Both the position numbers and the translations under genes were made by a program. Positions 1-41,711 of a stretch of DNA of 41,711 nt are shown piece by piece (position 1 is the first letter of the stretch; each line of letters begins with the position of its first letter). The notes beneath the pieces are model-generated. The model was not told the origin of the DNA, searched no databases, and was given only the letters and a program-made list of their open reading frames with translations. Source of the DNA: a virus; IMG/VR virus record IMGVR_UViG_3300046471_000067, positions 1 to 41,711 of that record; one strand, given 5' to 3'.

Positions 1-748
1 CGAACCGGCACATATGGCCGCGACATGCAGCCGTAGCGCGCTTCGTCGGCCACATGGTCCTCTGCCTCTGTATCGAGGTCTTCCGGCCTGTCAGCGTCAT
101 GCTGCAGGATCGGGATGGTTCGAATGAAGTCAGTGCACGTAGAGAACACGAACATGCCTGGCCGTTCGCCGTCGCCCTTCATCCTTGCTCGCATCTGATC
201 CCAGCCGCCGAGAGCGCCCATTTGGGACACTCGCTTGTTGTCAGCGCGGCGGAACAGCACCTTGTAATCGGTGGCCGCGCTCAGCCGCTCATGGATCGAC
301 GGGCCACCGTCTTCGGCGAATGCTGCGGGGTCGAGCACACCGTATGTGATCGTGTCGCCCTTCTCACGCTCCTGAATGCCGCGGCCAACCTCTTCGGCCG
401 TCAGCTTCAAGCCCGTGTTCGGCTCCCCTGGCTTGCAGCCGTACCATTCGCGGTATCGGACCAGAGCGCCGCGAGGAATCTTGCCTGTCTCGGTCTGGTA
501 GTCGTCTTGAGCGATGGCCCACCAACCAACAGAGAAAGGCCGAGCCGATCCCCAGTCCATAGACCGGAAGCGAATCCAGTCCGAAGGGACGGTGAAGGGC
601 CGCACAATGTGCTTGCCCGTGTCCCAGCAATCGAAGAACGCACCTTCAACTGCATTCCAATCGCCATTGAGCCACGCTTTAACCAGCGCTTCAGAGCCGA
701 CGAGATACAGGTTGTTGATGTATTCCGGGTCGTTGTTCATCAGGAGCT
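1..748. repeat. Left copy of the 748-bp diverged terminal repeat
   Basis: Aligns without gaps to 40964-41711 with 16 mismatches (97.9% identity), at window positions 99, 132, 138, 183, 186, 189, 204, 258, 373, 414, 426, 486, 540, 561, 606 and 621. All but 373 are third codon positions of terL. Both copies run off the window, so the full extent of the homology is unknown. Confidence 0.95.
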
Positions 749-1370
749 TGTTGTCCTGAATGCGGCTCGGGATGAACACGTATCGGTGTGTCTTGCCATT
801 CGGCAGCAAGCGAGATAGTGGCTGCATGCCCATCGGCGCCGGATCAATGTATCTCTGCTTGATCCAGCTCTGGCCAGCGCCACCAGGATTGCCCGTCATG
901 ATAAGCTGCGTCGGAACGCCCTTGGCAGAGCGTAGGATGGCGAACAGTCGATCGATGGGCTTCGGATCGGGATAGATGCCCGCCTCTTCTATGCACGCAT
1001 CAGAGACGTTCTGGCCTTGATACTTGTCCGCGTCCTGCACCCGCTCCAATGGGCGGAAGCGAAGGCGACCACCGCCGGGAAACGTCCATGTCTTCTTCTG
1101 GTCGTTCCAGCCGGCGCCAATCTTGCCGTATATCTCCTTGCTCCGCTCGATCGCATCGTCGAGCATTGGCAGCTCACGACGGCAGAACAAGGCGTTGAAC
1201 CCGGAGCCATACACGGACGCCTTAACCGCATACTTGCCCAGAACGCCATCAGTCTTGCCGCCACCGCGCGCGCCACCGAAGAATATCTCTCTGAAGGGGC
1301 AATCAATCAGCGCCTTCTGTGGGCCTTCCTGTGGCGACCAGGCAACCCTACGAAGCTGGATCTGATCCAT
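1..1370 (-). CDS. terL: Terminase large subunit (TerL), C-terminus cut by window edge
   Basis: DNA-packaging ATPase/nuclease that cuts the phage concatemer and pumps DNA through the portal. The visible 456 codons show a Walker A loop GGARGGGKT (residues 32-40), a Walker B-like acidic stretch DACIEEAG (124-131), the coupling motif TGNPGG (159-164) and the start of the RNase H-like nuclease domain (MDWG near 271-274). The ATG lies inside the end of terS, a 23-base overlap. The family is Sf6 gp2-like; joined to the copy at the other window edge the protein would be 482 residues, close to Sf6 gp2. Relative to that second copy this allele has Q instead of L in RGI(Q/L)ERE and D instead of E in FFDCW(D/E)TG. 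The function is certain; the missing end is only the window boundary. Confidence 0.96.
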   Translation of the reverse strand, partial: MDQIQLRRVAWSPQEGPQKALIDCPFREIFFGGARGGGKTDGVLGKYAVKASVYGSGFNALFCRRELPMLDDAIERSKEIYGKIGAGWNDQKKTWTFPGGGRLRFRPLERVQDADKYQGQNVSDACIEEAGIYPDPKPIDRLFAILRSAKGVPTQLIMTGNPGGAGQSWIKQRYIDPAPMGMQPLSRLLPNGKTHRYVFIPSRIQDNKLLMNNDPEYINNLYLVGSEALVKAWLNGDWNAVEGAFFDCWDTGKHIVRPFTVPSDWIRFRSMDWGSARPFSVGWWAIAQDDYQTETGKIPRGALVRYREWYGCKPGEPNTGLKLTAEEVGRGIQEREKGDTITYGVLDPAAFAEDGGPSIHERLSAATDYKVLFRRADNKRVSQMGALGGWDQMRARMKGDGERPGMFVFSTCTDFIRTIPILQHDADRPEDLDTEAEDHVADEARYGCMSRPYVPV

Positions 1371-1833
1371 GTTCTGACAGCCACTCTTTCTCGCTTACCG
1401 GCTTGGCGTTCACCACAAAATCAAGCGCCCCGGTGAGGTCAACGTCCAGCTTGTCGCCATAGACTTTCGGACGGAGCTTTGCGGCAACCCATTTGCGGGC
1501 ATCTATCTGCAGCCGCCGATGCTCGATCATGTCCCCGGTCGAGGATTCGATCAGCTTCCCATCAGCGTCGTATTTCTCTTTTTTGCCCATCACTGGCGTG
1601 TTGGCGATGTCGACAATCTCATCAAAGAGTGCGTCAGCCTGGGCCTCGCGTGCGCGTGCGTATTGGTCACGGAACGCGTCGTTGGATGTCAACCACCTGA
1701 ACACTGTCGGCCGCGATGGCATTGCATCATCACCGCAGATGGTTCGAAGGCTTTCTCCCCCCGCCAGACGATCGCAGATCGTGTCGGCGACCTCATCAGT
1801 GAAGCTTGTCGGCCTACCCTTGGCTTTAGCCAT
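1348..1833 (-). CDS. terS: Terminase small subunit (Sf6 gp1-like)
   Basis: DNA-recognition subunit of the packaging motor. The 161-residue protein has an N-terminal helix-turn-helix (about 10-60, with ICDRLAGGESLRTIC and PTVFRWL), a helical middle (FRDQYARAREAQADALFDEI) and a C-terminal part with RKWVAAKLRPKVYGDK. This order and spacing match Sf6 gp1, which forms an octameric ring, from my memory of that family. It precedes and overlaps terL, the usual order. The C-terminal tail about 20 residues long presumably contacts TerL. Good confidence in the family, no direct evidence on the pac site. Confidence 0.93.
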   Translation of the reverse strand: MAKAKGRPTSFTDEVADTICDRLAGGESLRTICGDDAMPSRPTVFRWLTSNDAFRDQYARAREAQADALFDEIVDIANTPVMGKKEKYDADGKLIESSTGDMIEHRRLQIDARKWVAAKLRPKVYGDKLDVDLTGALDFVVNAKPVSEKEWLSEHGSDPAS

Positions 1834-2062
1834 TGTCTTCCACTACCTTGAGCGTTCTGGTTACGCTGTATTCGCCATGAGGCTTTGCTGTGAATGCGTC
1901 GGAGGATTCGAAGTGAGCACCATCGGGAAGGCGGTCGCTTTGAGACTCTTGCCAATCGCTGAGACGAGGAGCAGCGACTTGGAGGGCCCAGTCCTCTGTC
2001 ACAGTGTTGCCGCGAACTGTGATGGCGGCTTTGATCTCGTCGCCGACCTTGGCCTTATCCAT
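1826..2062 (-). CDS. Small hypothetical protein upstream of terS
   Basis: 78 residues, not recognised. No membrane segment or clear motif; mixed charge with likely beta-rich N-terminus (KVGDEIKAAITVRGNTV). It overlaps the terS start by 8 bases and follows the preceding gene by 2 bases, with GAGG ten bases before the ATG, so it is translated in the packaging operon. Its position suggests a packaging or late accessory role, but nothing in the sequence shows one. Confidence 0.75.
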   Translation of the reverse strand: MDKAKVGDEIKAAITVRGNTVTEDWALQVAAPRLSDWQESQSDRLPDGAHFESSDAFTAKPHGEYSVTRTLKVVEDNG

Positions 2063-2064
2063 TT

Positions 2065-2403
2065 TTACGGTACCTCACGCTCAAGACGATCCAACTGGCT
2101 TTCAGCTTCCCGCAGGACTTCGAGAGTGCGCTGCGCATCGCGCTTGAGGCTGTCGAATGCAGACTGGGCGGGGCTGTCCTTGCCATCGGAGCCGACTGCC
2201 TGAGGCGTGCAGCCACAAAGCCGATCAACCATGCTGGATACTCGAAATGCCAGCGATCGGGCGTCTTCGAGCGCTCGGCCCGCAACGCTCATTGACGTGG
2301 GGGCGGAAGATGCGCCGAGGGTGTCCGTGGCGGGACCAGTTCGGCCTCCGATAAGCCCCCCACTGCGAACTGCCTGCGCGTATTCACTGTCAGTATGCAT
2401 CAT
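2065..2403 (-). CDS. Hypothetical protein with C-terminal coiled coil
   Basis: 112 residues, not recognised. The N-terminal half is Gly/Ser/Ala-rich and probably disordered; from about residue 45 it is helical (ALEDARSLAFRVSSMVDRL), then a charged amphipathic helix up to the end (LEVLREAESQLDRLEREV) that could form a coiled coil. Start chosen at the first of two consecutive ATGs because GGAG lies eight bases upstream. It is followed after two bases by the next gene. Function unknown. Confidence 0.75.
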   Translation of the reverse strand: MMHTDSEYAQAVRSGGLIGGRTGPATDTLGASSAPTSMSVAGRALEDARSLAFRVSSMVDRLCGCTPQAVGSDGKDSPAQSAFDSLKRDAQRTLEVLREAESQLDRLEREVP

Positions 2404-2425
2404 GTTCAGTTCTCCGGTTGGGGTG

Positions 2426-2560
2426 TTACTTCCTTGGCAGCGCGAGCCACAGATCCTGGCCTGGTGGCTGGTACCCTTGGCATGACACGAGAGCAGCGAG
2501 GATTACCGCGCCAGCGACAACGGCAGCGATGATGAGGAGCGCCCGGTGGGTTTTCGACAT
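2426..2560 (-). CDS. 44-residue putative lipoprotein
   Basis: A short open frame preceded by a very strong ribosome site (GAGGAGGAGCGTC then ATG). The peptide has a basic start (MSKTHR), a hydrophobic core of about 18 residues and a lipobox-like LVSC, leaving a mature peptide of about 18 residues beginning CQGYQPPGQ. It resembles small entericidin-type or Rz1-type lipoproteins in form only; the phage already has a spanin pair near 24.2-24.9 kb. It lies between two small genes of the same strand, 17 bases downstream of one and 22 bases upstream of the other. Confidence 0.65.
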   Translation of the reverse strand: MSKTHRALLIIAAVVAGAVILAALVSCQGYQPPGQDLWLALPRK

Positions 2561-2577
2561 GACGCTCCTCCTCGTTG

Positions 2578-2832
2578 TTACTTGCTGACCTTGTCGAGGG
2601 TCATGCTGTAGACGGCACCGGGCTCAAACTGCTCGATGGCGCCGGGATTAGTGATGGTCATGGAAAGCTCGCCCTGTGGCGTGTACTTCGACCAATCGCC
2701 GTTTCCTTCAGGCAGGCCATGCAGGTAGCCACCGAAGGCGGCGGCGAGCTTCACCTCGACACAGACCTGATCGGGCTGGCTGGTGGCGTGGTGGTTGATC
2801 TGCTTCACATAGAACATTGCTTGGACGGACAT
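2578..2832 (-). CDS. Small conserved-type phage protein
   Basis: 84 residues with alternating beta-like segments (MFYVKQINHHA, QVCVEVKLAAAFGG, GELSMTITNPGAIEQF, GAVYSMTLDKV). No membrane segment. AGGAG lies nine bases before the ATG. The small all-beta pattern is common in short phage proteins of rhizobial phages but I cannot name a family. It sits directly downstream of the gp49-like gene, separated by 66 bases that contain a hairpin. Confidence 0.78.
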   Translation of the reverse strand: MSVQAMFYVKQINHHATSQPDQVCVEVKLAAAFGGYLHGLPEGNGDWSKYTPQGELSMTITNPGAIEQFEPGAVYSMTLDKVSK

Positions 2833-2850
2833 TCGTCTTCTCCTTTGTTG

Positions 2851-2867
2851 GTCCGGTACCGCCGGAC
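2851..2867. other. Small perfect hairpin between genes
   Basis: GTCCGG and CCGGAC pair around a five-base loop between the gp49-like gene and the next leftward gene. No T-run follows on the minus strand, so a simple intrinsic terminator is unlikely; it could be an RNA processing or pausing element. Confidence 0.35.
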
Positions 2868-2898
2868 ACGGGTTTATCTCGCCTATGGGGCGGAGGGG

Positions 2899-3330
2899 TT
2901 AGACCGGGTAGCGGCGAGCGTCGTCGAGGACGAGCTGAACAACCGTGTCTGGTGGCAGCATGTCGACGCCGTTCATATGGCAAGCGTCGACGAAAAGCTG
3001 GGCTCGGCGGGTGATACGTGCCGGCGTCATCTGGTGAAGGAACTCCCGCAGCGAATAGCCTTCAAGCATCCAGATCTTGTTGCGAGCATTGTCGCGGGCG
3101 ATCTTGCGGCCGAGTTCTTCATTGAAGTTCGCCGTGGATGCCGCAGCGCTTTCGCCGACAACCTGGAAGCCATTGCGCAGGGTGAGCGCGCAGACGGTCA
3201 ACGTGGTGCCGGGGAAGACGTGATAGTCTTCCTTCACGATCTGGGCATCGATGTGCTCGGGCGTGAGGCGCGGGGCGTTGAGGCCCTTGCTCTGAATTTC
3301 GGATTCGATTGCTGCTTCATCTTTCGACAT
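2899..3330 (-). CDS. Phage N4 gp49 / Sf6 gene 66 family protein
   Basis: 143 residues. The central part matches the recurring pattern of the N4 gp49/Sf6 gp66 family: LTPEHIDAQI, then TLTVCALTLRNGFQVVGES, then NFNEELGRKIARDNARNKIW and a terminal L-x-GY-x-LRE. Family members are widespread in phages and of unknown molecular function. A longer frame extends upstream, but the chosen ATG has a GAAGAGGAAG ribosome site and begins the recognisable domain. The C-terminal 45 residues after the family core (ITRRAQLFVDACHMNG...) are less typical. Confidence 0.85.
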   Translation of the reverse strand: MSKDEAAIESEIQSKGLNAPRLTPEHIDAQIVKEDYHVFPGTTLTVCALTLRNGFQVVGESAAASTANFNEELGRKIARDNARNKIWMLEGYSLREFLHQMTPARITRRAQLFVDACHMNGVDMLPPDTVVQLVLDDARRYPV

Positions 3331-3472
3331 CGCCGTTCTTCCTCTTCGGGTTGGCGTTGGACGCGGATGATGTTGATTTCTTCGCCCTCGAAGGAGGAAG
3401 CAGAAATGAACATCGGGAGCAGAAGAGCCGGGACATGCCCAGCCCTTCGATTTAGTCATTCAGCTATCGGTG

Positions 3473-3784
3473 TCAGCCTGCGATGTCGGGATCGATATGC
3501 TGGTAGGCGGTGATCGGCGCAGAGGTGCTGGCAAAAGAATCGCTGCTGTCGGCGATGGAACTTCGCCCGCCGCCATCGCCCTCGACTGCTGGCATCAAGC
3601 TCGGCAGCATGGCAACGTCTTCATGGACGATAGCCATGGCCGGCGCCGGATATTCCTTGGCCGTCATGGGCTGCAGGATGGCACTGGCCTCGATCGGGAC
3701 CGCGGCGGCGGCTGGCATCGCTGCGCAAAGACCGACCGCCATCATGGCGAGGCCCGCGCAGAGGAGACTTCGAACAATTCGCAT
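3473..3784 (-). CDS. Putative exported small protein
   Basis: 103 residues with a classical Sec signal: MRIVRSLLCAGLAMMAVGL followed by a small-residue-rich c-region CAAMPAAAA, cleavage likely near residue 27. The mature part is Pro/Ser-rich (LPSLMPAVEG, SSIADSSDSF) and without known domain. The ATG has AAAGGAAAAGAG upstream. A frame running further upstream would overlap the tRNA gene and is rejected. It lies 63 bases downstream of the tRNA in the same direction. An exported product in a packaging-proximal block is unusual and could alter the cell envelope; that is inference. Confidence 0.75.
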   Translation of the reverse strand: MRIVRSLLCAGLAMMAVGLCAAMPAAAAVPIEASAILQPMTAKEYPAPAMAIVHEDVAMLPSLMPAVEGDGGGRSSIADSSDSFASTSAPITAYQHIDPDIAG

Positions 3785-3847
3785 GCTCTTTTCCTTTCTG
3801 CTTGGTTGAACGAGAAAGCCCGCCACGGCGAACCGGGCGGGCTGTGG

Positions 3848-3924
3848 TGGTTGCGGAGACAAGATTCGAACTTGCGACCTTCAGCTTATGAGGCTGACGA
3901 GCTTCCGGGCTGCTCTACTCCACG
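3848..3924 (-). tRNA. tRNA-Met (CAU), initiator-type features
   Basis: A complete 77-base cloverleaf with encoded CCA. Acceptor CGTGGAG pairs with CTCCGCA leaving C1 opposite A72 unpaired, the hallmark of bacterial initiator tRNA. D-stem GAGC/GCTC has A11:U24, also initiator-type. Anticodon loop CTCATAA (CAU), T-arm GCAAG-TTCGAAT-CTTGT. The anticodon stem is TCAGC/GCTGA, so the three G:C pairs at 29-31:39-41 normal for initiators are replaced by A:U, G:C, C:G. It begins five bases after the stop of the upstream gene, so it must be cut out of a polycistronic transcript. Confidence 0.93.
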
Positions 3925-3929
3925 TGATC

Positions 3930-4589
3930 TTATGCGGCCTTGCTACCCCGACGCTTCCGATTGGCCTTCTCGATGCGCTTGATCAGCGCTGCGAGTTCCG
4001 GGCTATCGGGGTCATGGTAGGGCTTGGCGTCTGCCGGTAACCAGTGCGTTTCGCTCTTGGCTACAGGTGTTCTAACCTTATCCAAATCAGTAGATGAATT
4101 CGGCATCATTGGCGACACCCTAGACCAGTCTGGCTCGTGTAACGATTGAGAGAAATTAACTAGCGCGCTGGAAATGCTTTGGAACTCATTGTGAAGCCAG
4201 CGCTCGGCTGTCCTACGAATTCGCCCTGTTTTCTGGCAGTAGTCACGGAACGATCCGCCGACATGGGGCGCTGCGAGGCACATTGCCCACTTGCCGAGTA
4301 TGATCCGCCGCTCTTCATCCGTCACGTATTCAAGCAGCCAACCGTACATGACTTCTTCGGCACGGGATATGGCGGCGGACGTTGGCCGGTACCGCAGCTT
4401 CACCTCCTTGTAGTCGAGGATGTGTTCTGGCCAGAAACCTTTCAGGGCTGCCGGACGCAAGCCGCGCACATCGACATGCAGCAGTGTGTCGGCCGCTTCG
4501 ACGAACCGGGCCCGAACAATTAGGCTGGTGTCGGCGATCGATGCCGCTTGCTCGGATAGGTCAGACCGCAAGGCGCTGTTCTGGTTCAT
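3930..4589 (-). CDS. DUF6362-like helix-turn-helix protein
   Basis: 219 residues. The middle (about 65-140) has RPTSAAISRAEEVMYGW, then EERRIILGKWAMCLA and a helix-turn-helix-like FRDYCQKTGRIRRTAERWL, the arrangement I associate with DUF6362 proteins of alphaproteobacterial phages. The C-terminus is hydrophilic and ends in a basic cluster (KRIEKANRKRRGSK), suggesting nucleic-acid contact. ATG overlaps the stop of the upstream gene by ATGA. Possible regulator or packaging accessory; family call moderate, function not established. Confidence 0.78.
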   Translation of the reverse strand: MNQNSALRSDLSEQAASIADTSLIVRARFVEAADTLLHVDVRGLRPAALKGFWPEHILDYKEVKLRYRPTSAAISRAEEVMYGWLLEYVTDEERRIILGKWAMCLAAPHVGGSFRDYCQKTGRIRRTAERWLHNEFQSISSALVNFSQSLHEPDWSRVSPMMPNSSTDLDKVRTPVAKSETHWLPADAKPYHDPDSPELAALIKRIEKANRKRRGSKAA

Positions 4590-5014
4590 GCTGCATCTCC
4601 AAAAAGGTCACGATCGATGGTCTTGTCTAAGCGATATTCCAAGGCGATGTAGAGATAGGATCTCAAGGTAGCTTGCACCGGCCAGGGGCGGCGATTTACG
4701 GCCCGCCTGCGCAGTTCGTTGAGGTCCAAGGTATCGAGAGCGTCGAATAGCTCGGAAGCTCTCTCTGCCCAATCTGGGCGCTGTATGATGATGTCGCTCA
4801 TGGCCCCTATGGTTTCACTCCAAAGAGCATCCCTGTTCGGCTTTGTCTGCTTGATGCAGCGGAGCGTGAAGATGAGGTGCCCGTCCCCATACTCGTTCCG
4901 AATTTCGTGCATCTTGCCTCTTGCATGGCTTTGCGCGGCCGCACGACGCCGATAGACCGGCACCAACTTGATGCCGAGACCGTCGAGGAGTGCGTCGAGC
5001 CTGCCTTTGCTCAA
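4586..5014 (-). CDS. Hypothetical protein, TTG start
   Basis: 142 residues, not recognised. It begins with TTG that overlaps the upstream stop as TTGA, four bases after AAGGGGGA; this coupling supports TTG over the ATG 34 codons inside. The sequence is mixed alpha/beta with basic N-terminus (VYRRRAAAQSHARGK), a hydrophobic strand HLIFTLRCI and C-terminal helices (LNELRRRAV, LRSYLYIALEYRL). It overlaps the next gene by ATGA. Possibly a resolvase- or repressor-like accessory of the replication block, but no motif supports this. Confidence 0.72.
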   Translation of the reverse strand: MSKGRLDALLDGLGIKLVPVYRRRAAAQSHARGKMHEIRNEYGDGHLIFTLRCIKQTKPNRDALWSETIGAMSDIIIQRPDWAERASELFDALDTLDLNELRRRAVNRRPWPVQATLRSYLYIALEYRLDKTIDRDLFGDAA

Positions 5015-5520
5015 TATTCCCCCTTCGCCAACCGGCCTTCCGTCATCGCATACTTGATGGTCGACTGGTTGACGCCGAGATACCGGGCTATTTCACCATA
5101 CGACATGTCCGGAACCCGAGTAGCCAGGGCTATGATGCAGGAATGCCTTGCGGCTACAATGTCAGCCGCCTTGCGGGAATTGTTCTTGATGTGGTCCTTG
5201 GTGAGGTGCGGCCACTGCGTCAGAACGTCATCGACCACGATATCGGCAGCGGTCTCGCCCTTGGGAGGTGTGGCGACGGTCATCTTCGCCTTGCGCAATT
5301 CTCTGACAAGCCGGCTCTCAGCTTCCGCAGCAATTTCGATCTGCTGGCGCAGGTTGTCGATGATGGCCTGCTTCTGGTCCTGCATTTGCTCGTGGACGCG
5401 GATTGTGCGCTTGAGCGAGGCAATCTTGTCATCTCGCTCCTGAAGGGTCTCACGGGTCAGTTTGACGGGTGGGTCGATCAGTTTGGCCCGAATGGTCTGA
5501 TACTGCTGAACTTGGTTCAT
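5011..5520 (-). CDS. Coiled-coil protein with DnaA domain IV-like C-terminus
   Basis: 169 residues. Residues about 20-75 are a charged heptad-like helix (LQERDDKIASLKRTIRVHEQM). The C-terminal third (about 85-165) resembles the DNA-binding domain IV of the initiator DnaA: a strand-helix with SRKAADIVAARHSCIIALA, then MSYGEIARYLGVNQSTIKYA in place of the DnaA signature helix. No AAA+ domain is present. Start chosen at the ATG overlapping the upstream stop as ATGA; a longer frame runs antisense-like through the neighbour. It could bind DnaA boxes at the phage origin or act as a regulator. Location next to methylase and DnaB supports a replication role. Confidence 0.8.
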   Translation of the reverse strand: MNQVQQYQTIRAKLIDPPVKLTRETLQERDDKIASLKRTIRVHEQMQDQKQAIIDNLRQQIEIAAEAESRLVRELRKAKMTVATPPKGETAADIVVDDVLTQWPHLTKDHIKNNSRKAADIVAARHSCIIALATRVPDMSYGEIARYLGVNQSTIKYAMTEGRLAKGEY

Positions 5521-5816
5521 GCCGATGCTCCCTTCGTCTCGACCGCTATTACGCGGCCGTTCTTGAACAGCTTGCGCTCTGCCGATGCGAACTTGGCTTG
5601 CTTCACATTCCCGCCCATGGATGAAATCCCGACGATCGGCGAGTTCAGATAGCCAAGCAGCGCATCCTTGGCGGCCTTGAGCGCTTCGGCTTCGGTCCCA
5701 AAGGTGATGTCGTGCCGGCCGTTGCGAAGAACTCTGTTCTCTGCCTCGTGGACACATCTATAGAATCCGATCCACCCGTGCGGGGTCTTGATGGCTCCGG
5801 CGTCGAATTTGTTCAT
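5517..5816 (-). CDS. Small hypothetical protein
   Basis: 99 residues from the ATG that overlaps the methyltransferase stop (ATGA). Contains TPHGWIGFYRCVHEAENRV and TFGTEAEALKAAKDALLGYL, i.e. strands followed by a helix, and a basic C-terminal part. Not recognised. The extended frame upstream of this ATG lies inside the methyltransferase gene and is disregarded. Its start and stop are both overlapped by neighbours, so it is clearly part of the operon. Confidence 0.75.
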   Translation of the reverse strand: MNKFDAGAIKTPHGWIGFYRCVHEAENRVLRNGRHDITFGTEAEALKAAKDALLGYLNSPIVGISSMGGNVKQAKFASAERKLFKNGRVIAVETKGASA

Positions 5817-7453
5817 GCGGATATCCTCCCCGAGGCTATCAGCCTCTCCATGATGTCGATCCGCTGGCCGATCCAACGCATGGCATTGCAGGCCATGGAA
5901 TTGCCGAGAGCCTTGTAACGAGGGCCGTCAGGTGCGGTGTCCTTGCCGCGCCATGGAACGTTGGTGAAATTGTCGGGGAAGCCCTGTAGGCGCTCGCATT
6001 CGACGGGCATCAGACGGCGAACGGCCCACTCGGTTGCAACTGCGTTAGGACGCTTGGCTCGAAGGGCGTTGGCATGCCCCTCTGTAATTCCGAGCCCCGA
6101 ACGTTCGCCGGCAGACCCTCCGGCCCCTTCCCCGCTACGGTCAAAGCAATCGCTATCGATGCCAAACGCGACAGTCGGTGGCGCACCAGTTTCTATCGTC
6201 GGTGCATGCTGTTCACAAAAGTTGAAGCCAGCGTCCCGGAGGCGAGGAATGCCATTCGCATCGAAGCTCGGATTCTTGGCTTCGCCGGAGCGAGACGCAT
6301 CGCTACGAAGGCCGTATGCGACATAGGACGTTTGCTTCATCCCCGGTTCTGCTGCTAATGCTCCAACGGTCTGCCCGTCTCCTCCGAATAGCCTGACTTC
6401 ATCCCGCGTATTTTGGGCGAACGCTATAGCCTGCGATTGCGGACTTCCTGATCCGAGAGCGCCAGACCTGTCCCAAGTAACCTCTGGATCCTCTCGCGAA
6501 TTGAACGCGATAAGCATCGTTGCCGCGGTTTCCGCTCCCATACCGGGTTGGCGCTCGCCACCAGTCGAGTTCCCACCGGCCGGCAAGGTAGATGCGATTT
6601 CCGCAACAAAGGTCTCGACTTCAAAATCTTGGCGTTGACCATGGGCCGTCAGGGCCGTCGATACGTTGATCGGACCGGACAGGTTGCCGCCGCCGAAAGC
6701 TTGATGGATCAATCCGCCGTCGAGGTCGAAATCGGTCCCGAGTCCGCCACCGCCTGTAGGGTGGATCGCAATTGTGGGGGCAGCTCTTTGCCCCGCTTCT
6801 CGGCGCGGCGCAGAATCCCCGCGCATGCTTTCGGGCTCAAGTAATACCGCTGCGGCACGTCGCCAGTCTCCAAGATATCCGACAAGGAAGACACGGCGCC
6901 GTCGCTGTGGGACGGCACGAGCGAAGTCGTCCACTCGGATATATTGAGCGTCAAGAACCCGGTAGGCGAACCCATACCCGCATTCTTGAACGAAGCTGAG
7001 GAACGTGGCGAAGTCGGCGCTTTCGAGCCCGTCGTCGCCTTCGTCCGCTTCGTCTTGCTCATCATCCGTGTGAGAGGAAAGGACGCCGGGGACGTTTTCC
7101 CAGACGATCCAACGGGCGCGCAGGCGGCGAGCCAGTGCGAGATATTCGAGGGCGAGGTTGCCGCGCGGATCATCCAGTCCGAGACGCTTTCCTGCGACGG
7201 AGAATGATTGGCAAGGTGTTCCTCCGACCAAAAGGTCGATTGGACCTGCGTCGTCGCCGATCGTCGTGAAGTCGCCATGGTTGGGAATTCCGTTCTTTGC
7301 CAGCGGCTCGCCAGGCATGTTGCTTCCATAGTGGTGAGCGAGGACGGCAGAGGGGAAAGCCTCGATCTCGGAGAAGAAGGCAGGCGTCCAGCCAAGGGGA
7401 TGCCAAGCCATGGTCGCGGCCTCGATGCCGCTGCATACTGATCCATATCGCAT
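5813..7453 (-). CDS. C5-cytosine DNA methyltransferase
   Basis: Transfers methyl groups from SAM to cytosine C5. Motif I GSVCSGIEAA (4-13), catalytic motif IV GGTPCQSF with Cys81, motif VI WENVPG (118-123), motif VIII QRRRRVFLVG (183-192), and at the C-terminus ECERLQGFP plus ALGNSM (515-520). At 546 residues it is longer than simple Dcm-like enzymes because the target-recognition region (about 200-485) is enlarged and contains degenerate repeats starting IAF/VAF/VAY (IAFNSRED, IAFAQNTRDE, VAYGLRSD, VAFGIDSD). Strong AAGGAG precedes the ATG. No cognate endonuclease is adjacent, so it is an orphan enzyme, probably protecting phage DNA from host restriction. Target sequence cannot be read from the protein. 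Confidence 0.96.
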   Translation of the reverse strand: MRYGSVCSGIEAATMAWHPLGWTPAFFSEIEAFPSAVLAHHYGSNMPGEPLAKNGIPNHGDFTTIGDDAGPIDLLVGGTPCQSFSVAGKRLGLDDPRGNLALEYLALARRLRARWIVWENVPGVLSSHTDDEQDEADEGDDGLESADFATFLSFVQECGYGFAYRVLDAQYIRVDDFARAVPQRRRRVFLVGYLGDWRRAAAVLLEPESMRGDSAPRREAGQRAAPTIAIHPTGGGGLGTDFDLDGGLIHQAFGGGNLSGPINVSTALTAHGQRQDFEVETFVAEIASTLPAGGNSTGGERQPGMGAETAATMLIAFNSREDPEVTWDRSGALGSGSPQSQAIAFAQNTRDEVRLFGGDGQTVGALAAEPGMKQTSYVAYGLRSDASRSGEAKNPSFDANGIPRLRDAGFNFCEQHAPTIETGAPPTVAFGIDSDCFDRSGEGAGGSAGERSGLGITEGHANALRAKRPNAVATEWAVRRLMPVECERLQGFPDNFTNVPWRGKDTAPDGPRYKALGNSMACNAMRWIGQRIDIMERLIASGRISA

Positions 7454-8904
7454 CAGAACAACTCCTTAGCGTTCTGCTGCGCCTTGTAATTCATGCCGTA
7501 GCTGGTGGAGTTGCCGTCCCATGCGATGTCGCGGCGGCGGGGAAACTCGCTCTCACGTGACAGGGAAAGCAGGATCTCGGCTTTTCCTTCCGTCTCATCC
7601 ATCAGGGATTTCCAGACGGCCCAGTCGTTTGTTCCTTCCCCAGGCTCCATGCCGGCGAGGATCGGCCGCGGTTGGAAAGGAATGATCACCTGGTCGGCGT
7701 CCTTATCCATGTTGCCTATGAGGTCTCGATAGGTCGGCCGGCGATTGAGGACGGCGCGCAGTCGCTTCTCTAGGCTGCTACCCTGATATTCTTGGAATGC
7801 CGACTTCTTCAGGTGGGTGAGCGCGACCACGGGTATATCGAGATCCATGGCCAGATCCTTGAGCTTCGAGGTAGCAATCTGCCCCTGCTTGAATTCGTCC
7901 TCGTACTGCATCTTGCCTTCCCACTGGATCTTGCCGATGTGGTCGATGAAGACAGCGCCTATTCCATGGGAGCGCTTGAGGGACTTGGCCTTGCGCCCGA
8001 TCTGGTCGAGCGTCATCTTGCGGCAGTCGATCTCGACGTGTTGCGACCGCTTGATCTCGATGCCAGCATCAAGAAGCATCTGGACTTCCTGATCAGATAC
8101 TCGGCCGCGCTGCTGCTGGCGGGCCGATATACCGGTGCGGCGGGCCTGCTCTCGCATGATGATCTGCTTGACCGTCATTTCGCCGCTGTAGAGAAACACC
8201 GGATCCTTCTTGGCTATCTCGAACATGCACTGCATGGCCAATGCGGTTTTCCCCTGTTTCACGCCTCCGCCGATGATGATGAGCTGACCTTTCTGCCATG
8301 GGCCGGTGAGCTGCATGATTTCCGGAATGCCGGGATCCAGCCCTTCTGTCTTCTTGCCGCGAGACGCATCGTTGACAGCGTCGAAGGAACTGTCGATGGC
8401 ATCCGCCAGGGAAAACGACGACTGCTCACCAGCGAGGCTTTGTGTGACTTCTGCCAGGCGCTGGCGAAGCACGGCTATGTCGTCGGGAATTTTCAGCTCA
8501 TCCTCAAAGGATACCTGCCGCAGGTCATTGGCTATCGACTGAATGTCTCGGCGTGCTGACGCCGCTGTGATAGCCGCACACCAGTCAGGAATGCCGAGGT
8601 AGCCAACGGTATCGCCCATCAGGCGCGACATATACTGGGCAACGGTCATCCCACCGACTTGATGGTTCGGGAGCATGCTCTTGAGGGTAATCGGGCTGAA
8701 CGACTTGCCTTGTCCGCGTAGTTCTATCATGGCGCTGAACATCTTGCCGTGCAGGTCTTCCTCGAAGAACCGAGCTTCGAAGCTGGTCGGCACCGCCTCG
8801 ATGCAATCGTTCTTCATCAGGAGAGCGCCGAGCAGCGCTTGTTCAGCCTCAATTGCATCCGGCAGCACGGGTGAGCCGTGTATGTCTCTCATTTGGGCGT
8901 TCAT
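7453..8904 (-). CDS. dnaB: Replicative DNA helicase, DnaB family
   Basis: Ring helicase that unwinds DNA at the phage fork. N-terminal DnaB domain (PDAIEAEQALLGALL, residues 15-31), linker, then RecA-type ATPase with Walker A GGGVKQGKT (212-220), YSGEMTVKQI motif and Walker B GAVFIDHIG (about 315-323), and an H/Q-type sensor VVALTHLKK. 483 residues is normal for phage DnaB. Its stop shares one base with the methyltransferase start (TGATG). No primase or loader gene is recognisable next to it, so the host's are probably used; the DnaA-C-like protein nearby may help recruit it. Confidence 0.96.
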   Translation of the reverse strand: MNAQMRDIHGSPVLPDAIEAEQALLGALLMKNDCIEAVPTSFEARFFEEDLHGKMFSAMIELRGQGKSFSPITLKSMLPNHQVGGMTVAQYMSRLMGDTVGYLGIPDWCAAITAASARRDIQSIANDLRQVSFEDELKIPDDIAVLRQRLAEVTQSLAGEQSSFSLADAIDSSFDAVNDASRGKKTEGLDPGIPEIMQLTGPWQKGQLIIIGGGVKQGKTALAMQCMFEIAKKDPVFLYSGEMTVKQIIMREQARRTGISARQQQRGRVSDQEVQMLLDAGIEIKRSQHVEIDCRKMTLDQIGRKAKSLKRSHGIGAVFIDHIGKIQWEGKMQYEDEFKQGQIATSKLKDLAMDLDIPVVALTHLKKSAFQEYQGSSLEKRLRAVLNRRPTYRDLIGNMDKDADQVIIPFQPRPILAGMEPGEGTNDWAVWKSLMDETEGKAEILLSLSRESEFPRRRDIAWDGNSTSYGMNYKAQQNAKELF

Positions 8905-9422
8905 GCTGCCACCGCCTCTCTAGCGAAGAAGCGCGGGCCGCCGACGTGCTGGGCATGGAAGCGGTGCCAGGCTGCGTTATCCTTGCCGGTGAACTTGGAG
9001 TCCTCGATCCACTTGACGCGGCCTACGCTGACGATGTGGCTGCACTGGTCGAGGAAAGGCAGAGCCTGCCGGGTGTGAATCCAATCTGCATCGAACAGAA
9101 GCCAAGTCGGCGCGATGTACTGGAACTCGACAATCATCTGGTGGAGGATTTCTCGGGTCCACGGTGGGTTTGTAATGATTGCGTCGAATTTGGCGAAGAC
9201 GTGCTTCAGGTCGATCACCGCATCAAAGCCGTGCTCGATATCGTCCGAGAAGGTGCAGCGGAGTCCGTGACGCTCGAGCGCGGTGACAAGCTTGCCCTCG
9301 CCCACGCAAGGCTCTGCGAACGTGTGGATGCCGCGGAGATGTGGGAGAAGTGGAAGAACAGCCGGGGCCGGTGTCTGGTAGGCGTCGTTCTTGCGGCGCT
9401 CGAATTGTGATCTCTTACCCAT
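8901..9422 (-). CDS. Putative N6-adenine/N4-cytosine DNA methyltransferase
   Basis: 173 residues with SAM-binding motif I FAEPCVGEGKLV (about 35-46), acidic motif II SDDIEHG, and catalytic motif IV TNPPW (about 84-88), the amino-methyltransferase signature. It lacks a separate target-recognition domain, so it is a minimal enzyme and its activity on DNA is assumed from the family. The C-terminal region has hydrophobic strands (PTWLLFDADWIHT, SHIVSVGRVKWI). ATG overlaps the upstream resolvase stop by TAATG. Together with the C5 enzyme it gives the phage two different base-modifying activities. Confidence 0.85.
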   Translation of the reverse strand: MGKRSQFERRKNDAYQTPAPAVLPLLPHLRGIHTFAEPCVGEGKLVTALERHGLRCTFSDDIEHGFDAVIDLKHVFAKFDAIITNPPWTREILHQMIVEFQYIAPTWLLFDADWIHTRQALPFLDQCSHIVSVGRVKWIEDSKFTGKDNAAWHRFHAQHVGGPRFFAREAVAA

Positions 9423-10102
9423 TATGCCGCGCTCCCCTGAAACAGATCGGCCGGCGCGCGCTCGTTGCGCTGCTGCATGGCTGCGACGAGATCTCCGTCG
9501 AACAGCCGCATCCGTTTGAAGGCTTCGTGATAGTCTTCGTGAATTGGTGTCGAGTGAGACCAGCTATGAGCGATGCCAACGGCTTCCGCAGCATTGTGGT
9601 TTGTCGTCTTTTTCGGTGGGAGCGTGAAACCCTCGCGTTCACTTTTCTCGACCGCTGCCTTTTTCCAGTCGTTCTCGAATTTTGGGCGCCCAAGCTTGTC
9701 GAGCACATGCTCGCCATCCTTTTTCACTGGATTTTGCGGGGGAATGAACCCTTTGCCGTAATACGGCTTGCGCCAGGTGCCTGGGTTTATTGTGCAGATC
9801 GCTAGATTGGGATAGACGCCCACCAGCCCCATCGCCGCACCGATGCATGTCCAGCTCCAGATAATCCCGCTGATGCCGGTCCCTTGTGTGCTTTCTGATC
9901 CCTGCTCTATGACGACAAGATCGGGCTTGCCGTGCCTTTCTGCCCTGTTGCGCAGCGCACGGCCAACCTTCACGCCGTACCAGTAATACCCGCGCTTGAT
10001 CTTATTTTCCCATACTTCGCAGTGAGCCGATGCTAGATTGCGCTTGGTATCCCATATGGCGAAACCACAGTTGGAAGATGGGTCTATGCCCCAGACGATC
10101 AT
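9422..10102 (-). CDS. RuvC-like Holliday junction resolvase
   Basis: 226 residues with an RNase H-fold acidic layout: GIDPSSNCGFAIWD (Asp7), LVVIEQG (Glu66) and a C-terminal NHNAAEAVGIA with acidic residue. This matches phage RuvC-type crossover-junction nucleases that resolve branched DNA before packaging. Between the second and third motif is an insertion rich in Lys/Pro (INPGTWRKPYYGKGF). The neighbours helicase and methyltransferases fit a DNA-metabolism operon. It overlaps the next gene upstream by four bases. Confidence 0.87.
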   Translation of the reverse strand: MIVWGIDPSSNCGFAIWDTKRNLASAHCEVWENKIKRGYYWYGVKVGRALRNRAERHGKPDLVVIEQGSESTQGTGISGIIWSWTCIGAAMGLVGVYPNLAICTINPGTWRKPYYGKGFIPPQNPVKKDGEHVLDKLGRPKFENDWKKAAVEKSEREGFTLPPKKTTNHNAAEAVGIAHSWSHSTPIHEDYHEAFKRMRLFDGDLVAAMQQRNERAPADLFQGSAA

Positions 10103-10443
10103 ACGCTTGCCCTCCGGAGATCAGCACCCGAGAGAACTCGCTCGATCGGCATGCCGCGGTTGATACGATTGCGAATGGTGGAAGGCGCTATGCCGGTCAT
10201 GTCGGCCAGCTCGTCAACGCTGTAGGAGCCGCCCCGGAAGTCGATGCGCGCGAAATGGCGCTGCTTGCCGCGGGGCTCCATCGACTTGACGTCTATGCCC
10301 GCTAGGATCGTCTGCGTAAGGTTTTCATTCGCGACGGTTTCGATGATAGCGCGGGCGACAGCTCTGCCAGACACACCGAGCTTGGTGCCTTCTTTCTCAA
10401 GCTTCGCCGCTGTTTTAGAATTGATGATTGCCGACAGGGACAT
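10099..10443 (-). CDS. Helix-turn-helix protein
   Basis: 114 residues. The C-terminal half has SVDELADMTGIAPSTIRNRINRGMPIERVL, a MerR/AlpA-like or homeodomain-like helix-turn-helix in which a start-of-helix Asp and a Arg-rich recognition helix are visible. The N-terminal half is helical (KTAAKLEKEGTKLGVSGRAVARAII). A small DNA-binding regulator or replication accessory; partner unknown. Its ATG lies 84 bases downstream of the previous gene, with a small hairpin between. Confidence 0.75.
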   Translation of the reverse strand: MSLSAIINSKTAAKLEKEGTKLGVSGRAVARAIIETVANENLTQTILAGIDVKSMEPRGKQRHFARIDFRGGSYSVDELADMTGIAPSTIRNRINRGMPIERVLSGADLRRASV

Positions 10444-10464
10444 GGTTGCCTCTTGGAAAGAGAT

Positions 10465-10482
10465 CCGGACATTCGCGTCCGG
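10465..10482. other. Intergenic hairpin
   Basis: CCGGAC and GTCCGG pair around a six-base loop in the 84-base gap before the HTH gene. The same six-base arms, in the opposite order, form the hairpin at 2851-2867. On the minus strand a pyrimidine-rich ATCTCTTTCC follows, so a weak terminator or attenuator is possible. Confidence 0.35.
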
Positions 10483-10527
10483 CAGGTGGGCGGCAATGGC
10501 TTGGGAGGAAGCAAGCCGCCAGGGAAC

Positions 10528-11091
10528 TCAGTTGGGCTTGCCGGACGTGGTCACGGTCGAGAACGGATCAAAGCCAGGCTTGGCCGGGGGCTCTTCGTTC
10601 GTCATGGTCGCTTCGACCGCCTTCATGATTTCCGGCAGGTCGGTCTCGTATTCCGCTTTGCCGGCGTCGTAGGATTCGAGGAACAGCTTGTCATCGACGC
10701 TTGCCGCATCGAAGCCGGAGACGCGATCGAGGCCAAGCAGGCCAGCCTTGTAGCCCTTGGCGCGAACCATGGCTTCTTGATCGACACGATCGCCTTGTGC
10801 GAACAGATCGCCCTTGGTGGAGGGTATCAGTCCCAACCACTCCAGATTCTCCCTGTCAGACTTTAGCCGATCGACGGGCTTCTGATCGTCTTCGCCGAAG
10901 TGAGACTTCAGGTAGTGGTCGAATTTCTGGCCGGTGAAACTAGGCTCGGCGGCCTTGGCAAGCTTGCGGTTCGCAGTCTTGCGGCCGGCGCTCTCCCGTC
11001 TGATCGTCTCTTCCGCCAATTCCTTGCGGAAGTGGTATGCGAACAGCTTCTGGCGCTGATCGTCGGTCAACCTGTTTGCTCCGGCCGTCAT
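10528..11091 (-). CDS. Hypothetical protein of the replication block
   Basis: 187 residues, not recognised. N-terminal helical and basic (DDQRQKLFAYHFRKELAEETIRRE, then GRKTANRKLAKAAE), middle with RLKSDRENLEWLGLIP, then VRAKGYKAGLLGLDR, which has the G-x-x-AG-x-x-G pattern seen in small ribosome-modulation/CrpP-like folds; that likeness is weak. Ends in a Pro-rich tail. Strong basic content of the first 50 residues suggests nucleic-acid binding. It follows the regulator gene upstream by three bases. Confidence 0.72.
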   Translation of the reverse strand: MTAGANRLTDDQRQKLFAYHFRKELAEETIRRESAGRKTANRKLAKAAEPSFTGQKFDHYLKSHFGEDDQKPVDRLKSDRENLEWLGLIPSTKGDLFAQGDRVDQEAMVRAKGYKAGLLGLDRVSGFDAASVDDKLFLESYDAGKAEYETDLPEIMKAVEATMTNEEPPAKPGFDPFSTVTTSGKPN

Positions 11092-11094
11092 TGG

Positions 11095-11463
11095 TCACCT
11101 TCCTTTGGTTGCGTTTTCCTTCGCAGCGCGAAGCTTCTCAGCCAGCGCTTTAACCTCGTCATCGATGTCTTGAAAAAGAGCATCCCCGTACCTCGCCTTG
11201 TCTGTCTCGACCTCCAGACGAAGCCGCTCGATGTGGCGTTCGCAGAGGTTGAGGTATCCCGCCCTAATGCGCCCGAAGACTGCCAAGCTGGGGGCCGTTT
11301 CGCCATTGATGATCCGGCGGAGAGCGCGGGCCTTGAGACCAACCTCCCGGCCAACTCGATCAAGAGCATTGAGCTGATCGCCTTGTCCTCGGCTTTCCAG
11401 CTCGACCATTTTCCGCGCATAACTTGCGCCGATCCCAGATGAAAACATGTCTACGGAACTCAT
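11095..11463 (-). CDS. Phage regulator-like helix-turn-helix protein
   Basis: 122 residues. Contains VGREVGLKARALRRIINGETAP (about 35-57), helix-turn-helix-like, followed by a long amphipathic region (YLNLCERHIERLRLEVETDK) and a C-terminal coiled coil (IDDEVKALAEKLRAAKE). The pattern resembles small CII-like or lambda-Orf-type regulators of alphaproteobacterial phages, but I cannot place the family. Start set at the ATG with CAGGG nine bases upstream; the frame extends further up but without site. It is preceded by a 149-base leader with an 11-bp inverted repeat, so its expression may be controlled post-transcriptionally. Confidence 0.7.
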   Translation of the reverse strand: MSSVDMFSSGIGASYARKMVELESRGQGDQLNALDRVGREVGLKARALRRIINGETAPSLAVFGRIRAGYLNLCERHIERLRLEVETDKARYGDALFQDIDDEVKALAEKLRAAKENATKGR

Positions 11464-11523
11464 AACTTTTGCCCTGTTTTCGTTTTTTCTAATTGTCTCG
11501 TCGTGGTTTGAAGTTTGTCTGAT

Positions 11524-11572
11524 CACGGCCGCCTCGCCTGCTAGGTTTCTCCTTGTCAGGAAGGCGGCCGTG
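11524..11572. other. 11-bp inverted repeat in a leader
   Basis: CACGGCCGCCT and AGGCGGCCGTG are perfect complements separated by 27 bases, within the 149-base gap upstream of the regulator at 11095-11463. No T-run follows on either strand, so it is not a standard terminator. The loop read on the minus strand contains AAGGAG, a ribosome-site-like motif. Confidence 0.5.
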
Positions 11573-11612
11573 GGTATTTCGTCAGCCGTCTTTCGACAGC
11601 CAGTAATGATCG

Positions 11613-11846
11613 TCAGGCGTCCCACCGGATCGCATGGCCTTGGAAGCCAGAACCGGAAAGCGACTGATTGAGTTTGGAGAATGAGATGCAGAGCAAAGTG
11701 AAGGATCGGGCCGGATCAGTCCGCCAAGAGAGATTGGCCCGATTCATCAACGTTTGCGCCGAAATATGGTTTGGATATTCATCGCGGAGAGCCTTGGTGA
11801 TCAGGGCCTCGCGGGTCGGTGATAGATAACCGGCGCTCGCCAACAT
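11613..11846 (-). CDS. Small putative winged-helix protein
   Basis: 77 residues. LSPTREALITKALRDEY then HISAQTLMNRANLSW and LLCISFSKLNQSLSGSGFQGHAIRW resembles, loosely, the winged-helix effector domains of response regulators (a helix, a recognition helix and a final hairpin ending G-F-x-x-x-I-R). Two GTG codons lie just upstream, but the ATG is chosen because GGAG sits eight bases before it. The ATG overlaps the upstream micro-ORF stop as TGATG. Role unknown. Confidence 0.6.
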   Translation of the reverse strand: MLASAGYLSPTREALITKALRDEYPNHISAQTLMNRANLSWRTDPARSFTLLCISFSKLNQSLSGSGFQGHAIRWDA

Positions 11847-11950
11847 CACCACCGCTCCATGTTCTGGTGGGCAATGTAACGGCCAACCATGACTGCAAGC
11901 GGCGCGACGACGAGGAGATAGCCGAAAGACGCGGCAATGATGGTTGCCAT
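11846..11950 (-). CDS. 34-residue single-span membrane peptide
   Basis: A short frame with a strong AAGGAG seven bases upstream of ATG. The peptide is one hydrophobic helix (IIAASFGYLLVVAPLAVMVG) followed by a short tail RYIAHQNMERW. Start and stop both overlap neighbours by one base (TGATG at each end). Function unknown. Confidence 0.6.
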   Translation of the reverse strand: MATIIAASFGYLLVVAPLAVMVGRYIAHQNMERW

Positions 11951-12051
11951 CACAGATCTCCTTCAGGGTCGTAAAAGATCGTCACCACGAGGCAGACGAT
12001 GAAAACTCCGACAGACGCGAGGGCGGCGATCATTCCGATGTCCATGGTCAT
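11950..12051 (-). CDS. 33-residue single-span membrane peptide
   Basis: A short frame: MTMDIG followed by a hydrophobic run (MIAALASVGVFIVCLVVTIF) and an acidic tail YDPEGDL. It overlaps the upstream micro-ORF by ATGA and hands over to the downstream one by TGATG. The tail codons contain the downstream gene's ribosome site. Membrane topology likely with acidic tail in the cytoplasm. Function unknown. Confidence 0.55.
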   Translation of the reverse strand: MTMDIGMIAALASVGVFIVCLVVTIFYDPEGDL

Positions 12052-12149
12052 TTGCTCCCAGGTCTTGCCACCATCGCCCGGTCGTGACGGGTGTGGTGTT
12101 CAATTGCGTTCTTCGCCACGGCGTCCATGCCGGTTGAGAGCTTGCTCAT
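12048..12149 (-). CDS. 33-residue basic micro-ORF
   Basis: A short frame, MSKLSTGMDAVAKNAIEHH and a basic end RHDRAMVARPGSK. It overlaps the upstream gene as ATGA and the downstream micro-ORF as ATGA. No membrane segment. The tight packing supports translation; otherwise a linker frame cannot be excluded. Confidence 0.45.
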   Translation of the reverse strand: MSKLSTGMDAVAKNAIEHHTRHDRAMVARPGSK

Positions 12150-12460
12150 GCGCCGCTTCCAACGTCGTCGAGGAAAACATGCTTGTGGGTGATGAGGTCG
12201 GACGCATGCGGTTCAACGTCAGTGACGTTCGCCAGTCGGGCATTGCCCTTCACTGCAGCGATTGCGCCTACGTCCGATTGGTGATTGGGATGGACCGGCA
12301 CGACATATTCCTGCCATGCGATCGGCTGCTCTCCGGTCGCCAGACCGTCCCAAGCGCCGCGCTTTTCATTCCAACGGGTCACAGAGACCTTCTCGCACTT
12401 CGTGGCCAACCAGAGACGGCGGTCGAGAGGTGCGGAGGTGATGTCGTGGTTCCATGTCAT
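12146..12460 (-). CDS. DUF551-like small phage protein
   Basis: 104 residues from the ATG with GAGGCG six bases upstream, overlapping the upstream stop as ATGA. The beginning MTWNHDITSAPLDRRLWLAT followed by VSVTRWNEKRGAWDG is like a group of short phage proteins (DUF551-like, typical 'SAP.D..I....' and a closing 'W..Y'). These are widespread in alphaproteobacterial phages and of unknown function. The C-terminal third is variable. Family call is tentative. Confidence 0.7.
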   Translation of the reverse strand: MTWNHDITSAPLDRRLWLATKCEKVSVTRWNEKRGAWDGLATGEQPIAWQEYVVPVHPNHQSDVGAIAAVKGNARLANVTDVEPHASDLITHKHVFLDDVGSGA

Positions 12461-12759
12461 GGCTTCGCCTCGATCATTGATGCCAACAGCATGGTCGATG
12501 GGCCGCTCGGCCGCTCGTATCCAAGCTCCCACCGGCAGACTGTTGCCTGCGCAACAGCGAAACGGCGCGCGAACTTTGCTTGGCTGAGGCCGAGCGACTT
12601 GCGAAGGGCCTTGATTTGATAAGCGCTTGGGAGATCGGGCCGCTCGACCAGAGCAGCAATAGGGGCGGACGTCGGAACATCATCCTGCGTCACATTCACC
12701 GTGAGGTTTTCACCACTGATGATGACGCGAGCGCCATTGATTTCGAGCTCAATGATCAT
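12457..12759 (-). CDS. XRE-family helix-turn-helix protein
   Basis: 100 residues. An N-terminal beta part (MIIELEINGARVIISGENLTVNV) precedes a clear XRE-type domain: IKALRKSLGLSQAKFARRFAVAQATVCRWELGYERPSGP (residues about 48-86), close to antitoxin MqsA/HigA-type HTHs. No toxin gene adjoins, so it is more likely a phage regulator. ATG overlaps the stop of the Cro-like gene (ATGA), so it is the second gene of the leftward operon. Confidence 0.82.
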   Translation of the reverse strand: MIIELEINGARVIISGENLTVNVTQDDVPTSAPIAALVERPDLPSAYQIKALRKSLGLSQAKFARRFAVAQATVCRWELGYERPSGPSTMLLASMIEAKP

Positions 12760-12953
12760 GCCGCGGTCTCCGACAGAAAATCTTCCATCGTAACTTCGCC
12801 GTTAGTCGCAGCCTTGATCTTGGCGATCAGGTCGATCTGCGGCGTGCGTTCACGCCGGAGAATCCTCGTGATTGTGGACGGTGCCACGTCAATGCTGGCA
12901 GCAAATGCAACCGGCTTGATGTCGTTTGTTTTGAGATACTGTTCCAGCTTCAT
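12756..12953 (-). CDS. Cro-like repressor, likely leaderless
   Basis: 65 residues with a helix-turn-helix (VAFAASIDVAPSTITRILRRERTP) of the Cro/CI type, the first gene leftward from the operator cluster and divergent from the CI-type repressor. This position and size make it the lambda Cro equivalent. No ribosome site precedes the ATG, and a promoter with TTGACA sits so that transcription would begin at or just before the ATG, suggesting a leaderless message. It would bind the same operators as the repressor and favour lytic growth. Confidence 0.82.
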   Translation of the reverse strand: MKLEQYLKTNDIKPVAFAASIDVAPSTITRILRRERTPQIDLIAKIKAATNGEVTMEDFLSETAA

Positions 12954-12958
12954 GTCGC

Positions 12959-12988
12959 GTAATTTGCCACATGGCACATATTTGTCAA
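12959..12988 (-). promoter_or_regulatory. Leftward early promoter (PL-like)
   Basis: On the minus strand a perfect TTGACA (12988-12983) is followed after about 18 bases by AATTAC, a weak -10. The -35 falls inside operator site 2, whose half-site is TGTCA instead of TGCCA. Start of transcription would be close to the Cro-like ATG at 12953. Confidence 0.55.
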
Positions 12989-13032
12989 CTGGCAATTTGC
13001 CAATTGGCGCTGGAATTCTTTTCCACTTGGCA
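12965..13032. promoter_or_regulatory. Left operator cluster, four sites
   Basis: Four 12-bp imperfect palindromes of the form TGCCA-NN-TGGCA: TGCCACATGGCA (12965-12976), TGTCAACTGGCA (12983-12994), TGCCAATTGGCG (12998-13009), TTCCACTTGGCA (13021-13032). A further half-site TGGCA overlaps the repressor ATG (13046-13050). They lie between the divergent Cro-like and CI-type genes, as expected for repressor operators. Confidence 0.85.
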
Positions 13033-13044
13033 AATAGCTAGCGC

Positions 13045-13737
13045 ATGGCAAATCAAATTCGCGAAATTCGCAAAGCAAAAGGCCTCACGCTTGAAGAGCT
13101 AGAGGAGAAATCCGGGGTGTCCTACACCTACCTGTCGCGTATCGAGGGCGGGAAACGCGGGCTCAGCTTGGAGAACCTGATCAAGATCGCACGGGCGCTT
13201 GAGGTTGAGCCTGGGGAACTCACGAACGAGTTCAATCACGATGATCTGGAGCGCGCCGCGGAAATGCCGATCCAGCAATCTCCGAAGGCCGCCGAAGGCG
13301 ACATCGAAAACCTGACGATCGTTTCGGGGGCTGGTGGCGGCGGGATGCTTGACGTTCAGTATCGCGAAGATGGCGCGCTCGTCGATCCGGCAATGATGGA
13401 TGGCTATTGGTCGTTTCCAGAGAGCGTCAAGGCTGGGTGGCGCAACCTCGATCGAGTGAAGGCGCTGCCGGTCGTTGGAGACAGCATGGAACCTACTTTG
13501 ACGAAGGGCTCGACGGTTTTCATCGACACATCGCACACCTATCCGAATCCTGAGGATGTGTACGCTTGCGACGTCGGTGACGGGCTTGTGATCAAGCGCC
13601 TGAAGCTCGTTCCGCGTTCCGACAAGATCCTTGTCATCTCCGACAACACCGAGCGGTATGGGGCACCGGACGAGCTGCTACGTGAAGAGGTTCGGGTCTA
13701 CGGGCGGGTGGTCGCCTGGTTCCAGTGGAGGGGTTGA
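13045..13737 (+). CDS. CI-type repressor (XRE domain plus LexA/S24 peptidase)
   Basis: Maintains lysogeny and is likely cleaved by RecA-dependent self-proteolysis. N-terminal HTH (residues 3-58: IREIRKAKGLTLEELEEKSGV... YLSRIEGGKRG). C-terminal peptidase: VVGDSMEP with nucleophile Ser147 and general base Lys184 (VIKRLKL). A cleavage-type Ala-Gly pair lies at 96-97 in a Gly-rich linker. 230 residues is normal. No ribosome site precedes the ATG, and the start overlaps a TGGCA half-site, so the message may be leaderless. Divergent from the Cro-like gene; the membrane-protein gene follows without a gap. Confidence 0.95.
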   Translation: MANQIREIRKAKGLTLEELEEKSGVSYTYLSRIEGGKRGLSLENLIKIARALEVEPGELTNEFNHDDLERAAEMPIQQSPKAAEGDIENLTIVSGAGGGGMLDVQYREDGALVDPAMMDGYWSFPESVKAGWRNLDRVKALPVVGDSMEPTLTKGSTVFIDTSHTYPNPEDVYACDVGDGLVIKRLKLVPRSDKILVISDNTERYGAPDELLREEVRVYGRVVAWFQWRG

Positions 13738-14202
13738 ATGCTTGCTTTTATGGGGTCTTGGCCGACGTGGCTGGTTTACGCTGTTGTTGGGGGAATTTGT
13801 GGGGCCGTGGGCGGGGCCCTTGGCAGCTTAGCGGGGAAACACCAGAAGCTTAGGACTATCCTAGTCGTCGTCGGCTTCGTGTCATCGAGATACGTTACCG
13901 AGTTACTGGTCTTGCCGCAGGTCGAAAACGACGTGGCAAATGCAGGCCTTCCGAAAGCTATCGACGATGTAACCACCCTTGAGAGGGTGGCAATGAGCGG
14001 GAAAGCAGTTCGCTATTTCTTCCGCCTCGACGACAAGGTTCCGTTCATGGAAGGGCCCGCGATGAAATCAGTTCTTGGCCCTAACTCGTGCACGTTTTGG
14101 AAACAGAAATTTCAGTCTGGGCAGTTCACCCTGGCGGTATATGATTACACCTTCAAAGATGGAAAATCATCCTTCACAATGGACCCATCCGACTGCCCTT
14201 GA
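13738..14202 (+). CDS. Repressor-linked glycine-zipper membrane protein
   Basis: 154 residues, not recognised. It begins at the base after the repressor stop, so it is expressed in the lysogen. Residues about 8-32 form a membrane helix with a glycine-zipper (WLVYAVVGGICGAVGGALGS), and residues about 38-58 form a second helix (LRTILVVVGFVSSRYVTELLVL). The remaining 95 residues are a soluble domain (KAVRYFFRLDDKVPF, FTLAVYDYTFKDGKSSF). Two Cys (SCTFWK; SDCP) could pair if exported. By position it is a candidate superinfection-exclusion or lysogenic-conversion factor (compare the lambda rex location); this is inference. Confidence 0.85.
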   Translation: MLAFMGSWPTWLVYAVVGGICGAVGGALGSLAGKHQKLRTILVVVGFVSSRYVTELLVLPQVENDVANAGLPKAIDDVTTLERVAMSGKAVRYFFRLDDKVPFMEGPAMKSVLGPNSCTFWKQKFQSGQFTLAVYDYTFKDGKSSFTMDPSDCP

Positions 14203-14257
14203 TGGGTAAGTCGCCACCATTCTAACAACTACCCTCAGAGCAAGTATCTTCTACAAG

Positions 14258-14287
14258 AGATAAACCTTTAGAAATTCAGCTTTATCT
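14258..14287. terminator. AT-rich inverted repeat between convergent genes
   Basis: AGATAAA (14258-14264) and TTTATCT (14281-14287) pair around a 16-base loop between two convergent genes. It could stop rightward transcription of the repressor operon, but no T-run follows. Weak call. Confidence 0.35.
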
Positions 14288-14291
14288 ATTG

Positions 14292-14339
14292 GACCCGCAA
14301 ATCTGCGACCCTACAGACCCGCAGATTTGCGACCCTAGC
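14292..14339. repeat. Two tandem 24-bp repeats forming a 12-bp inverted repeat
   Basis: Units 14292-14315 and 14316-14339 differ at four positions. The core CGCAAATCTGCG (14296-14307) of the first is the exact reverse complement of CGCAGATTTGCG (14320-14331) of the second, so the pair is both a direct and an inverted repeat, giving a 12-bp stem and 12-base loop. It sits at the 3' end of the leftward gene 14335-14652. Terminator, protein-binding site and small iteron are all possible. Confidence 0.75.
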
Positions 14340-14652
14340 TGAAATCGAACGGCATTCTGATGTAGTAAACGTTCGGCTTCCGATGGTCCTTCACAACGAT
14401 CATCACCCGCTCGTCGACCAGTTCGGCGATGGCTCGAATTACCTTGTCTTCCGATACCCCTAACCGCTTCGCAATCTGCTTCTGGGTGTACCAGCAGCAT
14501 TGATCATAGCCGTTCATTTTTTTGGCCAGCCAGTAGCCGATCCTGAACGCGCGGTCTGATAGCGATTCCATCTCGCACACGTAGTCGAGCCATTTGCGGC
14601 GCTTCTCATAGAAGGCGGCCGCGCCTTCACCGTTGTCGTTTCTCTTCAGCAT
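14335..14652 (-). CDS. Winged-helix/HTH protein
   Basis: 105 residues from an ATG with AGAGGAC just upstream. ESLSDRAFRIGYWLAKKM then CWYTQKQIAKRLGVSEDKVIRAIAELVDERVMIVVKD is a helix-turn-helix with a beta wing, the pattern of MarR/replication-initiator N-terminal domains. It ends YYIRMPFDFS. It points toward the repressor operon and its start is immediately beside the right operator cluster, so it may be repressor-controlled and have a regulatory job (antirepressor, replication protein or late switch). Confidence 0.75.
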   Translation of the reverse strand: MLKRNDNGEGAAAFYEKRRKWLDYVCEMESLSDRAFRIGYWLAKKMNGYDQCCWYTQKQIAKRLGVSEDKVIRAIAELVDERVMIVVKDHRKPNVYYIRMPFDFS

Positions 14653-14661
14653 GTCCTCTTG

Positions 14662-14727
14662 TGCCACACGGCAAATAATTTTGCCAGATGGCATTTTGCC
14701 ACTTGTCAATCTTTTTGCCAGATGGCA
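14662..14727. promoter_or_regulatory. Right operator cluster, four sites
   Basis: Four 12-bp imperfect palindromes of the same TGCCA-NN-TGGCA type as the left cluster: TGCCACACGGCA (14662-14673), TGCCAGATGGCA (14682-14693, perfect half-sites), TGCCACTTGTCA (14697-14708), TGCCAGATGGCA (14716-14727, perfect half-sites). The spacing of the middle two centres is 15 bp in both clusters. These lie between the leftward winged-helix gene and the rightward early operon. Confidence 0.87.
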
Positions 14728-14731
14728 TATT
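14703..14731 (+). promoter_or_regulatory. Rightward early promoter (PR-like)
   Basis: TTGTCA (14703-14708), a 17-base spacer and CATATT (14726-14731) make a sigma-70-like promoter pointing into the early right operon. Its -35 overlaps operator site 3 and its spacer and -10 overlap site 4, so bound repressor would block it. On the minus strand the same bases read TTGACA. Confidence 0.6.
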
Positions 14732-14934
14732 CATTCTCGTAGACAGCGACCACGAAGAAGCCCCGGCGGATCTGGATCGCGGTGAAACGCAGAGTGACAG
14801 TCACTCCGACATGGAGGCGGTCATGTGAACAGAAGCTCGCAGATAGCGGTGGGGCGCGAGCCTCGAACAACCCAACCGCCACACACCCCGCCGATCCCAA
14901 CACAGTCGGATAAGCGGGTAGAGGAGATGGGAAG
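14732..14934 (+). other. Leader of the early right operon, no clear gene
   Basis: About 200 bases between the promoter and the first supported ribosome site. Only very short frames occur. A minus-strand GTG frame (14706-14804, 32 residues) is possible but overlaps operators and is not counted. Confidence 0.4.
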
Positions 14935-15138
14935 ATGGCAACTCCATTCACGCCGTTCGTAGAATTCGCAGACATGGACGAGGACGAAGTCCTTGAATGG
15001 GCTGAGCAAGCCGTGAACGAGATTTTGCGCCTTCGAAAGTTCGAAGCTTTAATCGAATCGCTGGGGAACGTTCTGGATAAGAGCGCCTACTCTGAGCGGG
15101 AAATCGCCAGAGCTGCCAAAGAATTCATCTCGGCCTGA
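14935..15138 (+). CDS. Small acidic protein, first gene of the right operon
   Basis: 67 residues, rich in Glu and Asp (DMDEDEVLEWAEQAVNEIL) and then helical (KFEALIESLGNVL, YSEREIARAAKEFI). A GGAG lies eight bases before the ATG. Not recognised. Being first behind the operator-controlled promoter, it would be among the earliest products, a position used by small host-modulating proteins in other phages. Function unknown. Confidence 0.75.
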   Translation: MATPFTPFVEFADMDEDEVLEWAEQAVNEILRLRKFEALIESLGNVLDKSAYSEREIARAAKEFISA

Positions 15139-15207
15139 ACCCCTTCGGCATCAGCCCTTCACTGCGGCTGATTTCGAATGTGTTCTCCAGATCGAAGGAT
15201 GAGGGCA

Positions 15208-15501
15208 ATGACCACGTATTTCGACAGCATCATCGAGGCAGCCCAGAAGGCCCGCGCTCAGTATTCGGTTCTCGGTCGCCAGTCTGACAACGCCGAAGTT
15301 CTCAAGGAGCTTTCGGTTGAACTGGTGACGGCGATTGCTGGCCTCGTCCACCGCGCAGGCGGCGACAACGATTATCTGGAGCCTTGGGTCGAAGGCGTGT
15401 CCGACGACATCGACCGGTGCTTCCTTTCCATGAACGCCAGACCTGTTGGCCACAGCGCCGCAGCTCGTCTTGAGCGTCACTTTTCCCAAGCCGCGGAGTA
15501 A
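15208..15501 (+). CDS. Small hypothetical helical protein
   Basis: 97 residues starting at the ATG after GAGGGCA; two upstream in-frame ATGs give longer forms without better sites. Helical pattern (MTTYFDSIIEAAQKARAQYSVL, KELSVELVTAIAGLVHRA), acidic patch DNDYLEPWVEG. No known domain. Followed after seven bases by the next gene's ATG. Confidence 0.72.
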   Translation: MTTYFDSIIEAAQKARAQYSVLGRQSDNAEVLKELSVELVTAIAGLVHRAGGDNDYLEPWVEGVSDDIDRCFLSMNARPVGHSAAARLERHFSQAAE

Positions 15502-15508
15502 CCTAACG

Positions 15509-15913
15509 ATGCATAGCGACGAGATCAAAAACTCCCTGTCACTCCTGGTCACGAAGATGCTTGCTAAAGGCGTCATCCGACCTGATGTCGCGCTTATCTG
15601 GAATGCAAACGCCGAACCTGCCTTGATGCTTCAAGAAGCTCGCGCCGGCGAAGCATACCTCCACGACACCCTCCATTACGGGGAAGGCAGCACCTTCGAT
15701 GCTATCTTCTCGAGTTGTTTTTCTTTCATCGAAAAGCTTCCTTCGCCTGAAGAAAAGCGGATGAAGAATTTCATGAAGGCGGTTGCCACCGCAATTGAGG
15801 TAGGCCGCGCCAGCGACATCGATGTCGAGTTCCTGAACCCGCTTCAGGGCATGATGAAGAAGCTTTCGGACAATATCATCACGGACCAGCGTGCATCGGC
15901 AGGTGCAGCATGA
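15509..15913 (+). CDS. Hypothetical early protein
   Basis: 134 residues. Start chosen at ATG with GGAG ten bases upstream; the frame extends farther but into the previous gene. Contains IKNSLSLLVTKMLAKGVIRPD, EARAGEAYLHDTL and a helical C-terminus (KRMKNFMKAVATAIEVGR). Not recognised. Its end overlaps the next gene as ATGA. Confidence 0.72.
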   Translation: MHSDEIKNSLSLLVTKMLAKGVIRPDVALIWNANAEPALMLQEARAGEAYLHDTLHYGEGSTFDAIFSSCFSFIEKLPSPEEKRMKNFMKAVATAIEVGRASDIDVEFLNPLQGMMKKLSDNIITDQRASAGAA

Positions 15914-16143
15914 GCCGTTGTGACCTCCGCACCTACCTTGAATGCGCCTGCCCTGCAGGTCGCTGCCACCAGCAGCCCCAGACACGCGCTCCGGTATCCA
16001 CGCCCTCGCTTGGCGTGACCCTCTCCGCCGCAATCGTATGCGGCGCGATCATCGCTTTCATCGTCTTCGTATCGGTCCCGAGTGCCAAGGCCGAGTTCCA
16101 CCGTCAAGCTCTCGAAAATCAGGAGAATATTTCTCATGTCTGA
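15910..16143 (+). CDS. Small single-span membrane protein
   Basis: 77 residues. Cys-rich beginning (MSRCDLRTYLECACPAGRC), then one membrane helix (LSAAIVCGAIIAFIVFVSVP) and a short tail KAEFHRQALENQENISHV. The four Cys within residues 4-19 could bind metal on the cytoplasmic face. Overlaps upstream (ATGA) and downstream genes. Function unknown. Confidence 0.65.
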   Translation: MSRCDLRTYLECACPAGRCHQQPQTRAPVSTPSLGVTLSAAIVCGAIIAFIVFVSVPSAKAEFHRQALENQENISHV

Positions 16144-17173
16144 ACAGTCAATCGGCGCCCTTGCGGCAAAAATCGTCAACCCGTGGGCTTGGTACCAGGC
16201 GGCGCTGAAGAATCCGGCTGCGATCGGCAAGACGCTGCTCATCCATGAGGATGAACCCCAGCAGGGATATTATCGGGCCAAGAACCGCGACAAGGCGTTC
16301 GAGCCGGTAGGGATCTTCTATCCAGAGGATTCGGATCAGCTCGTGGCCTACCGCAATGGCAAAGAGGTCATCCCCGATACGATCTGGACGTTCGCCTGCC
16401 GTCATCCCGTGACCTATCAGGCATACCTCGACGCTCTGGAAGGCAAGGGCTGGCCTGACGATGACAAGGTCGTGGCTGCCCAGATAGCATCCCCGGCGCC
16501 CGAGCCGACCGTCGGAGACAACTCCGGCGAAGTATCCGAAACTGAAACCATCGCCGATCAGATCGAAGCCGCGCTTGCCGGCATGAAGGCATACGAGACG
16601 ATCACCGATGACAAGACGGCCGGTAAGGCGCTGTCGCTCCGCAATCGTCTGAACGAGCTTTCCCGCGATGCTGACAAGATCCGTACCCGCGAAAAGGAAC
16701 CGCACCTAGAAGCTGGCAAGGCCGTCGATGCCAAGTGGCAGCCACTAGTGAAGAAGGCTAAGGCTGGCGCAGACACCGTGCGCGATGCGATCGGCGCATG
16801 GGAAACCGTCAAGCTGCAGCAACGCCGGGCTGAAGAGAAGCGGGTCGAAGACGAGCGCCGAGCCGAAGAGGCCCGCCTTGCCGCACTGCGCCCCGCCGAC
16901 GCGCCTGACGGTGAGACTGCTGTTATGGAAGCCCCGAAGGTCGAAGTGCAGCCTGACGTCGCGCCTAGCACGGTTCGCGCCTCCTACGGCAAGGCGGCTA
17001 GCGTCTCGGCGAAGACCGTCGTCGACGAGGTCAAGGATTGGACCGAACTCGCGGTCTACATGTCCAGCCACAAGGAAGCACAAGATCTGCTTCTGAATCT
17101 GGCTCAGCGCGCGATCGATGCCGGTCGCACGGTACCGGGCATCACGACCAAAGAAATCGCGGCGGTGCGCTGA
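16136..17173 (+). CDS. Coiled-coil protein of the recombination block
   Basis: 345 residues from the ATG with AGGAG about ten bases upstream. A globular N-terminal part (about 1-115), an acidic linker (PAPEPTVGDNSGEVSETET), a long charged coiled coil (about 125-270, with VKLQQRRAEEKRVEDERRAE) and a C-terminal part (ATL-type helices ending AGRTVPGITTKEIAAVR). I do not know the family, but similar coiled-coil proteins often precede Bet/RecT in phages. Role perhaps as scaffold or DNA partner of the annealing system. Confidence 0.8.
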   Translation: MSEQSIGALAAKIVNPWAWYQAALKNPAAIGKTLLIHEDEPQQGYYRAKNRDKAFEPVGIFYPEDSDQLVAYRNGKEVIPDTIWTFACRHPVTYQAYLDALEGKGWPDDDKVVAAQIASPAPEPTVGDNSGEVSETETIADQIEAALAGMKAYETITDDKTAGKALSLRNRLNELSRDADKIRTREKEPHLEAGKAVDAKWQPLVKKAKAGADTVRDAIGAWETVKLQQRRAEEKRVEDERRAEEARLAALRPADAPDGETAVMEAPKVEVQPDVAPSTVRASYGKAASVSAKTVVDEVKDWTELAVYMSSHKEAQDLLLNLAQRAIDAGRTVPGITTKEIAAVR

Positions 17174-17349
17174 TGTTGGTCCGTCTCTTCCTCATTCTCT
17201 TCACCCCGCCATTCATGGTCTGGGTGTTCCTCGCCGAACTGTGGAGCGAGGTGAAAAGCGCGCCTTGGTACGCCTGGATGGAATGCCGCATCGAATTCGA
17301 CGCCGTGCGCCGCGCGTGGCGAACCAAAACCCTGAACATCAAGGATTGA
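17173..17349 (+). CDS. 58-residue single-span membrane protein
   Basis: The ATG shares its first base with the upstream stop (TGATG). One N-terminal hydrophobic helix (MLVRLFLILFTPPFMVWVFL) and a Trp-rich interface-like tail (ELWSEVKSAPWYAWM), then basic (RRAWRTKT). Not recognised; possibly a small inhibitor or membrane anchor. Confidence 0.7.
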   Translation: MLVRLFLILFTPPFMVWVFLAELWSEVKSAPWYAWMECRIEFDAVRRAWRTKTLNIKD

Positions 17350-17352
17350 CCG

Positions 17353-17619
17353 ATGACCGATTTGCTCACCACCGCACGCCTCGTCGCTGCCATCAAGTTC
17401 AAGTGGCAGAAGGGCGATGACACCAAGACCTATGACTACTTCGTTCCCCATGGCCTCGAACTGGCGCCAGGCGACAAGGTGATCGTCGAGACGACACGTG
17501 GCGAGAACACCGTCGAGGTCGTTGAGATCAAAACGGAATCTGAATTGGCCGCGAAGGCAATCCTTCGCCTAGCGCCGCCAGAGCCCGAAAAGGCGCCAGC
17601 TGGCGAAATGGATTTCTGA
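17353..17619 (+). CDS. Small beta-barrel-like protein with acidic tail
   Basis: 88 residues. TYDYFVPHGLELAPGDKVIVETTRGENTVEVVEI is the pattern of a small OB- or PriA-N-terminal-like barrel, in which G-D-x-V precedes a charged loop and a V-V strand. It ends GEMDF, recalling the acidic-hydrophobic tip of SSB proteins that recruits partners; this likeness is short and may be chance. Located directly before the Bet gene pair, so a single-stranded DNA role is plausible but unproven. Confidence 0.75.
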   Translation: MTDLLTTARLVAAIKFKWQKGDDTKTYDYFVPHGLELAPGDKVIVETTRGENTVEVVEIKTESELAAKAILRLAPPEPEKAPAGEMDF

Positions 17620-17822
17620 TGACGAAGAGGACGTGGGAGCCCGGGCGCAAGTTGTCGCCGGTGGAAGCACTGACCGAAATCGCGCTCGGGCACCCCGTCT
17701 TCTACCGCCACAAATGGACGCACAACGGATGGGCGCGAGGCTGGCAGATCGCAATGGTGATCGGATCGGCAAACGGCGGCTTCATCTTCGAGGCTAAGAA
17801 AATTCAAGAGGTTGAGCAATGA
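17619..17822 (+). CDS. Small hypothetical protein
   Basis: 67 residues, starting with an ATG overlapping the upstream stop (TGATG). Basic N-terminal (MTKRTWEPGRK) then SPVEALTEIALGHPVFYRH and beta-like WQIAMVIGSANGGFIFEA. Looks like a DUF2829-type small domain in size and Trp pattern, but I cannot confirm. It overlaps the Bet start as ATGA. Confidence 0.72.
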   Translation: MTKRTWEPGRKLSPVEALTEIALGHPVFYRHKWTHNGWARGWQIAMVIGSANGGFIFEAKKIQEVEQ

Positions 17823-18694
17823 ACGCTATCACGAAGACTGAACCGCCCAAGGCGTCCCTGATCGCCACCATGGCCGCGAAGTTCAACATGGAGCCGAAGG
17901 CCTTCGAGGCCACGGTTCGCGCCACGGTCATGCCGGAGCGACACACCAACGAGCAGTTCGCAGCTTTGATGATGGTCGCCAAGGAATACGACCTGAACCC
18001 CTTGCTGAAGGAGATCTATGCCTTCCCGGCCAAGGGTGGCGGCATCGTGCCGATCGTCTCGATCGACGGATGGCTGAACCTGATGAACTCGCACCCAGCC
18101 TTCGACGGCTTGGAGACCGTGTTCGACGATGATGAGAACGGCAATCCGGTCTCGTGCACCTGCAGCATCTACCGCAAGGATCGAAGCCGGCCGATCGTCG
18201 TCACCGAATACCTTTCGGAGTGCTATCGCAACACGGACCCGTGGAAGATGAAGCGCCGGATGCTTCGCCATAAGACCGTCATCCAGTGCAACCGCTATGC
18301 GTTCGGCTTCTCGGGGATCTATGACGACGACGAAGGCGCCAAGATCGCCGAGATGCGCGACGTCTCGCCACAGAAGCCTCCGGCGCCGCCGGCACCCCCC
18401 GCCGAAGAGGTCGAGGCCGCCACCGACGTCATTGATGGTGAAATCGTCGAGCACGACGATCCGGCTGTCGAGGATATAGCGGAGGCCAATGGTTCCGTCA
18501 TCGACGATACCGAGTTCTTCCAGATGCTCGAAGACGCCATGGCCATCGTTTCCGACACTGCCTCACTGGAGGAAGTCTGGACCGAGTTCGACCCGATGGC
18601 TCGCTTTGATGGCAAGTCGAATGGCGAAGTGAACCAGGGCATAGCCAAGGCGATCCGCAAGCGCGCTGAGAAGCGGATCGGCGGTGCGGCATGA
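17819..18694 (+). CDS. bet: Bet/RecT-family single-strand annealing protein
   Basis: Phage Red-beta-type recombinase that anneals complementary single strands. Recognisable blocks: FEATVRATVMPERHTNEQFAAL, AKEYDLNPLLKEIYAFPAKGGGIVPIVSIDGWL (about 60-92), DWCS-like FDDDENGNPVSCTCSIYRK and PWKMKRRMLRHKTVIQCNRYAFGF (about 141-164). A Pro-rich acidic linker (190-235) and a C-terminal helical tail follow. 291 residues is ordinary for Bet. No recognisable lambda-Exo or RecE-type nuclease gene adjoins; the host or an unidentified gene must supply the strand-resecting activity. Confidence 0.94.
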   Translation: MNAITKTEPPKASLIATMAAKFNMEPKAFEATVRATVMPERHTNEQFAALMMVAKEYDLNPLLKEIYAFPAKGGGIVPIVSIDGWLNLMNSHPAFDGLETVFDDDENGNPVSCTCSIYRKDRSRPIVVTEYLSECYRNTDPWKMKRRMLRHKTVIQCNRYAFGFSGIYDDDEGAKIAEMRDVSPQKPPAPPAPPAEEVEAATDVIDGEIVEHDDPAVEDIAEANGSVIDDTEFFQMLEDAMAIVSDTASLEEVWTEFDPMARFDGKSNGEVNQGIAKAIRKRAEKRIGGAA

Positions 18695-18987
18695 ACATCA
18701 TCGGGGAAACCAAGGACGGCTACATCGTCCAAATGACCAAGGATGAGGCGGCGCAAGCGTCCGGTTACCACAGTTCCTATTCGAATGACTGGCGTCATCT
18801 TGGCGTCGGCATCGGAACCACGATCAAGTTCACAGCTGCGATCGGATACCACTCACAGATCCGCGAGTATCAGGACGCGGCGAAGAAGTCCGCCGGTATT
18901 CTTCGCGCCCTTGCTGAAATGATCGACGGTGGCCTGCCTGAGGTCGTCATCCCTGCAGTTCCAGAACAAGAAGGGAGTGCATCATGA
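18691..18987 (+). CDS. Small hypothetical protein next to Bet
   Basis: 98 residues, overlapping the upstream stop as ATGA. Contains KDGYIVQMTKDEAAQASGYHSSY and helical part KKSAGILRALAEMIDGGLPEV. Not recognised; no membrane segment. Ends by overlapping the next gene start as ATGA. Confidence 0.72.
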   Translation: MNIIGETKDGYIVQMTKDEAAQASGYHSSYSNDWRHLGVGIGTTIKFTAAIGYHSQIREYQDAAKKSAGILRALAEMIDGGLPEVVIPAVPEQEGSAS

Positions 18988-19922
18988 CCAAGGGTGATTT
19001 TCCAGCATTGAGGATGACGATCGATGGCGGCCGGCTTGTACCGGCTGGCCCTTTCGACGCCGAGCGCCTCAACAGCTATCGCCGCGGCACTGTCGTCTAC
19101 GTCCGCTTCACTGAGGAGAAGGACCGAGTCCTCGTCCGCAAATGGTGGGCAATACTTGGCCTTGTGCTCAAGCAGTGCCAGACGCCATGGAAGAACAAGG
19201 ACGAGGCCCACGAAGCCATCAAGCTCGCGCTCGGCATTGTGAACCTGTCGAAAACCGTCGGTGGCGACTACATGTCCTATCCGAAAAGCCTGGCGGACCT
19301 CGAAGACCCCGAGCTGCAAGAAGCGCTTGAGCAGATGACCGAGCTTCTCAGCCGCATGACCGGCGTGGATGTAGCCACCCTGAAGAAGGAAACGGCATCC
19401 ATCACGGAAGAGCCTCACAATCACGAAACCGGCGAGATACTCGAAGGCGAGGTCTTGCTCCCAGAAACACCAGAATCCGACGTTGCGCCCTCTGCGTCGG
19501 ATACCGCAGGCGCCGATGACACCACGGAAGCGCCTGCAGAGGAGACTGGCACCGCCCATGAGCCGGTCTCCTCTCCCGATCCCGATGCTTCGACCCCCGC
19601 CGAAGTGTCGGACAATGCCGGCGATCCTGCCTCATCCTCATCGGGATCGCCGGCAACTGAAACCGAACGGGACGTGTTGATCCGCTTTGCACGCGATGTC
19701 CTGCCTATGGCCGCCGATACGTCCGTCTCGCCCAGCGCTCTAAAGGCCGTCGAGAAGGAGTGGGCCGAGCAGATCAAAGCGTTGTCGCCGGCCGGCATTG
19801 AGCGGGCGCGCGCGATCAGCTCTTCGATGCGGAACGTGGCGAACACGCCGTCGAAGCTTGGGAAGGTCCTCGATCACTACGCCGAGATGCTCGAATGCTC
19901 TGTTGAAGATCTGGGAGGCTGA
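18984..19922 (+). CDS. NinB/DUF1367-like recombination accessory
   Basis: 312 residues. The N-terminal 130 residues have DRVLVRKWWAILGLVLKQCQTPWKN followed by AIKLALGIVNLSKTVGG and PKSLADLEDPELQEALEQM, the pattern of NinB/DUF1367 proteins, which act near RecFOR-type recombination in some phages. A long acidic Ser/Thr/Ala/Pro linker (about 135-225) is unstructured. The C-terminal domain (about 225-312, VLPMAADTSVSPSALKAVEKEWAEQIKAL and IERARAISSSMRNVANTP) is helical. Family call moderate. Confidence 0.78.
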   Translation: MTKGDFPALRMTIDGGRLVPAGPFDAERLNSYRRGTVVYVRFTEEKDRVLVRKWWAILGLVLKQCQTPWKNKDEAHEAIKLALGIVNLSKTVGGDYMSYPKSLADLEDPELQEALEQMTELLSRMTGVDVATLKKETASITEEPHNHETGEILEGEVLLPETPESDVAPSASDTAGADDTTEAPAEETGTAHEPVSSPDPDASTPAEVSDNAGDPASSSSGSPATETERDVLIRFARDVLPMAADTSVSPSALKAVEKEWAEQIKALSPAGIERARAISSSMRNVANTPSKLGKVLDHYAEMLECSVEDLGG

Positions 19923-19923
19923 T

Positions 19924-20331
19924 GTGACCAGATCAGTTGATGAATGGATCGGCCAGACCGATGACACCCGCGCCCCTCCGCGCGTCAGAGCCCGTATCTT
20001 CGACCGTGACAATAGCTGCCACCTATGCGGTCAGCCCATCCAGGTTGGCCAGAAATGGGATCTGGATCACGTCAAGGCGCTGATCAACGGCGGCGAGAAC
20101 CGGGAAAACAACCTTCGGCCGTCGCACCGAAAATGCCACGTGGAAAAGACAGCGCGTGACCTCGCCGAGAAAGCCAAGGTCGTCGCCGTGCGCAAGAAGC
20201 ATCTCGGCATCACCGCCGTGAAGCAGGCAATCCCAGGCCGCGGCTTTCCCAAATCCCCCAAGCCCCAGCGCGCTGAAAAGCGCCGAGTCCCGCAGCCTGC
20301 GCTGTTCGCGCCGATCGAGGAGACGAGATAG
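19924..20331 (+). CDS. HNH endonuclease, GTG start
   Basis: 135 residues. No ATG fits; GTG follows GGGAGG by five bases and directly after the upstream stop. A zinc-like CHLC pair (residues 32-35), DLDHVKAL (D48, H49), NNLRPSHRKCH (about 62-72) with the third Cys/His make the ββα-metal fold of HNH nucleases. The remainder is basic (KTARDLAEKAKVVAVRKKH, KRRVPQP). It may cleave phage DNA at a packaging-related or recombination step; it is distant from terS, unlike late HNH genes, so a recombination role is plausible. Confidence 0.87.
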   Translation: MTRSVDEWIGQTDDTRAPPRVRARIFDRDNSCHLCGQPIQVGQKWDLDHVKALINGGENRENNLRPSHRKCHVEKTARDLAEKAKVVAVRKKHLGITAVKQAIPGRGFPKSPKPQRAEKRRVPQPALFAPIEETR

Positions 20332-20604
20332 ATGATCGAGGCCCGCACCCGCACGGTCTACTTCTCGCCCGCTGCTGGACGGCACTTCATGACGAAGCGC
20401 GCCGCCTTTCATGCAGATGCCATGAGCCGTCTCAAGGACCGGCACGAGCCGGAAAGCATCAGGGACGAACTTGTCGGCGGAAACCACCAGCAAACCATCT
20501 ATTTCAGCGAAGAGCAGTGGGTCCGATTCCGCGAGGTTTCCGACCGCTATTACCGCCGGTTTGGCAAGGCCCGCCGTTCCACTCCCCACCAGAAAGGCAA
20601 GTGA
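20332..20604 (+). CDS. Small hypothetical protein
   Basis: 90 residues, starting right after the HNH stop. Basic and aromatic (ARTRTVYFSPAAGRHFMTKRAAF, TIYFSEEQWVRFREVSDRYYRRF) and a basic tail ARRSTPHQKGK. Possibly nucleic-acid binding. Not recognised. Confidence 0.72.
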   Translation: MIEARTRTVYFSPAAGRHFMTKRAAFHADAMSRLKDRHEPESIRDELVGGNHQQTIYFSEEQWVRFREVSDRYYRRFGKARRSTPHQKGK

Positions 20605-20605
20605 T

Positions 20606-20797
20606 ATGAGCGAGAACATCCACTTGCGCGAAGCTCTGTCTTCTGTCCGACAGTCGGTGAAGAATGCCCGCGGCGCTATCGAGAGCAACCAAGTTGTCGA
20701 CAAGGACGTCCATGGCACACTGACGCGGGTCATTGCTGCGATTGATGCGGTGCTGTCTGCCCCAGCGCCCCTTTCTAGGATGGAGGGCAGCGAATGA
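20606..20797 (+). CDS. 63-residue hypothetical protein
   Basis: Starts with ATG one base after the previous stop, with AAGG twelve bases upstream. Amphipathic helices (IHLREALSSVRQSVKNARGAI, GTLTRVIAAIDAVLS). Not recognised. Ends overlapping the next gene as ATGA-type. Confidence 0.68.
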   Translation: MSENIHLREALSSVRQSVKNARGAIESNQVVDKDVHGTLTRVIAAIDAVLSAPAPLSRMEGSE

Positions 20798-20970
20798 CCA
20801 GAGCAGCACTCGTCAAGGAATCCGACCTTCACCGAATGGCTAAGATCGCCAAACGCGATGGCGTGCGGGTCGAGGTGGAAGTCAATGGGACAATCGTCCG
20901 TGTTTCCCCCGATATCCCCGATAATCACAGGCCGGCGCCGGTTGCGCGGTATGAGGGCTTTGACCTCTGA
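20794..20970 (+). CDS. 58-residue protein before the integrase, candidate excisionase-type factor
   Basis: A short frame ending in the base that begins the integrase start (TGATG). Sequence MTRAALVKESDLHRMAKIAKR then VRVEVEVNGTIVRVSPDIPD is a helix followed by a beta hairpin, as in small DNA-bending proteins. A short basic protein directly upstream of int is where excisionases are often found; that is the only support for that role. Confidence 0.7.
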   Translation: MTRAALVKESDLHRMAKIAKRDGVRVEVEVNGTIVRVSPDIPDNHRPAPVARYEGFDL

Positions 20971-22004
20971 TGGAGGATATGCCGCGCAAACCATTTCTCT
21001 CGCACGAGACCACACGACACGGAAAGAAAGCTTGGTACTTCAAGCGGAAGGGGAAGCGCGTCCGGCTGCCTGATGTTTATGGCACCGAGGAGTTCAATGC
21101 CGCCTATGAGAAAGCGCTGAGTGGCTCCGAAGTCGCGCCTCTGGTGCCCAAGGCCAAATCAGGCTCCCTGAAGTGGCTCGTCGGCCAATATAAGCGTAGC
21201 GCGGCATGGGCGGAGTTGGCGCCAGGCACTCGGCGCGCGAGGGACAACATCCTGAAAAAAGTTCTCGATGATCCCAAGAACGCCGATGGTCCCTTCGTCG
21301 ATCTGACGAAAGCGAAGATCAAAGCCGGAGTCGACAAGCGCGCTGCCACCCCGAATGCAGCGAACAATTTCCTCAAGACCATGAGCCATTTGTTCAAGTG
21401 GGCGGTCGAGGCCGAGCATCTGGAAGTGAACCCAGTCATTGGCGTCAGCAAGACCAACGTCAAATCTGATGGATTTCACACATGGTCGATCGAGCAGGTC
21501 GAGCAATACCGGGCAAAGCACAAGCTTGGGACAAAGCCCAGACTGGCAATCGATATTCTGCTGTTCCTTGGCCTGCGCCGCGGCGACGCCGTCGTAGTTG
21601 GCCGGCAGCACCTAAAGGACGGGATAATCTCCCTCCGAACGGAAAAGACCAAACAGTGGGTCTACCTGCCTGTCTTCAAGCAACTGCTCGAATCGATCGA
21701 AGCAACGCCGACAGGAGATTTGGCTTTCCTTACGACAGAGCGCGGCAAGCCATTCAGTTCAGGAGCATCGTTTGGGAATTGGTTTGCCAAGCAGTGCAAA
21801 GCGGCAAAACTGCCGGATGAGTGCAGAGCCCACGGATTGCGGAAGGCTGGTGCGACGATAGCAGCCGACGAAGGCGCAACAGCGCATGAGCTGATGGCGA
21901 TGTTCGGGTGGTCGCGCTTGGCGATGGCTGAGATTTATACGAAGGAAGCCGACAAGAAAAAGCTCGCGAGAGGCGCATCAGAACGCTTGTCGAACAGAAT
22001 GTAG
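20970..22004 (+). CDS. int: Tyrosine integrase
   Basis: Catalyses integration and excision at att. 344 residues: an N-terminal arm-binding-like part (RHGKKAWYFKRKGKRVRLPD), core-binding domain (about 60-165), catalytic domain with Arg203 (LGLRRGDAV), Lys in TEKTK (225-228), HGLR with His288 and Arg291, Trp314 (MFGW) where most integrases have His, and nucleophile Tyr323 (EIYTKEA). Trp at that place is also found in Cre. It ends the early right operon and lies next to the candidate attP. ATG overlaps the upstream gene. Confidence 0.94.
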   Translation: MEDMPRKPFLSHETTRHGKKAWYFKRKGKRVRLPDVYGTEEFNAAYEKALSGSEVAPLVPKAKSGSLKWLVGQYKRSAAWAELAPGTRRARDNILKKVLDDPKNADGPFVDLTKAKIKAGVDKRAATPNAANNFLKTMSHLFKWAVEAEHLEVNPVIGVSKTNVKSDGFHTWSIEQVEQYRAKHKLGTKPRLAIDILLFLGLRRGDAVVVGRQHLKDGIISLRTEKTKQWVYLPVFKQLLESIEATPTGDLAFLTTERGKPFSSGASFGNWFAKQCKAAKLPDECRAHGLRKAGATIAADEGATAHELMAMFGWSRLAMAEIYTKEADKKKLARGASERLSNRM

Positions 22005-22127
22005 GTCGCACCTTCGGCCCTGTGTGGTCCCACCTTTAATGAAATCAATTACTTGTAGTATGGTTTGGCGACCCCTGCAGTTGTGCGAGAAGTGGCTGAA
22101 AACAATATCTTACAGTAAGGTGGGACT
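22004..22127. other. Candidate attachment site (attP) with arm-type repeats
   Basis: GGTCGCACCTT (22004-22014) and GGTCCCACCTT (22026-22036) are direct copies 22 bp apart; the inverted copy AAGGTGGGAC (22117-22126) lies downstream. Midway is TGGCGACCCCTGCAG (22066-22080), whose reverse complement ends GGGGTCGCCA like the 3' end of a tRNA, a common att core. The site is directly downstream of int. Core assignment is tentative, the repeats are certain. Confidence 0.55.
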
Positions 22128-22193
22128 GAAAGGCGTCCCTTTGATATCATTGGGGAATTGAGATCGTTCGGTCTTACCATTGACGCCCTTCGG

Positions 22194-22511
22194 CTAATGC
22201 GGCCGGTCCATCCGCTCCCCGAGCTTGACGAGAACCGCGTCCAATCTGGTGTTCGCGCCCTTGATCTCGTCCTTCACCTCTCGAATATCCGAGCGCAGCT
22301 CTTCTCGCAGATCCCTCATCCGGGCTTCCACACGGGATATATGAGCATCAAGATCGACACGTTTCACGTACTCATCCCTCGTCTGGTTGATTCTGTGATG
22401 AAGTGCATTGTCTCCAGTCTCAATTCGATTGGAGATGTGTCTTGCATACCCGGCCACCAGAGCGATCAGGGAAAGCAGGAAGCCTAGTATCCACTTAACG
22501 TTCTCATCCAT
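22194..22511 (-). CDS. Membrane-anchored coiled-coil protein
   Basis: 105 residues: short N-terminus, one membrane helix (VKWILGFLLSLIALVAGYA), then a long charged coiled coil (RVEARMRDLREELRSDIREVKDE). Such architecture occurs in phage haemolysin-XhlA-like proteins and in small late membrane proteins. It lies at the far end of the late operon, after the terminator-like hairpin, so it might be expressed separately. Function unknown. Confidence 0.78.
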   Translation of the reverse strand: MDENVKWILGFLLSLIALVAGYARHISNRIETGDNALHHRINQTRDEYVKRVDLDAHISRVEARMRDLREELRSDIREVKDEIKGANTRLDAVLVKLGERMDRPH

Positions 22512-22540
22512 GCTTATGTTTCACCCTGTAAAGCGGAATA

Positions 22541-22566
22541 GAAAAGCCGCCCAGATCGAGCGGCTT
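22541..22566 (-). terminator. Rho-independent terminator-like hairpin
   Basis: On the minus strand AAGCCGC pairs with GCGGCTT around a nine-base loop and is followed by TTTTC. It is between the end of the SGNH gene (22704) and the next leftward gene (22511), so it may end the late structural operon. Two short plus-strand frames in this gap (22510-22629 and 22610-22696) are not counted. Confidence 0.6.
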
Positions 22567-22703
22567 GGATTGTTGAGCCATCACAAGATGATGGGGCGGT
22601 GGGGTGCTTATGAAGCGGAAGAGAGATGAAGCGGTCGAATACCGCCGTCCAACTCCGCAGGAGGAAGAAGAATTCCAAGACGAAGACGCATGGTGAAGAC
22701 CAT

Positions 22704-23915
22704 TCAAAACGACTGCAACAGCGTCTGGAACTGAGACTTGACGATCCCGGCGGAGAAAGTAGCGCCGGGCGTATTCGGGTGAATGCCGTCACCAGCGATG
22801 TAGGTCGCAAAGTTTCCTGAGTTGAAAATCTGGTCGTTTCCGTCCCACACCTTCATGCGGGAAGCGTCCTTCACGGCATTAAAGGCATTGAGGAATGCGG
22901 AGTTGTGCGCTGCATCGACGGGTGCGCCAGCCGTTTTAAAGCCAGTGAAACCGAGGATGATTGCATTCGGTTGATCGGCCATCAGTCGTGTGATGATCGT
23001 CTGCCAATTGGCCTGCACAGTCGCCACCGTCTGCGTGCCATCGTTGATGGTGTTGTAGATGATGACCAAGTCCATATCGGACCCGTTCTGCGTAAAGTCG
23101 CCAGCGAGCGCTCGCGACAGGAAAGACTGACCGGAGCTGACCGCAACAGCACCTTGACCGCCGCGACCCTGCAGGAACATGCCCGGCAGTCCCATCAGCT
23201 CGCGCAGGCGCACCGGGAACGTGTTGCAGTGGTCATAGTCGGAAGCATCGACATATCCCCCGGTCGTGATGGTGTAGAGGCCCTCTGTGTAACTGTCTCC
23301 GAAGATCATCGACTTCGGAAGCGCTGGCAGAGGAAGAGCGCTGATTGTGTCGATCGCAGCGACGTTGAAGCCTGCCACCACCTGGCCGCTGTCGATATAG
23401 AACTCGATGTCTCGAACGGCCTTGTTGGGGAAGGTGAACTTCCGATATCCGAATGTTCCTGACGTGTGATATATCGTCGGCAAGAACGCGCCGTTGACCT
23501 TGATTGTCATGGCACCGCCATCCGAACATACAAAGGCATCGAACGCCGTCGCATTGATGCGGAAGCGATACCCGCCGCCATTCCCTGTGCCGATCGTATA
23601 GTCGTTCGGGTTGTTCGCCTTGGCGACCGTGTAGGGAATGCCGTAGGCAGTCAGCGTTACAAAGGTCAGACCAAGCCGGGTCATGGCTGCGTCGAGCGGT
23701 TTCAATGTCGCCGTCTTGTCGGTCGCATTGTTCAGCGTCGAGTTCGCGAAGCCGGTCCCTTCCGAGTAGGTCGGGATGTCTGAGGATATCGGAACGGAAC
23801 CACCGGCAGCCATCGCGGCAAGGATCGATTGGGCCTTCGCGCGGTAGGGTCCACCCCCACCGCCCTTATCCTGGGCGAAGGCAGTCCCAAGACCTATTCC
23901 AATTGCTAAAGGCAT
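22704..23915 (-). CDS. SGNH/GDSL-family hydrolase, putative tail-associated deacetylase/esterase
   Basis: 403 residues. An N-terminal beta-rich part (about 1-195, with Gly-rich start and GYRFRINATAFDAF...) precedes an SGNH hydrolase: block I IFGDSYTEG (Ser208), block II GRGGQGA (Gly253), block III IIYNTINDG (Asn291), block V DGIHPN (Asp376, His379). Such enzymes on phage tails can deacetylate or cleave surface glycans during adsorption. AAGGGGGT precedes the ATG. It follows the spike-base gene by a few bases, consistent with a spike-attached enzyme. Substrate unknown. Confidence 0.88.
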   Translation of the reverse strand: MPLAIGIGLGTAFAQDKGGGGGPYRAKAQSILAAMAAGGSVPISSDIPTYSEGTGFANSTLNNATDKTATLKPLDAAMTRLGLTFVTLTAYGIPYTVAKANNPNDYTIGTGNGGGYRFRINATAFDAFVCSDGGAMTIKVNGAFLPTIYHTSGTFGYRKFTFPNKAVRDIEFYIDSGQVVAGFNVAAIDTISALPLPALPKSMIFGDSYTEGLYTITTGGYVDASDYDHCNTFPVRLRELMGLPGMFLQGRGGQGAVAVSSGQSFLSRALAGDFTQNGSDMDLVIIYNTINDGTQTVATVQANWQTIITRLMADQPNAIILGFTGFKTAGAPVDAAHNSAFLNAFNAVKDASRMKVWDGNDQIFNSGNFATYIAGDGIHPNTPGATFSAGIVKSQFQTLLQSF

Positions 23916-23924
23916 GAGACCCCC

Positions 23925-24188
23925 TTACCAGACAGCAACAAGGCCGGTCGCAGTCGTGCCGGTGGAGTAGATGCGGGAAACAGCGAGTGGCTGAAGGCCA
24001 GGTTGAACCGGGATTGTCACCGGCCCGCCGTTACCCGACATGATGACCGCGATGTTGCCGGCAACGCCGACATAGATTCCCCGCGTCACGAAAGTGAGAT
24101 CGTTGGAATCGGATGGAGTGACCACGGCAGCATTGCGGGCTGGGCCAGTGTTGTTGATGACGTTCGGCATGTCGTCGCGTGCGGGCAT
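23925..24188 (-). CDS. Spike base protein, RCAP_rcc01079-like
   Basis: 87 residues. The pattern TPSDSNDLTFVTRGIYVGVAG, then a short strand and TIPVQPGLQPLAVSRIYSTGTTATGLVAVW, matches the short spike-base proteins known from alphaproteobacterial gene transfer agents and phages. These probably form the point where a capsid or tail spike attaches. AAAGGAAAC precedes the ATG. The preceding and following genes (spanin, SGNH hydrolase) support a spike module. Confidence 0.85.
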   Translation of the reverse strand: MPARDDMPNVINNTGPARNAAVVTPSDSNDLTFVTRGIYVGVAGNIAVIMSGNGGPVTIPVQPGLQPLAVSRIYSTGTTATGLVAVW

Positions 24189-24200
24189 GTCAGTTTCCTT

Positions 24201-24488
24201 TCAGCGTGGTTGCTTCACCCGGTCATAGAAACCGGCGCATCGTTCAGTTCGATCGTCTTGAGCGTCGGCCGCGAACTCCCACCGAAGTTGCGTGTTGCGC
24301 GGCTTTTCGGTCGCTTTCGGATAAACCCGCCCCATCTTGTCGCGGCACTCCGCCGGCAGATCTGGGAGGATGACAGCAGCCTGCACCTTGCCCTTGGTCT
24401 CAGCGGCTGCACTGAGGCGCTTTTGATCCGTGCTCACACAGCCAGCGATAATCCCGGTCAGCCCAAGTAGGGCTGTCAGTGTCGACAT
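24201..24488 (-). CDS. Outer spanin lipoprotein (Rz1-like)
   Basis: 95 residues from the ATG; an upstream TTG gives three more residues. Signal MSTLTALLGLTGIIAGC with lipobox IAGC, then a periplasmic part. Its first 89 bases lie inside the last part of the inner-spanin gene in another frame, the overlapped spanin layout. Outer and inner spanins fuse the two membranes at the end of lysis. Sequence is not conserved enough for family proof, but topology and overlap agree. Confidence 0.8.
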   Translation of the reverse strand: MSTLTALLGLTGIIAGCVSTDQKRLSAAAETKGKVQAAVILPDLPAECRDKMGRVYPKATEKPRNTQLRWEFAADAQDDRTERCAGFYDRVKQPR

Positions 24489-24852
24489 CTTCCGCAATGA
24501 TCTTCTCCAGCTCGTCTTGCGCCAGCGCTGTGGCTCTCACAGCGGCCTCAGTGCGCTTTCGGTACTCTTCGGTGATCTGTGCCGCCTGATCGGCTCGGCG
24601 GCGCTCCTCGTTGAGCTGGGCGACCACCACGCCGTATTCGAAGGCAGTCACCATCTTGGCTGTGGCAAGACGCACCTGCTCGGCGGCGTAGGAGTGCGCC
24701 CTGCCCGTCGTCAGGTCGCCGATGATGGGAATGCTCGACAGGTATGGGATGCGGGACGCGCCGGGGATGCCCCAGTCGTAGATCCAGAGACCAAGGAAGG
24801 CCATGCCGCCGATACCGATGGTTCTCAGCAGCCAGGTGAAGAAGATGGTCAT
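24400..24852 (-). CDS. Inner spanin (Rz-like)
   Basis: 150 residues: N-terminal membrane anchor (MTIFFTWLLRTIGIGGMAFL, with a short second hydrophobic region), then a long helical charged domain (VVVAQLNEERRRADQAAQIT, YRKRTEAAVRATALAQDELE) typical of the periplasmic coiled coil of inner spanins. Its 3' part encloses the start of the outer spanin in another frame. ATG overlaps the holin stop (TGATG). Confidence 0.8.
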   Translation of the reverse strand: MTIFFTWLLRTIGIGGMAFLGLWIYDWGIPGASRIPYLSSIPIIGDLTTGRAHSYAAEQVRLATAKMVTAFEYGVVVAQLNEERRRADQAAQITEEYRKRTEAAVRATALAQDELEKIIAEDVDTDSPTWADRDYRWLCEHGSKAPQCSR

Positions 24853-25211
24853 CAGTTCGGCCCCGTCTCGTTTGGATTGAAAGGCGTCGGCGGCGGGGTG
24901 TATGGTTCTGCCGTGGAAAAGCCGCCACCACCGTCATCGATGTCCGTCAGGAACCGGCGCTTGTTCTTGTCATCCCAGATCGCGCCGAAGACGTAGCTGC
25001 CGATGATCGCGGCGATGAGCGTCAACAGCGCGATCAGCGCCTGCTCAAGGATAGAATTGCTTGGAGCGATGAACCCGGCCACTGAGGCTGCGATGATGGC
25101 CTGAGCGTTCGCCATAGCCCACAACAGCACTCGGAACAGCCAGCGCCGGCGGATCGGCCAGTTGTCGCGCGTTAGTTCCTGGCTGAGGGCTGCCTTCTTC
25201 GCCTCCGCCAT
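24852..25211 (-). CDS. Holin-like membrane protein
   Basis: 119 residues. Basic N-terminus (TRDNWPIRRRW) then two hydrophobic helices: FRVLLWAMANAQAIIAASVAG and LEQALIALLTLIAAIIGSYVFG, and a long hydrophilic Pro/Gly/Asp-rich C-terminus (DIDDGGGGFSTAEPYTPPPT). It lies between endolysin and spanins, where holins are found. Two spans suggest class II type topology, but with an extended tail. The ATG is inside the endolysin stop (TGATG); an in-frame TTG one codon upstream is not used. Confidence 0.83.
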   Translation of the reverse strand: MAEAKKAALSQELTRDNWPIRRRWLFRVLLWAMANAQAIIAASVAGFIAPSNSILEQALIALLTLIAAIIGSYVFGAIWDDKNKRRFLTDIDDGGGGFSTAEPYTPPPTPFNPNETGPN

Positions 25212-25804
25212 CAAGCGGCACCATGCAATGCGGCATGGAAACGCTTGGCGTAGCCGGCGACATCGTTCGCTCGATCGAGACCGTTGATGATCCGGCGGGC
25301 GCTGACCCAGTCGGAAGTCGTCGCGGTGAAGTAGTCGGCCAGCTTCTTGCCCGTGAAGAGACCGCGCGCCATTCCCTCGAACATTATCTTGACGGCTACG
25401 TCGTCGCGCATTGCGGCGTCTGGGTCACCGACAAGGTCAACGCCAGTCACCTTCCCGAAGGTGGTGTAGTTGCGGCGGCCGGTCAGCTGCACGAGGCCAC
25501 GGCCAGCAAACCTGACGCCATCGCCCGACTGGGTATTGCCGAGATCAGCCGAGACCTTCGGACGCTGCCCCTTTGGGTCGTACATGCGGAAGAAGTAATC
25601 TGCCCCGCCGAGCTCGTGGATCGGCTGCATCGTGCGTGCCGTCTCGTGGAAGGCCGTCGCCAGCATGTAGGCCAGCCAGCGAGGATCAATCGCCCCTTGC
25701 CCTGCTTCGTTGAGGACGGCTTCCATGCCTTCAACCTGAGACTGCGAGAGCGAGCCGCCGAACAACGAGGTTCGCACGCTCGCAAAGAATTGCGATCGGT
25801 TCAT
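25211..25804 (-). CDS. Endolysin, glycoside hydrolase family 19-type
   Basis: 197 residues. A lysozyme/chitinase-like fold: catalytic-type AFHETARTMQPIHE (Glu54 and Glu64), then the GRGLVQLTGRRNY motif (101-113) and a C-terminal helix domain with IINGLDRANDVAGYAKRF. No signal peptide, so it needs the holin. It would cut host peptidoglycan. Part of the lysis cassette endolysin-holin-spanins, unusually placed between tail-fibre genes. Confidence 0.93.
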   Translation of the reverse strand: MNRSQFFASVRTSLFGGSLSQSQVEGMEAVLNEAGQGAIDPRWLAYMLATAFHETARTMQPIHELGGADYFFRMYDPKGQRPKVSADLGNTQSGDGVRFAGRGLVQLTGRRNYTTFGKVTGVDLVGDPDAAMRDDVAVKIMFEGMARGLFTGKKLADYFTATTSDWVSARRIINGLDRANDVAGYAKRFHAALHGAA

Positions 25805-25817
25805 GGATAGGCTCCAG

Positions 25818-25847
25818 TTGAAAACAGATTGGCTTTGTGGCTATTGT
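25818..25847 (+). promoter_or_regulatory. Candidate moron promoter
   Basis: TTGAAA (25818-25823), an 18-base spacer, TATTGT (25842-25847), in the gap just beyond the endolysin start and pointing to the plus-strand gene at 26036. Match to sigma-70 consensus is fair. Confidence 0.4.
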
Positions 25848-25854
25848 CCCGCCG

Positions 25855-26035
25855 CTGGGCCCACATGGTTCAGTGGGGCGTCGAAACCCCTCAGAGGCGG
25901 CAGGTGCTGCCGTTACAGCACTCTCCGGTCAATGGTCGGGGAGGCCCGCGCGTATGTTCAGGGGGCAACCCTAAAGGCGTGGGCGCTCTCCTCTGAGAGT
26001 TTCGAACTCCCCGGCTGTGACACCGGAGATGTAGA
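25855..26035 (+). ncRNA. Structured leader, six short hairpins
   Basis: Perfect short stems follow one another: 25875-25890 (GGGG/CCCC), 25904-25921 (GTGCTG/CAGCAC), 25937-25948 (CGGG/CCCG), 25960-25972 (AGGG/CCCT), 25986-25999 (CTCTC/GAGAG), 26011-26026 (CCGG/CCGG). The last covers part of the GGAG ribosome site (26025-26028) of the next gene. The arrangement could be a regulated leader or small RNA; GC-rich DNA gives short stems by chance, so confidence is limited. Confidence 0.35.
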
Positions 26036-26230
26036 ATGCTCTTCAGCAAGACCCCGAAGGATGGCCAGTGGCATCCGTACACCCCTTGGTTTCTCGTCCG
26101 CCTCGAAGGACGGAAGCTTTCAGACGCGCATGGCAAGATCTGGCGCCGTTGGAAGCCCGGCGCTCTCGCTTGGGAGTACAAGCAGGAACCCGAAACCGCC
26201 GAAGACATGCTAGAGCGGCAGGCGTACTAG
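26036..26230 (+). CDS. Plus-strand small gene in the lysis/tail block (moron)
   Basis: 64 residues. GGAG lies seven bases before the ATG. Trp-rich (KDGQWHPYTPWFLVRLEGRK, KIWRRWKPGALAWEYKQEP) with an acidic end TAEDMLERQAY. Not recognised. It is transcribed against all its neighbours and shares the palindromic stop CTAG with the leftward SGNH gene, the sign of an inserted independent unit. Such morons are often expressed in lysogens. Confidence 0.78.
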   Translation: MLFSKTPKDGQWHPYTPWFLVRLEGRKLSDAHGKIWRRWKPGALAWEYKQEPETAEDMLERQAY

Positions 26231-26814
26231 AGCAACGGGTCGATGACCTTGAACAGATAGTCACCGATCCAGAAATACATGATGTAGTTCGGGTGAATGC
26301 CGTCGCTCAAATGCGCTGCCCATTGGGGATAGTAGCCAGTGATCTGCCCATAGTTGTCCATGATCTTCAGACCAGCGATCGTTTTCACCCGCAATACGAA
26401 CTCTGCCACGATCGAAGCATGAGCCTCATTGAGCGGATTGGGCGTCTCGTAGACAAAGACCTTCCCCTGCCCCTCAACATTGGTTTTCAGCGATTGGACC
26501 CAGCTTGCGAACGTCCAGCCGTTTAGGCCGGCAATGAACGCATCATTGATGCCCCAGTTGGCCACGACAATATCGTCACCCTTGGCCGCTACGTGCTGGC
26601 AGACATTGCCCTCAGGGAACATGTTCGTCGTGAGTGCGCCTTGAAGGGTGGATCCGCCGATGCCGTAGTTACGGACGGTGTGGCAGCCCTGCCCGTATTT
26701 GTTGTCGAGCATCATTTGCAAGATTTTGGCAGGCGTCCACGCGCAAACGCTTGGCACGCCGCCATAGACAGAAACACCACATTGGGTGCTGTCTCCGTAA
26801 AGACCGATTTTCAT
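26227..26814 (-). CDS. Second SGNH hydrolase
   Basis: 195 residues, a stand-alone SGNH domain: block I IGLYGDSTQCG (Ser9), block II NYGIGGST (Gly51-54), block III ANWGIND (Asn90), block V DGIHPN (Asp171, His174). Its start is chosen at the ATG beginning the domain; the longer frame is antisense to the fibre gene. Directly downstream of the tail fibre, it likely acts on receptor glycans or host wall polymers. Only the block motifs, not the rest, resemble the SGNH protein at 22704-23915. Confidence 0.88.
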   Translation of the reverse strand: MKIGLYGDSTQCGVSVYGGVPSVCAWTPAKILQMMLDNKYGQGCHTVRNYGIGGSTLQGALTTNMFPEGNVCQHVAAKGDDIVVANWGINDAFIAGLNGWTFASWVQSLKTNVEGQGKVFVYETPNPLNEAHASIVAEFVLRVKTIAGLKIMDNYGQITGYYPQWAAHLSDGIHPNYIMYFWIGDYLFKVIDPLL

Positions 26815-26818
26815 GAGA

Positions 26819-28201
26819 TCAGTAATCCAATTCTGCCGTGAAGCCGGCCGCGTTGCTCGATCCGGTGAAAGTAGCCGTCGCAACCGCCGCAGCTTGAAGC
26901 GCATGCAGGAAGTGGAAGCCCACACCGGGGAACCCGGAGAACTCGCTGCCGACCATGACATTTAGGTTGGCGCCTGCATTCGTCGCGCCTCGGGGGATAA
27001 CGGCGCGGGGTGTGAATGCCGATGTGCTATCCAAACCGAACCCGACGCTTGCACCGCCGCCAGAGCCGCTTGCTGCCATCACAAGAAGGTGTGCTTCGAC
27101 CCTGTCACCAGGCATGGAGCGGATGAAGCTTGCGCGGTTGTTGTTCGATGCATTGAGGGCCGCAGGACCGCCAGCCACCTGTGTCCAGCTTGCCGTGGTA
27201 TCTGCGACGAAGACGGATGCCGGAACGCGGTTGTAGACATTGTCGATGCCGATGAAAGCAGGATCACCACCAGCGGCCGCACTTCCGAACTTCATTTGGC
27301 TTTGGCCGGTGGCGCTGGTGTAGATCGTGCCGAGAAGACGACGTGTCGCATCTCCAGACTTGACCGGCACGCCATCCTGAAACGCGATGGCCGTTGCCCG
27401 GGTCGTGTCGTTCGTCCAGATCAATGCTTCGAGCGCCAGCGTTCCGGCATTGTCGTAAGCGAAGATGTCGTAAGGCTTGCCGGTGGTGAAGCCAGAGAGA
27501 GACAAAGCCGTCTCTACGAACTCCCTGATGATCCATGCCCCACCAACATAGAGCGCAATGTCATTGCCTCGAAACGGCGTCCAGAAGACGCTTGTCTTGG
27601 CAAGCTGGTCGGTGGTCGAGATCGGGACGCCGCTTTCGAACGTCAGTCGGCCGTTTGCCAAGCTTTTGATGAGCGCTAGGCTTGCCGTAGACATGCTGCC
27701 CAGGCCCAATGTCGCACGAGCGGTTGCCGCATCTGCGTCGTCTAGCAGAGTGCGGGCGAAGGCAGACAGATCGGTGACCGCATAGGTATCAAGCGCGGTC
27801 GTGTAGATCATCTTGTTGGCGGCAGTCGTGAGCCCAGCGATCGACAGCAGACTAGCATCGAAAGCCTGAACGTTCGTTCCTATCGTCAGGCCGATATTGG
27901 CGCGGGCAGTCGCCGCCGTTGCCGTCAGTTCCGACAGGTTGTTGGCCGTGCGCAGAAGGCCGAGATCCGGCATAGCGGCAAACACGTCGTTGAACGACAT
28001 GCGAACGTACATGTCCTGGTCTTCTTGCCAGACGAGGAAGAAGGCGTCGTCGGGATTGATCACCGCAGGAACCTGCGTCATGGCGCCATAGTCCGGCACG
28101 ATGACAAGATCGGGGCTGCCTGCCGTCCGGATGACTTTGATACCGTTAGAACCGCTGATGCGGGCCGGGAAACGGGGCAGGACGCGTAAGCTTATGGTCA
28201 T
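26819..28201 (-). CDS. Tail fibre protein
   Basis: 460 residues. An N-terminal attachment part (1-90), then low-complexity fibre repeats typical of tail fibres: LTATAATARANIGLTIGT, DADAATARATLGLGSMSTA. The C-terminal half is Gly/Ala/Ser/Asn-rich (GGPAALNASNNNRASF, AASGSGGGASVGFGL) and beta-structured, probably the receptor-binding end. It precedes SGNH2. Its start overlaps the next gene upstream by four bases (ATGA). Confidence 0.87.
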   Translation of the reverse strand: MTISLRVLPRFPARISGSNGIKVIRTAGSPDLVIVPDYGAMTQVPAVINPDDAFFLVWQEDQDMYVRMSFNDVFAAMPDLGLLRTANNLSELTATAATARANIGLTIGTNVQAFDASLLSIAGLTTAANKMIYTTALDTYAVTDLSAFARTLLDDADAATARATLGLGSMSTASLALIKSLANGRLTFESGVPISTTDQLAKTSVFWTPFRGNDIALYVGGAWIIREFVETALSLSGFTTGKPYDIFAYDNAGTLALEALIWTNDTTRATAIAFQDGVPVKSGDATRRLLGTIYTSATGQSQMKFGSAAAGGDPAFIGIDNVYNRVPASVFVADTTASWTQVAGGPAALNASNNNRASFIRSMPGDRVEAHLLVMAASGSGGGASVGFGLDSTSAFTPRAVIPRGATNAGANLNVMVGSEFSGFPGVGFHFLHALQAAAVATATFTGSSNAAGFTAELDY

Positions 28202-28545
28202 GAGCGAACTACTCCGTCTACGATCGGCAGAGAGCCAATCAGCTCTTGTTCCGTGATGTCATCCCGCTCGACGGTGATACCTATCTGATATGTCGCGGCG
28301 CAAAGATTGGACATCTGAGACTTGGTGAAATGCCACTGAATGATGCCGTTGCCCTGAATCGCGATAGTGCCGTCTTCCGTGGTTCCGGAGAGAACCCGGC
28401 AGCATGAGGGAAGCTGGCGCACCTCGATAGCGACAGTCACGCCGGTTAGATCGGTAATGACCTCGCCGGTATCGTCATCGATCAGTTCGATGGTTTCGAT
28501 CCAGTCAGCGCGGTTCGATACTCTGGGAAAATTCGTGATGTTCAT
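28198..28545 (-). CDS. Tail/baseplate accessory protein
   Basis: 115 residues, beta-rich: NRADWIETIELIDDDTGEVITDLTGVTVAIEVR, then TTEDGTIAIQGNGIIQWHFT, CAATYQIGITVERD and IVDGVV. This layout resembles a small BppU/baseplate-like domain used to connect fibres. Two adjacent Cys (SCC) and one more could pair. Lies between collar and fibre genes. Confidence 0.78.
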   Translation of the reverse strand: MNITNFPRVSNRADWIETIELIDDDTGEVITDLTGVTVAIEVRQLPSCCRVLSGTTEDGTIAIQGNGIIQWHFTKSQMSNLCAATYQIGITVERDDITEQELIGSLPIVDGVVRS

Positions 28546-28547
28546 GA

Positions 28548-29414
28548 TCAGAGCTTCATATAGAGGGTACGGGCCGCGGAAGGCTGCAGGTTGTTGTGCG
28601 CACCACCGCCACCTGTCGGAAGGGTTGGGCTGAGACCAGAGATCACAGCAACAGCACCGCCAGAAGCGCCACCCGTCACATTTCCGGCGGTCAGGTGATC
28701 ATGCGATGGCATCTCAGCGATTGTCAGCGTGTGGGTCTTTTCGCCGCCAATCCAGCCGATAGTGGTTGCTTCGGAGACGACACCCGCAGCAATGTTGCCC
28801 ATGGTATCGAGACCAATGGCCGCGCGACCGCGCATGTCGGGAAGCGTCAACTGCTTGTTCGCCGACCAATCCGCCGCAGATGAGGCGCCGCGACCGCCGA
28901 CCACGACAAGGGTTGTGTCCTTGTTCCAAAGGTATTCGAACAACGCCTGCGTGTCCGAGTTTGCGCGCTCCGCAGCCCCCGACGTTGCGGATCCGATGGT
29001 TCTGCCGTTTTCCCGCACCCATCCAGAGATCGAATCTACGTCATAGCGCCATTTTTCGTCGCCGGTCTTGGCGAGCGCATCCGGATTAACCGGAACTGGT
29101 GGATCACCTCCGCCCCCATCAGACGGGCCAATGATCGGAATGCCGTCGATATCGTATTGCGTGACACCCTGAGACGAGACAACGCGCACCCGAAAGAAGT
29201 TATCGGCCTCATCAAGGTAGACCGCCGGCCACCGCCCGTTTCCATCGCTGACGACCGGGTTCGGCAGGGCATTGACCGCCCCGAGCGTAAACGAACCGTA
29301 GACCGTCATCGGCGTGGTTGTCGCTGCGAGGTAGAAATAAGCCTTCGCGCCGACCATTGGCCTGCCGTTCAGGTCAAGGATCTGCGATTGGCTTTGAATC
29401 CAAATTCCAGCCAT
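28548..29414 (-). CDS. Tail collar-domain protein
   Basis: 288 residues; ATG preceded by AGGAAG. N-terminal beta domain (MAGIWIQSQSQILDLNGRP, VGAKAYFYLAATTTP) similar to fibre-adapter parts, then linker, and a C-terminal phage tail-collar domain (LTLPDMRGRAAIG...GEKTHTLTIAEMPSHDH...). Such proteins form the end of tail needles or fibres. An in-frame upstream ATG exists but lacks a ribosome site. Confidence 0.88.
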   Translation of the reverse strand: MAGIWIQSQSQILDLNGRPMVGAKAYFYLAATTTPMTVYGSFTLGAVNALPNPVVSDGNGRWPAVYLDEADNFFRVRVVSSQGVTQYDIDGIPIIGPSDGGGGDPPVPVNPDALAKTGDEKWRYDVDSISGWVRENGRTIGSATSGAAERANSDTQALFEYLWNKDTTLVVVGGRGASSAADWSANKQLTLPDMRGRAAIGLDTMGNIAAGVVSEATTIGWIGGEKTHTLTIAEMPSHDHLTAGNVTGGASGGAVAVISGLSPTLPTGGGGAHNNLQPSAARTLYMKL

Positions 29415-29417
29415 ATT
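29388..29417 (+). promoter_or_regulatory. Weak candidate promoter for the lipoprotein gene
   Basis: TTGGCT (29388-29393), 18 bases, CATATT (29412-29417) on the plus strand; the -10 equals that of the rightward early promoter. It lies at the start of the collar gene and points to the plus-strand lipoprotein gene. Weak support. Confidence 0.3.
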
Positions 29418-29470
29418 CACTTCCTGCGCGAGTTCGTGCATGGTGGCGCAACGCCAGCATGGGGATGAGG

Positions 29471-29833
29471 ATGAAGTTTTCGCTTGTGGTTGCAGTCTTG
29501 TCGGTGTGCCTCGCTGGTTGCGAAACAGCGCCTAAATCAGACACTGAAGCCGCACTTCGCCTGATGCAAAGCAAAGACCCTGTCATTCGAGAAGTTGGGT
29601 TCTTGAAAGTGGCTGAAAAGCTTGATGTCATGCCGCAGCAAAAGCGCAGAGAAATCATTGCCGAGATGCTGCGTATTCCTAGCCTACGGACGGCTGGGCT
29701 CCGGTACTTCTATGCGGAATACGGGATAACCCCAGCAAACTATCCTGGAAACTGCCCGACTGATTATAATATCGACGCTGCGGGGCATAGTTGCGGTCAC
29801 AGGAGCGCCATGTCTCGCCCAGGTGGTTATTGA
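29471..29833 (+). CDS. Plus-strand lipoprotein gene (moron)
   Basis: 120 residues. Signal MKFSLVVAVLSVCLAGC with lipobox LAGC. The mature part is helical (EAALRLMQSKDPVIREVG, KRREIIAEMLRI) and ends CGHRSAMSRPGGY, a Cys-Gly-x-Arg-Ser-Ala type ending seen in some alphaproteobacterial envelope proteins. Two upstream ATGs (29459, 29465) are possible. Transcribed against the late block and tail-to-tail with the ejection gene, overlapping its stop by seven bases. Candidate lysogenic-conversion envelope factor. Confidence 0.82.
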   Translation: MKFSLVVAVLSVCLAGCETAPKSDTEAALRLMQSKDPVIREVGFLKVAEKLDVMPQQKRREIIAEMLRIPSLRTAGLRYFYAEYGITPANYPGNCPTDYNIDAAGHSCGHRSAMSRPGGY

Positions 29834-31194
29834 TCGCCGTTCTGAGCTCCGAGCATAAGCATCCGCAAGAATGACGCCTCACGAGTAGGCGCCACAGCCT
29901 CACGGCCGACGGTGCGCTGCATCTCCTCATAGAGCGGGGATCGCATGCGGGTTGCTTGGTTGACGGCGGCAAGCGCCCGCTCAGTCATCGCGTTTGAAGC
30001 TTGCTTCGCCGCTGCGCCGACTGCCGGGAGGGCAACACCCGCTGCAGTCATCATGGGAGATCCGGCCGCCAAGCCAGGAGCAGCGCCGATCGCGCCTGTT
30101 ACCGCGGCGCCAAGCCCGCCGCCACCGCCCAGCAGATTGCCAACGTAACGGGTTAGGTTTTGTCCGATCGTTCCACGCGCAACGGCTCGGATCGCTCCCA
30201 GCTCGTTGTCGGTAAATCCAGAACTGAGTTTGGGGCTGGCGAGGATAGAGGCGGCGCGCTGTCGAATGGAATTTCCGATGTTTTGACCGGAGTTACTGGC
30301 CCCTGCGCGGTCTTCGGCTGCTGTAACGAGGCCGTCAAGTTGCTCCGCGCGTTTACTAGCCGCATAATCTCCTCTAGCCGTTCTGGCGAGTTTTCCCGCT
30401 TGAGCCGCCGCCTCTTCAGAGCCGGGAAGCACGCTTCCAGCAGTCGGCGAAGAAAGAAACTCATCAATGGCTCCGCGTGCGAACTTACCGGCATTTCTGT
30501 CGCTCGGGTTTGCGAAGTCCTGTCCGATTTCACCGAACGTTCGACGGATGGTCTCGATGTCGGAACTTGTCGCGAAGCTGCCTTCTGGGGGAGATTGGAG
30601 CTCCCGGAGGTTTGCGAAGGTTTTGGGGGCGACTTTTTCATTGATGCCTTGTTGCTCAAGCGTGCGCTGTACCTTCGCAGCAATATCAGAAACCGCCTGC
30701 GATGAATACTGAGCATCAAGGCCGCGCAGGTTCTCATAGCCTTGGGAGCTGGCTGCTTTCAACTCCTGCGCGGTCGGAGGGGCAACTTTCAAGTCTCGGA
30801 ATGCAGCCTTCGCGCCCGGTATGATTGCCTCACCTGCCCGTAGGCCGGGGGCCATAGGTGTGACGCCGGTAGCGAACTCAAGGCTGCGGCCGATCGCTTC
30901 CGGCGTTACGTTCCCGTCCGGCCCCATTACCTGCAGGTCGCCGCTCATCGCATCGCCGGGCGCCGTCACGATGCTCTTGGCACCCTCGTACACGCTCTTG
31001 ATAGCGTCAGGGATACCAGTAATCACCTTTGGAGCGGCGAACTCAATACTGCCAGTCTCCTTGTTTTTCGCGAGAGGCAAAAGCATCGATCGATCGAGGT
31101 TGTCCTCCTCGCTCGCGGGCTGCGCCTGCTGAGCCCGAAGGCGAGCACTTGCTAGTGCAATCGCCTTCTGCTGATCGAGGCTCATTTCTCCCAT
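29827..31194 (-). CDS. Ejection/internal virion protein (glycine/alanine-rich)
   Basis: 455 residues, rich in Ala and Gly with long helices. The N-terminus (LDQQKAIALASARLRAQQAQP) is charged; the central part has DIAAKVQRTLEQQGINEKVAPKTF; the C-terminal part has a Gly-rich, membrane-active-looking stretch (LLGGGGGLGAAVTGAIGAAPG). This composition and location between the lysozyme-type protein and the tail genes match P22/Sf6 injection proteins released through the tail. An alternative ATG (31185) gives an ATGA overlap. Function by context. Confidence 0.75.
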   Translation of the reverse strand: MGEMSLDQQKAIALASARLRAQQAQPASEEDNLDRSMLLPLAKNKETGSIEFAAPKVITGIPDAIKSVYEGAKSIVTAPGDAMSGDLQVMGPDGNVTPEAIGRSLEFATGVTPMAPGLRAGEAIIPGAKAAFRDLKVAPPTAQELKAASSQGYENLRGLDAQYSSQAVSDIAAKVQRTLEQQGINEKVAPKTFANLRELQSPPEGSFATSSDIETIRRTFGEIGQDFANPSDRNAGKFARGAIDEFLSSPTAGSVLPGSEEAAAQAGKLARTARGDYAASKRAEQLDGLVTAAEDRAGASNSGQNIGNSIRQRAASILASPKLSSGFTDNELGAIRAVARGTIGQNLTRYVGNLLGGGGGLGAAVTGAIGAAPGLAAGSPMMTAAGVALPAVGAAAKQASNAMTERALAAVNQATRMRSPLYEEMQRTVGREAVAPTREASFLRMLMLGAQNGDQ

Positions 31195-33218
31195 AGCTTT
31201 TTCTCCTCTGGGGTCATAACAGACCAGACCGCGGGGTCGATGCCCTCTGGCGCAGTAGTCTGCTGCCCTGCGGGTTTCGGAGCTTCCTTGAAGCCCTTGA
31301 CCGCATCGCGGTATCCAGAAAGCGGGTTTGGCAGATCGCGCAAGCGCTTGCGACCTTCCGCTGGTGTGATCGACCGATCCGATACCGCGTCAGCGATTTC
31401 GCCCTGCTTTGTCTGATAGTCGTTAATCGCCCGGATGGTCTGGATGATCAGGCCGTTACCGCCTGGCTGGTTGATGACCCGAGGCAGCGAGTTGCGGAAC
31501 ATCGCAATATCGCCATCTGACATGGTACCAGATCCCGGCGCACGCTGTTCTGGCACCATCTTCTCGATGAGCGCCCGCGTAGCCTGGATGTTGTCGAGGC
31601 CATCGGTATTCACGCCAATATCGCCCAGCCACTGCTTGACGGCGCCTTCAGCCCCCTGCGGCGTGTTGGCCAGAAGGGATTCGAGGCGGTCAACCTGACC
31701 AGCGTTGGCGCGGGCTGTTATGCCCTGCTCACCGATCGTCGCGAAGTTTTCAGCGTTCTTCTGGTCGAGCTTTTCATAGAACTTGTCGCCCTCACCCGTG
31801 TTGACGTTGACTGACGTGCCGGGAACCTTGACCTTTTCCCAGTCGGCATATGAACCCTTGAACCCGTTCTGCTGGGCAAGCTGGTACTCCTGAAAGCTGG
31901 CCGGTGTCTTCGGCTTGCCTTCATAGATCACCTCACCGTTGCTGCGCTTGACGAGGTTATCACCGACAACAGTTGCATCTTCGTTCGGCTTGGCGAAGTT
32001 GCCCAACCGCTCGACAGCGCCCGTCTGCTGGTTTGCTCGAGCTAGCGTACCATCCGGCAGGTTGACGAACTGCCACGGCTCTGCCGGGTTCTGGCCCTTG
32101 ACGTTCGCTGCCCAAAGCTGAAGGCCAGCCTCCCGCAAATTCGGATCCCTGAGCATGAACTTGATGGTTTCCTGGTCTACGCCGCCGCGCTGAACGGGCG
32201 TGATGCCGGGGGCGATAATGTTGCCGCCCTGCTGTGCCTGTTGCATGGGAGCCTGCGCAGGGGCTGGCTGTGGTGCGGGTGCGGGTGCGGGCTGCTGCTG
32301 CGGGGCAGCGGCTACCTGCGGCGTTGGTTGCTGAACGATCTGAGCCGGATCGTTCGCACGCATGGCGCCTGCCCAGCCCGGCATCGGAATGCCGATAGAT
32401 GGATCATTGCTTGCCACGACATTGCCGGGAGCGCGCTGCGCTGGGGCTGCCGGCTGTTCAGTCGGCGCGGACTGTGGCGCTGCTGGCGCGCCCTGCCCGT
32501 CGCGGAATTCCTGAGCATAATAGTTCTGCGTCAGCGCACGACGGCGAGCAGCTTCGCCGCGGGTTGGATCATCGTGACCAGCAAACGCCCACGCACCTGC
32601 CATGATGTCGGCTGCCTGCTCTGGGGACTGTGCTGAGTTTAGCCGATCGATGAGGCTTGGATCTTCAGCAAGGAAGAACTCGGCCTGTGTCGATGGCGAT
32701 CCATTGCCCTGCTCACCCTTGGTGGAAGCATAGTTCTGAAGGTTCCGGAGACGATCAGCGCGCCACGACAGAATGCCGCCTGACGTGCCGGACTGACCAG
32801 ATTGCGAAGGATCGGACCAAGTCGCGTTCGCCTTGTCACCAGACCATCCGCTTTCCGATCGGCCGGTGGCGGCAACGGCGGCCAGCGCATACGGGTTGGT
32901 GATCTTCTGCTTCACCGTGTCGATGAATGGCGCATAGGTGCTGCCCTGCGCAGGCCCACGAGATACCGGCCCTACAGAAGCCGTCATTGGCGCTTCTGGC
33001 GCTTGCTGCCCACCACCAACCAGTCGAGACAGGAAGCCCGTCTGCTGAGGCTGTGCGGGCGCGGAGCCGCCTATACGATCGGCAAGAGCGTTATACGACT
33101 TGCGAGTTCCCGCTTCCGTGACTGCATCGCCCAAGGAACCAGCGATCCCATCAAGCCACGACATATCCCGCTTGGGAATAGATACGCCGGGGACGAGGAG
33201 ACTTGCGATTTGCGCCAT
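31182..33218 (-). CDS. Ejection protein with lysozyme-like domain
   Basis: 678 residues. Residues about 95-225 look like a phage tail-lysozyme/transglycosylase domain (IDTVKQKITNPYALAAVAA, then GRSESGWSGDKANATWSD, SGGILSWRADRLRNLQ). It is followed by a Pro/Gln/Ala low-complexity region (about 240-330) and a long helical C-terminal half. Such virion proteins open peptidoglycan during DNA entry. It overlaps the next gene by 13 bases. The catalytic Glu may be the E of RSESGW, but this is not proven. Confidence 0.82.
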   Translation of the reverse strand: MAQIASLLVPGVSIPKRDMSWLDGIAGSLGDAVTEAGTRKSYNALADRIGGSAPAQPQQTGFLSRLVGGGQQAPEAPMTASVGPVSRGPAQGSTYAPFIDTVKQKITNPYALAAVAATGRSESGWSGDKANATWSDPSQSGQSGTSGGILSWRADRLRNLQNYASTKGEQGNGSPSTQAEFFLAEDPSLIDRLNSAQSPEQAADIMAGAWAFAGHDDPTRGEAARRRALTQNYYAQEFRDGQGAPAAPQSAPTEQPAAPAQRAPGNVVASNDPSIGIPMPGWAGAMRANDPAQIVQQPTPQVAAAPQQQPAPAPAPQPAPAQAPMQQAQQGGNIIAPGITPVQRGGVDQETIKFMLRDPNLREAGLQLWAANVKGQNPAEPWQFVNLPDGTLARANQQTGAVERLGNFAKPNEDATVVGDNLVKRSNGEVIYEGKPKTPASFQEYQLAQQNGFKGSYADWEKVKVPGTSVNVNTGEGDKFYEKLDQKNAENFATIGEQGITARANAGQVDRLESLLANTPQGAEGAVKQWLGDIGVNTDGLDNIQATRALIEKMVPEQRAPGSGTMSDGDIAMFRNSLPRVINQPGGNGLIIQTIRAINDYQTKQGEIADAVSDRSITPAEGRKRLRDLPNPLSGYRDAVKGFKEAPKPAGQQTTAPEGIDPAVWSVMTPEEKKLWEK

Positions 33219-33907
33219 TAGAAAAGACCTCCGGAAGCTGCCTTCGTCGCCAGCCCGACGCCACCCTTGAGCAGACCGCCAAGGAAGCTGCCCTTGGCTG
33301 CCGTCTGCTGCTCTTTCGCCTGTGCAATCTGGTTGTTCTGGCCCATGATGCCCTGAAGGACGCCGCTCTCGATGCCGAGGCGCGTGCCGTTCGAATCCTG
33401 AATGAGACCGGCAGAGTTGTTATAGCCCTGCTGCTGCTGACCGGCAGCCCCGAGCCCGACCTGAGATTGACCATTGAGACGATCAAGCCACGAACCGAAC
33501 TCCTGATCGGCTAGGCCGTTGCCTCTGTCTTGCAGGGCAGCAAGGGTGTTGCCGCTGGCGATATTGCCACCCGCGGAAGCGCCACGAAGAGCCGCCTGCA
33601 AGCTTTGATCAACTGCGAACTGATAGCCTGGGCCAGCCTGAAAGGCGCCGGTCGCAGCTTCATTTCCAGCCGCACCATTAAGCCCGAGCGCGTTGGAATA
33701 CATGCCGTTGGCGGCCTTGCCGGAATCCACCCAAGGCTGAAAATTGATGATGCCGCGGTCAAGTTGGAGCTGCGACCGGTTTTCAGCCGTATCGTTAAGC
33801 AGGTTGGCGTTTGTCTGGAACCCGTTGATAAGGTTCTTGTTGTCTGCCGCCGCGCTCATCGTGGCTTTGCCAACGTCGCTGCCGGTCAAGGCGCTCAAAA
33901 AGCCCAT
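33218..33907 (-). CDS. Ejection/DNA-transfer protein (P22 gp7-like)
   Basis: 229 residues from the ATG with GGAGG. Repetitive helical, Gly/Ala/Asn/Gln-rich: GPGYQFAVDQSLQAALRGAS, SGNTLAALQDRGNGLADQ, then WLDRLNGQSQVGLGAAGQQQ, and a Gly-rich C-terminus (FLGGLLKGGVGLATKAASGG). This pattern is typical of P22 gp7-like 'DNA transfer protein' family. It starts the ejection gene trio. The frame upstream of this ATG is not used. Confidence 0.8.
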   Translation of the reverse strand: MGFLSALTGSDVGKATMSAAADNKNLINGFQTNANLLNDTAENRSQLQLDRGIINFQPWVDSGKAANGMYSNALGLNGAAGNEAATGAFQAGPGYQFAVDQSLQAALRGASAGGNIASGNTLAALQDRGNGLADQEFGSWLDRLNGQSQVGLGAAGQQQQGYNNSAGLIQDSNGTRLGIESGVLQGIMGQNNQIAQAKEQQTAAKGSFLGGLLKGGVGLATKAASGGLF

Positions 33908-34068
33908 TATAATCCTCCGGTGTCGAGACGTTTTTCGATCTCGCGGATGTGCTGATCGAGGCGTTGAAGATAGAGATACCAATCCTTGTTAGGGCGACCG
34001 GTGACGGTATCGGTCATCCGCTGGATTGGCGGCGGCAGAGGCGGAAGCGGTGTGAGAGTGCTCGCCAT
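33907..34068 (-). CDS. 53-residue small late protein
   Basis: A short frame linked at both ends: its ATG shares a base with the upstream stop (TGATG) and its TAA with the next ATG (TAATG). Sequence MASTLTPLPPLPPPIQRM then PNKDWYLYLQRLDQHIREIEKRL: Pro-rich start and an amphipathic helix. Its last codons contain the GGAGG ribosome site of the next gene. Not recognised; may be a small virion or assembly peptide. Confidence 0.75.
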   Translation of the reverse strand: MASTLTPLPPLPPPIQRMTDTVTGRPNKDWYLYLQRLDQHIREIEKRLDTGGL

Positions 34069-35492
34069 CAGTTCACTCTCCCTGCTGCGTCCATCGTGCC
34101 CGAGAGCACCGAGGCATAGACCGGATCGGATATATCGATCTTCCAGACACGCCCGTATCGGCTGCTCATCCCGGCCCGGTTGATTGTCACTGGCGTCTTG
34201 TGCTTCGCCAGACGGCCAAGCGAGCGCTTGAGAGGCGTACCGAAGGTGTTGCCGCCATCGTCAGACCACGAAATCAGGCAGACAGGATCGGTCTCGATCG
34301 GTTCCTCACCGGCTGCCTTGCCCTGACCCACGATGATATCGAAGTCGGCGCGGGCTACAGCGATGCGGTTCGGGAAGCCCACGGCTGGTAGCGATATCGC
34401 GCTCATGACAAGCGGAGCGCCGCCTTCCGTCTGCTCGTTCGGGTCCAACAGCCACACCTTGTCCGTCAGCCGGTCACCGATCACCCAGCCGCCGAACGCC
34501 TGCACAGAGCAAACCCCGCGCCAGTGGTTGTCTAGGTAGCTTGCCCGCTCATGCCACAGGCCTGTTCCGAGTTCGTATTCCCAGGAGAAGTTGGGCCCGG
34601 TGACCGTTGCCCACTGGTGGCCCTCTGTGATCGCCACAGTAACGTCGATCAGCGTCTTGTCGGTTGTGTTGGCTATCAGCCGATCGAGATCCGGTGAGGA
34701 AATCTTCGTGGGCTGGTACCCACCATCAAGGCGATAGACGCCGTTGTCATCACTGACGAAGATCAGAGCCGAGAAGCCGTATTCGTTGCCGGCAATAGCA
34801 AAGCTGGAAAGGATACCGCGAGGAATAACCGCAGCGCGAGAGAAAGGTGATCCCGTCGCATTGCCTGCGTTCTGCCATACCTCTATTGCTGATGGCCCCG
34901 GAAGGTACAGAAGCTCACCGAACGCGACCGCGCGATAAAGGCCACCCGTGTGGCTTTCTGCCTTTCCGAAATCGAGAGCCGAGACCGTCGTGTCGTTGAC
35001 GCCCGATACAAAGTACCTCCCGTCGCGGATTGGCCAGATGAAATAACCATCCATGAAGTCAACCGTCAGCGCCTGCGGTAGATCGCCGTCGCCAAGGCTT
35101 GTCGGCGCCGATGCGTCATGAACCACATACGTGTCATTCTCGGTCGTGCAGAGGATGTCGGGAACGGGTGACTTGTTGTTGCGCGCGAACGTGACGCGGC
35201 CAGTACCAGCCAGGGCACCGAGATCCGTCACTATGAAGAAAGCACCGGACATGGTGACTTTCACCAGCCGGTCTGCCTGCGCAACGTAGAGAGTACCGTT
35301 GTAGTGGTGCAGCCCACGGCAACCAATGATCCCGGTTGAGGCGAGCGAGGTCAGGCCCGGTACGCGGCGACGGGCGAACGGAGAACGGGCGCCATCGTCA
35401 AGCTTCTCGGCATATGCGTTGATGAGACGGCCAGCGCCTTCACCTGGCCGTGCTCCCGGCGAGGTGCTGTTTGGGAAAATGATGTCGGCCAT
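34068..35492 (-). CDS. Packaged-DNA stabilisation protein, P22 gp10-like hub
   Basis: 474 residues, close to P22 gp10 (472). N-terminus MADIIFPNSTSPGARPGEGAG, RLINAYAEKLDDG, then a repetitive beta domain with YNGTLYVAQADRLVKVT, and DDNGVYRLDGGYQPTKIS, W-rich AYLDNHWRGVCSVQ. gp10 closes the portal after packaging and carries the tail needle and spikes. It follows the gp4-like gene in the same order as in P22-like phages. Confidence 0.86.
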   Translation of the reverse strand: MADIIFPNSTSPGARPGEGAGRLINAYAEKLDDGARSPFARRRVPGLTSLASTGIIGCRGLHHYNGTLYVAQADRLVKVTMSGAFFIVTDLGALAGTGRVTFARNNKSPVPDILCTTENDTYVVHDASAPTSLGDGDLPQALTVDFMDGYFIWPIRDGRYFVSGVNDTTVSALDFGKAESHTGGLYRAVAFGELLYLPGPSAIEVWQNAGNATGSPFSRAAVIPRGILSSFAIAGNEYGFSALIFVSDDNGVYRLDGGYQPTKISSPDLDRLIANTTDKTLIDVTVAITEGHQWATVTGPNFSWEYELGTGLWHERASYLDNHWRGVCSVQAFGGWVIGDRLTDKVWLLDPNEQTEGGAPLVMSAISLPAVGFPNRIAVARADFDIIVGQGKAAGEEPIETDPVCLISWSDDGGNTFGTPLKRSLGRLAKHKTPVTINRAGMSSRYGRVWKIDISDPVYASVLSGTMDAAGRVN

Positions 35493-35493
35493 A

Positions 35494-35835
35494 TCAGAAA
35501 TAATCTACAGCCAGAGTGGAACCGGGGACGTAGGTGCTAGGCTTCATCGAGAGCAGCGTTGCCTCTGCAGCCAGCCGCCTGCCCTCGTCACGAGCCTGCC
35601 CATATCTCGGAGCGGCAGTGTTGGCGAGGATGACTGAGAGCGGATCAATAACCGCATCCGCGAATTCCTCCCGATCATCGACATAGAGGATCTCGCGCGC
35701 TGCCAGCTCATCGAGCTTGCCGTCTATGATGGCCTCGATCTGCGCAACGTCTTCGGCTTCAGGGCTTTGCCCAGCGCCGCCGTCTGCCTGCAAAAGGGTT
35801 AGGGTGGCGGTAATGAGGTCTGTGCGAGTTTTCAT
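35494..35835 (-). CDS. Head-tail adaptor, P22 gp4-like
   Basis: 113 residues from the ATG with AGGAG eight bases upstream (GTG codons lie further up). MKTRTDLITATLTLLQADGG and IDGKLDELAAREILY resemble the gp4 fold: helices that dock on the portal. It is shorter than P22 gp4 (about 166), so the C-terminal extension is absent. It lies between hypothetical capsid-accessory and gp10-like genes, the right place for a gp4. Confidence 0.75.
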   Translation of the reverse strand: MKTRTDLITATLTLLQADGGAGQSPEAEDVAQIEAIIDGKLDELAAREILYVDDREEFADAVIDPLSVILANTAAPRYGQARDEGRRLAAEATLLSMKPSTYVPGSTLAVDYF

Positions 35836-35852
35836 CACCGCCACTCCTGTTG

Positions 35853-36212
35853 TTAATCGAGCAGTTCGATCTTGTCCTCAGGGGACAGGGCATTGAAGGC
35901 GTCAGCGTCAGCCTTGTTCAGGCCTTCCTTCAGAACTTCATCGCCCTTCTTGATGACGAACCGTCCGCCGGCAATGTGAACCGCCTTGAGCGCGTTCGGG
36001 TCGGCTTCTGGCTTGGTGGCCTTCTGAGCCGCCGGCTTGGCTGGCTCGGAACTCTTCTCAGCTTTTACAGCCTTGAAGAACGGATTGCCGCGGAGGATTT
36101 CGATTGCCTTCTCGTCGGTGACTTCGGAAGGCTTACCGTCCGCGAACTGGACGCCGAACTGCTCGGTTTTGTCCGATACACCCGGCTCCGGGTGATAGGA
36201 GAACTTCGTCAT
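35853..36212 (-). CDS. Hypothetical virion accessory protein
   Basis: 119 residues. N-terminal beta/loop region (FSYHPEPGVSDKTEQFGVQF), DEKAIEILRGNPFFKAV helix, an Ala/Lys/Pro/Glu linker (KSSEPAKPAAQKATKPEADP), then C-terminal hairpin (HIAGGRFVIKKGDEVLKEGL) and helix ADAFNALSPEDKIELLD. Resembles head-completion or gp13-type accessory proteins in layout only. Not recognised. Confidence 0.75.
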   Translation of the reverse strand: MTKFSYHPEPGVSDKTEQFGVQFADGKPSEVTDEKAIEILRGNPFFKAVKAEKSSEPAKPAAQKATKPEADPNALKAVHIAGGRFVIKKGDEVLKEGLNKADADAFNALSPEDKIELLD

Positions 36213-36224
36213 TTTCAGCGTCCT

Positions 36225-36614
36225 TTAGTTCGGGTTGATAAACGCGAGCACAAGCTCCGCATCGCCTGTGGTGGCGGCCGTGCCAGTCACGTCGATGGTG
36301 AACAGGACGTCGGTGTCAACCGTGACCTTGTGGCCAACAGCAACGGCCATCGGCGCAAAGCCGAGTGCCGCCATGGAGACGTTAAGGCCGTATTTGGAGA
36401 CAGCGCCGGCAATACCAATCTGCACGCGGTTGTTGGTGCCGGCATTGTAGACGGTCTGGACATCGACGCCTGAGATCGGGGCGAGGATGATAGACCCGGC
36501 TGGGATGCGGAAGGTGAAGGTGGTAGTCGTGTCCGAAAACTGCACCCGCTTGCGGAAATACTGCACGTTCTGATAGCCGGCGTCACGCGCTGGCGTCTGG
36601 TTGTTCAGTGGCAT
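36225..36614 (-). CDS. Head decoration-like protein
   Basis: 129 residues from the ATG following AAGGGC. A compact beta-rich sequence: VQYFRKRVQFSDTTTTFTF, PAGSIILAPISGVDVQTVY, ALGFAPMAVAVGHKVTV, DVLFTIDVTGTAAT. Directly downstream of the major capsid gene, so it is likely a capsid decoration or head-fibre protein. A longer frame upstream is not used. Confidence 0.78.
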   Translation of the reverse strand: MPLNNQTPARDAGYQNVQYFRKRVQFSDTTTTFTFRIPAGSIILAPISGVDVQTVYNAGTNNRVQIGIAGAVSKYGLNVSMAALGFAPMAVAVGHKVTVDTDVLFTIDVTGTAATTGDAELVLAFINPN

Positions 36615-36676
36615 CGTCGTGCCCTTTCGTGAACGAGGGGAAAGGAAAGGGCGACTTAAAGCCGCCCTATCACTCA

Positions 36677-37837
36677 TCAGGTGTCGAGAGCGGCGCTCAC
36701 GAAGCCAGTGACAACGCCCCACTGCTTGAGCGCAGTGCCGTCCATCGGATGCTTCTTGAACATCTTCGATGCACCGTAGGCCATTTCAGTGCCGACGCCC
36801 TGAATGAAGCCATAGTCGTCTTCCTTGCGGAAGGTTGGCTTGGCCATCTGGCCCCAGCCCAGGACCGCTGCCTGCTGCCCGCAGAGGAAGACAGGTTCGA
36901 CGCGAGAAGCCGATCCGCCGGCCGTGGTCAGTGTGGTCCACACCTGAGTGACGTACTGCGATATTTCCGGGATCTCACGGATGATCACGCCCTGATAAAT
37001 CAGATCGCCATCCTGGAAGATCGGATTGCTGTCCATCCCCTTGCCTTCACGGGCGCGAGCGTCCTTGTTGGCTGCAATGATGGTTGCGTCGAGGCCGATA
37101 TCACGGAACGCATTCGAGCCGACGAACAGCACGTAGTACTGATAGCCGTCTGACGTTTTGAATGGACGGATGGACGGCACCGCATTCTTTGCCAGCCGCT
37201 TGAGCTGCGTGACGATAGGTGCGGACAGCTTGTCGTTCGCTGCCGTGATGTTGCCCAGTGCTGTCGCATGCGTGGCGTTGTAGTTGCTGACCGACTTGCC
37301 GTAGAGGACCCGATCGGAGTTGTCAGCGTTCCACGTATTCTTCTGCGCAGCCGTCGCGTTTGCGTAAAGAACGCCATTGACGGTTTGCCCATCATCGGAA
37401 CCGAGCCCGGAAGGAGCGGCTTCAGATGGGAGCGCCATGAATGCGTCGATGAGATCGTCGCGTTGACGTTCGGTGCCCCAATCGGAGAGCAGCGGCTTGG
37501 CTTCGCCGAAGAGATCAGCCGAATCCTTCTGCTGGTCGCTCTTCTTCACGGTGACGGCATTGCGGGCCCAGTCGATCCACAGACGCATGCCGTAGTTATC
37601 GATCTTGTCTTCGTTGCCGACGAGCGTTCCAGATCCCTTGCCCTTGCCGCGAAGCTTGGTGACGATCGGAATATTCATCTGCTCGCCGCCGTTTTTCAAT
37701 TCCTGGCGGATGCGGATGATAGAGGTGAGTGCTGTCCCCATGTAGGGAGAGAACATGTTTTCGCGAACGAATTCGCGATTGATTTCCTTCGTATAGACAA
37801 CAAGCTTGTTGTTGTCCTGAACCGTAGTGACGGCCAT
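36677..37837 (-). CDS. Major capsid protein, N4 gp56 family
   Basis: 386 residues. Pattern of the N4-gp56/DUF4043 capsid family: FVRENMFSPYMG, IPIVTKLRGKGKGSGTLVGN, DKIDNYGMRLWIDWARNAV, KPLLSDWGTERQRDDLID, and a conserved C-terminal domain (RVEPVFLCGQQAAVLGW, EDDYGFIQGVGTEMAYGA). Forms the HK97-fold shell. ATG with weak AAGG; scaffold gene is directly upstream. Confidence 0.93.
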   Translation of the reverse strand: MAVTTVQDNNKLVVYTKEINREFVRENMFSPYMGTALTSIIRIRQELKNGGEQMNIPIVTKLRGKGKGSGTLVGNEDKIDNYGMRLWIDWARNAVTVKKSDQQKDSADLFGEAKPLLSDWGTERQRDDLIDAFMALPSEAAPSGLGSDDGQTVNGVLYANATAAQKNTWNADNSDRVLYGKSVSNYNATHATALGNITAANDKLSAPIVTQLKRLAKNAVPSIRPFKTSDGYQYYVLFVGSNAFRDIGLDATIIAANKDARAREGKGMDSNPIFQDGDLIYQGVIIREIPEISQYVTQVWTTLTTAGGSASRVEPVFLCGQQAAVLGWGQMAKPTFRKEDDYGFIQGVGTEMAYGASKMFKKHPMDGTALKQWGVVTGFVSAALDT

Positions 37838-37881
37838 TTTTGGCTTAACCTTTCGAGACGGGCGGCAACCTGTTTGAGGCT

Positions 37882-38739
37882 TTACCGCGTTGCGTGGCTG
37901 AACAAGGCCCCGTCGCTCATGTCTGTGTCAGCCGGCTGATTTCCGCCGGCGGGCAATCGGTTGAGTGATGGGGGGATCTGCGTTACCGGCTGTGAACGAG
38001 CGGCAGGATTTGCAGCGACACCAGTACGAGCCCGTTCAATGGCCTGGGCCAAGAAAGCGGGGTCGCTCAGGCGTTTTTCGATTTCAGCGCCGAGCCATGC
38101 ATCAGGGTCATCGCCGACCTTGGCGAATGCCTGCTGCTGTTTGTGCCACTTCACCAGGTGGTCGAAGGGGTTGCCACCCGACGTAAGGCGTCGGTGCAGC
38201 TCATGCCCTTCCGGCTTGCCGAATAGAGCCTCGGCTGCCTTCTTTGCCGCCTCTAGCGCTTCCATGCCGTGGGTCTGGGCAGCCTGCCCTTCCCATATCA
38301 TTTCGCGCATCTCCTGCACCTGCTGCTGGACTGGCGTAAGCTGGCTTTTCAGGTATTCATCCGGGTTTTCGAAGATCGAGACCGGTTGCTGTTCCTGCTG
38401 TGGCTGCTGGGCAGGCTGGCGCTGCTGCGTGAGCAACGAGATCTGGCCCTGCATGACGGCGAGCTGCTTTTCGAGGTCATCGGCACGCTGTTGGGCGGCC
38501 TGCCTCTTCTGGCGCTCGTCCTGCACCGCGCCGACAGGGACATTGCCACCCGATGGGGCGGCCTGCTCTGCGGCTGGCTGCGCTTCTGCTGCCGGAGCTT
38601 CGATCGTCACAGGCTGTTCAACCTGCTGGCTTGCGAAGCGTCCGCTATCATCGCGCGGCTGTGGTGCTGGCTCTTGCTGAATAGGTGCTGCTTCCGGTGC
38701 GAGGTCTGCACCAGACATGATTTCTTCTAGCTCATTCAC
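37882..38739 (-). CDS. Scaffolding protein, GTG start
   Basis: 285 residues with a GTG start eight bases after AGGAG; the ATG of MSGADL is an alternative. Rich in Gln, Ala, Pro and Glu with long helical, coiled-coil character (RQAAQQRADDLEKQLAVMQ, LTQQRQPAQQPQQEQQP, WEGQAAQTHGMEALEAAKK). This composition and its position between portal and capsid genes are classic for P22 scaffold proteins, which guide shell assembly and then leave. The terminal charged helix (residues about 235-285) probably binds capsid. Confidence 0.87.
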   Translation of the reverse strand: MNELEEIMSGADLAPEAAPIQQEPAPQPRDDSGRFASQQVEQPVTIEAPAAEAQPAAEQAAPSGGNVPVGAVQDERQKRQAAQQRADDLEKQLAVMQGQISLLTQQRQPAQQPQQEQQPVSIFENPDEYLKSQLTPVQQQVQEMREMIWEGQAAQTHGMEALEAAKKAAEALFGKPEGHELHRRLTSGGNPFDHLVKWHKQQQAFAKVGDDPDAWLGAEIEKRLSDPAFLAQAIERARTGVAANPAARSQPVTQIPPSLNRLPAGGNQPADTDMSDGALFSHATR

Positions 38740-38857
38740 TGAGATGTCTCCTGATCGTGGGAGGTTTCACGGATCGCCCTTGAGCCTGGCGGCGGCTTTC
38801 GCCCGTCAATAGTCGGCGGCACTCTGCTGGTTGCGGACCAGCGGCCGGAATCGCCCT

Positions 38858-40885
38858 TTAAGGATGGCGGCTCCTATCTTGCGATGCCTGCTTCATCTGG
38901 TCCTGATGGACGAACATGCGCTCGTCGCGGGATGCTGAGGCTTCGCTGATCTGATGGGCGGCTTCGACAGGCATGAGGGTCGTTTCCAACCTGATCTTGT
39001 CCGTCTCGGCTGCGGTCTTCTGTGTGCCTGCATCCTTGTTCCGGATTTCGGCAAGGGCCTTGGCAACATCGATATCGGTAGGGCCCGCGTCCTGCTGTGG
39101 CGCCCCTTGCGGTTGGCCGGCAGCACGGGCGTCGGCGATGGCCTTGATGGCCTGCGCTTCTTTCAGCCTGGCCGACGCGTTCAGTTCAGCAATCTCTGCC
39201 TGCTGCCCAGCTTGCGCGACAGGGTCAGGCTGCGATGCTTGCGCCTTCGCCTTCTCCAGTATTTCGAGAGAGCGTTTCTTGACATCGAAGTCGAGCGACG
39301 AAAGCTCGATCAACAGCTCTGGCGGAACCTGAACGCCCTTCTGCGCCAGGATGGACAGCGTGTCATAGGCGTCCTGCTGCATGTTGATCGTGTCCGGGCC
39401 TTCGTCGATGATGATATCGACATCAAGCGAGCCAAGCGCATTGATCAGAGCCGGCAGTCCTGTGTTCGGGTCAATACCCATCTGGTTGACCGCGAAGAAC
39501 TGGGAAATCTTCTGGTCATCAGTGACGCGGATCCAGCGCTCAGACTGCCAATACTGTTCGATCGCGTTCCAGATCGCTCGATAGACACGGATCTTCCAAT
39601 TGCGATTGTGGAGCAAGAACGGGCCGAGCTCGGTAACACGCGCATTCTGAAGACGGCGCAGAGCAACGCCTGACAGGTTGTCGACATTGTCGCCGCTGCC
39701 CGTGAGGCTGATCCGCTTGGCGCTAAGCTTCTTGTCGAACCACTCCAGCATTGAGGAAAGGGCCGTGATCTCTTGCCCCTTTGCATTGTCGTCGAACTGC
39801 GGAGGCTCGGTGCCCGTTGGATAGGTGATCACGCCATCTGGGCGTGATGCCTCCATCCTGATTGCGTTGATGTCCGCGCCTGTGCCTGCTGGGATGATGA
39901 CGCGGCGAGAATTGATGGTGTGCTGCGTCTTGCTCTGAGCGTTGTTAAAGCCCTGCTGCAGCGGCTTGATGTTACGAATGAAACCGTACCGGTCGCCGTC
40001 CTGATCGATCGACGAAGAATACATGATGTACTTGCACAGGCCCTTGCCGCGTTCATCGGTGAGGAACGACTTGCCTTCAGCCAGCACGGTGGAGCCCGTG
40101 TAAATGCAATAGTACCAGTGACCGCCCTTCAGATACCAATGATCGACGATGCGGATACGGCTGCTGGTTTCGCCATCAGAGAACCACTTGGCATCACTGT
40201 CAGGATTGCTGGTGAGTTCCGAGCCAGTCTCAAGTGACGCGCGCAGCTCAGCTTCCTTGTCGGGAAACATCTCGACGGCTTCTTCGATATCGGCCCACTT
40301 GGCTATGCCCATGAACCGAGCGTCGGAGAAATCCATCTTGAGCGAGCGCGGGTCATAGAAGAACGACGACGGATCAACCTTCGTGAGGCCGACATCCGGG
40401 TCCTGGTGATCACCTTCGATGATCGTAATCTCGACGCCACCGATCCCGTCGATCGCACCATTCATCCCGCTCTCAGACGAGATAGCGCCCCAATCCTGCG
40501 TGTCGCAGACGTAGCGCAACACGGAAGTCGCCAGTTCTGCCCCTTCGTCCTGCTTTGGGGTGCGAGGATAGGCGCGCGGGTCCTGCTTCTGCTGCTCAAG
40601 AGTGCCGATGATCGAGTTGATGATTGGCTCTATCTCATTCACTGGAATGAGCGGCTGGTTACGCTGGCGGGATGTCTTCTGCTGCTTCTCGGTGAACTGA
40701 GAGCCGTGATAGAACCGGCGGGCATCCTTCTGCTCGCTGATTTCGTCGCTCTTGGTGCCGAGGTAGCTCAGAAACTGCTTCTTGAGCATGCCGTGCGACA
40801 GATAGGCGGGCGTGACATCATCGGCAGCCGGGGCCGCGGTCGGGGCGCTCCCCTGCGAATAACCTGTTTGGTTTGCTGCCAACAT
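38858..40885 (-). CDS. Portal protein, P22 type
   Basis: 675 residues, close to P22 portal (725). N-terminal part with LPV-like PLIPVNEIEPIINSIIGTLEQQ, an aromatic core (GSQFTEKQQKTSRQRNQP), barrel DYL motifs, and a long helical, Gln/Ala-rich C-terminal (AEIAELNASARLKEAQAIKA, ending QMKQASQDRSRHP). Forms the dodecameric ring DNA passes through. The ATG overlaps the terL stop (TAATG). The following gap of 118 bases to scaffold holds nothing recognised. Confidence 0.92.
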   Translation of the reverse strand: MLAANQTGYSQGSAPTAAPAADDVTPAYLSHGMLKKQFLSYLGTKSDEISEQKDARRFYHGSQFTEKQQKTSRQRNQPLIPVNEIEPIINSIIGTLEQQKQDPRAYPRTPKQDEGAELATSVLRYVCDTQDWGAISSESGMNGAIDGIGGVEITIIEGDHQDPDVGLTKVDPSSFFYDPRSLKMDFSDARFMGIAKWADIEEAVEMFPDKEAELRASLETGSELTSNPDSDAKWFSDGETSSRIRIVDHWYLKGGHWYYCIYTGSTVLAEGKSFLTDERGKGLCKYIMYSSSIDQDGDRYGFIRNIKPLQQGFNNAQSKTQHTINSRRVIIPAGTGADINAIRMEASRPDGVITYPTGTEPPQFDDNAKGQEITALSSMLEWFDKKLSAKRISLTGSGDNVDNLSGVALRRLQNARVTELGPFLLHNRNWKIRVYRAIWNAIEQYWQSERWIRVTDDQKISQFFAVNQMGIDPNTGLPALINALGSLDVDIIIDEGPDTINMQQDAYDTLSILAQKGVQVPPELLIELSSLDFDVKKRSLEILEKAKAQASQPDPVAQAGQQAEIAELNASARLKEAQAIKAIADARAAGQPQGAPQQDAGPTDIDVAKALAEIRNKDAGTQKTAAETDKIRLETTLMPVEAAHQISEASASRDERMFVHQDQMKQASQDRSRHP

Positions 40886-41711
40886 TAGTAGACCATCCCA
40901 TCGCCCGATGTTTCGTCAGTGCGCGCTCTGTAGTCGTTCATCTTCGAAGACTTCTTCACCTCACGAACCGGCACATATGGCCGCGACATGCAGCCGTAGC
41001 GCGCTTCGTCGGCCACATGGTCCTCTGCCTCTGTATCGAGGTCTTCCGGCCTGTCAGCGTCGTGCTGCAGGATCGGGATGGTTCGAATGAAGTCCGTGCA
41101 GGTAGAGAACACGAACATGCCTGGCCGTTCGCCGTCGCCCTTCATTCTGGCCCGCATCTGATCCCAACCGCCGAGAGCGCCCATTTGGGACACTCGCTTG
41201 TTGTCAGCGCGGCGGAACAGAACCTTGTAATCGGTGGCCGCGCTCAGCCGCTCATGGATCGACGGGCCACCGTCTTCGGCGAATGCTGCGGGGTCGAGCA
41301 CACCGTATGTGATCGTGTCGCCCTTCTCACGCTCCAGAATGCCGCGGCCAACCTCTTCGGCCGTCAGCTTCAAGCCTGTGTTCGGCTCTCCTGGCTTGCA
41401 GCCGTACCATTCGCGGTATCGGACCAGAGCGCCGCGAGGAATCTTGCCCGTCTCGGTCTGGTAGTCGTCTTGAGCGATGGCCCACCAACCAACAGAGAAA
41501 GGACGAGCCGATCCCCAGTCCATCGACCGGAAGCGAATCCAGTCCGAAGGGACGGTGAAGGGCCGCACGATGTGCTTGCCCGTTTCCCAGCAATCGAAGA
41601 ACGCACCTTCAACTGCATTCCAATCGCCATTGAGCCACGCTTTAACCAGCGCTTCAGAGCCGACGAGATACAGGTTGTTGATGTATTCCGGGTCGTTGTT
41701 CATCAGGAGCT
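40885..41711 (-). CDS. terL: Terminase large subunit, second allele, N-terminus cut by window edge
   Basis: The last 274 codons of TerL: the end of the ATPase part (from about residue 209), then nuclease domain with SMDWGSARPF, TYGVLDPAAF and FSTCTDFIRTIP, ending TSGDGMVY and TAA overlapping portal ATG. In its overlap with the other edge copy it differs at 16 bases, two replacements. The ATPase N-terminal half of this allele is outside the window. Function certain. Confidence 0.95.
   Translation of the reverse strand, partial: LLMNNDPEYINNLYLVGSEALVKAWLNGDWNAVEGAFFDCWETGKHIVRPFTVPSDWIRFRSMDWGSARPFSVGWWAIAQDDYQTETGKIPRGALVRYREWYGCKPGEPNTGLKLTAEEVGRGILEREKGDTITYGVLDPAAFAEDGGPSIHERLSAATDYKVLFRRADNKRVSQMGALGGWDQMRARMKGDGERPGMFVFSTCTDFIRTIPILQHDADRPEDLDTEAEDHVADEARYGCMSRPYVPVREVKKSSKMNDYRARTDETSGDGMVY
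40964..41711. repeat. Right copy of the 748-bp diverged terminal repeat
   Basis: Counterpart of 1-748, within terL. The homology may extend farther outside the window, and its limits are set only by the window edges. See the finding on the terminal alleles for meaning. Confidence 0.95.

Follow-up and report, generated by a model that had tools for sequence, protein, structure and literature searches.

Two terL alleles at the ends of one contig: a P22/Sf6-like phage genome of Rhizobiales, probably circular and assembled from co-occurring strains

Temperate podoviruses of the P22/Sf6 type have in common with the DNA analysed here a P22 portal, an Sf6-like terS, a capsid protein of family PF13252, an integrase with a tRNA attP, a CI-like repressor and a Bet annealing protein, whereas the integrase and the attachment site found in this DNA are of a Rhizobiales type. 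The DNA in question, hereafter the window, corresponds to the full length of a public virus record, IMGVR_UViG_3300046471_000067, of 41,711 bases, and most likely represents a temperate P22/Sf6-like podovirus of Rhizobiales, circular or circularly permuted. The record terminates within terL at either side. As to the manner in which contigs end, de Bruijn assemblers are known to break where multiple paths are met and to leave overlaps of length maxK (COBRA paper, PMC10914622).

On the minus strand terL (1-1370), assigned to the PHROG terminase large subunit, has its start codon at 1370 and crosses the closure into 40963-40885, these last 79 bases (40885-40963, minus strand), which specify the C-terminus and the stop, being present in a single copy only. 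A 3' portion of the gene is instead found at both contig ends, as allele A on the left (1-748) and as allele B of the same locus on the right (40964-41711), both on the minus strand. The same strand carries the Sf6-like small terminase terS (1348-1833; PF20901, E 1.5e-43; phrog_1482), the P22-like portal (38858-40885; PF16510, E 7.9e-101), which on the circle follows terL immediately downstream, and the major capsid protein (36677-37837; PF13252, phrog_334); further genes encode a head-closure protein, tail proteins, a CI-like repressor, a Bet protein and a DnaB-like helicase.

A comparison with the phage collection revealed no close relative of positions 1-25000 of the window. Within the gene of the Bet-like annealing protein (17819-18694) a stretch of 509 bp (17855-18363) matches, at 82.7% DNA identity, the recombinase gene found in two phages of Synechococcus (OM868082 and PP438429), the rest of 1-25000 yielding no match to these two phages at that sensitivity; this likeness suggests that the gene may have been exchanged between phages of very different hosts. 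The phage carries a tRNA-Met (CAT) of its own (3848-3924, minus strand), which matches at 88% over 74 bp a tRNA-Met (L098:2475-2551) that lies ~7.5 kb from a related integrase in Shinella zoogloeoides. The 546-aa protein encoded by 5813-7453 has a C5 cytosine methylase domain (PF00145) and an N-terminal part with a further match, to a PHROG called DNA primase, and the GDSL lipase/esterase-like protein (PF13472) encoded by 22704-23915, adjoining the tail genes, is possibly a surface-polymer esterase.

Alignment of 1-748 with 40964-41711 gave no gaps and 16 mismatches (97.9% identity), in agreement with the first-pass annotation, which had reported a gap-free end match of 748 bases with 16 differences. 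The overlap runs precisely to the two contig ends, and BLAST of the window ends produced neither a longer nor a gapped overlap. The mismatches are located at positions 99, 132, 138, 183, 186, 189, 204, 258, 373, 414, 426, 486, 540, 561, 606 and 621, the copies being identical over their initial 98 and final 127 bases. In the minus-strand terL frame, 15 of the 16 fall on the third codon position and only two alter the protein, namely the one at 373, a second codon position, that causes a Q/L change and the one at 621 that causes a D/E change; both counts are those that had been given before. If errors were uniformly distributed, the binomial probability of finding at least 15 of 16 at third positions would be p = 7.7e-7, and the NG86 estimates for the two terL copies are dN = 0.0035 and dS = 0.085, corresponding to a dN/dS of ~0.04. 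Furthermore, both copies are about equally near to 16 relatives (e.g., 609 vs 611 matches of 748 with L005); the base present in the relatives at single sites is carried by either copy, and when the ancestral allele was sought by means of these relatives neither copy proved closer. The possibility that the end copies differ merely through sequencing or assembly errors in one of them is contradicted by the third-position bias and the dN/dS as well as by this equal closeness, and is left with almost no probability. Judged from their sequences, the end copies are two natural alleles whose divergence took place under purifying selection, a premise resting on the codon-position bias, the dN/dS and the equal distance to the 16 relatives, and the earlier attribution of the two ends to two real genomes under such selection is thereby borne out. 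The terL microdiversity in the sample would amount to ~2%; an exact 31-mer from the shared terL region matched no other contig among the viral_contigs records open to the search, from which very near ones may be missing, so that no third haplotype was read.

Removal of one copy of the overlap leaves a circle of 40,963 bp, on which terL is a single open frame of 1449 nt (482 codons plus stop) whichever allele is used, both closures having been tried. The closed circle contains one intact gene set, ordered as in the relative G003; in that contig, homologues of genes located on either half of the window follow one another in a matching circular order, and terL, at mid-contig, is uninterrupted. 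The window holds one integrase and no repeated sequence other than the 748-bp overlap, a count to be read with the proviso that a stretch of one unit with attP at its centre would not necessarily contain two sets. The record probably comprises the whole of a 40,963-bp circular genome, and we consider it very probable that the contig derives from one circular, or permuted and terminally redundant, P22/Sf6-like phage of which at least two strains, present together, went into the assembly; headful packaging would be expected from the membership in the P22/Sf6 family.

The sequence of events envisaged is as follows. The sample would have contained at least two strains, and the assembler, starting on the terL allele of strain A, would have gone once round the 40,963-bp circle, taken the terL allele of strain B on its return and halted at the k-mer where both strains become identical again; the 748-bp repeat would then represent one locus from two genomes and not two copies on one molecule. 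In a k-mer graph built from the two implied strains, exactly two branch vertices are present at k=127 and the convergent one is 622-748, i.e., the right window end, the last 127 bases of which (41585-41711) are identical to 622-748 and constitute the strain-convergence vertex of the k=127 de Bruijn graph. When the 16 differences are placed randomly, a terminal identical run of exactly 127 bases occurs in 0.12% of the trials, and in 2% of them the run equals one of eight k values in common use. The cause of the left end is less clear because, when tried as a k=127 divergence vertex, this end did not match and was found to lie 29 bases inside it; with its 98 identical bases it is 1 base away from the k=99 divergence vertex, which starts one base before position 1, and a coverage gap, a third variant or a carry-over from k=99 must be assumed. 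We infer both the identity of the assembler and its k; JGI assemblies presumably use k=127, as is also supported by the 127-bp ends seen here, and a limited literature search did not find the JGI k-mer list.

Comparable ends are met elsewhere. Two relatives, G006 and G025, have exact self-overlaps of 127 bp at their ends and G003 has one of 66 bp; among 39 short whole contigs of terL relatives no end overlap was detected. The genomes of microviruses are circular, and of 80 such contigs (L126-L205) many display exact end overlaps and ~15 display mismatched ones. The end overlaps of L156 (677 bp), L143 (347 bp) and L137 (314 bp) contain 25, 23 and 19 differences, of which 18, 18 and 15, respectively, are at one codon position, and in L178 and L185 the terminal 127 bases are identical; some of the shorter overlaps whose outermost bases include mismatches (L129, L204) may have been lengthened by chance. 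A long self-match of L015 was dropped as an artefact due to the overlapping halves of a 4.4-kb contig. The microvirus survey indicates that circular genomes from mixed populations regularly give rise to mismatched overlaps showing a bias in codon position and, ~1 in 5 of these contigs being mismatched at the ends, that circularity tests relying on exact repeats would miss them; with an end test that tolerates mismatches, more complete genomes may be recovered.

The tyrosine integrase (20970-22004, plus strand) is 66-85% identical to integrases adjoining tRNA-Arg(TCT) in Rhizobiales genomes and is followed by the attP core TGGCGACCCCTGCAG (22066-22080), whose 15 bp are the 3' end of tRNA-Arg(TCT). 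Integrated relatives are homologous to the integrase region up to 22080, where the match breaks off inside the 3' end of the tRNA-Arg(TCT) gene on their side, and what comes after the core in the window is phage DNA, the P' arm, and neither tRNA nor host sequence. The stretch formed by integrase, core and P' arm aligns unbroken to G025 (L122) over 20782-22159 and to G024 (L124) over 21954-22178, and no host DNA, attL or attR was found upon examination of the window. Judging from this anatomy, an attP belonging to the phage itself is located at the 22.0-kb point, which is not a join of unrelated sequences; the tandem-prophage join that the first-pass annotation had placed near 22.0 kb gives way to a native site whose P arm, core and P' arm are continuous in another contig.

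The same anatomy bears on the view that the window stems from a tandem double lysogen, in which two ~98% identical prophages would be inserted head-to-tail at tRNA-Arg, the window extending from one terL through a central attP to the other terL. A dilysogen of this kind would show an identical gene order with an attP-type site in the middle, the contig could likewise stop at a common k-mer, and the integrase family does integrate at tRNA-Arg; nevertheless, neither host DNA nor attL or attR occurs in the window, both gene sets are carried by G003 with its matching 66-bp ends, and short-read assembly would tend to collapse two copies that are 98% identical. Adjacent integrase copies are also lacking in the genomes that carry it, an argument of little weight since short-read assemblies could hide tandems: ten close cases with this integrase have one high-identity copy each, and in a search for tandem copies among 395 genomes of one family 17 had a match, none of them adjacent, the only double consisting of two diverged copies ~455 kb apart. 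The tandem arrangement is thus judged very unlikely. Were it genuine, the window would be a hybrid, its early and its late genes stemming from different phages, and to this outcome an equally small probability is assigned; the related claim that the genes to the left and to the right of 22.0 kb belong to different phages has obtained no positive support, the attP being continuous and the occurrence of both gene sets in G003 making two phages unnecessary.

The element G024 (L206/L207, IMGVR_UViG_3300046660_000139, 40835 bp) has near one end an integrase-core-tRNA-Arg junction with host DNA, and its other end stops exactly at a 127-mer copy of the integrase-core stretch, next to a P' arm of the phage; the element seems to be present in its sample both integrated and in an attP form. 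The suggestion that non-integrated DNA of a related element is present there would be in line with an origin of the window from concatemeric replicating DNA or from a recombined mixed infection, that is from one real molecule bearing both alleles ~41 kb apart, and P22-like phages produce concatemers on replication. However, concatemers normally repeat one allele, a hybrid is not required by the sequence and the right end is an assembler vertex, and we regard such an origin as extremely improbable.

A circular assembly from a mixed population, which the first-pass annotation had put forward as an alternative, is on the contrary strongly favoured. Its basis is made up of observations, namely the two alleles, the 127-base identity at the vertex, the closure of terL, the anatomy of an attP devoid of host DNA, the presence of one gene set in one circular order, the exact 127-bp closures in the relatives and the mismatched ends in the microviruses. 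Mismatched contig ends such as these are not to be taken for two prophages. In the case of one circle assembled from mixed strains, a test for exact terminal repeats would miss the completeness of the 40,963-bp genome because two strain alleles would have been walked, whence the mismatches.

The mismatched end overlap is most likely an ordinary effect of assembly. Like the self-circular metagenomic viral contigs (COBRA, PMC10914622), the window has overlapping ends and a terminal identity equal to a common largest k (127), but unlike those contigs, whose overlap is of maxK length, it overlaps over 748 bp with 16 mismatches. The mismatched overlaps of the microviruses (L137, L143, L156, L178 and L185) are, like that of the window, gap-free up to both contig ends; in the longer ones, as in the window, the differences are mostly at one codon position, and in some of them 126-127 identical bases are likewise present at one end. 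On the other hand, the microviruses are single-stranded circles of ~4.5 kb, whereas the window is 41 kb of double-stranded DNA.
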